From: Geodermatophilus marinus
Lineage (GTDB): Bacteria > Actinomycetota > Actinomycetes > Mycobacteriales > Geodermatophilaceae
Direction: 5' to 3'
Length of the DNA stretch: 64,000 nucleotides
Assembly (NCBI RefSeq): GCF_003428645.1
Contig: NZ_QVQH01000004.1
Location: 124,001 to 188,000 of the forward strand
Shown here: positions 1 to 64,000 of the stretch, in pieces
Layout of the letters: the number at the start of each line of letters is the position of its first letter
Numbering within the stretch: position 1 is the first letter of the stretch
Translations under genes and position numbers: made by a program
The notes under the pieces: generated by a model
Seen by the model: only the letters and a program-made list of their open reading frames with translations
Database searches by the model: none
Told to the model about the DNA's origin: nothing

Positions 1-165
1 GCGGCCGGCACGGCGGGGGTGGTGGTGGACTGCGAGTCCGGCCCGGTGCGGCTCGGGCTGGCCGCCCGGCTCGGGACGGCCCTCGGCGCGCGGACCCTGC
101 GCCTCGAGGAGCTGGCCGCCGAGGCGCTCGCGGCCACCGTCCGCGGCGCCCGCGAGGCGGCCTAG
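1..165 (+). CDS. Magnesium/cobalt chelatase subunit, ChlD/BchD-like VWA domain, C-terminal fragment
   Basis: The window opens inside this gene; 54 codons remain before TAG. The residues read VVVDCESGPVRLGLAARLG followed by a LEELAAEAL helix, the usual end of the VWA domain of ChlD/BchD-type AAA+ chelatase subunits (typically VDTE.G.VRLGLA..LA..LGA..L.L..L). The next gene, cobO, follows after two bases. In actinobacteria a chelatase of this type commonly sits between cobN and cobO and is thought to help insert cobalt into the corrin ring with CobN. The family call rests on a short tail plus context, so the subunit type (I/D fusion or D alone) cannot be settled here. Confidence 0.7.
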   Translation, partial: AAGTAGVVVDCESGPVRLGLAARLGTALGARTLRLEELAAEALAATVRGAREAA

Positions 166-167
166 CC

Positions 168-782
168 GTGCCGAAGGGCCAGGTCACCACGGTCCCGGAC
201 GACGGGCTGACCACGCGGGCGCGGCGCACCCAGCCCCTGCTGGCGGTCCACACCGGCGAGATGAAGGGCAAGTCCACCGCCGCCTTCGGCATGGCGATGC
301 GCGCGTGGACCCAGGGCTGGCCGATCGCGGTCTACCAGTTCGTCAAGAGCGCGAAGTGGAAGGTCGGTGAGGAGACCGCGCTGACCGCGCTCGGCCGGCT
401 GCACGAGCAGACCGGGGAGGGCGGCCCCGTCGTCTGGCACAAGATGGGCAGCGGCTGGAGCTGGTCGCGCCGCCAGGGCACCGAGGTCGACCACGCCGCC
501 GACGCCGCCGAGGGCTGGGCCCAGATCAAGCGCGACCTCGCCGCCGAGGCGCACCGCTTCTACGTGCTCGACGAGTTCACCTACCCCCTGACGTGGGGCT
601 GGGTGGACGTCACCGACGTCGTCGAGACCCTGGCGCACCGCCCGGGCACCCAGCACGTGGTGATCACCGGCCGGGACGCACCGCCGGAGCTGGTGCAGGC
701 CGCCGACCTGGTCGTCGAGATGACCAAGGTCAAGCACCCGATGGACGCCGGCCGCAAGGGCCAGCGGGGCATCGAGTGGTGA
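168..782 (+). CDS. cobO: Corrinoid adenosyltransferase (cob(I)yrinic acid a,c-diamide adenosyltransferase)
   Basis: CobO transfers the 5'-deoxyadenosyl group of ATP to the reduced cobalt of a corrinoid in the cytoplasm. The 204-residue protein has the family's unusual N-terminal P-loop at about residues 29-41 (TGEMKGKSTAAFG), then the YQFVK and VLDEFTYPL segments and a C-terminal VEMTKVKHP stretch, all typical of the CobA/CobO/BtuR family. Length matches the family (about 200). The GTG start lies two bases after the chelatase stop, and the stop overlaps the GTG of cobB by four bases (GTGA), so translation is probably coupled. Order chelatase-cobO-cobB matches other actinobacterial cobalamin operons. 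Confidence 0.95.
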   Translation: MPKGQVTTVPDDGLTTRARRTQPLLAVHTGEMKGKSTAAFGMAMRAWTQGWPIAVYQFVKSAKWKVGEETALTALGRLHEQTGEGGPVVWHKMGSGWSWSRRQGTEVDHAADAAEGWAQIKRDLAAEAHRFYVLDEFTYPLTWGWVDVTDVVETLAHRPGTQHVVITGRDAPPELVQAADLVVEMTKVKHPMDAGRKGQRGIEW

Positions 783-2167
783 CCACCGTGCCGCGGGTGG
801 TGCTCGCCGCCCCCACCAGCAACGCGGGCAAGACCTCCGTCGCCACCGGGCTGGTCGCCGCGCTCACCGCGCGGGGGCACGCCGTCTCCCCGCACAAGGT
901 CGGCCCCGACTACATCGACCCCGGCTACGCCGGGCTCGCCGCCGGACGGCCGGGCCGCAACCTCGACCCGGTGCTGGTCGGCGAGGAGCGGGTCGTCCCG
1001 CTGTTCCTGCACGGCGCCCGGGGTGCCGACGTCGCCGTCGTCGAGGGCGTGATGGGACTCTTCGACGGCGCCACCCGGCCGGGCCTGGAGCCGGGGTTCG
1101 CCTCCACCGCGCACGTGGCCCGGCTGCTGCGCGCGCCGGTCGTGCTCGTCGTGGACGTCTCGGCACAGGCGCAGAGCGTGGCCGCGCTGGTGCACGGGTT
1201 CGCCACGTACGACCCGCGGGTGCGCCTGGGCGGCGTCGTCCTCAACCGGGTCGGCAGCGACCGGCACGAGCAGATCGCGCGGGACGCGCTGGAGTCCACC
1301 GGCGTCCCCGTGCTCGGCGCGGTGCGCCGGCTGGACCGGCTGGCCACCCCGTCGCGCCACCTGGGGCTCGTCCCCGCCGCCGAGCGGTCGGCCGACGCGC
1401 TGGCCGGCGTCCGGGCCCTCGGCGAGGTGGTGGCCGGCTCGGTCGACCTCGACGCCGTCCTCCGGGTCGCCCGGTCCGCCCCGGCCCTGGACGGCGCGCC
1501 GTGGGACCCCGCCGCCGAGGTCGCCCGGGTGCCGGGCCGGCCGCGGGTCGCCGTGGCCGGCGGCGCCGCCTTCACCTTCGGCTACGCCGAGAACGCCGAG
1601 CTGCTCGAGGCCGCCGGCGCCGAGGTCGTGACCATCGACCCGCTGCGCGACGAGGCCCTCCCGGACGGCACCGCGGGCCTGGTCATCGGCGGGGGCTTCC
1701 CCGAGGTGCACGCCACGGAGTTGTCGGCCAACACCGCGCTGCGCGCCGAGGTGGCCGCGCTCGCGGCCCGCGGCGGCCCCGTCGCCGCCGAGTGCGCCGG
1801 GTTGCTCTACCTGGCGCGCAGCCTCGAGGGGCTGCCGATGTGCGGCGTCCTGGACGCCGAGGCGGTCATGTCCCCGCGGCTGACCCTGGGCTACCGCGAG
1901 GCCGTCGCGCTCACCGACTCCGCGCTGGCCCCCGTCGGCACCCGCGTCCACGGCCACGAGTTCCACCGCACCGTCGCCACCCCCGCCGCCGGCGCCACAC
2001 CCGCCTGGCGCTGGGCGGGAGCCGAGCCCGAGGGCTTCGTCACCGGCAGCGTGCACGCCTCCTACCTGCACCTGCACTGGGCGGGGCAGCCTGCCCTGGC
2101 CGGGCGCTTCGTCTCCGCGTGCGCCCGCACGCCCGTCCTACGATCGGAGCAGCATGCACATCGCTGA
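779..2167 (+). CDS. cobB: Cobyrinate a,c-diamide synthase (CobB/CbiA)
   Basis: CobB is an ATP- and glutamine-dependent amidase that amidates the a and c side chains of (hydrogeno)cobyrinate. The 462-residue protein has an N-terminal DTBS-like ATPase domain (P-loop [10 protein letters not shown] near residue 10, then KVGPDYIDP) and a C-terminal class I glutamine amidotransferase-like domain with GGGFPEVH, a nucleophile Cys near 339 (ECAGLLYL) and HGHEFHRT. The GTG at 779 overlaps the cobO stop and begins exactly where homology begins; the open frame continues upstream but only as read-through of cobO in another frame. The 3' end overlaps cbiM by 14 bases. Confidence 0.95.
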
Positions 2168-2846
2168 GGGCTTCCTCCCGCCGGCGCACGCGATCGGCTG
2201 GACGGTCGCCGCCGCCCCCTTCGTCGCGCACGGCGCCCGGGCCGTGGTCACGGAGGTCCGCGAGAACCCGGAGTCCACGCTCCTGCTGGGTGCCGCCGGC
2301 GCGTTCACCTTCGTGCTGAGCGCGATCAAGCTGCCGTCGGTCACCGGCAGCTCCAGCCACCCGACCGGCACCGGCCCCGGCGCGATCCTGTTCCGACCAC
2401 CGGTGATGGCGCTGCTCGGCACCGTGGTGCTGCTGTTCCAGGCGCTGCTGCTCGCCCACGGCGGGCTGACCACGCTGGGCGCCAACGCGTTCGCCTTCGC
2501 CGTCGTCGGGCCGTGGGCCGGGTACGGGGCCTACCGGCTGACCCGCGCCGCCGGCGCCGGGCTGCTGCCCGCGGTCTTCGTCGGCGTCGCGCTGGCCGAC
2601 CTGGCCACCTACCTGATGACCTCGCTGCAGCTGGCGCTGGCCTTCCCCGACGCCACCAGCGGGTTCGTCGGCGCGCTGGCCAAGTTCCTCGCCGTCTTCG
2701 CGCTCACCCAGGTCCCGCTGGCCATCGGCGAGGGGCTGCTCGGCGTCCTGCTGTTCCGCGTCCTGACCCGCAACGCCCGGCCCGAGCTCGAACGGCTCGG
2801 CGTGCTGGAGCCGGCCACCCCCACCACCGCCGGGAGCCCCTTGTGA
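2154..2846 (+). CDS. cbiM: Cobalt ECF transporter substrate-binding membrane subunit CbiM
   Basis: CbiM is the S component of the CbiMNQO cobalt importer and binds Co2+ through its extreme N-terminus. The protein starts MHIAEGF, the conserved Met-His N-terminus in which the amino group and His2 coordinate the metal, which fixes the ATG start. A conserved block follows near residues 55-75 ([16 protein letters not shown]), together with six to seven hydrophobic membrane segments. At 230 residues it is of normal length. Its position between cobB and cbiN, overlapping both, indicates that cobalt uptake and corrin synthesis are produced from one transcript. Confidence 0.96.
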
Positions 2847-3214
2847 AGCGATCCGCCCTCGTCACCGCCCTGATCGTCGTCACCGTCGTGGCGCTGTTCG
2901 CGGTCCCGCTGATCGTGAACCCGGGCGCGGGGTACGGCGGCGCCGACGGCCGGGTGACCGAGGAGCTGGAGGCCGACGGCTACGAACCGTGGTTCGACTC
3001 CTTCTTCAGCCCGGCCGGCGAGACCGAGTCGGGGCTGTTCGCCCTGCAGGCCGCCCTCGGCGGCGGGGTGCTCGGCTACGTGCTGGGCCGGCTGCGCGGC
3101 CGGCGGGCGGCGGCCGAGGCCGCGACCGCCACCGCGACGGCCGAGCCCGCGACGGCCGAGCCCGCGACGGCCACGCCCGCGACGACCACGCCGGCGGAGA
3201 CCGACCAGCGGTGA
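2843..3214 (+). CDS. cbiN: Cobalt transport protein CbiN
   Basis: CbiN is the small auxiliary membrane subunit of CbiM-type cobalt transporters. The 123-residue protein has two hydrophobic helices (about residues 4-26 and 70-86) around a conserved external loop with FxGADGR-like [13 protein letters not shown] and YEPWFDSFF. The GTG start overlaps the cbiM stop by four bases. After residue 95 the protein ends in a low-complexity Ala/Thr/Glu/Pro tail encoded by degenerating 15-base repeats (about 3131-3195), beyond the normal CbiN end and likely dispensable. Its stop overlaps the GTG of cbiQ. Confidence 0.93.
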
Positions 3215-3963
3215 GGGGCCTCGCGGTCGACGAGGCGGCGTGGAGCAGCGCGTGGCGCGGGCGCTCGCCCGGCGACAAGCTGCTGCTCTGCGCCGGCCTC
3301 GTCGGCTGCGCGCTCGTGCTGCCCGCCTGGCCCGGCAGCGCGCTCGTCGGGCTCACCGCCGTCGGGCTGGCGCTCGGCCCGGCCCGGGTGCCGGCCCGCA
3401 CGTTCGGCCGGGCGATCCGCTGGCCGCTGGCGTTCATCCTCGTCGGGGCGGTGACCGCCGTGGTGTCGGTCGGCGACGGCGGGATCGGCTGGGCGCCCGA
3501 CGCCGCCGCCCGGGCCGGCGAGCTGGCCGGCCACGCGCTGGCCGGCAGCGCCGCGGTGCTCCTGCTGGCCACCACCACGCCGATGTCGGACCTGCTGCCC
3601 GCGCTGCGCCGGCTGCGGGTGCCCGCGGCGGTCGTCGAGGTGGCGGGCGTGACCTACCGGCTGCTGTTCGTGCTCCTGGAGAGCCTGCACACCATCCGCG
3701 AGGCGCAGACCGCGCGGATGGGCTGGTCCTCGGTGCGCCGCTCCTACCGCTCCGCCGGGCTGCTGGCCGCCGGGGTGCTGACCCGCTCGTGGGACCGGGC
3801 CCGCAGGCTGCAGGAGGGGCTGGCCGGCCGCGGCATGGAGACCGACCTGCGGGTGCTGCCCGAGGTGCTGCCGTCGTCCCGGGCCTTCCTGGCCACGGCG
3901 GCCACCGGCCTGGCCGGCATCGTCGCGCTCAGCCTGCTGGTGTCGGGAGGGGCGCTCGCGTGA
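3211..3963 (+). CDS. cbiQ: Cobalt ECF transporter T component CbiQ
   Basis: CbiQ is the energy-coupling transmembrane subunit that links CbiM to the CbiO ATPase. The 250-residue protein has about five hydrophobic segments and, between them, the two short cytoplasmic coupling-helix motifs of ECF T components: a first Ala-Arg-rich stretch around [11 protein letters not shown] and a second around [13 protein letters not shown]. The start is the GTG overlapping the cbiN stop (GTGA); no better start with homology exists. It is coupled in the same way to cbiO downstream. The family call is secure from motif and context. Confidence 0.93.
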
Positions 3964-4805
3964 GCCACCGGACCCTCGCCGCCGCCGGGCTGACCGTCGG
4001 CTACGACCGCGGCCGGCCCGTGCTGCACGGCGCCGACCTCACCGTCCCCGCCGGCCGGCGGCTGGCCGTGCTCGGCGCCAACGGCTCGGGCAAGACCACC
4101 CTGCTGCGCTGCCTGTCCGGCGCGCTGGTGCCCGCGGCCGGCGTGGTCACCGTCGACGGCGTGCCGCTGGCGCACACCCGCCGCGGCCTGCGGGCACACC
4201 GGCAGACCGTGCAGCTGGTGCTGCAGGACCCCGACGACCAGCTGTTCAGCGCCTCCGTCGCCCAGGACGTCTCCTTCGGCCCGCTCAACCTCGGCCTGGA
4301 CGAGGGCGCCGTCCGGGCCCGCGTCGCCGAGGCCCTCGACCTGCTCGCCGTCGACCACCTGGCCGCCCGCCCGACCCACCAGCTCTCCTACGGCGAGCGC
4401 AAGCGGGTCGCCATCGCCGGCGCGGTCGCCGTGCGCCCCTGCGTGCTGCTGCTCGACGAGCCCACCGCCGGGCTGGACCCCTCCGCGGTCACCGAGGCCC
4501 TGGCCGCGCTGGCCCGCCTGCAGGAGCACGACTCGACGGTGGTCATGAGCACCCACGACGTCGACCTCGCGCTGCGCTGGGCCGACGAGGTCGCCGTCGT
4601 CGTCGACCGGGCCGTCGTCCAGGGCCCGCCGGCCGACGTGCTCGCCGACGACGCGCTCCTGGCCCGCGCCCGGCTGGACCGGCCGTGGGCGCTCACCGTC
4701 GGCGCCCGGCTGCGCGACCTCGGCCTGCTGCGCGAGGGGCCGCTGCCCCGGGACGCCGACGAGCTGCTGGCCGCGCTGCCCGACCGGCCGGGGGTCACGG
4801 CGTGA
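3960..4805 (+). CDS. cbiO: Cobalt ECF transporter ATP-binding subunit CbiO
   Basis: CbiO hydrolyses ATP to drive cobalt import through CbiQ and CbiM at the membrane. The 281-residue ABC ATPase shows Walker [10 protein letters not shown] (residues 39-47), the Q-loop segment QDPDDQLFS typical of ECF ATPases, signature [13 protein letters not shown], Walker [13 protein letters not shown] and the switch His in STHDVDLA. It starts at a GTG overlapping the cbiQ stop and overlaps cobE by four bases. With one ATPase gene, the importer should carry a CbiO homodimer. Confidence 0.96.
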
Positions 4806-5146
4806 CGGTGGTCGGCGTCGGTGCGCGGCCCGGGGTGAGCGCCGCCGAGGTGCTCGCCGCGGTGGACGCCGTCCTCCCCGCGGGGACGACGGACGTCCGG
4901 CTGGCCACGCTCGACACCCGCGCCGCCGAGCCCGGGCTCGCCACCGCGGCCGCCGCCCGCGGCTGGCCGCTCACCGGCCACCCCGCCGCGGTGCTGGCCG
5001 CCGTGCCGGTGCCCGCCCCGTCGGCCCGGGTGGCCGCCGCCGTCGGCACCCCGTCGGTCGCCGAGGCGGCCGCGCTGCTCGGCGGCGGGCCGCTGCTGGT
5101 CCCCCGGACGGTCGTCGGCCGGGTCACCGTGGCGGTGAGCGCATGA
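4802..5146 (+). CDS. cobE: CobE / CbiG C-terminal domain cobalamin biosynthesis protein
   Basis: This 114-residue protein corresponds to the stand-alone C-terminal domain of CbiG, called CobE in aerobic cobalamin producers, where it is needed for corrin synthesis but has no settled catalytic role. Conserved blocks visible are [18 protein letters not shown] at the N-terminus, [26 protein letters not shown].VPxPS and [12 protein letters not shown] near the end. The GTG start overlaps cbiO by four bases. Only the C-terminal domain is present, as in organisms using the CobG-type aerobic ring contraction, although cobG itself is outside the window. Confidence 0.88.
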
Positions 5147-5262
5147 GCGCCAGGGGTGTGTCCTCGCCGGGTGGGGGGCCGGAGGCCCTCCGGACGGCGG
5201 GGACGGACGCGCTCAGCGCAGAGCCGGGGCACCTGGACGCGGTGGGAGCCCGGAGGGCGACA
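5147..5262 (+). other. GC-rich spacer with a short hairpin between cobE and the cobC-like gene
   Basis: If the downstream gene starts at GTG 5263, this 116-base spacer is the only real gap in an otherwise overlapping operon. It contains a short inverted repeat (CCGGAGG facing CCTCCGG, about 5178-5193) and a good Shine-Dalgarno (GGAGGG at 5252-5257). Alternatively the first ATG at 5143, overlapping the cobE stop, is used and the spacer encodes a non-conserved 40-residue extension. I looked for a cobalamin riboswitch here and did not find its conserved boxes. Confidence 0.4.
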
Positions 5263-6339
5263 GTGTCATCGCTCCATCACCACGGGGACGCCGAGCTGGC
5301 GCCCGGCCTGGTCGACCTGGCGGTGAACGTCCGCGCGGGCACCCCGCCGCCGTGGCTGCGCGCCGTGCTCTCGGCCGCGCTGGACGACGTCGCCGCCTAC
5401 CCCGACGCCCGCCCGGCCCGGGCCGCGGTCGCCGCCGCGCACGGCCGCCCGCCGGAGGAGGTGCTGCCCACCGCCGGGGCCGCCGAGGCGTTCACCCTGG
5501 TCGCCCGGGCCCTGCGCCCCCGCCGGGCGGTCGTCGTCCACCCGTCGTTCACCGAGCCGGAGGCGGCGCTGCGCGCCGCCGGGCACCCGGTGGAGCGGCT
5601 GCTGCTGCGCGCCGACGACGGCTACCGGCTCGACCCCGCGGCGGTGCCCGCGGACGCCGACCTGGTCGTGCTGGGCAACCCGACCAACCCCACCTCGGTG
5701 CTGCACCCGCGCGAGGACGTCGCGGCGCTGGCCCGGCCCGGCCGGGTTCTGCTGGTCGACGAGGCGTTCGCCGACACCGTCCCCGGCGAGCCCGCCTCCC
5801 TGGCCGGGCGGCGCGACCTGCCCGGCCTGCTGGTCGCGCGCAGCCTGACCAAGACGTGGGGCCTGGCCGGGCTGCGGGTCGGGTACGCCCTCGGCCCGCC
5901 GGACCTGGTGGCCGCCCTCGCCGCCGCCCAGCCGCACTGGCCGCTGGCCGGCCCGGCGCTCGCCGCGCTCACCGCCTGCACCGCGCCCGCCGCCCGCGCC
6001 GAGGCCGAGGCCGCCGCCCGCGACCTGACCGGGCACCGGGCCGCGCTGCTGGCGGCGCTGCCGGCCGGCGTCGAGGTCGTCGGGACGCCGCGGTCGTCCT
6101 TCGTCCTGCTCCGGGTGCCCGGCGGCGACCGGGTCCGCGCCGCCCTGCGGGAGTGCGGGTGGGCGGTCCGGCGCGGGGACACCTTCCCCGGCCTGTCGGC
6201 CGACCACCTGAGGGTGGCGGTCCGGGACCCGGGCACCTCCCGTGCGTTCGCCGCGACCCTCACTGGGATCCTGGGTGGCGCAGCTGTCCCGGCACCGGCG
6301 CCGCGGGCCCATCCCGCCGTTCCCGAGGAGATCCGCTGA
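5263..6339 (+). CDS. cobC: CobC-type PLP-dependent aminotransferase/decarboxylase (Rv2231c-like)
   Basis: This fold-type I PLP enzyme resembles histidinol-phosphate aminotransferases and the CobC/CobD group, which supplies the aminopropanol arm of cobalamin; in this actinobacterial subgroup the exact reaction is not proven. Motifs include LHHHGDAEL and VDLAVNVR at the N-terminus, GAAEAF, VLGNPTNPTSVLH, VDEAFAD and the Schiff-base lysine near residue 197 (RSLTKTWGLAGLRVGYA). I place the start at GTG 5263 because GGAGGG lies five bases upstream and homology starts with the following residues, giving 358 residues; ATG 5143 in the same frame would add 40 unconserved residues. It lies between cobE and cobT. 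Confidence 0.85.
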   Translation: MSSLHHHGDAELAPGLVDLAVNVRAGTPPPWLRAVLSAALDDVAAYPDARPARAAVAAAHGRPPEEVLPTAGAAEAFTLVARALRPRRAVVVHPSFTEPEAALRAAGHPVERLLLRADDGYRLDPAAVPADADLVVLGNPTNPTSVLHPREDVAALARPGRVLLVDEAFADTVPGEPASLAGRRDLPGLLVARSLTKTWGLAGLRVGYALGPPDLVAALAAAQPHWPLAGPALAALTACTAPAARAEAEAAARDLTGHRAALLAALPAGVEVVGTPRSSFVLLRVPGGDRVRAALRECGWAVRRGDTFPGLSADHLRVAVRDPGTSRAFAATLTGILGGAAVPAPAPRAHPAVPEEIR

Positions 6340-7430
6340 GCAGCCCCTCCACCCCGTTCCCCGGCACGCTCCTGGGCGAGACGATCGCCGCCGTCCGCCC
6401 CCGCGACGCCGCCGCCGAGCAGGCCGCCCGCGAGCGGCTGGACCGCATGACCAAGCCGCCGGGGTCGCTCGGCGCGCTGGAGGACGTCGCCGCGCAGCTG
6501 GCCGGCACCGCCGGCACGTGCCCGCCGCCGCTGCCCACGCCCGCCGCGGTCGCGGTCTTCGCCGCCGACCACGGCGTGCACGCCCAGGGGGTGACCCCCT
6601 GGCCGCAGGAGGTCACCGCCCAGATGGTGGCCAACTTCGCCCGCGGCGGCGCGGTGGTCAACGCGCTCGCCGCCCAGCTGGGCGCCGAGGTGGTCGTCGT
6701 CGACGTCGGCGTGGCCACGGCCTACGCCGTCGAGCCCGGCCCGGCGCTGCTGTCCCGCAAGGTCCGGTCGGGCACCGCCGACCTCGCCGCCGGCCCGGCC
6801 ATGACCCTCGACGAGGCCCGCCGGGCCGTCGAGGTGGGCATCGAGGTGGCGACCGGGCTGGCCGCCGGGCACCGCTGCCTGGTCACCGGCGACATGGGCA
6901 TCACGAACACGACCGCCTCGGCGGCCCTGGTCTGCGCCTTCACCGGCGCGGACCCCGCCGCCGCCACCGGCCGGGGCACCGGGGTGGACGACCCGACCCT
7001 GGCCCGCAAGGTCGCCGTCGTGGCGCGGGCCGCCGCCCGCGTGCCGGAGCGGCCCGCGACCCCGGAGGCGGCCCTGGCCGCCCTCGCCGAGGTCGGCGGG
7101 CTGGAGCACGCGGCGCTGGCCGGCTTCGTGCTGGGGGCCGCCGCCGCCCGCGTCCCGGTGCTGCTGGACGGCGTCATCGCCGGGTCGGCCGCCCTGGTCG
7201 CGGCCGCGCTGTGCCCGGTGGCGCTCGACCACGCGCTGGCCGGCCACCTCTCCGCCGAGCCGGGGGCCGGCCTGGCGCTGCGCGCCCTCGGCCTGCGCCC
7301 GCTGCTGGGCCTGGACCTGCGCCTGGGCGAGGGCACCGGCGCGCTGCTGGCGGTGCCGCTGGTCGCCGGTGCGGCCCGGGCGCTGCGCGACGTCGCGACG
7401 TTCGACTCCGCCGGCGTGACCGAGAAGTGA
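6336..7430 (+). CDS. cobT: Nicotinate-nucleotide-dimethylbenzimidazole phosphoribosyltransferase, probable CTG start
   Basis: CobT makes alpha-ribazole phosphate, the lower-ligand nucleotide of cobalamin, from nicotinate mononucleotide and dimethylbenzimidazole. Family motifs: LDRMTKPPGSLGALE, FAADHGVHAQGVTPWP, GDMGITNTTASAA, GRGTGVDD, and catalytic Glu near residue 332 in RLGEGTGALL. The first ATG in frame (6448) lies inside the conserved RLDRMTKPPGS block, so it cannot be the start. The only plausible start is CTG 6336, overlapping the upstream stop as CTGA with GAGGAG five bases before it; this gives 364 residues, normal for CobT. The stop overlaps the GTG of the next gene. Confidence 0.93.
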   Translation: MSSPSTPFPGTLLGETIAAVRPRDAAAEQAARERLDRMTKPPGSLGALEDVAAQLAGTAGTCPPPLPTPAAVAVFAADHGVHAQGVTPWPQEVTAQMVANFARGGAVVNALAAQLGAEVVVVDVGVATAYAVEPGPALLSRKVRSGTADLAAGPAMTLDEARRAVEVGIEVATGLAAGHRCLVTGDMGITNTTASAALVCAFTGADPAAATGRGTGVDDPTLARKVAVVARAAARVPERPATPEAALAALAEVGGLEHAALAGFVLGAAAARVPVLLDGVIAGSAALVAAALCPVALDHALAGHLSAEPGAGLALRALGLRPLLGLDLRLGEGTGALLAVPLVAGAARALRDVATFDSAGVTEK

Positions 7431-8689
7431 ACGCGACCTCGGTGGATCCCGGCAGCGGCGTGGTCTACCCGGTGGGGCTGCGGCTGCTCGACCGGCGGGT
7501 GGTCGTCGTCGGCGGCGGGCAGGTGGCCCACCGCCGGGTGGCCGGGCTGCTGGAGGCCCGGGCGCGGGTGACCGTGGTCAGCCCCGAGGTCACCCCGGCC
7601 CTCGAGGCCCTCGTCGGGCCGGGCGCGGTGACCTGGGTGCGCCGGCGGTACGAGGCCGGTGACCTGGCCGGCGCGTGGTACGCCGTCGCCGCCACCGACG
7701 ACCCGGCCGTGAACGCCGCGGTCGCCGAGGAGGCCGAGCGGTCCCGTGTCTTCTGCGCCCGAGCCGACGACCGGGCGGCCTCCAGCGTGTGGACGCCCGC
7801 GGTCGGCCGGCAGGGCGACCTGGTGGTGGGCGTGCACGGCGGCGGTGACCCGCAGCGGGCCGTCGGCGTCCGCGACGCGGTGCTCGCCGGGCTCACCGAC
7901 GGCAGCATCCGCGACCGCGCCGCCCGCGAGCCCGAGGGGGGCCGGCCCGGCGGCGTCGTCCTCGTCGGCGGCGGGCCGGGCGACCCCGGGCTGATCACCG
8001 TCCGCGGCCAGCAGGCCGTGGCGCAGGCCGACGTCGTCGTGGCCGACCACCTGGCGCCGCAGGGGCTGCTCGCCGCGCTGCCGCCCGAGGTGGAGGTCAT
8101 CGACGCCTCCAAGCTCCCCCGGGGCCGGTTCATGGCGCAGGAGCAGATCAACGCGCTGCTGGTGGAGCACGCCCGCGCCGGCCGCCGGGTGGTCCGGCTC
8201 AAGGGCGGCGACCCGTTCGTGTTCGGCCGCGGCATGGAGGAGCTGGAGGCCTGCGTCGCCGCCGGTGTGCCGGTCGAGGTGGTCCCGGGGGTGACCAGCG
8301 CGATCGGCGTCCCGGCGCTGGCCGGCATCCCGGTCACCCACCGCGGTCTGACCCACGAGTTCGTGGTGGTCTCCGGCCACGTCCCCCCGGGGCACCCCGC
8401 CTCCCTGGTCGACTGGCCGGCCCTCGGCCGGCTGCGCGGCACGCTGGTCGTCCTCATGGGCGTGGACACCGCGCCGGCGATCGCGGCGGCCCTCGTCGAG
8501 CACGGCCGGGCGCCGGGCACCCCGGTCGCGGTGGTGGCCGACGGCTCGACCCCCGGCCAGCGGGTGGTGCGGACGACGCTGTCCGGGCTGGCGCGCACGC
8601 TGGCCGACGAGGGCATCCGGCCCCCCGCGGTGTGGGTGGTCGGGGAGGTCGTCGGCCTCACCGCCGGTCTCCCCCGCCCGCCCGGCTGA
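7427..8689 (+). CDS. cobA: Siroheme/precorrin-2 synthase fusion: uroporphyrinogen-III C-methyltransferase with CysG-like N-terminal domain
   Basis: The 420-residue protein joins a CysG/Met8-type N-terminal module (Rossmann motif VVVVGGGQVAHRR near residues 25-37, precorrin-2 dehydrogenase) to a C-terminal SAM-dependent uroporphyrinogen-III methyltransferase (VGGGPGDPGLIT near 182, VRLKGGDPFVFGRGMEE, VPGVTSAIGVPA, and THRG). It converts uroporphyrinogen III to precorrin-2 and probably onward toward sirohydrochlorin, feeding both cobalamin and siroheme. The GTG start overlaps cobT by four bases. It is the last gene of the operon; a GC-rich hairpin with G/C arms follows at about 8697-8718. Confidence 0.94.
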   Translation: MNATSVDPGSGVVYPVGLRLLDRRVVVVGGGQVAHRRVAGLLEARARVTVVSPEVTPALEALVGPGAVTWVRRRYEAGDLAGAWYAVAATDDPAVNAAVAEEAERSRVFCARADDRAASSVWTPAVGRQGDLVVGVHGGGDPQRAVGVRDAVLAGLTDGSIRDRAAREPEGGRPGGVVLVGGGPGDPGLITVRGQQAVAQADVVVADHLAPQGLLAALPPEVEVIDASKLPRGRFMAQEQINALLVEHARAGRRVVRLKGGDPFVFGRGMEELEACVAAGVPVEVVPGVTSAIGVPALAGIPVTHRGLTHEFVVVSGHVPPGHPASLVDWPALGRLRGTLVVLMGVDTAPAIAAALVEHGRAPGTPVAVVADGSTPGQRVVRTTLSGLARTLADEGIRPPAVWVVGEVVGLTAGLPRPPG

Positions 8690-8730
8690 GCGCGGCCCCC
8701 CCGGCGGGCCGGCGGGGCACGGGAAAGCAG

Positions 8731-8759
8731 TTGTGCGCTCGATGTAGCACTCCTACTAT
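8731..8759 (+). promoter_or_regulatory. Promoter with dyad for the ABC transporter-XRE operon
   Basis: TTGTGC (8731-8736) and TACTAT (8754-8759) are separated by 17 bases, a near-ideal sigma-70 type arrangement that places the transcript start near 8766, about 23 bases before the ATG at 8789. The spacer holds a small dyad, GTGC at 8733-8736 facing GCAC at 8747-8750, which could be an operator for the XRE regulator encoded third in the operon. The -35/-10 match is strong for this GC-rich DNA; the operator idea is inference. Confidence 0.65.
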
Positions 8760-8788
8760 CGCGGCACCTCGAACTCGGTGGAGGGGCC

Positions 8789-9706
8789 ATGGGCGAGCCG
8801 GTCGTGTCGGTCCGCGGGTTGCGGATGACCTACGGGACGCAGGAGGTGCTGACCGGCGTCGACCTGGACGTCGAGGCGGGCGAGGTCGTCTGCCTGCTCG
8901 GGCCCAACGGCGCGGGCAAGACGACGACGATCGAGGTCCTCGAGGGCTTCCGGTTGCCGTCGGCCGGGGACGTGCGCGTCCTCGGCGAGGCCCCGGCGAC
9001 CGCGGGGGACGCCTGGCGGGCCCGCGTGGGGGTGGTGCTGCAGTCGTGGCGGGACCACGCCCGGTGGACGCCGCGCCGGCTGCTGGTGAGCCTGGGCGGC
9101 TACTTCCGGCCCTACTCGACGCCGGAGCACCCGCGGCCCCACGACGTCGACCGGCTGCTCGACGTCGTCGGCCTCGCCGAGCACGCCGACCGCAAGATCG
9201 GCACGCTCTCCGGCGGCCAGCGCCGGCGGCTGGACGTGGCCGTGGGCATCATCGGCCGGCCGGAGCTGCTCTTCCTCGACGAGCCCACCGCCGGCTTCGA
9301 CCCGCAGGCGCGGCGGGACTTCCACGACCTGGTGCACCGGCTCTCGGACCTGGAGGGCACGACGATCCTGCTCACCACCCACGACCTGGGGGAGGCGGAG
9401 AAGCTCGCCGACCGCATCCTCATCCTGACCGGGGGCCGGATCGTGGCCGACGGCAGCGCCGACGAGCTCGCCCGCCAGGTCGCCGGGACCGCCGAGGTGC
9501 GCTGGGCCTGCGGCCGGGAGCGGTTCGTGCACGCCACCGACGACCCCGTCGCCTTCGTCCGCAGGCTCGTCGCGCAGCACGGCGACGAGCTCACCGACCT
9601 CGAGGTGCGCAAGGCCGGCCTGGAGGACACCTACCTGGCGATGGTGCAGCGCTTCGAGGCCGGCGACCGCACCGCCGCCCCGGCCCTGCTGGAGGTGGGC
9701 CGGTGA
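8789..9706 (+). CDS. ABC-2 type exporter, ATP-binding protein
   Basis: This 305-residue ATPase powers an ABC-2 exporter with the permease encoded next. It has Walker A GPNGAGKTT (38-46), signature LSGGQRRRLDVA, Walker B ELLFLDEPTAGFD, switch His in LLTTHDLGEAEK, and a 90-residue C-terminal region with KAGLEDTYLAMV, a pattern seen in DrrA/CcmA-like drug and lipid exporters. The ATG is preceded by GGAGG four bases upstream. Substrate cannot be deduced. Co-transcription with an XRE-type regulator suggests control by substrate or stress. Confidence 0.9.
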   Translation: MGEPVVSVRGLRMTYGTQEVLTGVDLDVEAGEVVCLLGPNGAGKTTTIEVLEGFRLPSAGDVRVLGEAPATAGDAWRARVGVVLQSWRDHARWTPRRLLVSLGGYFRPYSTPEHPRPHDVDRLLDVVGLAEHADRKIGTLSGGQRRRLDVAVGIIGRPELLFLDEPTAGFDPQARRDFHDLVHRLSDLEGTTILLTTHDLGEAEKLADRILILTGGRIVADGSADELARQVAGTAEVRWACGRERFVHATDDPVAFVRRLVAQHGDELTDLEVRKAGLEDTYLAMVQRFEAGDRTAAPALLEVGR

Positions 9707-10563
9707 ACGCCACCCGGCACGCCGTCGGCCTGGGCCTGCACCGCGGGTGGACGGAGTTCCTCCTCAGCCTGCGCAGCCCCCAGGACCAGGGCTTCTACCT
9801 GTTCATGGGCGGCGCCACGCTGCTCTACCTGTGGTTCAACCGCGACGGCGAGATCACCGGCGCCGGCGAGACGATCCCGCTGGTCGCCTACTCGCTGCCG
9901 AGCATCCTCGCCGCCCTGCTGGCCTTCGGCGTCATCATCGGGCCCGCCTACGCCCTGGCGATGGAGCGCGAGGACGGCACGCTGCTGCGGCACAAGGCCC
10001 TGCCGCACGGCATGCAGGGCTACGTGACCGGCCAGCTGCTCTACCACTCCCTCGGCCTGCTGCCCATGCTGCTGGTCATCCTCGTGCCGAGCTTCCTGCT
10101 CTTCGACGGCGTCATGGCGCGCGGCGCCGAGGGCTGGCTCACCGTCACCTGGGTGGTCGTGCTGGGCCTGCTGGCCACGCTGCCGCTGGGCATGGTGCTG
10201 GGCTCGGTGGTGCCCAGCGTCCAGAAGGTCGGCAGCTGGGGGATGCTGCCGGTCATCGTGCTGACCGTCATCTCCGGGGTCTTCTTCCCCGTCCAGGCCC
10301 TGTGGGGGTGGGTGCAGGCGGTCGCGCAGGTCTTCCCGACCTACTGGATCGGCCTCGGGATGCGCTCGGCGTTCCTCCCCGACGCCGCCGCGGCGGTCGA
10401 GCTCGGCGGGTCGTGGCGCACCCTGCCGACCGTGCTCGTGCTGCTCGCGTGGGCCGTCGCGGGGCTGCTGGTGACCCCCGCGGTGCTGCGGCGCATGGCC
10501 CGGCGGCAGTCCGGCTCGCAGGTGGCGGCGGCGCGGGACGCGGCGGCGCAGTGGGTCCGGTGA
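9703..10563 (+). CDS. ABC-2 type exporter, permease
   Basis: The 286-residue membrane protein has about six hydrophobic helices and the ABC-2 membrane family layout, with the conserved loop MEREDGTLLRHKALP after helix 2 and a final GVFFPVQALWGWVQAVAQVFPTYW-type segment (about residues 188-212) before the last helix. The GTG start overlaps the ATPase stop (GTGA). It forms the transport channel with the preceding ATPase; export of a drug, lipid or signalling molecule is possible but nothing in the sequence tells which. Confidence 0.88.
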   Translation: MNATRHAVGLGLHRGWTEFLLSLRSPQDQGFYLFMGGATLLYLWFNRDGEITGAGETIPLVAYSLPSILAALLAFGVIIGPAYALAMEREDGTLLRHKALPHGMQGYVTGQLLYHSLGLLPMLLVILVPSFLLFDGVMARGAEGWLTVTWVVVLGLLATLPLGMVLGSVVPSVQKVGSWGMLPVIVLTVISGVFFPVQALWGWVQAVAQVFPTYWIGLGMRSAFLPDAAAAVELGGSWRTLPTVLVLLAWAVAGLLVTPAVLRRMARRQSGSQVAAARDAAAQWVR

Positions 10564-10838
10564 GCGGCGAGCGCGCCGGGGACGCCGTCCACAACCGGAT
10601 CGCGCTGCTCCGCGCCGAGCAGGGCGTCACCCGCCGGGAACTGGCCGACGCCCTCGGGGTGCACTACCAGACCATCGGCTACCTGGAGCGCGGCGAGTAC
10701 AACCCGAGCCTGCACCTGGCGCTGCGCATCGCGGAGTTCTTCGCGGTCCCGGTCGAGGTGGTCTTCTCGACGCGCCCCTTCCCCCGCATCAGCGACGCCG
10801 GGCGGCCGCGGGCGGACCCTCCCGCCGCGGCCGGCTGA
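10560..10838 (+). CDS. XRE/Cro-like helix-turn-helix regulator
   Basis: A 92-residue DNA-binding protein with one HTH_3 domain: NRIALLRAEQGVTRRELAD, the recognition helix region VHYQTIGYLERGEYNPS and the closing helix LALRIAEFFAVPVEVVF. This small type (YozG/YtrA-neighbour XRE family) is often encoded beside ABC-2 exporters and membrane proteins. The GTG overlaps the permease stop by four bases, so it is the third gene of the operon and a likely autoregulator. The last 15 residues are Pro/Ala-rich and unlikely to be folded. Confidence 0.88.
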   Translation: MSGERAGDAVHNRIALLRAEQGVTRRELADALGVHYQTIGYLERGEYNPSLHLALRIAEFFAVPVEVVFSTRPFPRISDAGRPRADPPAAAG

Positions 10839-11095
10839 CCCAACCGGGGGCTGACCGTGACCGCCCGGCTGCCCTCCGTTCCCTCCGAGCCTCGGCGCGC
10901 CGTTCCGCAGCGACAGCGACACGCTGCGTGACCTGCATGTCGACACGTCGACCCGGCGGGTGACGGCGGCCCGGCGTCTGGATGAGAGCTGGACGATCGC
11001 TGTACGTCGTCCCCCGGTGACGGCATGCTCCGGGACCCCAGGACGGGGACCCGGTGGCCACCGATGTCCACCGGGGGACGAGAGGAGATCGGTCC
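10839..11095. other. Intergenic region upstream of the M28 peptidase
   Basis: This 257-base gap contains no credible gene. A GTG at 11054 is in frame with the peptidase but would only add 14 residues before the signal peptide. A short repeat of the GTCGAC type near 10939-10955 (GTCGACACGTCGAC) is nearly palindromic and could be a regulator site. No convincing -10/-35 pair was found, and no clear terminator follows the XRE gene. Confidence 0.3.
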
Positions 11096-12742
11096 ATGAC
11101 ACGAGGGCGGACGAGGGGCGCGCGCAGGACGGCGTCCCGGGCCGTGGCCGTCGGAGCCGGCGGGTTGCTGCTGGCCGTGGGGCTCCCCGCGACGGCCGCG
11201 GTCGCCGCACCGGGCGGCGCCGGGTGCGACAACCGCAACAACAACACCTACGACAAGCTGCTCGAGTGCATGACGCTCGAGGGGGTCGTCGAGCACATGG
11301 AGGCGTTCCAGAAGATCGCCGACAACAGCACCGACCCTGTGTACCCGGGCACCCGCGCGGCCGGGACCGACGGGTACGCCGACAGCGTCGAGTACGTCGC
11401 CGACCTCCTGGAGGACGCCGGGTACCAGGTCACGCGGACACCGGTCGAGATCACCTTCAACTTCCCCGCGGAGCTGCGGCAGCTGACCCCGGTCGCGGCC
11501 GACTACGAGACCGGCGTGTTCACCGGCAGCGGCTCGGGCACCGTCGAGGGGAACGTCATCCCGGTCGACATCAACCTCGAGGGCGACCGGGCCTCCACGA
11601 GCGGTTGCGAGGCGGCCGACTTCGCCGCGCTCGACTTCAGCGGGGACAGCGACATCGCCCTCGTCCAGCGCGGCACCTGCTTCTTCGGGACGAAGGCCTA
11701 CTACGCCGAGGAGGCCGGGGCCGAGGCCGTGGTCATCTTCAACCAGGGCAACTCCCCCGACCGGGAGGGCCTGGTCGTCGCGGACGCCACGAGCGTGGAC
11801 GAGCCGATCCCCGGGGCCCCGGGCCCGGTCACCCACGGCATCCCGGTCGTCGGTGCCAGCTTCGCCGACGGCGTGGCCCTGGCCCAGGAGGGCTCGACGG
11901 CGTACGTGGACGTCCTGCCGGCCGAGACCCGCACCGACTACAACGTCATCGCCGAGCTGCCCGGGAAGAACCCGGGCAACGTCGTCATGGCCGGCGCCCA
12001 CCTCGACAGCGTCATCGAGGGCCCGGGCATCAACGACAACGGCTCCGGCTCGGCGGCGCTGCTCGAGACCGCGCTGCTCATGGGCAACACGAAGCCCGAG
12101 AACACCCTGCGGTTCGCGTGGTGGGCCGGGGAGGAGCAGGGGCTGCTGGGGTCGGCGGCCTACGTCGAGGGCCTCTCGCAGGACGAGCGCGACCGGATCG
12201 CGCTGTACATGAACTACGACATGGTCGGCTCGCCGAACTACGTGTTCATGGTGTACGACGCCGACGAGTCGACCTACCCCGCGCCGGTCCCGGTCCCCGA
12301 GGGGTCCGAGGCGCTCGAGGACCTCTACGAGGGCTACTACACGCTGATCGGGGAGCCCTACGACGACGCCGAGTACTCCGGCCGGAGCGACTACGAGGCG
12401 TTCATCCTCAACGGGATCCCGTCGGGCGGCCTGTTCACCGGCGCCGAGGTGATCAAGACCGAGGAGCAGGCGGCGATCTGGGGCGGCACGGCCGGCGAGC
12501 AGTTCGACCCGTGCTACCACGAGGCCTGCGACACGATCGAGAACTACGACGCGCACGCGCTCGAGGTGAACGGCGACCTCATCGCCTTCGCGATGCTGAC
12601 CTTCGCCTACTCCACGGAGTCGGTGAACGGGGTCCCGGGCAAGCCGGTGCCCGGCCGCCCGATGACGCTCCCGGAGCCGGCCGGCCCGGAGGGCACCTTC
12701 CCGGAGGGCGGGGGAGGCGCCGCGCACCACCACGACGCCTGA
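11096..12742 (+). CDS. Secreted M28-family zinc aminopeptidase with PA domain
   Basis: A 548-residue exported aminopeptidase of the Streptomyces/aminopeptidase Y type. Residues 1-41 form an Arg-rich n-region and hydrophobic core ending AVAAPG (signal peptide). A PA (protease-associated) insert spans roughly 130-270 (DIALVQRGTCFFGTKAYYAEEAGAEAVVI). The M28 domain shows all zinc ligands: His302 in AHLDSV, Asp314 in NDNGSG, Glu347 in AGEEQG (Glu346 the base), Asp375 in NYDMVG, His475 in CYHEACD. ATG 11096 is chosen because GAGAGGAG lies eight bases before it. The C-terminus ends in a His-rich AHHHDA tail. Confidence 0.93.
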   Translation: MTRGRTRGARRTASRAVAVGAGGLLLAVGLPATAAVAAPGGAGCDNRNNNTYDKLLECMTLEGVVEHMEAFQKIADNSTDPVYPGTRAAGTDGYADSVEYVADLLEDAGYQVTRTPVEITFNFPAELRQLTPVAADYETGVFTGSGSGTVEGNVIPVDINLEGDRASTSGCEAADFAALDFSGDSDIALVQRGTCFFGTKAYYAEEAGAEAVVIFNQGNSPDREGLVVADATSVDEPIPGAPGPVTHGIPVVGASFADGVALAQEGSTAYVDVLPAETRTDYNVIAELPGKNPGNVVMAGAHLDSVIEGPGINDNGSGSAALLETALLMGNTKPENTLRFAWWAGEEQGLLGSAAYVEGLSQDERDRIALYMNYDMVGSPNYVFMVYDADESTYPAPVPVPEGSEALEDLYEGYYTLIGEPYDDAEYSGRSDYEAFILNGIPSGGLFTGAEVIKTEEQAAIWGGTAGEQFDPCYHEACDTIENYDAHALEVNGDLIAFAMLTFAYSTESVNGVPGKPVPGRPMTLPEPAGPEGTFPEGGGGAAHHHDA

Positions 12743-12756
12743 CCTGACCCGGTGAT

Positions 12757-12806
12757 CATGGCGCCGTGACCGCCGGACCCGCTCCGCGCGTGGTCACGGC
12801 GCCATG
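12757..12806. repeat. Long inverted repeat (15-bp perfect arms, GATCATGG-type)
   Basis: CATGGCGCCGTGACC (12757-12771) is repeated in perfect inverse as GGTCACGGCGCCATG (12792-12806) around a 20-base loop, just after the M28 peptidase. The flanking GTGATCATGG core recurs at 57490-57561 in another inverted repeat, so this looks like a dispersed repeat with hairpin potential. It may act as a transcription end or mRNA 3' stabiliser for the peptidase. Confidence 0.75.
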
Positions 12807-12835
12807 GTCGCGGGGGCTGGGTGACGTGCTGGAAC

Positions 12836-12888
12836 GACCCCTCTGCAGGGTCCCGCCGCGAGCCTGCGAGCGGTGGGGCAGAGGGGTC
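12836..12888. terminator. Bidirectional hairpin terminator, copy 1 of a dispersed repeat
   Basis: Arms GACCCCTCTGC (12836-12846) and GCAGAGGGGTC (12878-12888) pair perfectly; an inner stem CCCGCCGC/GCGGTGGG pairs with one G-T. It lies between the convergent M28 peptidase and dioxygenase genes. The inner sequence matches parts of hairpins at six other gene ends in this window. No T-run follows except TCCTTCC, so Rho-independent function is inferred from structure and position. Confidence 0.65.
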
Positions 12889-12893
12889 CTTCC

Positions 12894-13745
12894 TCAGATG
12901 TTGGCGCCGTCCGGTGGCGGCTCGTCGGGCAGCGGGGCGGCGAAGCCGGGGCCGTCCGAGCGCGGCGGGTCCATCCCGACGGTGAACGCGGTCATGGACA
13001 GCGAACCGTAGGTGTAGCCGTTGACCAGGACGTCGGCGGTCGTCCCGGTGGCCCCGGCCATCCCGGCGACGTAGAGCAGCGGCAGGAAGTGGTCCGGCGT
13101 CGGCACGGCCAGGTCGAAGTCCCGGTGCCCGTCGAGGCGGCCGACGGCCGCGGGGTCCGCGCGCATGAGCTCGGTGGCGGCCTCGTCGAAGCGGCGGGCC
13201 CAGTCGAAGCCGGCGTCCGGCATCGCCCGGCTCACCCCGGCGAGGTTGTGGACGACGTTGCCGCTGCCGATCACCAGCACGCCGTCCTCGCGCAGCGGGG
13301 CCAGCGCCGCGCCGAGCTGCAGGTGGTAGTCGACCGGCTTGAGCGCGTTGATCGACAGCTGCACCACCGGGACGTCGGCCTCCGGGAAGGCGTGCAGCAG
13401 CACCGACCAGGTGCCGTGGTCGATGCCCCAGCTGTCGAGGTCGGCCCCCACCCAGGTGGGGCTCACCAGGTCGGCGACCTCCTCGTGCAGCCCGGGCAGA
13501 CCGGGGGCCTCGTAGCGGACGTCGAAGAGCTCCCGCGGGAAGCCGAAGAAGTCGTGGATGGTGCGCGGCCGGGGCATCGTGGTGACGGCGGTCGCGTGCA
13601 CGTACCAGTGCGCGGAGACCACCAGGATCGCCCGGGGGCGCGGCACCGACCGGCCGAAGGCCCGCCACGCCTCGGTGTACCGGTTGCGCTCCAGGGCGTT
13701 CATCGGGTTGCCGTGGCCGATGAACGCGGCCGGCATGACGCTCAC
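12894..13745 (-). CDS. Class III extradiol ring-cleavage dioxygenase (YgiD/DODA-like)
   Basis: A 283-residue member of the LigB/DODA (4,5-DOPA dioxygenase) family that opens catechol-type rings with a metal ion. Visible motifs: MPAAFIGHGNPMNAL at the N-terminus, LVVSAHWYVHATAV, GIDHGTWSVL, PVVQLSIN, and GSGNVVHNL, which contain the His metal ligands. I place the start at GTG 13745, which has GGAGGGGAG upstream; ATG 13736 is three codons further in and equally in frame. It lies 88 bases downstream of soxR on the same strand and may share its transcript, hinting at a role in quinone or catechol detoxification. Confidence 0.88.
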   Translation of the reverse strand: MSVMPAAFIGHGNPMNALERNRYTEAWRAFGRSVPRPRAILVVSAHWYVHATAVTTMPRPRTIHDFFGFPRELFDVRYEAPGLPGLHEEVADLVSPTWVGADLDSWGIDHGTWSVLLHAFPEADVPVVQLSINALKPVDYHLQLGAALAPLREDGVLVIGSGNVVHNLAGVSRAMPDAGFDWARRFDEAATELMRADPAAVGRLDGHRDFDLAVPTPDHFLPLLYVAGMAGATGTTADVLVNGYTYGSLSMTAFTVGMDPPRSDGPGFAAPLPDEPPPDGANI

Positions 13746-13833
13746 GGGCCAGCTCCCCTCCTCGACGCCGGACCGATCATGGCCGAGCCGTCCCAGCGGT
13801 GCGAGACCCGTCCGTCCGGATCCCCCGGTGGCG

Positions 13834-14304
13834 TCACCCGGCGTTGGACGTGGGCGGCACGCGCCGCAGCGCCGGCGACAGCCACCGCGCACCCGGCCCC
13901 TGCGCCGCCGCGGCGTCCTCCGGGTTGGAGAGCGCGCAGCGGGTCAGCGACAGGCAACCGCAGCCGATGCAGGAGGTCAACCCGTCGCGCAGCTGCTGCA
14001 GGGCCGCGATCTGCTCGTCGAGCCGCGCCCGCCAGCCCTCCGACAGCCGCGCCCAGTCCCGGGCCGAGGGGGTGCGCCCCTCGGGGAGGGTGTCGAGCGC
14101 GGCCCGGATCTCCGGCAGGGTCAGCCCGACGTTCTGCGCCGCCCGGACGAAGGCCAGCCGGCGCAGCACGCTGCGCGGGTAGCGCCGGGCACCCCCGGCG
14201 GTCCGGGTGGCGGTGACCAGCCCGACCGCCTCGTAGTGGCGCAGCGCGGAGGGCGCCAGCCCCGCCCGCTCGGCCACCTGCCCGATGCTGAGCAACTCGG
14301 CCAC
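13834..14304 (-). CDS. soxR: Redox-sensitive transcriptional activator SoxR
   Basis: A MerR-family regulator that senses redox-cycling compounds through a [2Fe-2S] cluster. The 156-residue protein has the MerR HTH (LSIGQVAERAGLAPSALRHYE), a dimerisation helix, and the SoxR cluster motif with Cys112, Cys115, Cys117 and Cys123 (CIGCGCLSLTRC) followed by ALSNPED. I choose GTG 14304, with AAGGGGG five bases upstream. A SoxR box lies immediately upstream, facing a divergent SDR gene. In actinomycetes SoxR usually controls a few redox enzymes or exporters in response to endogenous quinones and phenazine-like metabolites. Confidence 0.95.
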   Translation of the reverse strand: MAELLSIGQVAERAGLAPSALRHYEAVGLVTATRTAGGARRYPRSVLRRLAFVRAAQNVGLTLPEIRAALDTLPEGRTPSARDWARLSEGWRARLDEQIAALQQLRDGLTSCIGCGCLSLTRCALSNPEDAAAAQGPGARWLSPALRRVPPTSNAG

Positions 14305-14314
14305 CGCGACCCCC

Positions 14315-14345
14315 TTGACCTCAAGTCGACTTGAAGTTCGACGGT
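14315..14345 (+). promoter_or_regulatory. SoxR box inside a long-spacer promoter for the SDR gene
   Basis: The 18-base CCTCAAGTCGACTTGAAG (14319-14336) carries a perfect 14-base palindrome TCAAGTCGACTTGA and closely fits the known SoxR operator (CCTCAAGTTAACTTGAGG). It lies between TTGACC (14315-14320) and GACGGT (14340-14345), a 19-base spacer as required for MerR-type activation by DNA distortion. The predicted transcript start falls on or next to the SDR ATG at 14352, so that mRNA may be leaderless. The box also lies just upstream of soxR. Confidence 0.82.
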
Positions 14346-14351
14346 AGTCCC

Positions 14352-15068
14352 ATGCAGACCCCCACCGCACTCGTCACGGGCGCCTCCCGCGGGCTCGGCG
14401 CCGCCCTCGCCACCGCCCTGTCGGAGCGCGGCTGGCGCCTGGTCGTCGACGGCCGGGACGCCGACCGCCTCGCCGCCACCGCAGCCGCGCTCCCCCGGCC
14501 GGACCTCGTGACCGCCCTCCCCGGCGACGTGGCCGACCCCGCGCACCGGGCCGCGCTCGCGGCCGCGGCCGGGGACCGCCTCGACCTGCTGGTCAACAAC
14601 GCCTCCGACCTCGGCCCGGTCCCACTGCCCGGGCTGGCCGACCTCCCGCCCGAGCGGCTGACCCGGCTGCTCGCCGTCAACACCGTCGCGCCGCTGGCCC
14701 TCGTGCAGGCGGTCCTCCCGGCGCTCGAGCGGGCCGGCGGCCGGGTGCTCGACGTGAGCAGCGACGCCGCCGTCGAGGCCTACCCGGGCTGGGGCGGGTA
14801 CGGGGCGTCCAAGGCCGCGCTGGACCGGCTGACCGCGGTCCTCGCGGTGGAGCACCCCGCCCTGCGCTGGTACGCCGTCGACCCCGGCGACATGGACACC
14901 GACATGCACCGGGCGGCCGACCCGGACACCTCCGGGCTCCCGGCACCGGAGGCCGTCGTCCCGGCGCTGCTGCGCCTGGTGGACGGCGACCTGCCCGGCG
15001 GCCGCTACCGGGCGGCCGACCTCGCGGCCGACCTGGTCGACGGCGCCGCCGCGGGGGCCGGGCGGTGA
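14352..15068 (+). CDS. Short-chain dehydrogenase/reductase, probable SoxR target
   Basis: A 238-residue classical SDR with the NAD(P) motif TGASRGLG (9-16), structural NNAS, and active-site YGASKAAL, with the Ser of DVSSDAA upstream. Substrate unknown. The codons before ATG 14352 are open but lie inside the SoxR box, so the ATG is the start. Control by SoxR suggests a quinone or carbonyl reductase role. Its stop overlaps the GTG of the QueA-like gene by four bases. Confidence 0.88.
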   Translation: MQTPTALVTGASRGLGAALATALSERGWRLVVDGRDADRLAATAAALPRPDLVTALPGDVADPAHRAALAAAAGDRLDLLVNNASDLGPVPLPGLADLPPERLTRLLAVNTVAPLALVQAVLPALERAGGRVLDVSSDAAVEAYPGWGGYGASKAALDRLTAVLAVEHPALRWYAVDPGDMDTDMHRAADPDTSGLPAPEAVVPALLRLVDGDLPGGRYRAADLAADLVDGAAAGAGR

Positions 15069-16168
15069 CCGCCGCCCCGCCGCCGGGCCCTGCGGCCACC
15101 ACCCCACCGCCGGGCCCTGCGGCCACCACCCCACCGCCGGGCCCCGCGGCCACCACCCCACCGCCGGGCCCCGCGGCCACCACCCCGCCCGAGGACCGCG
15201 GGCTGGCCCGCGACGGGGTGCGGCTGCTGGTCGCCCGCCCGGACCGGCTGACCCCCGTCACCTTCCGCGACCTGCCCGCCCACCTCGCGCCCGGTGACCT
15301 GGTGGTCGTCAACACCTCCGCCACGCTGCCCGCGCGGCTGGACGTGCGGAGGGCCGACGGCACCCGGGCACCGCTGCACGTCTCGACCCGGCTGGACGAC
15401 GGCGACTGGGTGGTCGAGCTGCGGCGTCCCGGCAACGACGGCCCCGACCGCGGCGTCGAGCCCGGCACCGTGCTGGACCTCCCGGGCGGCGTCCGGCTGC
15501 GGCTGCTGGCCGGCTTCCCCGATCCGGCCCGGCCGACCCGGCTGTGGCGGGCGCGCCCCGAGCCGGCCGTCGCGCTACCCGGCTACCTGCACCGGCACGG
15601 CTCCCCGGTGCGCTACGGGTACCTGAGCCGGCCGGTCCCGCTGGCCGCGGCGCAGAACGTCTACGCCACCGAGCCGGGCAGCGCGGAGAACGCCAGCGCG
15701 GGGCGACCGTTCACCGACCGCGTGCTGGTCCGGCTGATGGCCCGCGGCGTGCCGGTCGTGCCCGTCACCCTGCACGCCGGGGTCTCCAGTCCCGAGCTGC
15801 ACGAGCCCCCGGCGCCGGAGCGGTTCCGCGTGCCGGAGGTCACCGCCCGGCTGGTGCGGGCCACGCGGGAGGCCGGCGGGCGGGTCGTGGCCGTCGGCAC
15901 CACGGTCACCCGGGCGCTGGAGTCCGCCACCGGCGAGGACGGCGTCCTCCGCGCCGCGACCGGCTGGACCGACCTCGTGCTCGGCCCCGAGCGCCCCGCA
16001 CGGGTGGTCACCGGCCTGGTCACCGGCCTGCACGCCCCCGACGCCAGCCACCTGCTGCTCCTGCAGGCGGTCGCGGGCCGGGACCTGGTCGAGCGGGCCT
16101 ACGCCGCGGTCTCCGGGGGCGGCTGGCTGTGGCACGAGTACGGCGACACCATGCTCTTCCTGCCCTGA
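15065..16168 (+). CDS. queA: S-adenosylmethionine:tRNA ribosyltransferase-isomerase family protein (QueA-like)
   Basis: A 367-residue QueA-family protein. QueA adds the epoxycyclopentane of queuosine to tRNA; this actinobacterial branch is divergent and its substrate is uncertain. Motifs: FRDLPAHLAPGDLVVVNTSATLPARL, GYLHRHGSPVRYGYL, TEPGSAENASAGRPFT, VTLHAGVSSPE, VGTTVTRALES and HLLLLQAV, covering the QueA fold. Residues 5-40 are four copies of the nine-residue unit PPPGPAATT from a 27-base tandem repeat, probably a disordered extension. The GTG overlaps the SDR stop. No tgt or queuosine synthesis gene lies nearby. Confidence 0.82.
   Translation: MTAAPPPGPAATTPPPGPAATTPPPGPAATTPPPGPAATTPPEDRGLARDGVRLLVARPDRLTPVTFRDLPAHLAPGDLVVVNTSATLPARLDVRRADGTRAPLHVSTRLDDGDWVVELRRPGNDGPDRGVEPGTVLDLPGGVRLRLLAGFPDPARPTRLWRARPEPAVALPGYLHRHGSPVRYGYLSRPVPLAAAQNVYATEPGSAENASAGRPFTDRVLVRLMARGVPVVPVTLHAGVSSPELHEPPAPERFRVPEVTARLVRATREAGGRVVAVGTTVTRALESATGEDGVLRAATGWTDLVLGPERPARVVTGLVTGLHAPDASHLLLLQAVAGRDLVERAYAAVSGGGWLWHEYGDTMLFLP
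15077..15184 (+). repeat. Coding minisatellite, four 27-base units
   Basis: Four in-frame copies of a 27-base unit encode PPPGPAATT each. Units 1 and 2 end their GP codons with CCT, units 3 and 4 with CCC; otherwise they are identical, indicating recent slippage duplication. Copy number can change by whole units without breaking the frame of the QueA-like gene. Confidence 0.95.
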
Positions 16169-16189
16169 GACCGCCCCGCCGTCCGCGGG

Positions 16190-16897
16190 TCAGCGCATCC
16201 GCTCGGCGGCGTCCTCCAGCAGCACCCGCCGGTGCGCGGCCGGCCGGCGCGGGCAGGACGTGCACAGCGGCTCGGGCGGCAACCGGTAGAGCCGGCAGCA
16301 GGAGACCCGGTCGGTGAAGCGGGCACCGGCGACGTCGACGAAGCGCGGGGCGGGCATGGGCGGCCCGACGGCGGCCACCAGCGGCGCGGCCAGCGCGCTC
16401 GCCCCGCCGACGTCACCCAGCGCCCGCCCCAGGGCCAGCAGCCGGTTGGCCACCGAGTCGGTCGCGACCGCCCACAGCGGCCGCGGCCGCAGCCCGCCCA
16501 CCGCGGCGACGGTGCCGACGACGGCCGCCAGGCTCTCCCGCAGCTCGGCGGCGAGGTCCTCCCCCGGCGCGGTGGCGGTCGCCGCCACCGGCAGGCCGCC
16601 GGCCAGCAGGGCCAGGGTGGTGTCGGCCAGCCGCGCCGACAGCGGCCGCCCGGTGACCAGCCCCGCCAGCGCCGGGGTGAGCAGCACGGAGGAGGCCGAG
16701 TACCACCACACCGTGGCCAGCGCCGGCCGGTCGGCGCTGCGGTACCGCACGCCGAGCTCCGCCACCCGCCGGGTGGTCCACCCCGGGTCGGCCAGCACCG
16801 TCGCCGGGACCGCCTCCGCGGAGGGGGGCGCGAGCAGCCCCAGCGCGGCCGCCCCCGGCACCCGCGCGGCCACCGCCGCCTGCTCGTCGACCCCCAC
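16190..16897 (-). CDS. FhuF-like (2Fe-2S) ferric iron reductase family protein
   Basis: A 235-residue protein that ends with the FhuF C-terminal iron-sulfur motif: [20 protein letters not shown] (two adjacent Cys, then C-x2-C). FhuF proteins reduce ferric iron in imported hydroxamate siderophores in the cytoplasm. The N-terminal two thirds is Ala/Leu-rich without clear motifs, normal for this family. I place the start at GTG 16897 (MGVDEQAAV); longer in-frame starts enter the divergent acs leader. The promoter region is shared with acs. Siderophore transport genes are not seen in the window. Confidence 0.8.
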
Positions 16898-16964
16898 GCC
16901 CCCAGTCTGGCCGGGGCGCTGCACGGACGTTGCCGGGGGCAGACGCAGGAGCGCCCGGGACCCT

Positions 16965-16970
16965 ACGGTG
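16965..16970 (+). promoter_or_regulatory. Candidate -10 element for acs
   Basis: TACGGT lies 56 bases before the acs GTG, predicting a leader of about 49 bases. No good -35 is visible at 16-18 bases upstream, so an activator may be required. I searched the same region for a CRP site (TGTGA-N6-TCACA type) and saw none. Confidence 0.35.
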
Positions 16971-17025
16971 TGGCCGGGAGCACGCTGCGTCGTCCACCGG
17001 CGACGCCGAGACGGGAGGTACCCCA

Positions 17026-18975
17026 GTGAGCGAGTCGACCGAGGTCGCGGGCCGCCGCTTCGCACCACCGGAGGAGCTGGCCGCGCAGGCCAACGTCGGT
17101 CCCGACACCTACGCGGAGGCCGCCCGCGACCGGCTCGCCTTCTGGGCCAGGCAGGCCGAGCGGCTCACCTGGGAGCAGAAGTGGGACGAGGTCCTCGACT
17201 GGAGCAACCCGCCGTTCGCCCAGTGGTTCGTCGGCGGGAAGCTCAACGTCGCCTACAACTGCGTGGACCGGCACGTCGAGGCCGGCCACGGCGAGCAGGT
17301 CGCCTACCACTGGGAGGGCGAGCCCGGCGACCAGCGCAGCATCACCTACGCCCAGCTCAAGGACGAGGTCTGCAAGGCCGCCAACGCGCTGGTCGAGCTC
17401 GGCGTGCAGGCCGGCGACCGGGTGGCCATCTACATGCCGATGATCCCGGAGACGGTGATCGCGATGCTGGCCTGCGCGCGGATCGGCGCGGTGCACATGG
17501 TGGTCTTCGGCGGCTTCTCGGCCGACGCGCTGGCCAGCCGGCTCGACGACGCCGGCGCCGTCCTGGTGATCACCGCCGACGGCGGTTACCGGCGCGGCGC
17601 GCCGTCGGCGCTCAAGCCGGCCGTCGACGACGCCGTCGGCCGCGGCGGCGCCGTCCGCAACGTCGTCGTGGTGCGCCGCACCGAGCAGGACGTCGAGTGG
17701 ACCGAGGGCCGCGACCTCTGGTGGCACGACGTCGTCGGCCGCCAGTCGACCGAGCACACGGCCGAGGCCTTCGACGCCGAGCACCCGCTCTACATCATGT
17801 ACACCTCGGGGACGACGGCGAAGCCGAAGGGCATCCTGCACACCTCCGGCGGCTACCTCACCCAGGTCGCCTACACCCACTGGGCGACCTTCGACCTCAA
17901 GCCGGACACCGACGTCTACTGGACCGCCGCCGACGTCGGCTGGGTCACCGGCCACAGCTACATCGTGTACGGGCCGCTGGCCAACCGGGCCACGTCGGTG
18001 ATGTACGAGGGGACGCCGGAGACACCGCACCGCGGGCGCTGGTTCGAGATCGTCCAGCGGTACGGCGTCACCGTCCTCTACACGGCGCCGACGGTGATCC
18101 GGACCTTCATGAAGTGGGGCGAGGACATCCCGGCCGGCTTCGACCTGACCAGCCTGCGGCTGCTCGGCTCGGTCGGGGAGCCGATCAACCCCGAGGCCTG
18201 GCTCTGGTACCACGAGCACATCGGCGGCGGTCGCTGCCCGATCGTGGACACCTGGTGGCAGACCGAGACCGGCGCGCACATGATCACCCCGCTGCCCGGC
18301 GCGACGGACCTCAAGCCGGGCTCCGCGCAGACCCCGTTCCCGGGGATCTCGGCCAAGGTCGTCGACGACGAGGGCAACGAGCTCGGCGACGACACCACCG
18401 GCCTGCTGGTGCTGACCGAGCCGTGGCCCGCGATGCTGCGCACCATCTGGGGCGACGACGACCGCTACGTCGACACCTACTGGTCACGGTTCGGCAAGAA
18501 CGTCTACTTCGCCGGGGACGGCGCCAAGAAGGACGCCGACGGCGACATCTGGCTGCTCGGCCGGGTGGACGACGTCATGAACGTCTCCGGGCACCGCATC
18601 TCCACGACCGAGGTCGAGTCCTCGCTGGTCGCGCACCCGGCGGTGGCCGAGGCGGCGGTGGTCGGCGCCAGCGACCCGACCACCGGGCAGGGCATCGTGG
18701 CCTTCGTGATCCTCCGCGGTGACGCGGTGGACTCCGGCGAGGACCTGGTCACGGAGCTGCGGCAGCACGTCCGCAAGGACATCGGCCCGATCGCCAGCCC
18801 CCGGCAGATCATGGTCGTGCAGGAGCTGCCGAAGACCCGGTCGGGCAAGATCATGCGCCGGCTGCTGCGGGACGTCGCGGAGAACCGCGAGCTGGGTGAC
18901 GTCACCACGCTCACCGACTCGTCGGTCATGAACCTGATCAAGGACAAGCTGCCGGCGTCGTCCTCGGAGGACTGA
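17026..18975 (+). CDS. acs: Acetyl-CoA synthetase (AMP-forming)
   Basis: Acs activates acetate with ATP and CoA to acetyl-CoA in two half reactions through acetyl-AMP. The 649-residue protein has the AMP-binding signature [11 protein letters not shown], the acetate-specific pocket region [45 protein letters not shown] and, at the C-terminus, [14 protein letters not shown], where the Lys is the acetylation-controlled catalytic residue. GTG 17026 has GGGAGG seven bases upstream. Length equals typical Acs. It is the first gene of the block resembling M. tuberculosis Rv3667 onward. Confidence 0.97.
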
Positions 18976-18979
18976 AAGA

Positions 18980-19033
18980 GGACCCCGTCCTCCTCAGCCC
19001 TCGCACGCTCGGGCCGAGCCTCTGGACGGGGCC
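18980..19033. terminator. Hairpin terminator after acs, repeat copy 2
   Basis: GACCCCGTCC starts a long hairpin whose 3' arm is GGACGGGGCC (19024-19033), with an inner CTCGCACGCTCG stretch. It begins five bases after the acs stop. It is one of the dispersed GACCCCGTCC...GGACGGGGCC repeats of this window and is followed at once by a second copy. Confidence 0.65.
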
Positions 19034-19050
19034 ACCCTGCCCCCCGTGAA

Positions 19051-19104
19051 GGACCCCGTCGGCCTCACCCCTCGCACGCTCGGGGCGAGCCTCCGGACGG
19101 GGCC
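19051..19104. terminator. Second tandem hairpin after acs, repeat copy 3
   Basis: GGACCCCGTC (19051-19060) pairs with GACGGGGCC (about 19096-19104); the interior again carries CCTCGCACGCTCGGGG and GAGCCTCC. Two nearly identical hairpins in a row between acs and the next gene would give strong termination, or may reflect duplication of a repeat element. The remainder of the gap to 19273 shows no gene; ATG 19210 in frame with the next gene lacks a Shine-Dalgarno. Confidence 0.6.
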
Positions 19105-19273
19105 GCCGAAGCTCGGCGCCGGCCCCTGCAGAGGGGCCGGGACGCGATCCCGCCCACCCGCGTCCCGGCGCCCCCTCCACGGGGGACGCCGGGACGCGCG
19201 CTCGCTGATCATGGGGGACGATCCAACCGAGCTCCCGGCGCAGCCGGTGACCGAGACCCCAGGAGGTGCCCCC

Positions 19274-19777
19274 GTGGCCCACAGCGCATCGACGAACCCG
19301 CCCCAGAGCCGGCACGCCGGCACGGAGGAGCCGTCGATCGGGACGCTGGTGCAGAGCGCCATGGCCGACGTCTCGACCCTGATCCGCAGCGAGGTCGAGC
19401 TGGCGAAGGCCGAGATGACCTCCTCGGCGAAGAAGGCCGGGATCGGCGCCGGGGCCTTCGGCGCGGCCGGGGTGGTGCTGGCGTTCTCGGTGTTCTTCAT
19501 CGGCATCGCGCTGGCCGAGTTCCTGACCTGGCTGGGCCTGATCCGGTGGATCTCCTACCTGATCGTCTGGGCGCTGTTCGTCGTCGTCGCGGCGATCGCC
19601 GCGCTGATCGGACGCCGGCAGATCAAGAAGATCGACAAGCCGGAGCGCACGCTGGAGACGCTGCGGGAGCTGCCCTCGGTGATGCACCGCGAGGCCCCCG
19701 GCGCCCGGCGCCGCGAGGTGCCGACGGTGACCAACGGCCGGGTGCAGCTGCGCGGCAGCGACAACTACACCGTCTGA
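19274..19777 (+). CDS. Phage-holin-superfamily-III-like membrane protein
   Basis: A 167-residue protein with a hydrophilic N-terminus, a conserved SIGTLVQSAMADVSTLIRSEVELAKAEM-like amphipathic region (about residues 21-48) and two strong transmembrane helices (about 60-85 and 91-116). This matches the Phage_holin_3_6/PF07332-type actinobacterial membrane family, found in chromosomes and not evidence of phage. The start is GTG 19274, with a perfect AGGAGG seven bases upstream. Function unknown. Its place beside the epoxide hydrolase is the same as Rv3669 in M. tuberculosis. Confidence 0.8.
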   Translation: MAHSASTNPPQSRHAGTEEPSIGTLVQSAMADVSTLIRSEVELAKAEMTSSAKKAGIGAGAFGAAGVVLAFSVFFIGIALAEFLTWLGLIRWISYLIVWALFVVVAAIAALIGRRQIKKIDKPERTLETLRELPSVMHREAPGARRREVPTVTNGRVQLRGSDNYTV

Positions 19778-19799
19778 CCGGGCCCGGGAGCCGCGCCCG

Positions 19800-20729
19800 G
19801 TGACCGCCGCCGAGGAGGGGCCGCCGGACGCGACGAGCGTCCTGCTGCCCGGACCGTGGACCCACCGCGACCTGTCGGCCAACGGCGTGCGCCTGCACGT
19901 GGCCGAGGCCGGCGAGGGGCCGCTGGTCCTGCTGCTGCACGGGTTCCCGCAGTTCTGGTGGGCCTGGCGGGCCCAGCTGCCGGCCCTGGCCGCCGCCGGG
20001 TTCCGCGCCGTCGCCCCCGACCTGCGGGGCTACGGGGCGAGCGACAAGCCGCCGCGGGGCTACGACCTGCCGACGGCGGCGGCCGACGTGGCCGCGCTGG
20101 TGCGCGCGCTGGGTGAGGAGGACGCCGTCCTCGTCGGGCACGACTGGGGCGGGCTGGTGGCCTGGTCCGCCGCCGCGCTGCACCCGCGCAGCGTCCGTCG
20201 CCTCGTCGTCGTCTCCATGGCCCACCCCCGGCGGCTGCGGGCCGCCCTGGCCGACCGCGCCCAGCGCCGGGCGCTGCGCTACGTGCTGGGCTCGCAGCTG
20301 CCCCGGCTGCCCGAGCGGCGGCTCACCCGCACCGACGACGACCCGGTCGCCGACCTGGTGCGCCGGTGGGCCGGCCCGGCGTGGACCGGCACGGCGGACT
20401 TCGCCGAGGCCGTGGCCCGCTACCGCTCGGCCGCCCGCATCCCGCAGGCCGCCTACGGCTCGATGGAGTACTTCCGCTGGGCGGGCCGGTCGCAGATCCG
20501 CCCGGACGGGTGGCGCTACGCCCGCCGGATGGCCGCGCCGGTCACCGCCCCGACCCTGCAGCTGCACGGCGCGCTGGACCCGTGCGTGCTGCCGGGCTCG
20601 GCCCGCGGCTCGGGGCGCTACGTGGCCGGCGCCTACGAGTGGCGCGAGCTCGACGGGGTGGGCCACTTCCCGCCGGAGGAGGCCCCCGGGGCGGTCAGCA
20701 CCGCCATCGCCGACTGGGCCGCCGGCTGA
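19800..20729 (+). CDS. Alpha/beta hydrolase, epoxide hydrolase type (EphE-like)
   Basis: A 309-residue alpha/beta hydrolase with the epoxide-hydrolase oxyanion motif HGFPQFWWAW, nucleophile Asp in GHDWGGLVAW, and catalytic His in GVGHFPPEE near the C-terminus; PDLRGYGASD is also conserved. Such enzymes open epoxides or hydrolyse halides and esters; the Asp nucleophile favours epoxides. GTG 19800 gives normal length. It is convergent with marP, as ephE is in mycobacteria. Confidence 0.87.
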   Translation: MTAAEEGPPDATSVLLPGPWTHRDLSANGVRLHVAEAGEGPLVLLLHGFPQFWWAWRAQLPALAAAGFRAVAPDLRGYGASDKPPRGYDLPTAAADVAALVRALGEEDAVLVGHDWGGLVAWSAAALHPRSVRRLVVVSMAHPRRLRAALADRAQRRALRYVLGSQLPRLPERRLTRTDDDPVADLVRRWAGPAWTGTADFAEAVARYRSAARIPQAAYGSMEYFRWAGRSQIRPDGWRYARRMAAPVTAPTLQLHGALDPCVLPGSARGSGRYVAGAYEWRELDGVGHFPPEEAPGAVSTAIADWAAG

Positions 20730-20747
20730 GCCAGGTGACGGGAGCGA

Positions 20748-20801
20748 GGACCCCGTCCCTCTCACCGCTCGCAAGCTCGCGGTGAGCCTCCGGACGGGGC
20801 C
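20748..20801. terminator. Bidirectional hairpin terminator, repeat copy 4
   Basis: Outer arms GGACCCCGTCC and GGACGGGGCC enclose a perfect inner stem CTCACCGC/GCGGTGAG with a TCGCAAGCTC loop. It fits exactly between the convergent hydrolase and marP stops and abuts the marP TAA. This copy has the clearest two-stem structure of the dispersed family. Confidence 0.7.
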
Positions 20802-21983
20802 TTACTCGCAGGAGCCGGTGCCGACCTCGGTGGTCGCCGTCGTCCCGGCCAGCCGCGCCTCCGCCACCTCGGCGGCGGTGAGCGCGTAGCCGGTCAGCGG
20901 GTCGTCGATGGCCGAGGCGAACACGACGCCGAGCAGGTGCCCCTGGGCGTCGAGCAGCGGCCCACCGGAGTTGCCCGCCCGGACCTCGCCGTAGAGGGCG
21001 TAGACGTCGCGCTGCACGGTCGTGCTGTTGCGGAAGTCGGGGCCGCTGATCTCCCCGCGGTCGCGCACCCGGGCGGGCCCGACGAACAGGCCACCGCCGC
21101 CGGGGTAGCCCATGATGATCGCGTCGGCGTTCTCGTCGACCGGCGCGTCGGCCCAGGTCAGCGGCACCTGGGGCAGCCCCGGGACGGCGAGGACGGCGAT
21201 GTCGGTGGCCTCGTCGACGTAGACCGGCACCGCGTCGTACTCGCTGCCCTCCGCCTGCACGACCGGGTCGGTCACCCCGGCGAGCACGTGGGCGTTGGTC
21301 ATCACCCGCTGGGGGGCGAACACGAACCCGGAGCCGTCGATCTGGCGGGAGCAGGACGGCGCCACGCCGGTGATCTTCACCACCGAGCCCTCCACGGCGC
21401 CGACGACGGGGCTGTCGATGAGCGTCGGGTCGGGGGCGGGGACGTCGGTGACCTGCGTGGGGGTCAGCGGGTCGAGGACGTCGGGCAGGCCCCGGCGGTC
21501 GATCGCCTCCCGCAGCGAGTCGTAGACCGACCGGACGCCGTCGGGCACCGTGCGGTCCACCGCCTGCACCAGCGAGGACTGGCGCACCTGGCCGGCAACC
21601 TGCGGGAACGGCGCGCTGGCCAGCGGGGTGGCCACCATCCAGGCGACGAGCAGGACGGCGGCCGCGGAGAGCACCGCACCGGCGACCGAGTCCACGAGCG
21701 CCGCCGGTTCCCAGGTGACCCGCCGCCGCACCGCGCGGCCCACCGCCCCGGCCAGGAGCTGGCCCAGCAGGGCCCCGGCCAGCACCACGACGAGCGCGAC
21801 GAACACCCGGGTGACCGCCGACCCGTCGACCTGGTCGGCGATCGGCCCGGAGAGCTGGGCACCGAGCACCGCGCCGCCGAAGAAGCCGAAGAAGGACGTC
21901 GCGGAGACGATCAGCCCCTGCCGGAACCCGGACAGGGCGAACACGAGGGCGAGCACGATCAGGACGAGGTCGACGGCGGACAC
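20802..21983 (-). CDS. marP: MarP-like membrane serine protease
   Basis: MarP is a periplasmic protease needed for acid and oxidative stress survival in mycobacteria. The 393-residue protein has four N-terminal transmembrane helices of the CvpA type (residues 1-165) and a trypsin-like domain with His232 (NAHVL), Asp261 (ATDIAVL) and Ser339 (GNSGGP). Cys211 and Cys392 stand at positions matching the activating disulfide known in M. tuberculosis MarP. It is the last gene of a five-gene operon (nth, tlpA, NUDIX, cupredoxin, marP), ten bases after the cupredoxin gene. Confidence 0.95.
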   Translation of the reverse strand: MSAVDLVLIVLALVFALSGFRQGLIVSATSFFGFFGGAVLGAQLSGPIADQVDGSAVTRVFVALVVVLAGALLGQLLAGAVGRAVRRRVTWEPAALVDSVAGAVLSAAAVLLVAWMVATPLASAPFPQVAGQVRQSSLVQAVDRTVPDGVRSVYDSLREAIDRRGLPDVLDPLTPTQVTDVPAPDPTLIDSPVVGAVEGSVVKITGVAPSCSRQIDGSGFVFAPQRVMTNAHVLAGVTDPVVQAEGSEYDAVPVYVDEATDIAVLAVPGLPQVPLTWADAPVDENADAIIMGYPGGGGLFVGPARVRDRGEISGPDFRNSTTVQRDVYALYGEVRAGNSGGPLLDAQGHLLGVVFASAIDDPLTGYALTAAEVAEARLAGTTATTEVGTGSCE

Positions 21984-21993
21984 GGGCCGGACC

Positions 21994-22455
21994 TCAGCCC
22001 GTGACCGTCATGGTGCCGACCTGGTCGAGCTGGACGTGGAAGCTGCACTCGAACGGGTAGTCGCCGGGCTCGGTGACCTCGAACTCGATGGTGCGGCTCT
22101 CCCCCGCCGCCAGCAGGGAGATCTCCTCGTCGATCGGCGCGGGGCCGGTGTCCGGGGTGAACCGGAAGTTGTGGACCATCTGCTCGGCCACGTTGGTCAC
22201 CGTCAGCCGGACCCGGCCGGGGGCCACCGTGAACGTGTCGGGGGTGAAGACGTAGTCGTCCTGGGTCTGCAGCGTGACCTCCTGCACCCCGTCCGGGGCG
22301 GTGGTCACCGCGCCCAGCCCGGACGTGGTGGTGGGGCTCGCCGCCCCGGGGTCCGCGGGCTCGTCGGCGCCGCACCCCGCGAGCACGAGGCCGGCACCCA
22401 GGAGCACCCCGGCGATCGCGGCACCGCCACGTCGCCCCGTCAGCCGTCCGGTCAT
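21994..22455 (-). CDS. Cupredoxin-domain lipoprotein
   Basis: A 153-residue exported lipoprotein: hydrophobic signal with lipobox VLAGC, a Thr/Ala-rich linker, then a cupredoxin-like domain (VTLQTQDDYVFTPDTFTV...GRVRLTVTNV, MVHNF, then CSFHVQLDQVGTM). His in VHNF, Cys and His in CSFH and a distal Met/Gln resemble type 1 copper ligands. ATG overlaps the NUDIX stop by four bases. It is inserted between marP and the NUDIX gene relative to mycobacterial gene order, suggesting an extracytoplasmic copper or redox role linked to MarP and TlpA. Confidence 0.8.
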   Translation of the reverse strand: MTGRLTGRRGGAAIAGVLLGAGLVLAGCGADEPADPGAASPTTTSGLGAVTTAPDGVQEVTLQTQDDYVFTPDTFTVAPGRVRLTVTNVAEQMVHNFRFTPDTGPAPIDEEISLLAAGESRTIEFEVTEPGDYPFECSFHVQLDQVGTMTVTG

Positions 22456-23207
22456 CGCCCGGGAACGGTACGTGACGGCGGCCCGTCGGGGGGCGGGTCG
22501 GCGACCGTCGGCGCGGCGGCCTCCTCGTCCTCGGCGGTGTCCCGGGTGCCGGGCAGCTGCGGCAGCCGGACCCCCAGCGCGGGCAGCGGCCGGACGTCCC
22601 GGACGTCCCACGGCCGGGCGAGCCCAGCGGCCTCCAGCACGGCGTCCAGCAGCCCGGCGGTGAACCCCCAGACGACCATCCCGGCCACCCCGAAGGCCGG
22701 GCCGACGTAGCCGGAGGGGTGCCGGGCCCGGAACCGGTTGGCCGGGTCGGCGAGGTCGGCGAGGGGCACCCGGGCGACGCGGGCGACCTCGCGCGGGTCG
22801 CCGACGGTGACGTCTCGGGGGTCGTCCCACCACCCCACCACGGGCACGACGAGGTTGTCCGACGGCCCGAGGAACAGCTCGGGCAGCGTCGTCAGCACCC
22901 GGACGCCGTCCGGGTCGATGCCGGCCTCCTCCTCGGCCTCCCGGAGCGCCGTGCCGACCGGGTAGTCGTCGCCGGGGTCGGCGCCGCCGCCGGGGAAGGC
23001 CGGCTGGCCGGCGTGGGTGCGCAGGTGGGCGGCCTTCTCGATGAGCAGGACGTCGGCACCCCGCGGGCCCTCACCGAACAGGACGAGCACCGCCGACCGG
23101 CGGGCGGTGGCGGTGGGCCGCGGCATCCGGTGCCGCAGCGGGAGGTCCGCGGCCCGGGCCACGAGCCGGTGCAGGTACTCGGGCAGCCCGTCGTCCGGCG
23201 CGGTCAC
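22452..23207 (-). CDS. NUDIX hydrolase, CoA pyrophosphatase type
   Basis: A 251-residue NUDIX protein resembling NudL/YeaB CoA pyrophosphatases. The UPF0035-type lead LIEKAAHLRTHAGQPAFPGGGADPGDD runs into the NUDIX box ALREAEEEAGID; these features are typical of hydrolases of CoA and acyl-CoA. The last 45 residues are acidic and Pro-rich. The GTG overlaps the tlpA stop and the TGA overlaps the cupredoxin ATG. It occupies the place of Rv3672c. Confidence 0.86.
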   Translation of the reverse strand: MTAPDDGLPEYLHRLVARAADLPLRHRMPRPTATARRSAVLVLFGEGPRGADVLLIEKAAHLRTHAGQPAFPGGGADPGDDYPVGTALREAEEEAGIDPDGVRVLTTLPELFLGPSDNLVVPVVGWWDDPRDVTVGDPREVARVARVPLADLADPANRFRARHPSGYVGPAFGVAGMVVWGFTAGLLDAVLEAAGLARPWDVRDVRPLPALGVRLPQLPGTRDTAEDEEAAAPTVADPPPDGPPSRTVPGR

Positions 23208-23809
23208 AGCTGCACTCCCAGGTGCTCGGCGACCAGGTCGCGCAGCTCCTCGTAGGAGCGGACCGGCCGCAGCTGCAAGTGGGCGACCGAGCCGTCGGCC
23301 CGCAGGAAGTAGGTGTAGGGCAGCCCGCGCAGCCCCTGCTCGATGGCCAGGTCACCCCGCTCGTCGACGGCGGTGGGCATGGTGATGCCGGCGTCGGCGG
23401 CGAAGGACCGGCCGTTCTCCGCCGGGTCCTGGCTGACCAGGCCCAGCACGCGCAGCCGGTCGCCGCCGGCGTCGGCGAGCTGCTGGACGATCGGGAGCTC
23501 CTCGCGGCACGGACCGCACCAGCTGGCCCAGAGGTTCACCACCGTGGGCAGGCCCTGCGCACGGCCCAGGTCGAGCTCCCCGCCGGCCAGGCAGTCGAAG
23601 GAGAGGTCGGCGAGCACCTCACTGCCGGAGGCCGGCTCGGCCGGCTGCTCCGGGCACGGGGTCGTGGTGTCGGGGACCGCTGCGGACGGCGGAGCGGCGG
23701 CCGCTCCCCCGCTATCCGCACCGCTGCCACCCGTGCCGCCGCCGGACGTGCCGCAGCCGGCCAGCGCGGCCGCGAGCAGCAGGGCCGCCCCGGCCCGCGA
23801 CGCCCTCAC
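23204..23809 (-). CDS. TlpA/ResA-like thioredoxin lipoprotein
   Basis: A 201-residue exported thioredoxin-fold protein: hydrophobic signal with lipobox LAGC, a Gly/Ser/Ala linker, and a TlpA domain with the redox motif [15 protein letters not shown] and the cis-Pro region [11 protein letters not shown]. It probably reduces disulfides outside the membrane, for example during cytochrome c maturation. The GTG overlaps the nth stop (GTGA). In mycobacteria the equivalent Rv3673c lies in the same position. Confidence 0.9.
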
Positions 23810-24624
23810 TCGGTGTCCGAGGCGGCCGGGGTCTTGACCAGCTTCGCCGCCAGCTCCGGGTCGGTCGGCCCGATGCCGAACGACGGGCACCACTGCGCGA
23901 GGCCGCAGGCGCCGCAGGCCGCCTTCTTGGCGTGGCACACCCGCCGGCCGTGGAAGATCACGCGGTGGCTGAACATGGTCCAGTCGCGCTTGGGGACCAG
24001 CAGGGCCACCTCGGCCTCGACCTTGACCGGGTCCTCCTCCTCGGTCCACCCGAAGCGGCGGACCAGCCGGCCGAAGTGCGTGTCGACGGTCAGCCCGGGG
24101 ACGCCGAAGGCGTTGCCGAGGACGACGTTGGCGGTCTTGCGCCCCACCCCGGGCAGGGTGACCAGGTCGGCCATGCGGCCCGGCACCTCCCCGTCGAAGC
24201 GCTCGACCAGCGCCTGCGCCAGGCCGAGCACCGAGTTCGCCTTGGCCCGGAAGAAGCCGGTCGGCTTGAGGACCGCCTCCAGCTCGGTGCGGTCGGCGCC
24301 GGCCAGGGCGACGGCGTCGGGGTAGCGCGCGAACAGCGCCGGCGTCACCCTGTTGACCGTCCTGTCGGTGGTCTGCGCGGACAGGACGGTGGCCACCAGC
24401 AGCTGGAAGGCGTCGGTGAAGTCCAGCTCGCAGTGCGCGTCCGGGTGGAGCTCGGCCAGCTCGCGCGCCATGCGGCGGGCGCGGCGGGTGCGCGCCAGCG
24501 GCGTCTCCGCCGGGTCGAACGGCGCTCCCCCGCGCGCGGCGGCACGGCGGGCGGCGGCGGTGCGCGGCGGGACGGGTCGGGCGTAGGCCGGCGAGGACAC
24601 GCGGTCGAGGGTAGGCGGGTCCAC
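23806..24624 (-). CDS. nth: Endonuclease III (DNA glycosylase/AP lyase)
   Basis: Nth removes oxidised pyrimidines and cleaves the abasic site. The 272-residue protein has the helix-hairpin-helix [13 protein letters not shown] with catalytic Lys, catalytic Asp in VDTHFGRL, and a [4Fe-4S] motif C-x6-C-x2-C-x5-C in [18 protein letters not shown] keep GTG 24624, with GGGGGGA upstream; GTG 24600 would drop eight residues but lacks a Shine-Dalgarno. The basic 35-residue N-terminal extension is typical of actinobacterial Nth. First gene of the marP operon. Confidence 0.95.
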
Positions 24625-24756
24625 CGACGTCCCCCCGGCCGTGCCATCATCGGCGACCGTCGAGCGCTGCGGCGCCGATGCGGGCGTCGGCCCCCGGCAA
24701 CCGGGTACACAGGAACTCGTACCGCCTGCCGCCGACGAGGAGCGAGAGGAGCTGCC

Positions 24757-24996
24757 GTGGTCTCCCTCGTCGTCATCCTCTTCCCACCCCTGCTCATCGC
24801 CTTCCTGCTGGTCATGGAGCGCGTCGAGGAGCCGCTGCGCCGGCCGACCGGCCAGCGGGAGGTGGCCGAGTTCCTGTCGACCGCCACGCCCGGCGAGGTC
24901 GACACGCTGGCCCGGTCGGGCATCCGCCGCGCGATGTCCCGCTGGCGGGCGCGGCGGCGGTCGCGGCTCCAGCGCGCCCGCCCGCCGGTCGTCTGA
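24757..24996 (+). CDS. Small single-pass membrane protein (Rv3675-like position)
   Basis: A 79-residue protein with one N-terminal transmembrane helix ([20 protein letters not shown]), a conserved-looking EEPLRRP junction, an acidic middle and an Arg-rich tail ([14 protein letters not shown]). GTG 24757 has GAGAGGA five to six bases upstream. Function unknown. It lies between nth and crp, exactly where mycobacteria carry a small membrane protein gene (Rv3675), which supports it as a real conserved gene. Confidence 0.75.
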
Positions 24997-25040
24997 GGGA
25001 GGCCCGCGCCCGGAGCGGGCGGGGGCTCACCCCTCGGGGG

Positions 25041-25089
25041 GTGCGGACCTCCCACCGATCGGGTGACGGTCCGCACAGACCCCTAGACT
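25041..25089 (+). promoter_or_regulatory. Hairpin and -10 element upstream of crp
   Basis: GTGCGGACC (25041-25049) and GGTCCGCAC (25068-25076) form perfect nine-base arms with an inner CCCACC/GGGTG pairing. TAGACT (25084-25089) follows and fits a -10 box, giving a leader of about 80 bases before the crp GTG. The hairpin may end transcription from the small membrane gene, or be an operator near the -35 position (25061-25066). The two roles cannot be told apart here. Confidence 0.45.
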
Positions 25090-25176
25090 CACCTCCGGAC
25101 GGCGCCGCCCCGGGCGTGCGCCGACGAGGACCCGCCGGTCGTCGGCGAGCCAGGTGGTCGTGCGAGAGGACGCGTA

Positions 25177-25851
25177 GTGGACGAGGTGCTGGCCCAGTCC
25201 GGGCTCTTCCAGGGGCAGTCGGAAGAGGCGGTGCAACCGGTCATCAGCCGTCTGGAGACGCTGACCCTGCCCCGCGGCCGAGTGATCTTCAACGAGGGCG
25301 AGCCCGGCGACAGCCTGTACATCGTCCTCTCGGGCAAGATCAAGCTGTCCCGCCGCTCCCCCGACGGCCGGGAGAACGTGCTCGCCGTCATGGGTCCGTC
25401 CGACCAGTTCGGCGAGCTCTCGGTCTTCGACCCCGGCCCCCGGACGGCGACCGCCACCGCGGTCACCGACGTGAAGCTGGCCCGGATGCCGCAGTCGGTC
25501 ATCCGGCCGTGGATCGAGGCGCACCCGGAGATCGGCGAGCAGCTGCTGCGGGTGCTGGCCCGGCGGCTGCGGCGCACCAACGACTCGGTCGCCGACCTGA
25601 TCTTCACCGACGTCCCGGGCCGGGTCGCCAAGGCGCTGCTGCAGATGGCCGACCGGTTCGGCAGCCGCGAGGGCGAGGGCCTGCGCGTCAAGCACGACCT
25701 CACCCAGGAGGAGCTGGCCCAGCTGGTCGGCGCCTCCCGCGAGACGGTGAACAAGGCGCTGGCCGACTTCGTGCACCGCGGCTGGATCCAGCTGCAGGGC
25801 AAGTCGGTCGTCGTCCTCGACGAGGAGCGCCTGCGCCGCCGCGCCCGCTGA
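25177..25851 (+). CDS. crp: Crp/Fnr-family transcriptional regulator (cAMP receptor protein)
   Basis: A 224-residue global regulator. The N-terminal cyclic-nucleotide domain has [21 protein letters not shown] and the phosphate-binding cassette [20 protein letters not shown] (Glu and Arg positions kept), indicating real cAMP binding. The C-terminal HTH reads [23 protein letters not shown]. Length and N-terminus ([10 protein letters not shown]) match the M. tuberculosis CRP Rv3676, and the gene lies in the same order with nth upstream. GTG 25177 is the start, preceded by GAGAGGA. Confidence 0.96.
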
Positions 25852-25860
25852 CACCCCAGC

Positions 25861-25998
25861 GAGCGCAGGGCTCAGCGCAGGCCGGGGACGGCACGTGGCC
25901 GCGGGGTGCCCGCGAGGAGCGGGGCCCGGAGGGTCCCCGACGAGCGGAGCGAGCGCAGGGCTCAGCGCAGGCCGGGGACGGCACGTGGCCGCCGTGTG
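25861..25998. repeat. Paired 90-base repeat downstream of crp
   Basis: A unit of about 48 bases starting GAGCGCAGGGCTCAGCGCAG and running through GGGGACGGCACGTGGCCGC occurs at 25861-25908 and again at 25951-25998, a 90-base period. A related pair lies at 38287-38411, also just past the 3' end of a minus-strand gene. It fills the crp/NUDIX convergent gap, where mycobacteria carry an MBL-fold gene. No coding function is evident. Confidence 0.75.
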
Positions 25999-26008
25999 AC
26001 CCGGAGGG

Positions 26009-26809
26009 TCACGAAGGAAGTGGCGCCACCAGGCGGACCCGGCTGCCGTCGGGGAGCACCGCCCACCGGCCGTCGGGTTCGTCGACGAAGGTCGGGCTGA
26101 TCGGCGACAGCGGCGCGGGGGGCGAGCCGGCCAGGACCGCCGCCACGTCGGCGAAGGGCTCGAGCTGGCCGAGGGTGTGCACGGTCGGCGGCAGCATCGG
26201 GCGGGTCCCGCCGTAGGCCTCGGCCAGGGCGGCCGCCGGGGCGAGCCAGCTGGCCTCGTCGGCCTCGCCGGTCACGTGCCGGGCCTCCTGCCCGACCGGC
26301 AGCGCCGCGGCGAAGAACTTGGTGTCGTACCGCCGGGGCTCGATCTCCGGTGTCACCCAGTGCGCGAACGGGCGCAGCAGGTCCGCGCGCAGCGCCAGGC
26401 CGCGGTCGGCGAGCAGCTCGCCCAGCGACAGCTCGCGGGTGAGCAGCGCCTGGCGCTGCTCCTCCCAGTCGTCGCCGGTCACGTCGGGGACGACGCCGCC
26501 CCCCTCGGCCGGCCCGGCCAGCAGGACCCCGGCTTCTTCGAAGGTCTCCCGGACCGCGGCGCACACGAGCTCGCGGGCGATCCGCTCGTCGCAGCCGAAC
26601 GCGGCCGCCCACTCCGCCGGCGGGGGCCCCACCCAGGCGGTGGTGACGTCGCCGTCCCGGGGGTCGACGCCGCCACCGGGGTAGGCGGTCATGCCGCCGG
26701 CGAAGGGCATGCCCCGCGTGCGGCGGAGGAGGTAGACCTCGAGACCGGGGGAACCGTCCCGCAGCAGCAGCACCGTGGCGGCCTGCTTCGGGGTGCTCGG
26801 AGCGGTCAC
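26009..26809 (-). CDS. NUDIX hydrolase family protein
   Basis: A 266-residue NUDIX-fold protein with [21 protein letters not shown], then a split NUDIX box: [10 protein letters not shown] is followed by an insertion before [15 protein letters not shown]. This long type (NUDT19-like layout) often acts on acyl-CoAs, but the substrate cannot be told. The stop coincides with the end of the paired repeat. The start ATG/GTG at 26809 overlaps the RidA stop by four bases, so the two are co-translated. Confidence 0.83.
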
Positions 26810-27279
26810 CGCAGCTCGACGGTGAGCTCGACCTCGACCGGGGCGCCCAGCGGGAGCTCGGCGACGCCGACGGCGCTGCGGGCGTGCTGGCCGGCCGCGC
26901 CGAACACCCGCCCGAGCAGCTCGCTGGCGCCGTTCACCACCCGCGGCTGGCCGGTGAAGCCCTCCGCGCTGGCCACGTAGCCGACGACCCGCACGACGCG
27001 CGCCACCGAGTCCAGCCCGACGAGCTCGTCGATCGCGGCGAGGGCGTTCAGCGCGCAGAGCTTGGCGTCGTGGGCGGCGTCCTCGGCGTCCACGGAGCCA
27101 CCCACCTTGCCGGTGCGGCGCAGCCCGCCGTCGACGAAGGGCAGCTGGCCGGAGGTGAACACCAGGTGGCCGGAGCGGACGGCGGGGACGTACGAGGCGA
27201 CCGGAGCGGCGACCGGCGGCAGCCGGATGCCGAGCTCGGCCAACCGCGCGTGCCAGCTCTGCGTCTGGTGCTCCGACAC
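26806..27279 (-). CDS. RidA/YjgF family protein
   Basis: A 157-residue RidA-family protein (the family includes imine/enamine deaminases). It shows [46 protein letters not shown] and [16 protein letters not shown], but the catalytic Arg of true RidA (normally IC..R) is replaced in the region SAVGVAEL, so this is one of the RidA paralogues (Rv3678c-like) with no proven activity. GTG 27279 lies one base after the stop of the small gene upstream. Confidence 0.85.
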
Positions 27280-27280
27280 G

Positions 27281-27454
27281 TCAGCCGGCCGGGCGCTTGA
27301 GGTAGGCCACCGGCTGCTCGGAGCCGCCCGGCCCGGGGAGGACGGTGACGAGCTCCCACCCGTCGACGCCCCACGAGTCGAGGATCGCCTTGGTGTTGTG
27401 GATCAGCAGCGGGATCGTGGCGTACTCCCACCGCACGCGGGCCGGTTCGCTCAT
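27281..27454 (-). CDS. Small DUF4177-like protein (57 residues)
   Basis: A short gene encoding VRWEYATIPLLIHNTKAILD, then WGVDGWELVTVLPGP and a VAYLKRP end, the pattern of DUF4177 proteins (WEY..., GWEL..V, A.lKRP). ATG 27454 to TGA 27281. It is the first gene of a RidA-NUDIX minus-strand operon and corresponds in place to the tiny Rv3678A-like gene of mycobacteria. Function unknown; conserved residues and position make it very likely real. Confidence 0.82.
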   Translation of the reverse strand: MSEPARVRWEYATIPLLIHNTKAILDSWGVDGWELVTVLPGPGGSEQPVAYLKRPAG

Positions 27455-27478
27455 GGGCGCGACGCTAGCGCAGGGCGG

Positions 27479-27534
27479 CGGCCCCGTCCCGGGCCCCGCC
27501 CCGAGCCTGCGAAGGGTGGGGAGGACGGGGTCCT
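27479..27534. repeat. Dispersed hairpin repeat, copy 5, in a divergent promoter region
   Basis: GGCCCCGTCC at about 27479 pairs with GGACGGGGTCC (about 27522-27532), with interior CCCCGCCCCGAGCCTGCGA. Unlike other copies it lies between divergent genes: 25 bases upstream of the DUF4177-like ATG and immediately before the -10 box of the ArsA-like gene. It would therefore occupy the -35 area of that promoter. Confidence 0.65.
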
Positions 27535-27536
27535 TC

Positions 27537-27542
27537 TAGGCT
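27537..27542 (+). promoter_or_regulatory. -10 element of a leaderless promoter for the first ArsA-like gene
   Basis: TAGGCT is separated by seven bases from the GTG at 27550, so transcription should begin at or beside the start codon. No Shine-Dalgarno is visible. This TANNNT-N6-8-RTG layout is the standard leaderless form in actinobacteria. Confidence 0.6.
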
Positions 27543-27549
27543 GATCTCC

Positions 27550-28545
27550 GTGACCGACGGACCGCCGACCGCGCGCTGCCACGTGGTGACCGGGAAGGGC
27601 GGGACCGGCAAGACGACGGTCGCCGCCGCCCTCGCGCTGTCCCTGGCCGCCGACGGCGGGCACGTGCTGCTCGTCGAGACCGAGGGCCGCCAGGGCATCG
27701 CCCAGCTCTTCGACACCCCGCCGCTGCCCTACGAGGAGCGCCGGGTGGCCGTCGCCCGCGGGGGTGGCGAGGTCAAGGCGCTGGCGATCGACGTCGAGGA
27801 GGCCCTCCTCGAGTACCTGGAGATGTTCTACAACCTCAAGCGGGCGGGGCGGGCGCTGCGCCGGATGGGCGCGGTGGACTTCGCGACCACCATCGCGCCG
27901 GGCCTGCGGGACGTGCTGATCACCGGGAAGATCAAGGAGGCGGTCACCCGCCGGAGGGCCGACGGGCGCCCGGTCTACGACGCGGTGGTCGTCGACGCCC
28001 CGCCCACCGGGCGCATCACCCGCTTCCTCAACGTGACCGGCGAGATGGCCGGCCTGGCCCGCTCGGGCCCCATCAAGTCGCAGAGCGACGGCGTCATGGC
28101 CGTGCTGAAGTCGCCGCAGACGGCGGTGCACCTGGTGACCCTGCTCGAGGACATGCCCGTGCAGGAGACCGCGGACGCGATCGCCGAGCTCACCGCGGCC
28201 GGGCTGCCGGTGGGGTCCGTGGTGGTCAACATGGCCGCCGAGCCCATCCTGCCGGAGGACTACCTGGCGCCGGCGGCCGAGGGCCGGCTCACCCCGGCCG
28301 ACCTGGAGCCGGCGCTGGCCGCCGCCCACCTGCACGACGGTCCTGCGCTGGCCGCCGCGCTGGTCGCGGAGGCCACCGAGCACGCCCGCCGGTGGGCCGC
28401 CCAGGACGAGCTGCGCGCCGAGGTCGAGGCCCTGGCCCGGCCGACCGTGGAGCTGCCCCTGCTCACCGGCCCCGTGGACCTGGGGGCGCTGTTCGAGCTG
28501 GCCGGCCGGCTGGAGGCCCACCTGCGCACCGAGGTGGCCGCGTGA
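27550..28545 (+). CDS. ArsA/GET3-family ATPase, first of a pair (Rv3679-like)
   Basis: A 331-residue SIMIBI-class ATPase with the deviant Walker [18 protein letters not shown] at the N-terminus, switch [10 protein letters not shown] region and [15 protein letters not shown] (Walker B/switch II). It resembles the Rv3679/Rv3680 pair of M. tuberculosis, related to arsenite pump and tail-anchor targeting ATPases and reported to matter for glycerol-related detoxification; the partner is the next gene. The GTG start is leaderless. The stop overlaps the next GTG by four bases, so a heteromeric complex is likely. Confidence 0.9.
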
Positions 28546-29804
28546 GCGCCGCCGAGCCGGCCGGGGCGACCGGGACGGCCCCGGCGGGGCACACCCGCCG
28601 CCGGGCCGCGCAGCCGGCCCCGGAGCCGCCCCGCGCCCTGCCGCTGGAGCTGGCCGAGCTGCTGGAGGACCGGGGCACCCGGATCATCGTGTGCTGCGGC
28701 GCCGGCGGCGTGGGGAAGACGACGACGTCCGCGGCGCTGGCCCTGGCGGCGGCCGAGGCGGGCCGCACCGTCGTCGTCCTCACCATCGACCCGGCCCGCC
28801 GGCTGGCCCAGTCGCTGGGCCTCGAGGAGCTCGACAACGAGCCGCGGAAGGTCGACGTCCCGGAGGCCTCGGGCGAGCTGCACGCGATGATGCTGGACAT
28901 GAAGCGCACGTTCGACGACGTCGTCGTGGCGCACTCGACCCCCGAGCGGGCCGAGCAGATCCTGGAGAACCCCTTCTACCAGGCCCTGTCGTCCTCCTTC
29001 GCCGGGACGCAGGAGTACATGGCGATGGAGAAGCTCGGCCAGCTGCGCTCCAGCGAGCGGTGGGACCTCATCGTGGTCGACACCCCGCCGTCCCGGTCGG
29101 CGCTGGACTTCCTCGACGCCCCGAACCGGCTCAGCCGCTTCCTCGACGGCACGATGATCCGGCTGCTCATGGCGCCCAGCCGTGCCGGGTTCCGGTTCGC
29201 CAGCGCCGGGTTCCTGTTCTTCAGCCGGATCATCTCGAAGGTCCTCGGCGGGCAGCTGCTGCGCGACATCTCCGCCTTCGTCAGCGCGCTGGACACCATG
29301 TTCGGCGGCTTCCGGGAGCGCGCCACGGCCACCTACGAGCTGCTGCGCCGGCCCGGGACCTGGTTCGTCGTGGTCGCCACCCCGGAGCCCGACGCGCTGC
29401 GCGAGGCCTCCTACTTCGTCGACCGGCTCTCGGCCGAGCAGATGCCGCTGGCCGGGCTCGTGCTCAACCGCACGCACCCGCCGGCGACCACCGCGCTGTC
29501 GGCCACCCGGGCCGCGGGCGCCGCCGAGGAGGTGCTCGAGGCCGACGGCGAGGGCGCCGAGGTCGCCGCCGGGGCGCTGCGCGTGCACGCCGAGCGGATG
29601 GCCCTGGCCACCCGCGAGCAGCGGCTGGCCGACCGGTTCACCAGCGCCCACCCGCAGGTCCCCGTGCGCACCGTCCCGGCGGCCGCCGGCGACGTGCACG
29701 ACGTCGACGGGCTGCGGGCGATGGCCGACGAGCTGACCGGCCCGGACGGCGACACGCCGACGGGAGTGCCGCGGACCCGCGTCCTGCCCGCGCGCCGTCG
29801 CTGA
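28542..29804 (+). CDS. ArsA/GET3-family ATPase, second of a pair (Rv3680-like)
   Basis: A 420-residue paralogue of the preceding ATPase. After a Pro/Ala-rich 40-residue lead it has [43 protein letters not shown] and [18 protein letters not shown]. Two similar ATPases encoded with a four-base overlap suggest the halves of one heterodimer. The GTG overlaps the first ATPase's stop. In M. tuberculosis whiB4 follows here; in this window only 41 bases separate the stop from the penicillin-binding protein gene. Confidence 0.9.
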
Positions 29805-29831
29805 CCGCGACCCCGGGAGCGCAGCGCGACG

Positions 29832-29837
29832 TACATT
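29832..29837 (+). promoter_or_regulatory. -10 element of a leaderless promoter for the class A PBP
   Basis: TACATT lies eight bases before ATG 29846, with no Shine-Dalgarno between. The transcript should start at or next to the ATG. No strong -35 is seen at 17 bases. Confidence 0.6.
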
Positions 29838-29845
29838 GGCCCGCG

Positions 29846-32185
29846 ATGTCTCCCGCCCTGCGCACCCGGGTCGTCGGCAAGCTGGCCGCGACGATCGTCC
29901 TCGCCGGTGCCCTCCTCGCCGGCATGCTGCTGCCCTTCGTCGGCGGTACCGGCGTGGCGGCGCGCAACTCCGCCTCGCTGCTCGACGCGCTCCCGGTGGA
30001 GCTCACCGACGAGACGCCGGCCGGCATGAGCCGGGTCCTGGCCGCCGACGGCAGCCTCATCACGTACTTCTACGAGAAGAACCGGACGCCGGTCACCTCC
30101 GACCGGATCGCGGACGTGATGGAGCAGGCGCTGGTCGACATCGAGGACGCCCGTTTCCACCAGCACAACGGGCTGGACGTGCAGGGCACGCTGCGGGCCC
30201 TGGTGACCAACGTCGCCGCGGGGTCGGTGCGGGAGGGCGGCTCGACGCTGACCCAGCAGCTGGTCAAGCAGACCCTGGTCGAGACCGCGGACAGCGCCGC
30301 GGAGCGGCAGGCGGCCACCGAGCAGGACGGGCAGGCCGGCGTCGCGCGCAAGCTCCGCGAGGCCCGGCTCGCGCTGGCCCTGGAGGAGACCTACTCGAAG
30401 GACGAGATCCTCACCCGGTACCTCAACCTCGTCTACTTCGGCCACGGCGCCTACGGCGTCCAGGCCGCCGCGCAGACCTACTTCAGCGTCGACGCCGCCG
30501 ACCTCAGCCTGCCGCAGGCGGCCATGCTGGCCGGGCTGGTGCAGAGCCCGGCCAACGACGACCCCATCACCAACCCGGAGAACGCGCAGGTCCGCCGGGA
30601 CCAGGTGCTGGGCCGGATGCTCGCCCTGGGGCACATCAGCCAGGAGGAGCACGACGCGATCTCCGGCACCCCGGTCGCCGTGCAGCCGGGCGTGTCCCCG
30701 CCCAACGGGTGCATCGACGCCGCGATCGGCGGGTTCTTCTGTGCTTACGTCCACCAGCACCTGGTGCAGACCCTCGGCATCGACCAGACCACGCTGGACA
30801 ACGGCGGGCTGACCATCCAGACGACGCTGCGCCCCGACATGCAGGCGGCCGGTGACCAGGCCGTGCTCAACACGCTGGCGATGGGCGACCCCCTGGCCGG
30901 CATGTACACCGCCGTGGAGCCCGGCACCGGGCACGTGCTGGCGATGAGCGTCAACCGCCGCTACGGCTGCGACGGCGCCGGGTGCGAGTCCGTCGTCCTC
31001 AACACCGCCTACAGCCAGGGCTCCGGGTCGACCTACAAGGTCTTCACCGCCGCCGCCGCGCTGGAGGAGGGGTACTCGCAGTACTACACGATCACCACCG
31101 GCGACCCCTACGTCTCGCGCGTCTACCGCAACGGCGGGCGGCCCTACTCGGTGGGCAACGCGGGGAACTACCCCGCCACCCTGGACATGGAGAAGGCCCT
31201 CTACATGTCCTCCAACACCTACTTCCTCGCCCTCGAGGACGCCCTCGGCAGCGTCGAGGCGCCGGTGCGGATGGCCGAGCGCATGGGGATGAACTTCACC
31301 GCCACCCCGGCCGACCAGATCATCGCCGAGAACCGCGGGTCGTTCACCCTCGGCGCCGAGGCGACCAGCCCGCTGGACCTCGCCAGCGCCTACTCGACCC
31401 TGGCCGCGAACGGCACCCGGTGCGACCCCACCCCGGTCACCGGGGTCCTCGACCGCGCCGGTGAGCCGCTGCAGCGCGACGGCGCGCCGGTGGTCACCGG
31501 GGACTCCTGCACCGAGGAGGCCATCCCCGCCGGCGTGGCCAGCACGATGAACCAGATGCTGCGCAAGGACGTCGAGCCGGGCCACTCCGGCCAGACCGGC
31601 GCCCGCGCCTACGTCCCCGGCCACCAGATCGCCGGGAAGACCGGGACGTCGCAGAGCAACTTCTCGGTCGCCTTCGTCGGCTACACCCCCCAGTACGCCG
31701 CCAGCGTCATGGTGCTCAACCCCAAGGAGAACCAGAACGTCGGCGGCTTCGGCGGCGGCAAGGGCGCCACCATCTGGCACGACGCGATGGCCCCGATCCT
31801 CGGCGCGCAGGAGGCGGTGCCCTTCCCGCCGGCCGATCCCACCGTCCAGAACGGCAACACCCGCGTCGTGCCCTCCTGCGGCTCGGTGGAGGACTGCCAG
31901 CAGGCGCTGCGCCGGGCCGGGTTCGAACCCCGGGTCGACCGCGTCGACAGCGACCAGCCGGCCGGCACCCTGCTGGGCACCGATCCCGCCGCCGGCGCCC
32001 GTGCCGTCATCGACCAGACCGTGTCGATCCGGGTGAGCAACGGGTCGTCCTACGTCCCGGCCGCTCCGGCGCCGCAGGCTCCCCCGGCCGACGCCGGCAC
32101 CGGGGGCCGGGGCGACGACCAGGAGGACGGCGCCGCGGAGGACCGGCCGGGCGGGAACGGCCGCGGCGGACGCGGGGACGACTGA
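29846..32185 (+). CDS. ponA2: Class A penicillin-binding protein with PASTA domain (PonA2-like)
   Basis: A bifunctional cell-wall synthase: one N-terminal membrane helix, a glycosyltransferase-51 domain (catalytic Glu100 in EDARFHQHNG; EGGSTLTQQLVKQ), and a transpeptidase domain with Ser395-Thr-Tyr-Lys398, Ser455-Ser-Asn457 and Lys598-Thr-Gly, then one PASTA domain (about 675-735) and a Gly/Asp-rich tail. The 779-residue protein polymerises and crosslinks peptidoglycan outside the membrane. Order ArsA-ArsA-PBP-metallophosphoesterase matches the PonA2 locus of M. tuberculosis. ATG 29846 is chosen for its position after the -10 box and the start of the membrane anchor. Confidence 0.95.
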   Translation: MSPALRTRVVGKLAATIVLAGALLAGMLLPFVGGTGVAARNSASLLDALPVELTDETPAGMSRVLAADGSLITYFYEKNRTPVTSDRIADVMEQALVDIEDARFHQHNGLDVQGTLRALVTNVAAGSVREGGSTLTQQLVKQTLVETADSAAERQAATEQDGQAGVARKLREARLALALEETYSKDEILTRYLNLVYFGHGAYGVQAAAQTYFSVDAADLSLPQAAMLAGLVQSPANDDPITNPENAQVRRDQVLGRMLALGHISQEEHDAISGTPVAVQPGVSPPNGCIDAAIGGFFCAYVHQHLVQTLGIDQTTLDNGGLTIQTTLRPDMQAAGDQAVLNTLAMGDPLAGMYTAVEPGTGHVLAMSVNRRYGCDGAGCESVVLNTAYSQGSGSTYKVFTAAAALEEGYSQYYTITTGDPYVSRVYRNGGRPYSVGNAGNYPATLDMEKALYMSSNTYFLALEDALGSVEAPVRMAERMGMNFTATPADQIIAENRGSFTLGAEATSPLDLASAYSTLAANGTRCDPTPVTGVLDRAGEPLQRDGAPVVTGDSCTEEAIPAGVASTMNQMLRKDVEPGHSGQTGARAYVPGHQIAGKTGTSQSNFSVAFVGYTPQYAASVMVLNPKENQNVGGFGGGKGATIWHDAMAPILGAQEAVPFPPADPTVQNGNTRVVPSCGSVEDCQQALRRAGFEPRVDRVDSDQPAGTLLGTDPAAGARAVIDQTVSIRVSNGSSYVPAAPAPQAPPADAGTGGRGDDQEDGAAEDRPGGNGRGGRGDD

Positions 32186-32191
32186 GCCCGC

Positions 32192-32644
32192 TCAGCCCAG
32201 CTGGCGACGGACCTCCGCGGCCACCCGGCCGCCCTCGGCCCGGCCGGCCACCTCCGCCTGCACGGCGCCCATGACCCGGCCCATGTCCTTCATGCCCGAG
32301 GCGCCGGTGCGCGTGACGACGTCGGCGACCAGGGCCGCGAGGTCGGCGTCGTCCAGCTGGGCGGGCAGGTAGGCGGCCACCACGTCGCCCTCGGCGCGCT
32401 CCCGCTCCGCCTGCTCGCCGCGCCCGGCGCCGGCGTAGGCCTCGGCCGCCTCCCGGCGCTTCTTCGCCTCCCGGCGGAGCACCGCCTGAACCTCGTCGTC
32501 CGACAGCTCGCGGGCCTCCGTGCCGGCCACCTCCTCGGCGCTCACCGCGGCCAGCACCATGCGCAGCGTGGCGGTGCGCAGCTCGTCGCGGGACTTCATC
32601 GCGGTGGTCAGGTCGGCGCGCAGGCGGTCCTTCAGGTCGGGCAC
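32192..32644 (-). CDS. GatB/YqeY family protein
   Basis: A 150-residue YqeY protein: DLKDRLRADLTTAMKSRD, LRMVLAAV, EVQAVLRREAKKRREA and the C-terminal LPAQLDDADL...MKDMGRVMGAV. The C-terminal domain resembles the tail of GatB and may bind tRNA, but no function is proven. GTG 32644 begins the conserved VPDLKDRL; longer frames run into the opposite gene. It is convergent with the PBP gene (six-base gap) and divergent from the phosphoesterase gene, whose starts lie 56 bases apart. Confidence 0.88.
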   Translation of the reverse strand: MPDLKDRLRADLTTAMKSRDELRTATLRMVLAAVSAEEVAGTEARELSDDEVQAVLRREAKKRREAAEAYAGAGRGEQAERERAEGDVVAAYLPAQLDDADLAALVADVVTRTGASGMKDMGRVMGAVQAEVAGRAEGGRVAAEVRRQLG

Positions 32645-32685
32645 CGCCCCAGCCTCGCACGGACGCGCCGCGGCGTGCGCCCTCG

Positions 32686-32691
32686 TAGGCT
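32686..32691 (+). promoter_or_regulatory. -10 element of a leaderless promoter for the metallophosphoesterase
   Basis: TAGGCT, identical to the box at 27537, lies eight bases before GTG 32700. No Shine-Dalgarno is present, so leaderless translation is expected. The same short gap also has to hold the yqeY promoter on the other strand. Confidence 0.6.
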
Positions 32692-32699
32692 GGACCACC

Positions 32700-33611
32700 G
32701 TGCGCCCGATCACCGCCCTGCCCGTCGCCGCCGTCGCGTCGGCGACCGCCGGCCTGGCCTACGCCTCCCTCTACGAGCGCACCCGCTGGACGCTGCGCCG
32801 GTTCGAGGTGCCCGTGCTCGCCCCGGGTGAGCCGCCGCTGCGGGTGCTGCACCTCTCCGACCTGCACATGACCGCCGGGCAGCGCTCGAAGCAGGAGTGG
32901 GTGGCCGGGCTGGCCGACCTGCGCCCGCACCTGGTGGTCGACACCGGCGACAACCTGGCCGGGATGGACGCCGTCCCGGCCACGCTGCGGGCGCTGGACC
33001 CGCTGCTGGACCTCCCCGGCGTCTTCGTGACCGCCAGCAACGACTACTACGCCCCCCGCCCGAAGAACCCGCTCAAGTACTTCCGCCGCGAGCACACGCG
33101 GGTGCACGGCGACGAGCTGCCCTGGCGGGACCTGCGCGACGGGCTGACCCGGCGCGGCTGGCTGGACCTCACCAACGCCACCGGCGAGCTCACCGTCGAC
33201 GGCCGGCGCGTGGTCTTCGCCGGCGTGGACGACTCCCACCTCCGGCTCGACCGCTACGACCGGGTCGCCGGCGCCGCCGACCCCACCGCGGACCTGCGCG
33301 TCGGTCTGGCGCACTCCCCCGAGCCCCGGGTGCTCGACCGGTTCGCCGCCGACGGGCACGACCTCCTGCTCTGCGGGCACACGCACGGCGGGCAGCTCCG
33401 GGTGCCGTTCTACGGCGCGCTGGTCACCAACTGCGGGATCGACCGGGACCGGGTGCGCTGGCTGCACCGCTGGGCGGAGGCGAGCCCGGCCAACCCGCGC
33501 GGCACCTGGCTGCACGTCTCCGCGGGCCTGGGCACCAGCCCCTACGCGCCGGTCCGCTTCGCCTGCCCCCCGGAGGCGACGCTGCTCACCCTCACCGCCC
33601 GGCCGGGCTGA
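32700..33611 (+). CDS. Membrane-anchored metallophosphoesterase (Rv3683-like)
   Basis: A 303-residue calcineurin-like phosphoesterase. An N-terminal hydrophobic segment (residues 3-24) is followed by the metal-site motifs LHLSDLHM, VDTGDNL, SNDYYAP (replacing the usual GNHD), LAHSPEP and CGHTHGGQL. The SND variant is typical of this YaeI-like actinobacterial subgroup, some members of which act on lipid or wall precursors. GTG 32700 gives the anchor and follows a -10 box. It closes the block that parallels Rv3667-Rv3683. Confidence 0.88.
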   Translation: MRPITALPVAAVASATAGLAYASLYERTRWTLRRFEVPVLAPGEPPLRVLHLSDLHMTAGQRSKQEWVAGLADLRPHLVVDTGDNLAGMDAVPATLRALDPLLDLPGVFVTASNDYYAPRPKNPLKYFRREHTRVHGDELPWRDLRDGLTRRGWLDLTNATGELTVDGRRVVFAGVDDSHLRLDRYDRVAGAADPTADLRVGLAHSPEPRVLDRFAADGHDLLLCGHTHGGQLRVPFYGALVTNCGIDRDRVRWLHRWAEASPANPRGTWLHVSAGLGTSPYAPVRFACPPEATLLTLTARPG

Positions 33612-33613
33612 GC

Positions 33614-33671
33614 AAGGACCCCCTGCCCCCCGCCACTCGCAGGCTCGCGGCGGGGCCCTGCAGGGGGCCGG
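33614..33671. terminator. Hairpin terminator, repeat copy 6
   Basis: AAGGACCCCCTGC starts three bases after the phosphoesterase stop and pairs with GCAGGGGGCC (about 33660-33669); inner arms CCCCGCC/GGCGGGG flank ACTCGCAGGCTCGC. It belongs to the dispersed family and insulates the downstream tRNA gene. Confidence 0.65.
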
Positions 33672-33732
33672 GCCCCGGGCGGGGGCTGCGGCATGCCCGG
33701 CAGGGGGCCGCGAGGCCACCCGGTGCGTCGGC

Positions 33733-33738
33733 TACAGT
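33733..33738 (+). promoter_or_regulatory. -10 element for tRNA-Pro
   Basis: TACAGT lies 13 bases before the mature tRNA 5' end, predicting a transcript start near 33745. The region 17 bases further upstream (33710-33715) shows no good -35. Confidence 0.45.
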
Positions 33739-33751
33739 TGTCGGCGCACCT

Positions 33752-33828
<77 letters not shown>

Positions 33829-33907
33829 TCCGCAGGGGCCGCCGCACGGCGGCCCCTGCGGCGTTCCCGGGGTTGGCGCCCGCTCCGCCGGGGCACCGGG
33901 GAGCGCG

Positions 33908-35251
33908 ATGACCGAGTGGTTGCTCCTCCTCGCCGCCGTGCTGCTCACGGCCCTCACCGGCTTCTTCGTGGCCGCGGAGTTCTCCTTCACGACCGTCGAC
34001 CGCGGCCGGGCCGAGGAGGCGGCGCAGCGGGGGGACCGGCCGGCCGGCGCGCTGGTCCGTGCGCTGCGCGGGCTGTCCACCCAACTGTCGGCGGCCCAGC
34101 TGGGCATCACGGTGACGACCCTGGTCGTCGGCTACCTCGCCGAGCCGGCGCTGGGCGCACTGCTGCGCGGCCCGCTCGAGGCGGCCGGCCTGCCCGGCGG
34201 GGTGGTCACCGGCCTCTCCTACGGGCTCGGCCTGGCGCTGGCCACCGTGCTGCAGATGCTGCTCGGCGAGCTGGGCCCGAAGAACCTGGCCATCGCCAGC
34301 CCCCTGCGGGTCGGGTCCCTGGTCGCCCCGGGGATGCGGCTGTTCACCCGGGCAGCCGGCCCGGTGGTGACGACCCTGCAGCGGCTGGCCAACGCGATCG
34401 TGCGGCGCCTGGGCATCGAGCCCCGCGAGGAGCTGGACCCCGCCCGCGACGCCGAGGAGCTGGCCGCGGTGGCCCGCCGCTCCGCGGAGGAGGGCGACCT
34501 CTCCCCCGTCGCCGCCCGGCTGCTCCAGCGCACCCTCGGGCTGCGGGTCAAGCTCGCGACCGACGTCATGACGCCGCGGACCCGGCTGTGGACCCTGCGG
34601 TCGGGCGCCTCGGCCGCCGACGTCGTCGCCGCGGCCGTGGAGTCGGGCCACTCGCGCTTCCCCGTCCACGGCTCCGGCCTCGACGAGGTCACGGGGGTGG
34701 TGCACGTGAAGGACGCCGTCGCCGTCCCCGAGGAGGAGCGCGGCACACGCACGGCCGGGGAGCTGGCCCGCCCGGTGCTCGCCGTCCCCTCGTCGCTGCA
34801 GCTGGAGCGGATGCTGGACCTGCTGCGCGAGCAGGGGCTGCAGATGGCCCTGGTCGTCGACGAGTGGGGCGCCACCCACGGCGTGGTGACCCTGGAGGAC
34901 ATCGTGGAGGAGCTGGTCGGCGAGATCTCCGACGAGACCGACCGCCCGCTGCGCACCCTGCGCCGCGCCGGCGAGGACGTCTGGCTGATGTCGGGCCTGC
35001 TGCGCCCCGACGAGGTCCGCGAGCGCACCGGCGTGCCCGTCCCCGAGGGCCGGTACGAGACCCTCGCCGGGTTCCTCGCCGAGCGGCTGCAGCGGCTGCC
35101 GCTGGTGGGCGACACCGTGGACCTGGAAGGGGCGCGGCTGACCGTGGAGAGCCTGGACGGGCGGCGGGTGGCGCGGGTGCGGGCCGAGGTGGTGGACGCG
35201 CCGGCCGGGACGTCCCCCGGGCCCGCCGAGCCGGCGGCGGTCGTGGCGTGA
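33908..35251 (+). CDS. CNNM/CBS-domain membrane transporter-like protein, full-length
   Basis: A 447-residue protein of the CNNM/CorC-YtfL type (annotated 'hemolysin family'), thought to handle Mg2+/Co2+ efflux. Order: CNNM/DUF21 transmembrane region (residues 1-190, with FFVAAEFSFTTVDRGR and LLGELGPKNLAIA), two CBS domains (VMTPRTRLWTL..., VVDEWGATHGVVTLEDIVEELVGEI) and a C-terminal CorC_HlyC domain (about 355-435). ATG 33908 fits the membrane start. It overlaps the shorter paralogue by four bases. Confidence 0.9.
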   Translation: MTEWLLLLAAVLLTALTGFFVAAEFSFTTVDRGRAEEAAQRGDRPAGALVRALRGLSTQLSAAQLGITVTTLVVGYLAEPALGALLRGPLEAAGLPGGVVTGLSYGLGLALATVLQMLLGELGPKNLAIASPLRVGSLVAPGMRLFTRAAGPVVTTLQRLANAIVRRLGIEPREELDPARDAEELAAVARRSAEEGDLSPVAARLLQRTLGLRVKLATDVMTPRTRLWTLRSGASAADVVAAAVESGHSRFPVHGSGLDEVTGVVHVKDAVAVPEEERGTRTAGELARPVLAVPSSLQLERMLDLLREQGLQMALVVDEWGATHGVVTLEDIVEELVGEISDETDRPLRTLRRAGEDVWLMSGLLRPDEVRERTGVPVPEGRYETLAGFLAERLQRLPLVGDTVDLEGARLTVESLDGRRVARVRAEVVDAPAGTSPGPAEPAAVVA

Positions 35252-36345
35252 GCGACGCGCTGAGCCTGCTCCTGCTGGTGGCCCTGCTGCTGGGCAACGC
35301 CTTCTTCGTGGCCGCCGAGTTCGCGCTGGTCTCCGCCCGCGTCGACCAGCTGGAGCCGCGGGCCGAGGCCGGGTCCCCGCGCGCCCGCCGGACGCTGGAG
35401 GCGATGCGCGAGGTGTCGTTGATGATGGCCGGCGCGCAGCTGGGCATCACGCTGTGCTCGCTGGGCCTCGGCGCCGTGGGTGAGCCGGCCGTCGCGCACC
35501 TGCTCGAGGTCCCGCTCGGGGCCGCCGGGGTGCCCGAGGCGCTGCTGCACCCCATCGCCCTCGTCGTCGCGCTGTCACTGGTGACCGTGCTGCACATGGT
35601 CCTCGGCGAGATGGTGCCCAAGAACATCACCCTCGCCGGCCCCGACCGCGCCGCGCTGGTGCTCGGCCCCCCGCTGGCCACGTTCGTGCGGCTGCTGCGG
35701 CCGGTGATCACGGGCTTCAACGCGGTCGCCAACGGCTTCGTGCGGCTCTTCGGGCTGCAGCCGACCGACGAGGTCGCGGCGAGCTTCGACGAGGCGGAGA
35801 TCCGGTCGATGATCACCCGGTCGAGGCGCGAGGGGCTCCTGGGCAGCGAGGTGAGCGACCTGGCGGCCGGCGCGCTGACCTTCGAGCAGCACGACGTCTC
35901 GACGGTGCTGGTGCCGCTGGCGGACGTCGTCCCGCTGCCGCCCTCGACCACACCCCGCGAGCTGGAGGCCGTCGTCGCCGAGCACGGCTTCAGCCGGTAC
36001 CCGCTGCGCGACGAGGACGGGCGGCTGCGCGGCTTCGTGCACGTCAAGGACGTCCTCGGCGTGACGGGCGGGGACCGGGACCGGCCGATCGGCCCCGAGC
36101 ACGTCACGTCGCTGGTCGACCTCGCCCCGGGCACCGCGCTGCCGGAGGTGCTCTCGGCCATGCGGACGGCGGGGGCGCACCTCGGCCAGGTCGCCGTCGC
36201 CGGCCGCGTCACCGGGGTGGTCTTCCTCGAGGACGTGCTGGAGCGGCTGATCGGTGACGTCCGCGACGCCGCGGTGGAGCACCCGGGTGCCGGCGGCCGG
36301 CCGGGGGCCGGCGTCGGGCAGGGCACCGGGGGCGGGGGAAGATGA
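35248..36345 (+). CDS. CNNM/CBS-domain membrane protein, short paralogue
   Basis: A 365-residue paralogue of the preceding protein, with the same DUF21 membrane region (NAFFVAAEFALVSARVDQLE, LGEMVPKNITLAG) and CBS pair (FSRYPLRDEDGRLRGFVHVKDVL, VTGVVFLEDVLERLIGDV), but it stops after the CBS domains and lacks the CorC_HlyC domain. The tail is Gly-rich. The start GTG overlaps the first gene. Two unequal CNNM genes in tandem are common in actinobacteria and suggest a heteromer. Confidence 0.9.
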   Translation: MSDALSLLLLVALLLGNAFFVAAEFALVSARVDQLEPRAEAGSPRARRTLEAMREVSLMMAGAQLGITLCSLGLGAVGEPAVAHLLEVPLGAAGVPEALLHPIALVVALSLVTVLHMVLGEMVPKNITLAGPDRAALVLGPPLATFVRLLRPVITGFNAVANGFVRLFGLQPTDEVAASFDEAEIRSMITRSRREGLLGSEVSDLAAGALTFEQHDVSTVLVPLADVVPLPPSTTPRELEAVVAEHGFSRYPLRDEDGRLRGFVHVKDVLGVTGGDRDRPIGPEHVTSLVDLAPGTALPEVLSAMRTAGAHLGQVAVAGRVTGVVFLEDVLERLIGDVRDAAVEHPGAGGRPGAGVGQGTGGGGR

Positions 36346-36349
36346 CCCG

Positions 36350-38206
36350 GTGAGTGCCGAGCCCGCGAACCCCGCACCGTCCGGCGTCATCCTTCCCGGG
36401 GAGCCCACCCCCTACGCCGCGCCGCTGCCCCCGGAGGTCGTCGCCCGCTGGCAGGCCCGGTTCCGGGCGCCGCGGGTCAGCCTCCCGGACTGGGCCCTGC
36501 ACGCCGCGCACCGCAGCGTCTACTCCTCGGACGCGACCGGCGTGGTCGAGCAGTACGCCTGGGACCGCACCACCGACGCCCACCGCCAGGTCACCGACCG
36601 GCCCAACGGCACGCTGATCGCCACCGTCTCCCCCGACGGCGAGACCATCTGGTGGTTCGCCGACACCGACGGCGACGAGTTCGGCGTCTGGATGGTGCAG
36701 CCCTTCGCCGGTGGCGAGGACCGGGTCGCGCTGCCCGAGGTCGGGCCCGCCTACCCGGCCGGCCTGGAGATCGGCCGCTCCCGGGTGGCGGTCGGCCGGT
36801 CCACCGACGAGGGCTCCGAGCTGTGGCTGGCACCGGCCGGCGGGGCGGCCCGGGTCGTCTACCGGCACCCCGACCCGGCGTCGGTCGACGCGCTGACGAC
36901 GGACGACGAGCTGCTGGTGATCTCGCACTCCGAGCACGGCGACCCGCGGTACCCGGCGCTGCGCGTGCTGCGCACCGCGGACACCACGCTCGAGGCGCCG
37001 GCCGTCGTCGCGGAGAAGTGGGACGGCGAGGGCCGCGGGCTGCACGCGCTGGAGTTCGGCCCCCTGCCGGGCGACCGCCGGCTGCTGGTCGGGCACGAGC
37101 GCCGCGGCCGCGAGGAGCTGCTGGTCTGGGACGTCGCCACCGACACCGAGACCGAGGTGGCGCTGGACCTGCCCGGCGACGTGACCGCGGGCTGGTACGC
37201 CGACGGGTCGGCGCTGCTGGTCGGCCACGACTCCGCCGGCCGCAGCGAGCTCTACCGCTACGACCTGGCCTCCGGGCACCTGGAGCGGCTGGACACCCCG
37301 CGCGGCGTCGTCCGGGGGGCGACGGCCCGCCCCGACGGCACGGTGGAGCTGGCCTGGTCGTCCTCCGAGCGGCCGCCGGTGGTCCGCCGCGCCGACGGGC
37401 CGGTGGTGCTGGCCGCGCCCGGGGAGGAGCCGCCGGCCGGGTACCCGGTCGAGGACCGCTGGGTGGACGGCCCGGGTGGGCGGATCCACGCGCTGCTGGC
37501 CCGCCCCGCCGGGCCCGCCCCGTACGCGGCCGCCTTCCTGGTGCACGGCGGTCCGGAGGCGGCCGACGACGACTCCTACCGGGCCCGGCGGGCCGCCTAC
37601 GTCGACGCCGGCTACGCGGTCGTGCACGTCAACTACCGCGGGTCCACCGGGTACGGCAGCGCCTGGCGGGACGCCCTCACCGGCCGGCCGGGGCTGACCG
37701 AGCTCGAGGACGTCGCCGCCGTGCTCGACGCGCTGGTCGCCGAGGGGGTCGTCGACCCGGACCGCGCGGTGCTGTCCGGCGGCTCCTGGGGCGGGTTCCT
37801 CACCCTCCTGGGCCTGGGCACGCAGCCGGAGCGCTGGGCGGCCGGGATCGCCGAGGTGCCGGTCGCCGACTACCTCGCGGCCTACGAGGACGAGATGGAG
37901 GGCCTGCGGGCCTACGACCGGGCCCTGTTCGGCGGCTCGCCCGAGGAGGTCCGGGACCGCTACGTTCGCTCCTCGCCGATCACCTACGTCGAGGCGGTGC
38001 GCGCGCCGGTGCTCGTCGTGGCGGGGGCCAACGACCCCCGCTGCCCGATCCGGCAGATCGACAACTACCTCGGCGAGCTGGCCCGCCTGGGCAAGCGGCA
38101 CGAGGTGTACCGCTTCGACGCCGGGCACGGCTCGCTGGTCATCGAGGAGACGATCCGCCAGGTCGAGACGGCCCTGGGCTTCGCGCTGCGGCACGTGAAG
38201 CCCTGA
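36350..38206 (+). CDS. S9-family serine peptidase (prolyl oligopeptidase type)
   Basis: A 618-residue protein with an N-terminal beta-propeller-like region (about 60-370, with repeated SPDG/ELYRYDL-type blades) and a C-terminal alpha/beta hydrolase domain: HGGPEAADDDSY, NYRGSTGYG, nucleophile Ser in SGGSWGGFL, Asp in AGANDPRCP, and His in DAGHGS. No signal peptide, so a cytoplasmic peptidase or acylaminoacyl-peptidase is likely. GTG 36350 starts four bases after the CNNM stop, so it may be in the same operon. Confidence 0.88.
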   Translation: MSAEPANPAPSGVILPGEPTPYAAPLPPEVVARWQARFRAPRVSLPDWALHAAHRSVYSSDATGVVEQYAWDRTTDAHRQVTDRPNGTLIATVSPDGETIWWFADTDGDEFGVWMVQPFAGGEDRVALPEVGPAYPAGLEIGRSRVAVGRSTDEGSELWLAPAGGAARVVYRHPDPASVDALTTDDELLVISHSEHGDPRYPALRVLRTADTTLEAPAVVAEKWDGEGRGLHALEFGPLPGDRRLLVGHERRGREELLVWDVATDTETEVALDLPGDVTAGWYADGSALLVGHDSAGRSELYRYDLASGHLERLDTPRGVVRGATARPDGTVELAWSSSERPPVVRRADGPVVLAAPGEEPPAGYPVEDRWVDGPGGRIHALLARPAGPAPYAAAFLVHGGPEAADDDSYRARRAAYVDAGYAVVHVNYRGSTGYGSAWRDALTGRPGLTELEDVAAVLDALVAEGVVDPDRAVLSGGSWGGFLTLLGLGTQPERWAAGIAEVPVADYLAAYEDEMEGLRAYDRALFGGSPEEVRDRYVRSSPITYVEAVRAPVLVVAGANDPRCPIRQIDNYLGELARLGKRHEVYRFDAGHGSLVIEETIRQVETALGFALRHVKP

Positions 38207-38286
38207 CTGACCGCCCGCGGGTACGGACCGGCGTGAGCCGGGTCCGGTCGGGGGCCCGGAGGGTCCCCCGAGGTCGGACGGCTTCC

Positions 38287-38409
38287 GGCTCAGCGCCCGC
38301 CGGGGACGGCACCTGGCCGCGGTGTCGTCGAGGAGGGGGCCCCGGAGGGGTCCGCGACGAGGCGGCGGTCGGGCTCAGCGCCCGCCGGGGACGGCACCTG
38401 GCCGCGGTG

Positions 38410-38411
<2 letters not shown>
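38287..38411. repeat. Paired 85-base repeat between the S9 peptidase and asd
   Basis: A 40-base unit (starts GGCTCAGCGCCCGCCGGGGA, ends GGCCGCGGTGTC) occurs at 38287-38326 and 38372-38411 with an 85-base period. It is related to the pair at 25861-25998. As there, the second unit ends on the stop codon of a minus-strand gene (asd stop at 38410). The rest of the gap 38207-38286 is GC-rich with a CCGGTC/GACCGG-type partial hairpin and no gene. Confidence 0.75.
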
Positions 38412-41657
<3,246 letters not shown>

Positions 41658-41666
41658 GCCGACTGC

Positions 41667-41672
41667 TACGGT
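41667..41672 (+). promoter_or_regulatory. Extended -10 element for the leuA transcript
   Basis: TACGGT, preceded by TGC (TGN extension), lies six bases before the GTG of the leader peptide. This places the transcript start on the leader start codon. Confidence 0.6.
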
Positions 41673-41678
41673 GGGAGC

Positions 41679-41726
41679 GTGCGCGGCAGCCTCCTGCTTA
41701 CCCGCCGCGGCGAGGCCCTCTCCTAG
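41679..41726 (+). CDS. leuA leader peptide (15 residues, three consecutive Leu codons)
   Basis: GTG 41679 to TAG 41726 encodes MRGSLLLTRRGEALS. The codons CTC CTG CTT are adjacent, with a further CTC before the stop; CTT is rare in this DNA. The start codon follows a -10 box by six bases, so the leader is probably translated from a leaderless mRNA. With the hairpin that begins at its end, it forms a classical leucine attenuator: ribosome stalling at the Leu codons would change RNA folding and permit leuA expression. Confidence 0.75.
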   Translation: MRGSLLLTRRGEALS

Positions 41727-41745
41727 GTCGGCCCCCTCGCCGCGG
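41705..41745 (+). terminator. Attenuator hairpin upstream of leuA
   Basis: CCGCGGCGAGG (41705-41715, within the leader peptide codons) pairs perfectly with CCTCGCCGCGG (41735-41745). A further TCTCGCCGCG at about 41750-41759 can compete for the same upstream arm, offering a switch. The leuA GTG is 92 bases after the hairpin. Regulation by leucine supply is inferred from the leader peptide. Confidence 0.7.
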
Positions 41746-41807
41746 AGATCTCGCCGCGACCGAGTGCGTCCCCGGCGCCCCGCGCTGACCGCCCCCACCG
41801 GAGCTGA

Positions 41808-43589
<1,782 letters not shown>

Positions 43590-43596
43590 GGTCGCA

Positions 43597-43630
43597 CCCG
43601 GGGGCCGGTCCGCTCGGACCGGCTCCCGGG
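43597..43630 (+). terminator. Hairpin terminator after leuA
   Basis: CCGGTCCG and CGGACCGG pair around CT, extended by CCCGGG on both outer sides. It starts seven bases after the leuA stop and lies before the convergent mrpG gene, whose stop is at 43675, so it may act in both directions. Confidence 0.6.
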
Positions 43631-43674
43631 ACCACCGGCCCCAGCACCGGCTCCCGGGCGCACCGGCCCGGCGC

Positions 43675-44079
43675 TCACCGCGACCCGTGGTCGGCCGACG
43701 GCGCGGGGGCGTCCGCGGGCTCGTCCCCCCGGGGCTGCCCCGGCGGGGGCGGCGGCGGCTCCGCCTCGTGCACGACCAGCAGGTCGCGACGCAGGTGCCG
43801 GCGGCGGTAGGCGATCCGGCTCACCATGTGCGCCGACAGCGGCGCGGTCAGGAACTGGAGGAAGCCGGCCAGCAGGACCGTCCACATCGCCGGCTCGCCC
43901 CAGAGCCGGATCGCCGCCCCCAGGACGATCAGCAGCACCCCCGCCACCTGCGGCTTGGTCCCCGCGTGCAGCCGGGAGACGACGTCCGGGAAGCGGAGCA
44001 GGCCCAGGCCCGCCACGAGGGCCAGGGTGCAGCCCAGCAGCACGAGGACGACGGCGACGACGTCAGCGACGGTCTGCAC
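43675..44079 (-). CDS. mrpG: Na+/H+ antiporter subunit G (MrpG/MnhG)
   Basis: A 134-residue small subunit with three hydrophobic helices and the MnhG pattern LRFPDVVSRLHAGTKPQVAGVLLIVLG, followed by a hydrophilic Pro/Glu tail. Last gene of the Mrp operon, which runs A(B)-C-D-E-F-G. Mrp complexes exchange cytoplasmic Na+ (or K+) for protons and support alkali and salt tolerance. Confidence 0.93.
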   Translation of the reverse strand: MQTVADVVAVVLVLLGCTLALVAGLGLLRFPDVVSRLHAGTKPQVAGVLLIVLGAAIRLWGEPAMWTVLLAGFLQFLTAPLSAHMVSRIAYRRRHLRRDLLVVHEAEPPPPPPGQPRGDEPADAPAPSADHGSR

Positions 44080-44413
44080 CTGCCCCCCTCTCCACGGACG
44101 CCCGCTCCTCGGCGGCGATCGGCAGGCCGACGTCCCGCCCGTCGTCGGAGGACCGGACGAGCATGCCGCCGACGTAGCGGCTCACGCCCACCGCCCCGGT
44201 GAACCCGAGCAGGGTCACCGCCAGCAGCACCGCGGCCACCGTGGTGTCGCGCGCGAGGGCCGCGTGCGCGGCCAGGCCGGCGGTGACGATCGCCAGCAGG
44301 GTCTCGGTGGCGACGACGCGGTCCAGCAGCGAGGGCCCGAGCGCCACCCGCACCAGGCACAGGAGCGCGCCGGCGCCCAGCAGGGCGAAGGCGACCACCG
44401 CGACGACGCTCAC
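44063..44413 (-). CDS. mrpF: Na+/H+ antiporter subunit F (MrpF/MnhF)
   Basis: A 116-residue membrane protein with three helices and the MrpF core VRVALGPSLLDRVVATETLL. The GTG at 44413 overlaps the mrpE stop by four bases, and the 3' end overlaps mrpG by 17 bases. The C-terminal 35 residues are hydrophilic. Part of the six-gene Mrp complex. Confidence 0.92.
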   Translation of the reverse strand: MSVVAVVAFALLGAGALLCLVRVALGPSLLDRVVATETLLAIVTAGLAAHAALARDTTVAAVLLAVTLLGFTGAVGVSRYVGGMLVRSSDDGRDVGLPIAAEERASVERGAGADRR

Positions 44414-44991
44414 CGCTGCACTCCCCCGGCCGTCGCCCGTTCCCGGCGGACCGCGCGCTCCACGGCCGCGATCTCCGCCCGGCTGCCGAAGGCGCGCACC
44501 ACCCGCTCCTCCACCTCGAGCACGCTCGCGCGCTGGCGCTCCACCTCGTCCAGGTCGCGCACGGGCAGCACGTGCATGAGCAGCACGTTGCGCTCCCGGT
44601 CGGCGTCCAGGACCAGCGAACCCGGGACCAGGGTCAGCGTCTCGCTGACGATCGTCATGAGCAGGTCCGAGTCCGTGCGCAGCTGCACCTCGATGATCGC
44701 CGAGCGGACGGGCCCACCGGGGCGCAGCGCCTCCCAGGAGACCACGACGCTGGAGACGGCCAGGTCCTTGAGGAACGCCCCGGCGAACAGCAGCACCGGC
44801 CACGGGTGCAGGCGCGCGTGCTCGGTGACCGCCGGCAGCGGCAGCAGCCAGGTGACCAGCACGGCGACGAGCAGCCCGCTGAGCAGGTTCGCCCACGAGA
44901 AGGTGCCCCAGAGCAGCACCCACACCAGGGTCAGCCAGCCCAGCAGCGGCAGCTGGCGGACGTAGGGCGGGGCGATCGGCCCGGGGCTCAC
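44410..44991 (-). CDS. mrpE: Na+/H+ antiporter subunit E (MrpE/MnhE)
   Basis: A 193-residue subunit with two to three N-terminal helices (LTLVWVLLWGTFSWANLLSG) and the MrpE core FLKDLAVSSVVVSWEAL, DSDLLMTIVSETLTLVPGSLVLD. The GTG overlaps the mrpD stop, and a charged C-terminal helix extends the usual length by about 30 residues. Confidence 0.92.
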   Translation of the reverse strand: MSPGPIAPPYVRQLPLLGWLTLVWVLLWGTFSWANLLSGLLVAVLVTWLLPLPAVTEHARLHPWPVLLFAGAFLKDLAVSSVVVSWEALRPGGPVRSAIIEVQLRTDSDLLMTIVSETLTLVPGSLVLDADRERNVLLMHVLPVRDLDEVERQRASVLEVEERVVRAFGSRAEIAAVERAVRRERATAGGVQR

Positions 44992-46733
44992 GGGACCCCC
45001 TCCGCGGACTCGGCCGGCCCCTCGCCGTACACGGCCTCCTGGTAGGGCGTCCGCTCCAGCAGGTCGGCGGCGGCCCGGTCGGCCAGCGCGTACAGCGGGC
45101 CGGCGATGACGGTGAGGGCCACGCTGACCGCCACCATGAGCCCCGTCGCCCCCACCAGCGCGCCGGGCAGCCGCTCCTCCGCGCGCCCGCGGACGCCGTC
45201 GGCGGCGAGCTCGTCGTGCGCCGTGGCCACCGCCGTCCGCCGCTCCCACGCCGCGGCGCGGGCGCCGGCGCGCGTCGTGCCGAGCCCCGACGAGGACGCG
45301 CCGTGCGCGGCCGGCTCGTCGTCCTCCCCGGGGACGTCGGGGTCGGGCCCGCTGTCCGCCCGGCTGTCGTCGGCGGCGGCCGCGGCCCGGGCGGTGTCGG
45401 CGCCGATGTCCTGGCCCACCGGCCGCCAGAAGGACCGGGTCCACACCCGCGCCACCGCCAGCAGGGTGAGCAGGCTGGTGACCACGCCGCCCGCGACCAG
45501 CAGGCCGGGCAGCACCCCGCCGGCCGCCACGCCGGCCTGCAGGAGGCCGAGCTTGCCGAGGAACCCCGACAGGGGCGGGATGCCGGCCAGGTTCAGCGCC
45601 GGGACGAGGTAGAGGACGGCGAGCAGCGGCGAGGCGGCCGCCAGCCCGCCGAGCCGGGGCACCGCGGTGGAGCCGCCCTTGCGCTCGACGAGGCCGGCGA
45701 CGAGGAACAGCGTCGCCTGGATGACGATGTGGTGGACGACGTAGAACACCGCGCCGGCCAGGCCGGCCACCGTGCCCAGGGCGACGCCGAAGACCATGTA
45801 GCCGATGTGGCTCACCAGGGTGAACGACAGCATCCGGCGGATGTCGGTCTGCGCGATGGCCCCGAGGATGCCGACCAGCATCGTGGCCAGCGCGGCCCAC
45901 ATGAGCACGGTCGTGAGCGCCTCGCCCGGGAAGAGCAGGGTCTGGGTCCGGATGATCGCGTACACGCCCACCTTGGTGAGCAGGCCGGCGAAGACCGCGG
46001 TGACCGGTGCCGGGGCGGTCGGGTAGCTGTCGGGCAGCCACGCCGACAGCGGGAAGACCGCCGCCTTGATCCCGAAGGCCACCAGCAGCAGCGCCTCGAG
46101 CAGCACGACGGTGCCCGCGGGCAGCTCGGCGAGCCGGATCGACAGCTGGGCCATGTTCACCGTGCCGGCGGCGGCGTAGACCAGCCCGATGGCGGCGAGG
46201 AACAGCAGCGAGCTGAGCAGGCTGACGATGATGTAGGTGATGCCGCCGCGGATCCGGGGCGCCGACCCGCCGAGCGTCAGCAGCACGTAGCTGGCCGTCA
46301 GCAGCACCTCGAAACCGACGTAGAGGTTGAACAGGTCCCCGGCGAGGAAGGCGAACGCGACGCCGGACATGAGGACCAGGAACGTCGGGTGGAAGATCGA
46401 CACCGGGGACCGCTCGGCACCGTCGGCCCAGCCCTGGCCGACCGCGAACAGGAGCACGCCGAACCCGACGGTGAACGCCACGACCAGCATGAGGGCCGAC
46501 AGCCGGTCGACGACCAGCATGATCGCCTGGGGCACCGGCCAGTCGCCGACCGCGACCGCCGCGGCGCCGTCGGCGTCGGCGAGCAGCAGCAGGGCGACCG
46601 ACACCGCCAGCACCGCGCCGAGCACCAGGGTGCTGAGCGCGCGCTGGGTCCGGGCGAACCGGCCGAGGACGAGCGAGAGCGCCGCCCCGGCCAGGGGCAG
46701 CAGCACCGGCAGCGGCGCGAGGACGCGGATCAC
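44988..46733 (-). CDS. mrpD: Na+/H+ antiporter subunit D (MrpD/MnhD)
   Basis: A 581-residue NuoN/MrpD-type proton channel subunit with about 14 helices. Conserved charged helix positions appear in SIFHPTFLVLMSG, NLYVGFEVLLTASYVLL, FGIKAAVFPLSAWLPDSYPTAP and GLLTKVGVYAIIR. Between the last helices (about residues 460-530) is an acidic, Ser/Asp-rich insertion with DDSRADSGPDPDVPGEDDEP, absent from typical MrpD (about 500 residues). The start GTG overlaps mrpC by four bases. Confidence 0.94.
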   Translation of the reverse strand: MIRVLAPLPVLLPLAGAALSLVLGRFARTQRALSTLVLGAVLAVSVALLLLADADGAAAVAVGDWPVPQAIMLVVDRLSALMLVVAFTVGFGVLLFAVGQGWADGAERSPVSIFHPTFLVLMSGVAFAFLAGDLFNLYVGFEVLLTASYVLLTLGGSAPRIRGGITYIIVSLLSSLLFLAAIGLVYAAAGTVNMAQLSIRLAELPAGTVVLLEALLLVAFGIKAAVFPLSAWLPDSYPTAPAPVTAVFAGLLTKVGVYAIIRTQTLLFPGEALTTVLMWAALATMLVGILGAIAQTDIRRMLSFTLVSHIGYMVFGVALGTVAGLAGAVFYVVHHIVIQATLFLVAGLVERKGGSTAVPRLGGLAAASPLLAVLYLVPALNLAGIPPLSGFLGKLGLLQAGVAAGGVLPGLLVAGGVVTSLLTLLAVARVWTRSFWRPVGQDIGADTARAAAAADDSRADSGPDPDVPGEDDEPAAHGASSSGLGTTRAGARAAAWERRTAVATAHDELAADGVRGRAEERLPGALVGATGLMVAVSVALTVIAGPLYALADRAAADLLERTPYQEAVYGEGPAESAEGVP

Positions 46734-47266
46734 CGTGCGGCCCCGCGGGTCGGCGGCAGGTCGACGTCGTCGGAGGCCGCGTCCGGGAACCGCTCGCCGA
46801 ACCGGTGCTCGACGTCGTCCCCGGGGCCGCCGACCGCGCGGCCCACGGCCCGCTCCTCCCGGGACAGGTCACCGGGGTCCAGGTCGTCCGGGTCCAGCGC
46901 GTCGCCCTGCCGCGGCGACCGGGCGGCCACCCGGCGGTCCTCCTCGTCGGTCTCGACGACCTCGCGGCGCACCAGCCGCCACGAGCGGTGGATGACGGCG
47001 AGCAGGAAGGCCGAGACCCCGAAGGTGATGACGATGGCGGTGAGGACCAGGGCCTGCGGCAGCGGGTCGGCCATCTCCGCCGGCTCGGCGGTGCCGACGA
47101 TCGGCGGCTCGCCGGCCCGGCTGGTCGAGAGGAGGAGCAGGTTGGTGGCGTTGCCCAGCAGGAGGAAGCCCAGCAGCACCCGGGTGAGGCTGCGGTCCAG
47201 CAGCAGGTAGACGCCGGCCGCGTACAGGCCGGCGACGAGCACGGGGAACACGACGGTCGGCGTCAC
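46730..47266 (-). CDS. mrpC: Na+/H+ antiporter subunit C (MrpC/MnhC)
   Basis: A 178-residue NuoK-like subunit with three helices: AAGVYLLLDRSLTRVLLGFLLLGNATNLLLL and ALVLTAIVITFGVSAFLLAV. The final 70 residues form a long acidic cytoplasmic tail (ALDPDDLDPGDLSREERAVG), not part of the normal fold. The GTG overlaps mrpA by four bases. Confidence 0.93.
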   Translation of the reverse strand: MTPTVVFPVLVAGLYAAGVYLLLDRSLTRVLLGFLLLGNATNLLLLSTSRAGEPPIVGTAEPAEMADPLPQALVLTAIVITFGVSAFLLAVIHRSWRLVRREVVETDEEDRRVAARSPRQGDALDPDDLDPGDLSREERAVGRAVGGPGDDVEHRFGERFPDAASDDVDLPPTRGAAR

Positions 47267-50145
47267 CGCGCGATCACCTCCTCCGGGGCGCGCTCCACCG
47301 CGGGCTCCTCGTCCTCCTGCCGGTCCAGCTCCGCCCCGAGGCTGCGCAGCACGTCGAGGACCAGGCCGACCACGACCAGGTACACGCCGATGTCGAAGAA
47401 CAGCGCGGTGGCCAGGGAGACCTCGCCGAGGACCGGGAGGGTGCCGGAGAGGTAGGCGCTCTCGAAGACGGCCTCCCCGAGCACCAGGGAGGTCGCCCCG
47501 GTGCCGCCGGCGATGAGCAGGCCGAGCCCGAGCAGCCGGCCGGGGTCGACCGGCGCGGCCTCGCCCAGCTCGTAGCGCCCGCCGGCGAGGTACCGCAGCA
47601 CGAGCGCCAGGCCGGCCACCAGCCCCCCGGCGAAACCGCCGCCGGGCTGGTTGTGCCCGGCGAACAGCAGGTAGACCGACAGGACGAGCACCGCGTGGAA
47701 CAGCAGCCGGGTGACCACCTCGAGGATGACCGACCGGCGCCGCGGGTCGAGCGTGGCCGTGGCGGCCAGCCACTCCCGGCGGGGGGCGCGGCGGGGCGGC
47801 CCCGCGCCGGCGCCGGCGTCGGAGTCGGCCCGCTCGGGCGCGCCGGGCCGGCCGCGCAGGTACACCAGGCTGGCGACGCCGGTCGCGGCGGCGACCAGCA
47901 CCGAGATCTCACCGAAGGTGTCCCAGGCGCGGATGTCGACCAGCGTCACGTTGACGACGTTGTAGCCGTGCCCGATCACGTCGGCCAGCTCGGGGAACGG
48001 CTCGGACACCGGGTCGGCGGTGCGCGCGCCGAGCGCGACGGCGCCGGCCAGGCCCATGAAGCAGCCGACGGCGAGGGCGACCGCGCCGCGGGCCCACCGC
48101 ACCCGTGGCCGGTCCCGCCCACCGACGTCCTTGGGCAGCTTGCGCAGCACCAGCACGAAGGCGACCAGCGTGATGGTCTCGACGAGGACCTGGGTGAGCG
48201 CGAGGTCCGGGGCGCCGTGGACGACGAACAGCGCGCCGAGCCCGTACCCGGTGATGCCCACGACGATCGCCGCGGACAGCCGCGACCGGATGCGCACCGC
48301 CATGACGGCCGCGGCCAGCACGGCGACGGCGATCAGCCCCTGCAGCGGGCTGTCCCAGGCCCGCCAGCCCTCCGGCCACGGCGCGCGGGTGAGCAGCACG
48401 ACCCCCGGGAGCACGAGGACGACGACGAGGATGACGCCGAGGTAGGTGGGCAGCGAGCCGCGCTGCGTCGTCCCGGTGACCAGGACGGCGAGCCGGTCGA
48501 CGCCCTGCAGCAGGTTCCAGTAGCCCCTGTTGGCCGACGCCGGCACCGCCACCCGCCGCTGCGCGGCCGACACGCGGTCGCGGGCGGCGTGGAGGCCCAG
48601 GCCGCCGAGCAGGGTCAGCGCCGAGAGGGCCAGCGCCGGCTGCAGCCCGTGCCAGAGCGCCAGGTGCTCGGCCTCCTCGGCCAGCACGGGCAGGGTCTCG
48701 GAGTAGGCGGCCACCAGCGGGTCGATCGAGGAGCTCAGCGGGCCGGCCACCAGCCCCGCGACGCCGAGCACCAGCGGGGCGGTGAGGAACAGCGGGCCCG
48801 GCGGGTGCTCCAGCTCGGCCGGAGCCGCCTCGGGCAGCCCCGGCTTCCGGGCGAAGGCCCCCCACAGGAACCGCGCGGTGTAGGCGACGGTGAGGACCGA
48901 GCCGAGCACGATGCCGGCCAGCACCGTCCAGGCGGCGGCCCGGTCGGGCACCCCGCCCTCCCACAGCCCGGTGAACGCCGCCTCCTTGCCGACGAAGCCC
49001 AGGAACGGCGGCAGCCCCGCCATCGACGCCGAGGCGAGGACGGCGGCGGTCGCCAGCCAGGGCAGCCGGTGTCCCAGGCCGGAGAGCTCCCGCAGGTCCC
49101 GGGTCCCGGTGGCGTGGTCGAGGACGCCGACGCTCAGGAACAGCGTGGACTTGAACAACCCGTGGGCGAGCACCATGGCCAGCCCGGCGGTGGCCAGCTC
49201 CTGGCTGCCCGCGCCGACGAGGGTCATGAGGAAGCCGAGCTGGCTGACCGTGCCGAAGGCCAGCAGCAGCTTGAGGTCGTACTGCCGCAGCGACCGGTAG
49301 CCGCCGAGCAGCATGGTCGCCACGCCGACGCCGAGCACGATCGGCCGCCAGCCGGGGACGTCGGCGAAGCCGGGCGCCAGCCGGGCGACCAGGTAGATGC
49401 CGGCCTTGACCATCGCGGCCGCGTGCAGGTACGCGCTGACCGGGGTCGGGGCCTGCATCGCGGCCGGCAGCCAGAAGTGGAAGGGCACCATCGCCGACTT
49501 GGTGAGCGCACCCAGCAGCACGAGCACCGTGCCCCAGGTCAGCAGCGGCCCGCTGCCGGGGTCGGCCACGATCTCCGACAGCAGGGTGCTGCCGCTGGCC
49601 TGCGCGACCATGATCAGCCCCGCCAGCATGGCCAGGCCGCCGGCGGTCGTCAGGACCAGCGCCTGGGAGGCGGCCCGGCGCCCGGCGACCTGGCCGCCCG
49701 CTCCCCCGATGAGGAGGAACGAGAAGACGGTGGTCAGCTCCCAGAAGACGTAGAGCAGGAAGACGTCGTCGGCGAGGACCAGCCCCAGCATCGAGCCGGC
49801 GAAGGCGGTCAGCTCGGCGGCGAACCGCCCGGTGCCCTCCTCGTCCGGCTCGAAGTAGCGGGCGCAGTACAGGAGCACCAGCGCGCCGACCCCGGTGACC
49901 AGGGCGGCGAAGGTCAGCGCGAGCGCGTCCAGCCGCAGCTCGACGGCCAGCTCGAGCGTGGGCACCCACGGGACCGTGTCGCGGACCTCGCCGCCGTCGA
50001 GCACGGTGCCCAGCTGCGCGAGGGCCCAGCCGAAGGAGGCGGCCGGCACGAGCGCCAGCGCGAGGAACGCCTGCCGCCCCCACCACCGCACCAGGAGGGG
50101 GGCCGCGAGCGCGGCCGCCAGGTGCGCCAGCAGCAGGACGGTCAC
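47263..50145 (-). CDS. mrpA: Na+/H+ antiporter subunit A fused to subunit B (MrpA-MrpB)
   Basis: A 960-residue membrane protein. The NuoL-like part (residues 1-500) carries LADDVFLLYVFWELTTVFSFLLIG, LTKSAMVPFHFWLPAAMQAPTPVSAYLHAAAMVKAG, and FVGKEAAF; then the MrpA-specific VVHGAPDLALTQVLVETI segment; then an MnhB-type domain (about 800-930) with VTRLLFHAVLVLSVYLLFAGHNQPGGGFAGGLVAG. No separate mrpB gene exists in the operon, so B is supplied by this fusion. I place the start at GTG 50145 (GGGAG upstream) rather than the in-frame start at 50226, which would add an Arg/Pro-rich non-membrane lead. Confidence 0.93.
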   Translation of the reverse strand: MTVLLLAHLAAALAAPLLVRWWGRQAFLALALVPAASFGWALAQLGTVLDGGEVRDTVPWVPTLELAVELRLDALALTFAALVTGVGALVLLYCARYFEPDEEGTGRFAAELTAFAGSMLGLVLADDVFLLYVFWELTTVFSFLLIGGAGGQVAGRRAASQALVLTTAGGLAMLAGLIMVAQASGSTLLSEIVADPGSGPLLTWGTVLVLLGALTKSAMVPFHFWLPAAMQAPTPVSAYLHAAAMVKAGIYLVARLAPGFADVPGWRPIVLGVGVATMLLGGYRSLRQYDLKLLLAFGTVSQLGFLMTLVGAGSQELATAGLAMVLAHGLFKSTLFLSVGVLDHATGTRDLRELSGLGHRLPWLATAAVLASASMAGLPPFLGFVGKEAAFTGLWEGGVPDRAAAWTVLAGIVLGSVLTVAYTARFLWGAFARKPGLPEAAPAELEHPPGPLFLTAPLVLGVAGLVAGPLSSSIDPLVAAYSETLPVLAEEAEHLALWHGLQPALALSALTLLGGLGLHAARDRVSAAQRRVAVPASANRGYWNLLQGVDRLAVLVTGTTQRGSLPTYLGVILVVVLVLPGVVLLTRAPWPEGWRAWDSPLQGLIAVAVLAAAVMAVRIRSRLSAAIVVGITGYGLGALFVVHGAPDLALTQVLVETITLVAFVLVLRKLPKDVGGRDRPRVRWARGAVALAVGCFMGLAGAVALGARTADPVSEPFPELADVIGHGYNVVNVTLVDIRAWDTFGEISVLVAAATGVASLVYLRGRPGAPERADSDAGAGAGPPRRAPRREWLAATATLDPRRRSVILEVVTRLLFHAVLVLSVYLLFAGHNQPGGGFAGGLVAGLALVLRYLAGGRYELGEAAPVDPGRLLGLGLLIAGGTGATSLVLGEAVFESAYLSGTLPVLGEVSLATALFFDIGVYLVVVGLVLDVLRSLGAELDRQEDEEPAVERAPEEVIAR

Positions 50146-50333
50146 GGGGCTCCCGGGTCGGCGGTGACGAATCGCCGACGGGCCTGGTCGACGAGGGCAG
50201 CCGCCATCCCGCGCGGGCCGGGGCACCCAGCAGTGCAGTACCGCCGTCCGTCACCGGGGAAACCGCGTGTTCGCGGCTGCTCCGGCTCAGCGCCCGGGGG
50301 TCACCAGCGACACGGACCGGTGCCGGTGCCGGC
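50146..50333. other. Spacer upstream of the Mrp operon
   Basis: This 188-base region lies between mrpA and the SRPBCC gene, both on the minus strand. It should hold the Mrp promoter. A small inverted pair CGGCG...CGCCG near 50160-50180 is visible, but I find no convincing -10/-35, no gene and no clear terminator. Confidence 0.3.
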
Positions 50334-50789
50334 TCAGCTGCCCCGCTCGGCCGCCGCCGCGATGTCGGCCAGGTCGCGGCTCAGGGCCGAGGACACCGCG
50401 CGCCGGCCGATCGGGCCGGTGACGGCACCCAGGACCCGCGCCAGGGTGGTCGTCGGCCGGCCGCCGAACGTCATCACCACGTCCGTCCCGCCGCCGGGGG
50501 ACGGCTCGACCCGGAGCGTCGACACGTAGCGGACGCCGGGGCCGTCGGCCTCCACCGTGTACGCCCGCTGCGGTTCGACCGCGGTCACGGTCATCTCCTC
50601 GGTGGCCGACCTGCCCATCATCCGGCGCGTCTCCCGCCAGCGCGTCCCGACCCCGAAGGGCCCCGGTGTGAGCACCTCCACCGACTCGATCCCGCTGACC
50701 ACCCGAGGAGAGCCCTCGAGGTCGGTCACCACCGCCCAGACCCGCTCCACCGGCGCCGCCGCGTGCCGGCGGACCTCCACGTCCCGCAC
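50334..50789 (-). CDS. SRPBCC (START-like) family protein
   Basis: A 151-residue single-domain START/polyketide-cyclase-like protein: VEVRRHAAAPVERVWAVVTDLEG, ESVEVLTPGPFGVGTRWRETRRMMG and a C-terminal helix LADIAAAAERG. These bind hydrophobic ligands or act as co-chaperone-like proteins; this one has no assignable ligand. I choose GTG 50789, with GGAGGAGG five bases upstream, over GTG 50816. Likely monocistronic. Confidence 0.82.
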   Translation of the reverse strand: MRDVEVRRHAAAPVERVWAVVTDLEGSPRVVSGIESVEVLTPGPFGVGTRWRETRRMMGRSATEEMTVTAVEPQRAYTVEADGPGVRYVSTLRVEPSPGGGTDVVMTFGGRPTTTLARVLGAVTGPIGRRAVSSALSRDLADIAAAAERGS

Positions 50790-50919
50790 GTCGCCCTCCT
50801 CCGTCGTCACCGGCACCCCACCGGCGCACGGGACACCCTGCCACCGGGGGGTGACGGCCCCGCCCCGCGCGGGGCTCGCACCGCCGGCCGGCGGGCCCCG
50901 GACGGCCGGACCCGGCCGG

Positions 50920-52731
<1,812 letters not shown>

Positions 52732-52972
52732 CGGGCGGTCGGCGTCGGCGGGTTCACCCGACCAGTGTCCGCCGTCGGCGCGGGGGCGTCCCGGGGGGCC
52801 CGGGACGCGGGACGGGACAGCGGCCCCTGGCCGCCGGGACGGCCCCGCCCGGAGGCTGCCGGGGCGCCGGGGGATCCCCGCAAGTGGCCCGCAAGGGCCG
52901 TACAAGCAGCGCGCCCGAGAGTCGGGCCCGTCGAGAGCGTTCCCGCACGGGGGCACAGCAGGAGGTACGCAG
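52732..52972. other. Divergent promoter region between ABC-F and a GNAT-like gene
   Basis: A 241-base divergent gap with no gene. A small hairpin GGCCC-GCAA-GGGCC lies near 52884-52897. An AAGTGGCC/CGTACAAGC stretch on the + side could hold a promoter, but no clear boxes are seen. The + gene has GGAGG at 52961-52965. Confidence 0.3.
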
Positions 52973-53755
52973 ATGACCGCGGCTCTGATCGCCCAGAGGA
53001 CCACCCACCCGCTCCGGGCGGCCCACTCAGCGCGGGCGACGCTGGTCGCCGTCCGCCGCGCGACGCGGGAGGCCGCGCCCCGGCCGGTCACCGTCTGGTG
53101 GGCCCGGCTGGCCGAGCACGGGGCGGCCTCGCGGGAGCACTCACTGGTCGCGGTCAACTCCACCCGCTTCCCCGACGGCACCCCCGTCGACCTCACCACC
53201 CTCGAGTCCCGGGGACGGCGGCCGGCCGGCTGGCTGGTCGACCTGCGCTACCGCGCCTGCGACGGCACGCCGGTCGGGGTCGCGTTCGGCGACGCCGTGG
53301 CGGGGACCTGCCCGCCGCTGTGGTTCGCCGAGGTCTCGCACGCGAGCAGCCCGGTGCCCGCCACGTCGCTGCTCGCCTTCCGCGGCGACGCCTTCGCCCC
53401 CGGGACGCTGGTCGCCCCGCACCAGGTCGCCGCGGCCGGGCTGCCGATGGCCGACCGCGTCGGGGAGGTCCGCTGGTGGACCCGCTCCGGCATCGTCGAC
53501 GCCGTCACCGTCGACCCGGGGCTGCGCCGGCGCGGGGTGGCCCGGTCGCTGGTCACGCTGGGCGAGGCGCTGCGGCTGCTGCGCGGCTGGGCGCCGCTGC
53601 GCAGCGACGGCCGGCTCACCGACGCGGGCGCCGACTGGCTGGACGCCGCCCCGGTGCACTGGTCACCGCGGCTGGCCCCGCGCTGCGAGGTGCTGCCCGA
53701 GGAGGCGGACGGCGACGCCCTCACCGGGGTGGCCCGGCTGCTCAAGGGCTTCTGA
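52973..53755 (+). CDS. Uncharacterised protein with GNAT-like motif
   Basis: A 260-residue protein I do not recognise as a named family. Residues 180-210 read GIVDAVTVDPGLRRRGVARSL followed by a helix TLGEALRLLRG, which matches motif A of GNAT acetyltransferases (V.V.P..RRRGVA..L). The first half (VTVWWARLAEHGAASREHSLVAV, VALTF-like VAFGDAV) has no motif. The GTG/ATG choice is clear: ATG 52973 with GGAGG seven bases upstream. It is not obviously linked to neighbours, though GNAT-type genes occur near ATP-grasp/transglutaminase loci. Confidence 0.6.
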   Translation: MTAALIAQRTTHPLRAAHSARATLVAVRRATREAAPRPVTVWWARLAEHGAASREHSLVAVNSTRFPDGTPVDLTTLESRGRRPAGWLVDLRYRACDGTPVGVAFGDAVAGTCPPLWFAEVSHASSPVPATSLLAFRGDAFAPGTLVAPHQVAAAGLPMADRVGEVRWWTRSGIVDAVTVDPGLRRRGVARSLVTLGEALRLLRGWAPLRSDGRLTDAGADWLDAAPVHWSPRLAPRCEVLPEEADGDALTGVARLLKGF

Positions 53756-53781
53756 GCGGGCCGGTGGCGGGGCCGTCCCGG

Positions 53782-54702
53782 CTAGGCCAGCCGGGTGACC
53801 TCCACGGTCACCGTGTGCCCCTCGCTGCCGGGGCCGGAGAAGATGCCCTTGAACGGGGGGACGTCGGAGTAGTCGCGGCCCCGGCCGAGCGTGACGTGCC
53901 GCGGCCCGATCTCCACCGAGTTGGTCGGGTCGAAGCCGCACCAGCCGCCGTCCCACCACTCCACCCAGGCGTGGCTCTCGCCGGTGACCGTGTGCCCGAC
54001 CCCGGCCTCCCGCTCGGGGTGCAGGTACCCCGAGACGTAGCGGGCGGGCAGGCCGAGGGCGCGCAGCAGCCCGACGGTGACGTGCGAGATGTCCTGGCAG
54101 ACGCCCTTGCCGGCGGCCCAGGCCTGCATCGCGTTGGTCTTCACGCTGGTGGCACCGGAGAGGTAGCCGATGTGCTCCCGGACGAACCGGCAGACCGCGG
54201 CGCCGGTCTCGTGCGGCGGCGCGTCCCCGGTCGCGGCCCGGAGCCGCTCGACCACCTCGTCGTCCATCCGGGTCAGCGGGGTCGGGCCGAGCAGCTCGCC
54301 GAACCGGTCGCGGACCACCGGTGCCCGCAGCCTTCCCCACCCGACGTGCTCGTGCTCCTCGGGGTCGGCCCCCGCCTCGACGACGGAGGTGCCGGTGACG
54401 ACCAGCTCGGTGTGCGGGGTGTGCAGGTCGAAGGCGGTCACCGTCGAGCCCCAGTAGTCCCGGTAGGCGAACGCGGTCGCCGCCGGTTCGATCTCCACCC
54501 GCGAGCGCAGCGTGGTCTGCCGGGCGCTGCTCTCCGGGGTCAGCCGGGCCTCGTTGTACGAGGAGCGCACCGGCCCGCCGTAGCGGAACCGGGTGCGGTG
54601 GACGACCTGCAGCCGCCAGCGGTCCCCGGGCGGGCGCGGGCCGCGGCGCTCCCCGTGACCGGCCCGGGGCGGGGCCTGCCCCTGCGTCTGCGCCTGCCTC
54701 AC
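53782..54702 (-). CDS. Transglutaminase-like family protein
   Basis: A 306-residue protein with the N-terminal beta domain typical of bacterial transglutaminase-like proteins (VHRTRFRYGGPVRSSYNEARLTP) and a C-terminal papain-fold core: catalytic Cys in GKGVCQDISH, His in GESHAWVEWW, Asp in GFDPTNS. It could be a peptidase or amide ligase. Start GTG 54702 overlaps the alpha-E gene by four bases. With alpha-E and the ATP-grasp gene it forms a three-gene unit known in many bacteria and predicted to make or modify peptides; no substrate is known. Confidence 0.9.
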   Translation of the reverse strand: MRQAQTQGQAPPRAGHGERRGPRPPGDRWRLQVVHRTRFRYGGPVRSSYNEARLTPESSARQTTLRSRVEIEPAATAFAYRDYWGSTVTAFDLHTPHTELVVTGTSVVEAGADPEEHEHVGWGRLRAPVVRDRFGELLGPTPLTRMDDEVVERLRAATGDAPPHETGAAVCRFVREHIGYLSGATSVKTNAMQAWAAGKGVCQDISHVTVGLLRALGLPARYVSGYLHPEREAGVGHTVTGESHAWVEWWDGGWCGFDPTNSVEIGPRHVTLGRGRDYSDVPPFKGIFSGPGSEGHTVTVEVTRLA

Positions 54703-55649
54703 GCGACCCCCTCCGGCACCCACACCTGGGGCGCCTGCTCGGTGAAGAACCGGTTGGTGACCGCGCCGCTGGCCAGCGAGCAGGTGCGCTGCAGCTCCTC
54801 GAGGCGGGCCGGCAGCTGGGCGAGCAGGTCGGGGGTGGCCATGAACTCCAGCATCGTGCGGGCCCGGCCGACGATGCGGTGCGCCTCGCCGGCCACCCCG
54901 ACCCGGGTGGCGTCGCGCACGGGGGAGCGCTCGAGCTCGGCCAGGCAGGCCTCGGCCTGCGCGAGCGCGGCGAACACCGACCGGGGGAACAGCCGGTCCA
55001 GCAGCAGGAACTCCGCCGCGCGGCTGGAGTCGACCACGCCGCGGTAGGTGCGCAGGTAGGGCTCGTAGGCGCCGGTGGAGCGCAGCACGAGGGTCCAGGA
55101 CGGCGCGGCGTCCCCGCCGAGCACGCGGGTGGAGATGATCCGCGCGGTCATGTCGACCCGCTCCAGCGACCGGCCCAGGACGAGGAACAGCCAGCTCTCG
55201 TCCCGGCTCATGGTGGAGTCGGCCAGGCCGAACACCATCGCCGAGCGCTCCCGGACGAACCGGAACAGCGAGTGCGGGCCGTACCGGCGGGCCATGGTGC
55301 GCTGCTGCGGCAGGGCGTTGTGGGTGACGTTGAGCGACTCCCAGATCTCCGCCGAGAGCACCTCGCGGGCGCCGCGGGCGTTCTCCCGGGCCGCCGAGAG
55401 CGCGCCGACGATCGAGCTGGGGCCGGCCCGCTCGAAGGCCAGGGTGGCCAGCACCCGCTCCGTGTCCGCCTCGTCCCCCGGCACCGGCGAGCCCATGAGG
55501 GCCAGCAGGTTGGCGCAGGCGCTGCGTTCGTCGATCCAGGGGTCCTCGACCAGCCGCTGGGTGTGCACGTCGAGGATGCGGGCGGTGTCGTCGGCCCGCT
55601 CGACGTAGCGGCCGATCCAGAACAGCGACTCGGCGATGCGGCTCAGCAT
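54699..55649 (-). CDS. Alpha-E domain-containing protein
   Basis: A 316-residue all-helical alpha-E (DUF403) protein beginning with the invariant MLSRIAESLFWIGRYVERADDTARILDV and containing RFVRERSAMVFGLADSTMSRDE and SLERVDMTARII. The role is unknown, but it accompanies circularly permuted ATP-grasp and transglutaminase genes almost always. ATG 55649 lies just inside the 3' end of the ATP-grasp gene (seven-base overlap), and its stop overlaps the transglutaminase GTG. Confidence 0.93.
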   Translation of the reverse strand: MLSRIAESLFWIGRYVERADDTARILDVHTQRLVEDPWIDERSACANLLALMGSPVPGDEADTERVLATLAFERAGPSSIVGALSAARENARGAREVLSAEIWESLNVTHNALPQQRTMARRYGPHSLFRFVRERSAMVFGLADSTMSRDESWLFLVLGRSLERVDMTARIISTRVLGGDAAPSWTLVLRSTGAYEPYLRTYRGVVDSSRAAEFLLLDRLFPRSVFAALAQAEACLAELERSPVRDATRVGVAGEAHRIVGRARTMLEFMATPDLLAQLPARLEELQRTCSLASGAVTNRFFTEQAPQVWVPEGVA

Positions 55650-57367
55650 GCGGACGTCCTCGTCCCCTCCTCGTCGCGCCCGGCGGTCGGCCCCTCTCGG
55701 AGCCTCGACGCGAGCGTGCCGCCGTCCTCCTGGCCTCGGTGCAGGGTCCCGCCGCGAGCGTGCGAGCGGTGGAGGGCAGCGAGGTCCTCCTCCTGCTGCT
55801 GCTGCTGCTGGGACTGGTCCACCAGCAGGTCACCGGCCGGGCCCGGGTCCGGGGCGGTCGGGTCCTCGGCCAGGTCGGCGGGGCTGAACTCGATGCGGGT
55901 GAGGTCGGGGGCCTCCTCGGGCTCGGCCGCCGGCCGGGGCGGGCTGAGCACCCAGGTGTCCTTGGACCCGCCGCCCTGGCTGGAGTTGACCACCAGCTCG
56001 CCCTCCGGCAGCGCGACCCGGGTCAGCCCGCCCGGCAGCACCCACACCCGATCCCCGTCGTTGACCGCGAAGGGGCGCAGGTCGACGTGCCGGGGGGCGA
56101 TCCGCCCGCCGACCAGCGTGGGGCAGGTGGACAGCCCGATCGGCTTCTGCGCGATCCAGTCCCGCGGCCGCGCCCGCACCCTGACGGCCAGCTCCTCCAG
56201 CGTGCGCTCGTCGGCCCGCGGGCCGATGACGATGCCCTTGCCGCCGGAGCCGTCCACCGGCTTGAGCACCAGCTGGTCGAGGGAGTCGAGCACCCACTCG
56301 ACGACGTCGGGCTCGTCGAGCCGGTGGGTCTCGGCGTTGGCCAGCAGCGGCTCCTCGGCCAGGTAGTAGCGGACCAGGTCGGGCACCCAGGTGTAGAGCA
56401 GCTTGTCGTCGGCGACGCCGTTGCCCACCGCGTTGGCGATGGTCACCCGGCCGGCGCGGGCGGCGTTGAGCAGGCCGGCGCAGCCGATCACCGAGTCGGG
56501 GCGGAAGTGCACCGGGTCGAGGAAGTCGTCGTCGATGCGGCGGTAGACGACGTCGACGCGGCGCTGGCCGTCCGTCGTCCGCATGCTCACCTGGTTGCCG
56601 GCGCACACCAGGTCGCGGCCCTCGACCAGCTCGACGCCCATCTGGCGGGCCAGCAGCGCGTGCTCGAAGTAGGCCGAGTTGTAGACGCCGGGGGTGAGGA
56701 CGACGACCGTCGGGTCGGGGACGTTCGCCGGCGCGGAGGCCTTCAGCGCGGCCAGCAGGCGGGTCGGGTAGTCGGCGACCGGCTGGATGCGGTGGTCGGC
56801 GAACAGCTCGGGCAGGACCTGGCTCATCGCCGCCCGGTTGGTGATGACGTAGCTGACCCCGGACGGCGAGCGCAGGTTGTCCTCGAGCACCCGGAAGTCG
56901 CCGGCCTCGTCGCGGACCAGGTCGATTCCGGCGACGTGCACCCGCACCCCGTTGGGCGGGACCAGGCCGTGCGCCTGCCGGTGGAAGTGCGCGCTGGTGG
57001 TGACCACGCTGCGCGGCACCAGCCCGTCGGCGAACACCTCCCCCGCGCCGTACACGTCGGCCAGGAACGCCTCCAGGGCGAGCACCCGCTGGGCCACCCC
57101 GCGCTCGATCAGCGACCACTCCCCGGCGCCGATCACCCGCGGGACGATGTCGAGCGGGAAGGGCTGCTCCTCGCCGGCGTGGGCGAAGGTGACCCCGGCG
57201 TCGCGGTAGGTCTGGGAGAGCAGGTCGGCGCGTGCGGAGAGCTCGTCCCCGGCCATGGGCTGCAGCGAGGTGTGCAGCCCCGCGTAGGCGGGCCGCGGCC
57301 GGCCGACCTCCCCGAACATCTCGTCCCACTGCTCCCCGAGGGGGTAGCCGTCGAAGAGGTCCGCCAT
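55643..57367 (-). CDS. Circularly permuted ATP-grasp protein (CP-type 2, DUF404/407)
   Basis: A 574-residue ATP-grasp ligase-like protein: SLQPMAGDELSARADLL, FPLDIVPRVI, VFADGLVPRSVVTTSAHFHR, VLEDNLRSPSGVSYVI, VLTPGVYNSAYFEH, VVDVVYRRIDDDFLDP, DKLLYTWVPDLV, LVLKPVDGSGGKGIVIGP and SSQGGGSKDTWVL. The fold usually ends near residue 490. The remaining tail holds six consecutive Gln (CAG) codons followed by EED and a stretch encoded by a dispersed hairpin repeat. ATG 57367 starts from a leaderless mRNA. It presumably activates a carboxylate as an acyl phosphate for peptide bond formation with its two partners. Confidence 0.92.
   Translation of the reverse strand: MADLFDGYPLGEQWDEMFGEVGRPRPAYAGLHTSLQPMAGDELSARADLLSQTYRDAGVTFAHAGEEQPFPLDIVPRVIGAGEWSLIERGVAQRVLALEAFLADVYGAGEVFADGLVPRSVVTTSAHFHRQAHGLVPPNGVRVHVAGIDLVRDEAGDFRVLEDNLRSPSGVSYVITNRAAMSQVLPELFADHRIQPVADYPTRLLAALKASAPANVPDPTVVVLTPGVYNSAYFEHALLARQMGVELVEGRDLVCAGNQVSMRTTDGQRRVDVVYRRIDDDFLDPVHFRPDSVIGCAGLLNAARAGRVTIANAVGNGVADDKLLYTWVPDLVRYYLAEEPLLANAETHRLDEPDVVEWVLDSLDQLVLKPVDGSGGKGIVIGPRADERTLEELAVRVRARPRDWIAQKPIGLSTCPTLVGGRIAPRHVDLRPFAVNDGDRVWVLPGGLTRVALPEGELVVNSSQGGGSKDTWVLSPPRPAAEPEEAPDLTRIEFSPADLAEDPTAPDPGPAGDLLVDQSQQQQQQEEDLAALHRSHARGGTLHRGQEDGGTLASRLREGPTAGRDEEGTRTSAC
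55741..55773. repeat. Dispersed hairpin repeat inside the ATP-grasp coding sequence
   Basis: This 33-base stretch matches the interior of the terminator-type repeat at 12845-12877 with about two differences (both start GCAGGGTCCCGCCGCGAGC). Here it is translated in the C-terminal tail of the ATP-grasp protein. Next to it, 55793-55810 is (CTG)6, encoding the polyglutamine run. Both indicate repeat-driven growth of the tail. Confidence 0.7.
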
Positions 57368-57386
57368 GGGCCCGAACCTAGTTCGG
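57368..57386 (-). promoter_or_regulatory. Leaderless promoter of the ATP-grasp/alpha-E/transglutaminase operon
   Basis: On the minus strand TAGGTT is followed by seven bases and the ATG at 57367, with no Shine-Dalgarno. The -10 box is embedded in GAACTAGGTTC, a nearly perfect dyad that could bind a repressor. Exact start and control are inferred. Confidence 0.55.
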
Positions 57387-57489
57387 CCGTGTGTCGGACG
57401 CGTGTCCGCAGGGTGGCGCCGCGCCGGGGCGACCGCCGTCCCAGCCGTCCTCCCGCCGTCCTCCCGCACCCTCCCGCGCGCCCTCCCGC

Positions 57490-57561
57490 CGTGATCATGG
57501 AGTTCTCGCCGCCGACACGCCGGCGGACGGCGTGTCGTCCGACCGGATGTCCATGATCACG
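57490..57561. repeat. Nested inverted repeat with GTGATCATGG core
   Basis: CGTGATCATGGA (57490-57501) and TCCATGATCACG (57550-57561) are perfect inverse copies. Inside, GACACGCC (57514-57521) and GGCGTGTC (57529-57536) form a second stem. The core recurs at 12752-12760. It lies between the divergent ATP-grasp operon and pirin gene, in a 320-base gap that otherwise has a (GGCGACCGCGGAC)n-like short direct repeat near 57586-57616 and no gene. Confidence 0.8.
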
Positions 57562-57646
57562 ACGGAGGGGCGACGACGGAGGGACGGCGACCGCGGACGG
57601 CGACCGCGGACGGCGACGGCGGGAAGACAACGCGGCCGCCCGGCGC

Positions 57647-57674
57647 TACAGTCTCTGCTAGTTGAGCCCTCAAC
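57647..57674 (+). promoter_or_regulatory. Pirin promoter with operator dyad
   Basis: TACAGT (57647-57652) fits a -10 box; the transcript would start near 57659. Directly after, GTTGAGCCCTCAAC (57661-57674) is a perfect 14-base dyad with TA flank (TAGTTGAG...CTCAACAA), the form of a MarR-family operator. An operator at the transcript start suggests repression. The AAAGGAGG Shine-Dalgarno follows it. Confidence 0.6.
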
Positions 57675-57687
57675 AAAGGAGGCCGGC

Positions 57688-58677
57688 ATGCCTGCCGTGA
57701 CCGTCGAGGACACCACCGCCCTGCCCCGGGTCCCGCTGCCCGCACCCGGGACGGTGCGCCGCCGGACCCGCTCGGTGACCACCGCCCCCTCCGGGTTCGA
57801 GGGAGAGGGCTTCCCGGTCCGCCGCGCGTTCGCCGGCGTCGACCTGCGCGACCTGGACCCGTTCATCCACATGGACCAGATGGGCGAGGTCGAGTACGCC
57901 CCGGGCGAGCCCAAGGGCACCTCGTGGCACCCGCACCGCGGCTTCGAGACCGTCACCTACATCATCGACGGCACCTTCGAGCACGCCGACTCGCACGGCG
58001 GCGGCGGGACGATCAGCAACGGCGACACCCAGTGGATGACCGCCGGTGGCGGCGTCCTGCACATCGAGCGGCCGCCGGAGCACCTGGTGGTCAGCGGCGG
58101 CCTGTTCCACGGCCTGCAGCTGTGGGTGAACCTCCCCCGGGCGCAGAAGTGGGTCGAGCCGCGCTACCAGGACCTGCGCGCGAACAGCGCGGCGCTGCTG
58201 GCCAGCCAGGACGCCGGCGCCCTGCTGCGGGTGATCGCCGGCGAGGTCGGCGGGCACACCGGCCCCGGGTCCACCTACACCCCGATGGCGATGGTGCACG
58301 CGACCGTCTCCCCCGGCGCGACCCTCGACCTGCCCTGGCGGCCGGACTTCAACGCGCTGGTCTACGTGCTCTCCGGCGCCGGCTCGGTCGGCATCGACGG
58401 CGCCCCGGTGCGCACCGGTCAGCTCGCCGTCCTGGGCCCCGGCGACACGGTGACCGTCCGCGGCGCGGTGCACCAGGAGTCGCGCACGCCGGCCCTGGAC
58501 GTCGTCGTCCTCGGCGGGCGCCCGATCCGCGAGCCGATCGCCATGTACGGCCCGTTCGTGATGAACACCCGGCAGGAGGTCGTCGAGGCCTTCGAGGACT
58601 TCCAGGCCGGGCGGCTGGGCAGCATTCCGGCCCAGCGCGTCCCGCACGCCGCCGTCCGGGGCGAGAGCGGGCAGTGA
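57688..58677 (+). CDS. Pirin family protein (first copy)
   Basis: A 329-residue bicupin pirin. The metal-binding cupin shows WHPHRGFETVTYIIDGTFEHAD and GDTQWMTAGGGVLHIE, with the His/Glu metal ligands in HPHRGFE and HIE. The C-terminal cupin (about 215-310) follows. Bacterial pirins often have quercetinase or redox-linked regulatory activity. ATG 57688 has AAAGGAGG five bases upstream. A second pirin lies two genes downstream. Confidence 0.92.
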   Translation: MPAVTVEDTTALPRVPLPAPGTVRRRTRSVTTAPSGFEGEGFPVRRAFAGVDLRDLDPFIHMDQMGEVEYAPGEPKGTSWHPHRGFETVTYIIDGTFEHADSHGGGGTISNGDTQWMTAGGGVLHIERPPEHLVVSGGLFHGLQLWVNLPRAQKWVEPRYQDLRANSAALLASQDAGALLRVIAGEVGGHTGPGSTYTPMAMVHATVSPGATLDLPWRPDFNALVYVLSGAGSVGIDGAPVRTGQLAVLGPGDTVTVRGAVHQESRTPALDVVVLGGRPIREPIAMYGPFVMNTRQEVVEAFEDFQAGRLGSIPAQRVPHAAVRGESGQ

Positions 58678-58749
58678 TCCCCCTCCGGTCCCGGCGGCGC
58701 CCGGCCGCCGGGACCGGCATCCTGTGAGGCACCGACCGAGGAGCGCGCC

Positions 58750-59661
58750 GTGGCCGTCTTCCCCCCGATCCCGCTCGAGGACTGGGCCGACACCAAGGAG
58801 ACGCTGCACCGCTTCCTGCAGGTCGTCGGCAAGGTGCGGCTGGCGCACGGCCCGCGCCGCAACCACTGGTGGCACGTGCCGTTCCACCTGACCGGGCGCG
58901 GGCTGACCACCCGGCCGATGGGCCTGGACCCGGTGTTCAGCATCGACCTCGACCTGGTCGACCACCGGCTGGAGGTCACCGTCGCCGACGGGCGGCGGGC
59001 CTCCTTCGCCCTCCCCGGCCTCTCCGTGGCGGGCTTCTACCGGCGGCTGCTGGCCACCCTGGACGGCCTGGGCCTGCCGGCGACCGTCGACCGGCCGGTG
59101 CCCTTCGACCTGGCCGACGCCACCCCGTTCACCGAGGACGAGCAGCACGCCTCCTACGACCGGGAGATGGTGACCCGCTACTGGGTCGTCCTCGGCCAGG
59201 TCGCCCAGGTGCTCGAGGAGTTCGCCGGGCGCAGCTACGCCAAGACCAGCCCGGTGCACCACTTCTGGCACACGTTCGACGTGGCGGTCACCCGGTTCTC
59301 CGACCGCCGGGTCGAGCAGCCCGACGAGGTGGACCCGGTCACCCGGGAGGCCTACTCCCACGAGGTGATCAGCGCCGGGTTCTGGTTCGGCGACGACCGC
59401 GTCCCCGAGCCCGCCTTCTACTCCTACACCGCACCGGAGCCGCCGGGGCTGACCGACGAGCCGCTGCGCCCGGACGCCGCCCGGTGGGTCGAGAGCCGGG
59501 GCGGGCACCTCGCGCTGCTGCCCTACGCCGCCGTGCGCACCGCACCCGACCCGCGGGCCGCCGTGCTCGACTTCCTGGAGAGCGCCTACGCCGCCGGCGC
59601 GCGGCGGGCCGGCTGGGACCTCGACGCGCTGCGCTGCCCCACCGCCCCCGAGCCCGGCTGA
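58750..59661 (+). CDS. DUF5996 family protein
   Basis: A 303-residue protein with the DUF5996 features: PLEDWADTKETLHRFLQVVGKVRL, RNHWWHVPFHLTGRGLTT, HHFWHTFDVAVTRFS and SHEVISAGFWFGD. Several His/Trp pairs suggest a binding site, but no reaction is known. GTG 58750 follows GAGGAG by six bases. It lies between two pirin genes on one strand, probably one operon. Confidence 0.85.
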   Translation: MAVFPPIPLEDWADTKETLHRFLQVVGKVRLAHGPRRNHWWHVPFHLTGRGLTTRPMGLDPVFSIDLDLVDHRLEVTVADGRRASFALPGLSVAGFYRRLLATLDGLGLPATVDRPVPFDLADATPFTEDEQHASYDREMVTRYWVVLGQVAQVLEEFAGRSYAKTSPVHHFWHTFDVAVTRFSDRRVEQPDEVDPVTREAYSHEVISAGFWFGDDRVPEPAFYSYTAPEPPGLTDEPLRPDAARWVESRGGHLALLPYAAVRTAPDPRAAVLDFLESAYAAGARRAGWDLDALRCPTAPEPG

Positions 59662-59704
59662 ACCGCCCGGCCCGCGCCCGCCGTCCCTCCCGAGGAGGAC
59701 CCCG

Positions 59705-60670
59705 ATGAGCAACCTGGACCGCCGGCCGGCCGCCCGCGAGCTGGGCGGGCTGGCCGGGACCGCACCCGGACCGGCGCTGGACCTCCTGCCGGGCAAGGAG
59801 GTGATGCTCGGGGAGAGCACCCGGGTCCGCCGGATGCTGCCGACGCTGGGCCGCCGGCTGGTCGGCGCCTGGGCCTTCGTCGACCACTACGGCCCGGACG
59901 ACGTCGCGACGGCGCCCGGCATGCAGGTGCCGCCGCACCCGCACACCGGGCTGCAGACGGTCTCCTGGCTGCTGGAGGGCGAGGTCCACCACCGGGACTC
60001 CCTCGGCAGCGACGTCGTGGTGCGGCCCGGCGAGCTGGCGCTGATGACCGCCGGGCACGGCATCGCCCACTCCGAGCACTCCCCGGTCCCGCACCCGCGG
60101 ATGCTGCACGGCGCCCAGCTGTGGGTCGCCCTGCCCGACGCCAGCCGGGAGACCTCCCCGGCCTTCGAGCACCACACCGGCCTGCCGGGGTTCGACTCCG
60201 ACGGGCTGGCCGCCACGGTGCTCATGGGTTCGCTCGGTGGCGCGACCTCACCGGGGACGGCGCACACCCCGCTGGTCGGCGCGGACCTCACCCTGGCCGC
60301 CGGCGCCGACGTCGAGATCCCGCTGGAGCCCGGCTTCGAGCACGCCGTGCTGGCCGCCACGGGCGGGGCGGACGTCGCCGGGGCGCCGGTCGCGCGCGGC
60401 GCGATGCTCTACCTGGGCACCGGCCGGCGTTCGGTGCGGCTGCGGGCCGGGGCACCGGCGCGGCTGCTGCTGCTGGGCGGGGAGCCGTTCGACGAGCGGA
60501 TCGTGATGTGGTGGAACTTCGTCGGCCGCACCGGTGCCGAGATCGCCGGGTACGCCGAGCAGTGGAACGACCGGGACGCGCGGTTCGGCGAGGTCCCGGG
60601 CTCGGACGAGCGGCTGGCGGCGCCCCCGCTGCCCCCGGTGCCGCTCAAGGCCCGCGGGAGGGAACGCTGA
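59705..60670 (+). CDS. Pirin family protein (second copy)
   Basis: A 321-residue bicupin pirin, distinct from the first copy: MQVPPHPHTGLQTVSWLLEGEVHHRDSLG, TAGHGIAHSEHSP and QLWVALP. The metal site has HPHTGLQ, where the usual Glu is Gln, and HSEHS. ATG 59705 follows GAGGAGG. Its last codons (AGG GAA CGC TGA) are the source of the tandem repeat that links it to the PPOX gene. Confidence 0.9.
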   Translation: MSNLDRRPAARELGGLAGTAPGPALDLLPGKEVMLGESTRVRRMLPTLGRRLVGAWAFVDHYGPDDVATAPGMQVPPHPHTGLQTVSWLLEGEVHHRDSLGSDVVVRPGELALMTAGHGIAHSEHSPVPHPRMLHGAQLWVALPDASRETSPAFEHHTGLPGFDSDGLAATVLMGSLGGATSPGTAHTPLVGADLTLAAGADVEIPLEPGFEHAVLAATGGADVAGAPVARGAMLYLGTGRRSVRLRAGAPARLLLLGGEPFDERIVMWWNFVGRTGAEIAGYAEQWNDRDARFGEVPGSDERLAAPPLPPVPLKARGRER

Positions 60671-60725
60671 TGGGCAGGGCACGCTGATGGGCAGGGAACG
60701 CTGATGGGCAGGGCACGCTGATGGA
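60665..60725 (+). repeat. Tandem 17-base repeat forming a ladder of three five-codon mini-ORFs
   Basis: The unit CGCTGATGGGCAGGGCA starts at 60665, 60682 (ending AA) and 60699, with a partial fourth at 60716. Each unit holds TGATG, a stop overlapping a start by one base. The pirin TGA (60668) overlaps ATG 60670, which opens MGRAR-stop; its TGA overlaps ATG 60687 (MGRER-stop), then ATG 60704 (MGRAR-stop), whose TGA overlaps ATG 60721 of the PPOX gene. The units look like copies of the pirin gene's last codons. Confidence 0.93.
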
Positions 60726-61146
60726 CATCGATCGCGCGCTGGGCTTCCTGGCCGAGCACCGCTGGGCCGTGCTGGCCACCGTGAAGGGGGACGGCCGGCC
60801 GCAGTTGTCCAACGTGGGCTACGCCCTCGACCGCGAGCAGGGGCTCGTGCGGGTGTCGGTGACCGCCGACCGCGCCAAGACCCGCAACCTCGAGCGGGAC
60901 CCGCGGGTGACGCTGCACGTCTCCTCGGCCGACTTCTGGTCGTGGGTGGCGGTGGAGGGCACCGCGGAGCTCACCCCGGTCGCCGCCGACCCGCACGACG
61001 CCACCGCGGACGAGCTCGTCGCCTACTACCGCGGCATCTCCGGCGAGCACGAGGACTGGGAGGAGTACCGGGCGGCCATGGTCGCCGACCGGCGGCTCGT
61101 CGTCCGGTTCCGGCCGGAGCACGCCTACGGGCAGCTGGGCTCCTAG
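60721..61146 (+). CDS. PPOX-class flavin/F420-dependent oxidoreductase
   Basis: A 141-residue split-barrel protein: LGFLAEHRWAVLATVKGDGRPQLSNVGYALD, RVSVTADRAKTRNLERDPRVTLHV and VEGTAELTP. These are the features of the PPOX-class F420-dependent family common in actinobacteria, which reduce biliverdin-like or other substrates. Translation probably depends on ribosomes arriving through the mini-ORF ladder; each ladder step has AGGG as its only weak ribosome site. Confidence 0.88.
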   Translation: MDIDRALGFLAEHRWAVLATVKGDGRPQLSNVGYALDREQGLVRVSVTADRAKTRNLERDPRVTLHVSSADFWSWVAVEGTAELTPVAADPHDATADELVAYYRGISGEHEDWEEYRAAMVADRRLVVRFRPEHAYGQLGS

Positions 61147-61176
61147 GCCGGCGGCTCCGGCCGAGGCTGCCCCGTC

Positions 61177-61211
61177 CCCGGGCCGGCGCGCCCCGTCCGC
61201 GCCGGCCCGGG
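61177..61211. terminator. Bidirectional hairpin, 14-bp perfect stem
   Basis: CCCGGGCCGGCGCG (61177-61190) and CGCGCCGGCCCGGG (61198-61211) are perfect inverse arms with a seven-base loop. It lies between the convergent PPOX and VOC genes. It differs in sequence from the dispersed terminator family. Confidence 0.75.
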
Positions 61212-61218
61212 CCGGTGC

Positions 61219-61998
61219 TCAGCCGCCCGCGTTCGGGCCCATGACCGTGAACGGCGCGCCCCACGGGTCCTCGACGACCGCGAAGCGCCCGAACGGGGTG
61301 TCCGTCGCCGGGGTGGTGACCTTGCCGCCGCGGGCCTCGACCGTGGCGACGGCCTGGTCGGTGTCGGCGACCGCGAAGCAGACCAGCCAGCCCTTGGGCA
61401 CACCCGGCTGCGCCCCGCCGAGCCCGCCGAGCGGGTTCCCCCCGGCGGCGAAGGTGGTGTAGTCCATCCCCTCCTCGCCGCCCTGCTCCGGGGGCAGCTC
61501 GTCGAAGCTGTAGCCGAACACCTCGCCGTAGAACCGGCGCGCGCCGGCGGGGTCGTCGACCATCAGCTCGTTCCAGGCCAGCGAGCCGGGCTCGTTGTAG
61601 ACCCGGACGCCGGTGTGCTCGCCGGACTGCCACAGGCCGAAGGCGTGGCCCTGGGGGTCGGCCGCCACGACCATCGTGCCCATCGGGCCGACCTCCATCG
61701 GCTCCACGACCACCGCGCCGCCGGCCTCGCGGATGCGGGCGGCGGTGGCCGCGGCGTCGTCGGTGGCGAGGTAGGTCGTCCAGCTCGGGGACGCGGTGGG
61801 GTCCATCAGCGGGCCCAGGCCCGCCGCCGGCCGACCGTCGCGGGTGGCGTTGAGGTAGCCGCCGTACTCGGCCTCCCCGCCGGTGTACTCCCAGCCCAGC
61901 AGGGCGGCGTAGAAGTCGCGGGCGGCGTCGACGTCGGACGTGCCGTAGTCGACCCAGCACGGGGTCCCGGCCGGCCACGCGGTGTCTCGGGTGGGCAT
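61219..61998 (-). CDS. VOC (glyoxalase/bleomycin resistance) family protein, two-domain
   Basis: A 259-residue protein with two VOC domains: WVDYGTSDVDAARDFYAALLGWEYTG (1) and WNELMVDDPAGARRFYGEVFGYSFDEL (2), each ending with a metal-type Glu/His strand (FGLWQ; FAVVEDPWGAPFTVM). The layout matches the CFP30B-like hydroxylase family of actinobacteria. No substrate known. ATG 61998 follows GAGGAGGAGA. Confidence 0.88.
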   Translation of the reverse strand: MPTRDTAWPAGTPCWVDYGTSDVDAARDFYAALLGWEYTGGEAEYGGYLNATRDGRPAAGLGPLMDPTASPSWTTYLATDDAAATAARIREAGGAVVVEPMEVGPMGTMVVAADPQGHAFGLWQSGEHTGVRVYNEPGSLAWNELMVDDPAGARRFYGEVFGYSFDELPPEQGGEEGMDYTTFAAGGNPLGGLGGAQPGVPKGWLVCFAVADTDQAVATVEARGGKVTTPATDTPFGRFAVVEDPWGAPFTVMGPNAGG

Positions 61999-62253
61999 GT
62001 CGTGTCTCCTCCTCGGTGTCGGGGAGGGGACCGTCCCACCGGGGACCGACGGTTCCCGGCGTCCTCGGGCCCGGTCGGGCCGGGCGGGCGCCGGCGCCCG
62101 GCGCGCCGGTCACCGGCTGTCGTGCCGGCACTGCGGGCGGGCGGAGGAGGTGGCGGACCGGAACCGGCCGCGCACGGGGGCAGGCGGCCGGTACCGGTCG
62201 TGCCCCACTCTGCGCCGCCCGACCTGAACGCGGCCTGAGCACCTCGCCGCGGG
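61999..62253. other. Intergenic region between VOC and response regulator genes
   Basis: A 255-base gap; both neighbours are on the minus strand. Open frames here have no motifs. The region holds the VOC promoter and the 3' end of the regulator gene. No clear hairpin or -10 box was found. Confidence 0.3.
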
Positions 62254-62952
62254 TCAGCCCCCGCCGCCGCTGACCACCGCCCGGTAGCCGACGCCGTGCA
62301 CCGTGCGCAGCTCGACCACCCCCTCGCTGGTGGCGGCCACCTTCCGCCGCAGCCGGGACAGGTACTGGTCGAGGGTGTTGTCGTGCACCACCCCACCGGC
62401 CGGCCACCCCGCGGTCACCAGGTCCCGGCGCGGGACCACCGCGCCCGCGGCGCCCAGCAGCGCGGCGAGCAGTCGGAACTCGATCGGGGTGACGGTCCGC
62501 TCGCCGCCGGGCCCCACGAGCACCCGCCGGTGCGGGTCCAGGTGCAGTCCGTCGGCCCCCGCGGCCGGGGCGGCGCCCCCGGCCCGGCGCAGCACCGCCC
62601 GCAGCCGGACCACGACCTCGTCGACGGCGAAGGGCTTGGCGATGTGGTCGTCGGCGCCGGCGGCGAACCCGGCCAGCACGTCGGGGAGCCGGCTGTGCGA
62701 CGTGAGGAAGAGCACCGGCGTGCCGATCCCGCGGGAGCGGATCGCCTGGCAGACCTCCAGGCCGTCGCTGTCGCCGAGGCCGACGTCGAGGACGACGGCG
62801 TCCACCTCCACGGCCCGCTGGTCGAGGACGGCCAGCGCGCTGCGGCCGTCCCCGGCGGTGAGCACCCGGAAACCCTCGGCCTCCAGGCCCCGGCGCAGCA
62901 GCGTCCGGACCTCCGCCTCGTCCTCGACGACGAGCACCGTCCCCCCCGGCAT
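62254..62952 (-). CDS. OmpR-family response regulator
   Basis: A 232-residue regulator: receiver domain with acidic pair in VVEDEAEV, phospho-acceptor Asp56 in VVLDVGLGDSDG, Thr84 and Lys106 in DDHIAKPF; then an OmpR winged helix (TVTPIEFRLLAALLGAAG, DNTLDQYLSRLRRKV, VELRTVHGVGYRAV). ATG 62952 has a G-run almost touching it; a GTG seven codons upstream is possible. The partner is probably the histidine kinase at the window's end, with a small receiver-like gene between. Confidence 0.93.
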   Translation of the reverse strand: MPGGTVLVVEDEAEVRTLLRRGLEAEGFRVLTAGDGRSALAVLDQRAVEVDAVVLDVGLGDSDGLEVCQAIRSRGIGTPVLFLTSHSRLPDVLAGFAAGADDHIAKPFAVDEVVVRLRAVLRRAGGAAPAAGADGLHLDPHRRVLVGPGGERTVTPIEFRLLAALLGAAGAVVPRRDLVTAGWPAGGVVHDNTLDQYLSRLRRKVAATSEGVVELRTVHGVGYRAVVSGGGG

Positions 62953-63031
62953 CCCCCCATGCTGCCGCACCCGCGCCGCCGTCCGCGCCGCGCTCAGGAC
63001 GATTTCAGGTGCCGTGCGACAGGGTCGGCCC

Positions 63032-63391
63032 ATGCCTGACCCGCTGCGGACGACGGACCCCTGTCGACGACCCCGCGGGACGGGTCCCGCCGGGCGGGCG
63101 GTGCTGGTCGAGGACGCCTCCCCCTGGAGCCGGTCGTTCGCCGACGGCCTGCGCCTGCGCGGGTACGCGGTCACCGTGTCCGGCTCCCTGGCCGGGGGGC
63201 TGGCCGCCGCGATCGACGGCGACGCCGACCTGGTCTTCGTCTGCCGCCCCCCGGCCCCGTCGAGCGGGCACCGGCTGTCGGCCGAGCTCGCCGAGGCCCG
63301 GTCGCACGGCATGCGGGCCTCCGTCGTCCTGCTCGGGGACCCGGAGGCCCGCCGGGACGACCCGGGGGGACGGGGTCAGCCGGGCGGCTGA
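63032..63391 (+). CDS. Small receiver-like protein lacking the phosphoacceptor aspartate
   Basis: A 119-residue protein that resembles a CheY receiver: RAVLVEDASPWSRSFADGLRLRGYAVT, DGDADLVFVCRPP, ASVVLLGD. The acidic residues Glu27-Asp28 remain, but the phospho-acceptor position is Cys71 (VFVCRP instead of V.LD..LP) and the switch Lys is missing, so it should not be phosphorylated. It lies opposite to the response regulator and overlaps the 3' end of the kinase gene by 16 bases. ATG 63032. It may be a decoy or adaptor, or a decaying gene. Confidence 0.65.
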   Translation: MPDPLRTTDPCRRPRGTGPAGRAVLVEDASPWSRSFADGLRLRGYAVTVSGSLAGGLAAAIDGDADLVFVCRPPAPSSGHRLSAELAEARSHGMRASVVLLGDPEARRDDPGGRGQPGG

Positions 63392-64000
63392 GCGCCCGCC
63401 CGCGCCGCGGGCAGGACCACGCGCACCGTCGTCCCCCCGCCGGGCGCGGGGGCCGCGGTCACGTCACCGCCGTGCCGGCGGGCGATCCGGCGGCAGATGG
63501 CCAGCCCCAGACCGGTCCCCGGCGGTCCCCCGTCGGCGGGCCGGGCGCGGACGAAGTCGCCGAAGACCTCCTCGTGGCGGCCCTCGGGGATGCCGACGCC
63601 CGCGTCCCGGACCTCCACCCACACCCGGTCGGCCCCGGGCCCGGCGCCGCCGTGCACGTGCACCCGGGCCGGCTCCCCCGGGCAGGCGAACTTCACCGCG
63701 TTGCCCACCAGGTTGGCCAGCAGCTGCCGGACCAGCACCGGGTCGACGTGCGCGACCGGCAGGTCGCCGACGTCGAACCGCGGCTCCGGCTCGTCGCCGC
63801 GGTCCACCAGGTGGTCGGCGAGGACGTCGTCGACCACGTGGGCGAGGGGGACGTCGACCGGGTCGAGCGCCGCGTCGCGGGCCGTGCTGTAGGCCAGCAG
63901 CCCGGTGACCAGGTCGCGCATCCGCCCGGCCACGGCCCGCGCGTGGACCAGCGCCTCGGCCGCACCGGGGTCGGCCGCGCCACCGGTGCCCCCGAGCACC
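63376..64000 (-). CDS. Sensor histidine kinase, C-terminal part
   Basis: The gene runs off the window; about 208 residues of the C-terminus are visible. They hold the end of the DHp helices (MRDLVTGLLAYSTARDAAL), and the HATPase domain: N box LLANLVGNAVKFA, G1 VEVRDAGVGIPEG, F box EEVFGDFVRAR, G2 GTGLGLAICRRIARRHGG. It probably phosphorylates the regulator at 62254-62952. The sensory region lies outside the window. Confidence 0.92.
   Translation of the reverse strand, partial: VLGGTGGAADPGAAEALVHARAVAGRMRDLVTGLLAYSTARDAALDPVDVPLAHVVDDVLADHLVDRGDEPEPRFDVGDLPVAHVDPVLVRQLLANLVGNAVKFACPGEPARVHVHGGAGPGADRVWVEVRDAGVGIPEGRHEEVFGDFVRARPADGGPPGTGLGLAICRRIARRHGGDVTAAPAPGGGTTVRVVLPAARAGAQPPG

Follow-up and report, generated by a model that had tools for sequence, protein, structure and literature searches.

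In the 64,000-nucleotide stretch of DNA analyzed here (the window), a pirin-family gene and a gene for a PPOX-class F420-dependent oxidoreductase are joined through a ladder of three five-codon open reading frames (ORFs), which, judging from the other genomes of the genus, arose in this lineage when a stop/start junction that was already present was duplicated in tandem. We see an even chance that the duplicated overlap relays terminating ribosomes to the PPOX gene by repeated termination-reinitiation, with a unit length of the form 3k-1 nt being kept by selection.

Anatomy of the ladder

The junction contains the following features:

59705..60670, plus strand: pirin-family gene, 321 aa (Pfam Pirin, E = 1e-28; Pirin_C, E = 5.8e-22)
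60656..60662, plus strand: strong Shine-Dalgarno (SD)-like stretch, GGGAGGG, now located before mini-ORF 1 instead of before PPOX
60659..60724, plus strand: tandem array of a 17-nt unit, AGGGMACGCTGATGGGC, 3.9 copies (Tandem Repeats Finder)
60670..60687, plus strand: mini-ORF 1, MGRAR-stop
60687..60704, plus strand: mini-ORF 2, MGRER-stop
60704..60721, plus strand: mini-ORF 3, MGRAR-stop
60721..61146, plus strand: PPOX-class F420-dependent oxidoreductase gene, 141 aa (Pfam PF01243, E = 4.1e-16)

The TGA stop codon of the pirin gene (60668-60670) is part of the first of four TGATG overlaps, at 60668, 60685, 60702, and 60719, spaced by exactly 17 nt. The corresponding ATGs lie at 60670, 60687, 60704, and 60721, the fourth being the PPOX start, and each mini-ORF thus overlaps both of its neighbors by 1 nt, starting on the last base of the preceding stop. 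The repeat, its start codons and overlaps, and the three encoded peptides are all as given in a preliminary description of this DNA. At period 17, Tandem Repeats Finder reported 93% matches within the array; at period 34, the 1.9 copies are 100% identical. Since the units differ at one position only (A/C) and the copies are identical at period 34, the array suggests a 17-nt duplication, followed by divergence at that position and a second duplication of the two units as a pair.

The arrangement is private to this locus. Three TGATG motifs 17 nt apart are found at two positions of the window, each within the ladder, and at none in 100 dinucleotide shuffles of the window. Likewise, tandem recurrence of a 17-mer (with at most one mismatch) was found at 33 positions in the window (60659-60691), all of them in the array. 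A 27-nt ladder pattern has three matches in the whole genome (G000), all at the pirin/PPOX locus and none elsewhere, so that the ladder is not an interspersed element. Elsewhere in the window, at 15075-15186, there is a 27-nt tandem repeat (4.1 copies, 97% matches), the period of which, being a multiple of three, possibly reflects an intragenic, coding repeat.

The downstream gene matches TIGR03618 above the family cutoff (E = 1.3e-42) and encodes a PPOX-class F420-type oxidoreductase of that family, not a protoporphyrinogen oxidase. On the same strand upstream of the ladder-adjacent pirin gene lie a DUF5996 gene and, beyond it, a second pirin-family gene (57700-58674); a glyoxalase-family gene and a response regulator gene follow PPOX on the opposite strand. 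A scan of 59500 to 61400 that is blind to other promoter types found no sigma-70-like promoter and no terminator.

The junction in the genus

The PPOX gene is present in all 26 genomes of the genus, which were compared at one genome per species. In 10 of these, the pirin and PPOX genes overlap through GTGA, and in 1 (L021, G023; GCAGGGTGCGCTGATGGAC) they do so through a single TGATG; the ladder occurs in 1/26, that of the window. The pirin frame ends 81 to 145 nt upstream of the aligned first residue of PPOX in a further three genomes, and the fetched stretches of the other 11 show no pirin frame ending within 1.1 kb upstream of PPOX (in 6 the distance exceeds 1.1 kb, and in 5 the stretch has no pirin). 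The ladder being found in one genome and a single overlap in 11 others, it appears to be a duplication specific to this lineage, in agreement with the preliminary description, which had proposed that the original junction was duplicated and had called for the junction to be compared in related strains. The single overlap in 11 relatives makes it probable that the two genes were coupled in this way before the ladder was inserted there.

Ladders at other junctions

Three TGATG motifs at 17-nt spacing were matched in 4 of 112 genomes of the family, and all four matches are sense-strand gene junctions at which the upstream frame ends at the first stop and the downstream ORF starts at the last ATG. 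The sequences of the four ladders are unrelated to each other. In the same 112 genomes, the control spacings of 16 and 18 nt were matched in two and three genomes, respectively, and inspection of frames and codon-position GC placed none of these matches at a junction; the control-spacing loci L308, L309, and L310 had no Pfam match where tested. One of them, L308 (G016), consists of an 8-nt repeat, TGATGCCC, that forms two-codon stop-start steps, and no gene junction was recognized there. The other family ladders are the following:

L153 (G027): glutamine synthetase gene, then abhydrolase gene (Pfam)
L155: aminotransferase IV gene, then FAD synthetase-riboflavin kinase gene (Pfam)
L156 (G091): small upstream ORF without a Pfam match, then DUF1801 gene

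At L153 and L155, the units repeat the beginning of the downstream gene (MPETR-stop and MPERS-stop before MPETF... in the former, MLRWL-stop twice before MLRWR... in the latter), and at L156 the three units (MGGVF-stop, MGGVS-stop, MGGVS-stop) resemble the end of the small upstream ORF. A reading of L155 as truB-ribF was wrong, its upstream gene being an aminotransferase of class IV according to Pfam. The downstream gene of L153 was found in 9 of 23 genomes of its genus (E ≤ 1e-40); four congeners, with 83 to 88% identical proteins, carry a single TGATG at the corresponding position (in L725, one of the four, the stop of the upstream frame comes 9 nt sooner), and the remaining four (46 to 47% identity) are arranged differently. 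For L156, the downstream gene is present in 14 of 23 genomes of the genus, and none of the 13 congeners with the gene has a ladder; L734 has one TGATG, and L732 and L733 have GTGA.

Further afield, the four-copy, 17-nt TGATG pattern was matched in at least 119 stretches of genome contigs, parsed into 125 arrays; among the matches listed, just 12 of the 125 are flanked on both sides by open frames of 60 codons or more. Nine arrays were chosen from the 17-nt listing and then searched with Pfam, including the following:

L064, 6788-6857, minus strand (Mycobacterium sp. MAG): family-3 solute-binding protein gene, four MNDEA-type units, PknG-like kinase gene (Pfam on both sides)
L147: zinc dehydrogenase gene, three units, metallo-beta-lactamase fold gene (Pfam on both sides)
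L067, 5176-5228 (Bacillota MAG): phosphoribosyltransferase gene, three units, class-I glutamine amidotransferase gene (Pfam on both sides)
L051: HisG gene, three units, cold-shock-like gene below cutoff (weaker Pfam support on both sides)
L035, 3132-3235, minus strand (Curtobacterium sp. ZW137): six units (MGGLY/MGGLC) before a flavin amine oxidase gene (Pfam on one side)

Pfam support was also confined to one side at L151, L061, L042, and, weakly, L113; at L035, the 543-codon upstream frame has no Pfam match in its last 260 aa. At junctions in other genomes, the number of units ranges from two to six. Since only 17 nt was searched, the nine arrays are uninformative on any bias in length. At the L113 junction (1783-1835, minus strand, Burkholderiaceae MAG), the 17-nt units form a ladder that has gaps in place of overlaps, the first two mini-ORFs being MN-stop with 8 nt from stop to next start. 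Among the matches listed, an actinobacterial family, f20 (e.g., G199, G233, G335, and G344), was seen by eye to carry many short TGATG tandem repeats.

Lengths of junction duplications

When L nt containing a stop/start overlap are duplicated, the new ATG reads to the stop of the next overlap only if L = 3k-1. If L = 3k, the additional ATGs share the downstream frame and only make the downstream protein (here PPOX) longer, and if L = 3k+1, ribosomes that restart at the first ATG are out of frame when they pass the PPOX start; if lengths were random, one-third of the duplications would yield a ladder. The arithmetic behind the earlier statement that every added 17-nt unit keeps the chain intact is therefore correct, and the bacterial junction duplications found elsewhere are also biased to such lengths.

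This was seen in three screens, none of which prefers a frame: a class-wide screen at periods of 14 to 20 nt (259 of 394 genomes matched, with rows of equal period chosen by eye among the matches listed, giving 55 fetched regions in addition to 30 loci already given), a screen for an SD plus TGATG occurring twice at periods of 14 to 34 nt (5 of 396 genomes matched), and the family comparison at 16, 17, and 18 nt. The class-wide arrays with at least 70% identity (n = 65) comprise 2 at 8 nt, 6 at 14 nt, 18 at 15 nt, 4 at 16 nt, 8 at 17 nt, 23 at 18 nt, 4 at 19 nt, and none at 20 nt. Open frames of at least 50 codons flank 18 of the 65 on both sides (13 of 3k, 4 of 3k-1, and 1 of 3k+1). Both flanks of all 18 were searched with Pfam, and the three with matches on both sides (L161, L362, and L176) are all 3k-1. 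Over all three screens and with the window excluded, seven bacterial junction duplications have Pfam matches on both sides:

L161 and L362: 14 nt
L176, L153, and L155: 17 nt
L235: 20 nt
L236: 32 nt

All seven are 3k-1 (P = 0.00097 if lengths are equally likely), the absence of breaking lengths among them being weak when taken alone (P = 0.07). Cases with a downstream Pfam match only were left out, namely L156, L237, L238, and L239 (3k-1; the upstream side of L237 was judged by frame and codon-position GC, not by Pfam) and L167, L341, and L297 (18 nt, in frame); adding them gives 11 chain-preserving, 3 in-frame, and 0 breaking duplications. Two candidates were rejected as junctions: L336 (18 nt) is internal to a phosphoglucomutase-like gene, and L350 (19 nt), although preceded by an aminotransferase gene, is followed by a frame of only five codons. 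Away from the three verified junctions, the class-wide arrays at periods of 14 to 20 nt number 11 of 3k-1 versus 8 of 3k+1, which gives no sign of a strong mutational bias toward 3k-1. Since the numbers are small, and since the inclusion rule was, like the split between bacteria and viruses, settled during the work and not beforehand, we regard the bias in bacterial junction duplications as suggestive.

Four scans of viral contigs returned at least 406 stretches, with 400 distinct loci among the matches listed. Seven of these loci, again among the matches listed, qualify as phage junction duplications at a unit identity of 75% or more (4 in-frame, 2 chain-preserving, and 1 breaking; eight rows, with the near-identical breaking rows L489 and L536 taken as one element), counted by an ORF-length rule. 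Pfam, run on L206, L231, and L193, supported both sides of L231 only (in-frame, 21 nt). Phages alone show no length bias (P = 0.74), and bacteria and phages pooled (n = 14) give a P value of 0.026; it is plausible that phage genes, with strong SDs of their own, are less reliant on coupling and hence without bias. The four-copy viral scans, with 17 stretches at 17 nt and 38 at 16 nt (many of them 8-nt repeats), contained no clear gene junctions and gave no information on the question. Two further screens were run on genomes. One, for SD plus TGATG at 6-nt spacing, matched 8 of 355 genomes, and the matches were rejected as junctions because the matched letters alone (GAG GNN NNN NTG ATG) indicate in-frame coding repeats; the other, for three copies of AGG plus TGATG, matched 2 of 345, namely the window and G198 (L297).

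Proposed translation through the ladder

According to the reading we favor, a 17-nt stretch carrying the single pirin/PPOX overlap was duplicated in tandem and, the unit being 3k-1 nt, the start of each copy would lead to the stop of the next, so that ribosomes ending the pirin gene could step through the three five-codon ORFs and arrive at the PPOX start, 50 nt farther downstream. A 50-nt gap would thereby be turned into four zero-distance steps, and with a per-step efficiency e, relayed output would scale with e^4 rather than with e. Selection would favor chain-preserving lengths, as other lengths would either carry restarting ribosomes over the PPOX start in the wrong frame or alter the N terminus. 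From the sequence, we infer use of the chain by ribosomes, along with such selection. In the published excerpts on Escherichia coli reporters, coupling drops by 40 to 80% at +14 nt and is nearly abolished at +38 nt, and no more than the final 15 nt of the upstream gene is required (PMC10666635); on this distance effect, a bare 50-nt gap would be expected to hamper coupling. A relay may not be needed, however, as coupling has been seen in other studies over +25 to +50 nt and beyond, according to the relevant part of a review (PMC12548453).

Whether ribosomes would have to take this route depends on what precedes each start. Calculated with the anti-SD tail, the duplex energy is -10.8 kcal/mol for the 20 nt before the ATG of mini-ORF 1 and -6.9 kcal/mol before each later ATG, including that of PPOX. 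Background windows (n = 572) reach these values in 1.9% and 16.1% of cases, respectively, and the SD-like motif that lies before the start and inside the upstream ORF, although present at the ladder, is accordingly weak for PPOX. A strong SD-like stretch (-11.6 kcal/mol) precedes the ladder-adjacent pirin gene. Because a modest SD-like stretch is kept before the ATG of every unit, PPOX might be initiated independently; the preliminary description had a ribosome leaving the pirin gene translate all three peptides on its way to PPOX, and while the chain can indeed be read that way, the idea of a forced route is weakened. With the best SD-like stretch before mini-ORF 1 and a weaker one before PPOX, both routes predict a PPOX output no higher than that of the single junction, and output is probably somewhat lower than with one junction. 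Overall, the ladder is probably close to neutral, selection having preserved its frame, and the mini-peptides themselves are probably meaningless: they vary from one ladder to another, and congeners lack the ladder, which makes a peptide function unlikely.

A possible, if more doubtful, explanation is neutral slippage, by which a chance duplication left PPOX to be started independently through the SD-like stretch of its own copy, the 3k-1 length being luck. The value of -6.9 kcal/mol for PPOX is within the range of the 11 single-junction relatives (-6.2 to -10.8 kcal/mol), phage duplications have no frame bias, only one genome of the genus carries the ladder, and TGATG repeats as such are not rare, as the 17-nt arrays described above illustrate. 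Luck would, however, also have to account for the seven Pfam-verified bacterial duplications, all chain-preserving, and for the 112 family genomes having four junctions at 17 nt and none at 16 or 18 nt.

Quite unlikely, in our judgment, is the proposal that the array is a repeat-number rheostat, in which slippage often changes the number of units and so tunes the ratio of PPOX to pirin, each unit multiplying output by the reinitiation efficiency. The two identical 34-nt halves do suggest a recent expansion, the logic of the chain predicts a graded fall, and unit numbers vary at the junctions of other genomes; against this, there is no sign that the pirin/PPOX ratio matters, and 11 of the 26 genomes have no pirin end in the 1.1 kb before PPOX, as far as the fetched DNA shows. 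It is very improbable that a structural RNA or DNA element, be it a hairpin or a G-quadruplex built from the GGGCAGGG blocks, controls PPOX: each unit has two G3 tracts, and loose quadruplex motifs begin in just 14 of 640 100-nt bins on the plus strand of the window, but the RNA of 60640-60760 folds no better than its shuffles (z = 0.36), on which ground RNA structure was rejected, and the other ladders have unrelated sequences. An assembly or sequencing artifact is scarcely credible, for although the species is represented by one assembly, the 66-bp array lies inside a 304-kb contig, its units differ at one position, and similar arrays occur in independent assemblies.

More broadly, stop-start ladders could form a recurrent, independently arising class of bacterial intercistronic element, made by local duplication of a stop/start overlap in tandem and filtered by selection to 3k-1, in which serial restarts and the number of steps set the ratio of two genes, i.e., an evolvable attenuator that breaks neither frame. 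We consider this generalization rather unlikely.

Relation to known systems

The closest published precedent is the ORF of the mycobacterial MIRU repeats, which weakens the earlier remark that no named element resembles the ladder. MIRUs are about 46 to 101 bp long, with an example at the senX3-regX3 junction (lengths of 77 and 53 bp). As in the ladder, where the mini-ORFs have 1-nt overlaps, a small ORF is joined to the neighboring gene by a stop/start overlap, and 77 and 53 are also of the form 3k-1. The 17-nt unit is set apart from the longer MIRU by its size. MIRUs are, moreover, interspersed and apparently mobile and have a spacing of -4, in the review as excerpted (PMC12548453), unlike the -1 overlap of the ladder and its local duplication at one place in the genome. 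In its working, the ladder resembles a row of tiny MIRUs without being a MIRU itself. No description of short, local stop-start ladders was found among the papers listed from the open-licence literature searched.

Ordinary termination-reinitiation at ATGA or TGATG overlaps, as far as the excerpted sources describe it (PMC6728339, PMC10666635), resembles the ladder in its -1 stop/start overlap, found here at four steps in series and singly in 11 congeners, and in the SD-like stretch inside the upstream ORF; it differs in having one overlap between two real genes, with no five-codon ORFs interposed. Short upstream ORFs that deliver ribosomes, in natural and engineered leaders, are similar in that a tiny ORF may serve only to hand on the ribosome (PMC12548453, in part). 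The ladder, by contrast, is a serial chain of three, located inside an operon-like pair and fed by a full-length gene.

Both serial restarts of ribosomes after tiny ORFs and the strictness of the need for overlap are contested in the parts of the literature cited here (PMC10666635, PMC12548453). Ladders are natural experiments on these points, as they differ in the length and number of their units within a constant sequence context, and if the length bias were to hold in a larger survey, it would be genomic evidence of ribosomes passing through such chains. Finally, in the contingency loci known as VNTRs, the copy number of a tandem repeat brings about phase variation. The copy number of the ladder could likewise change expression, but there is no on/off frameshift, as both genes stay in frame with each further 17-nt unit.
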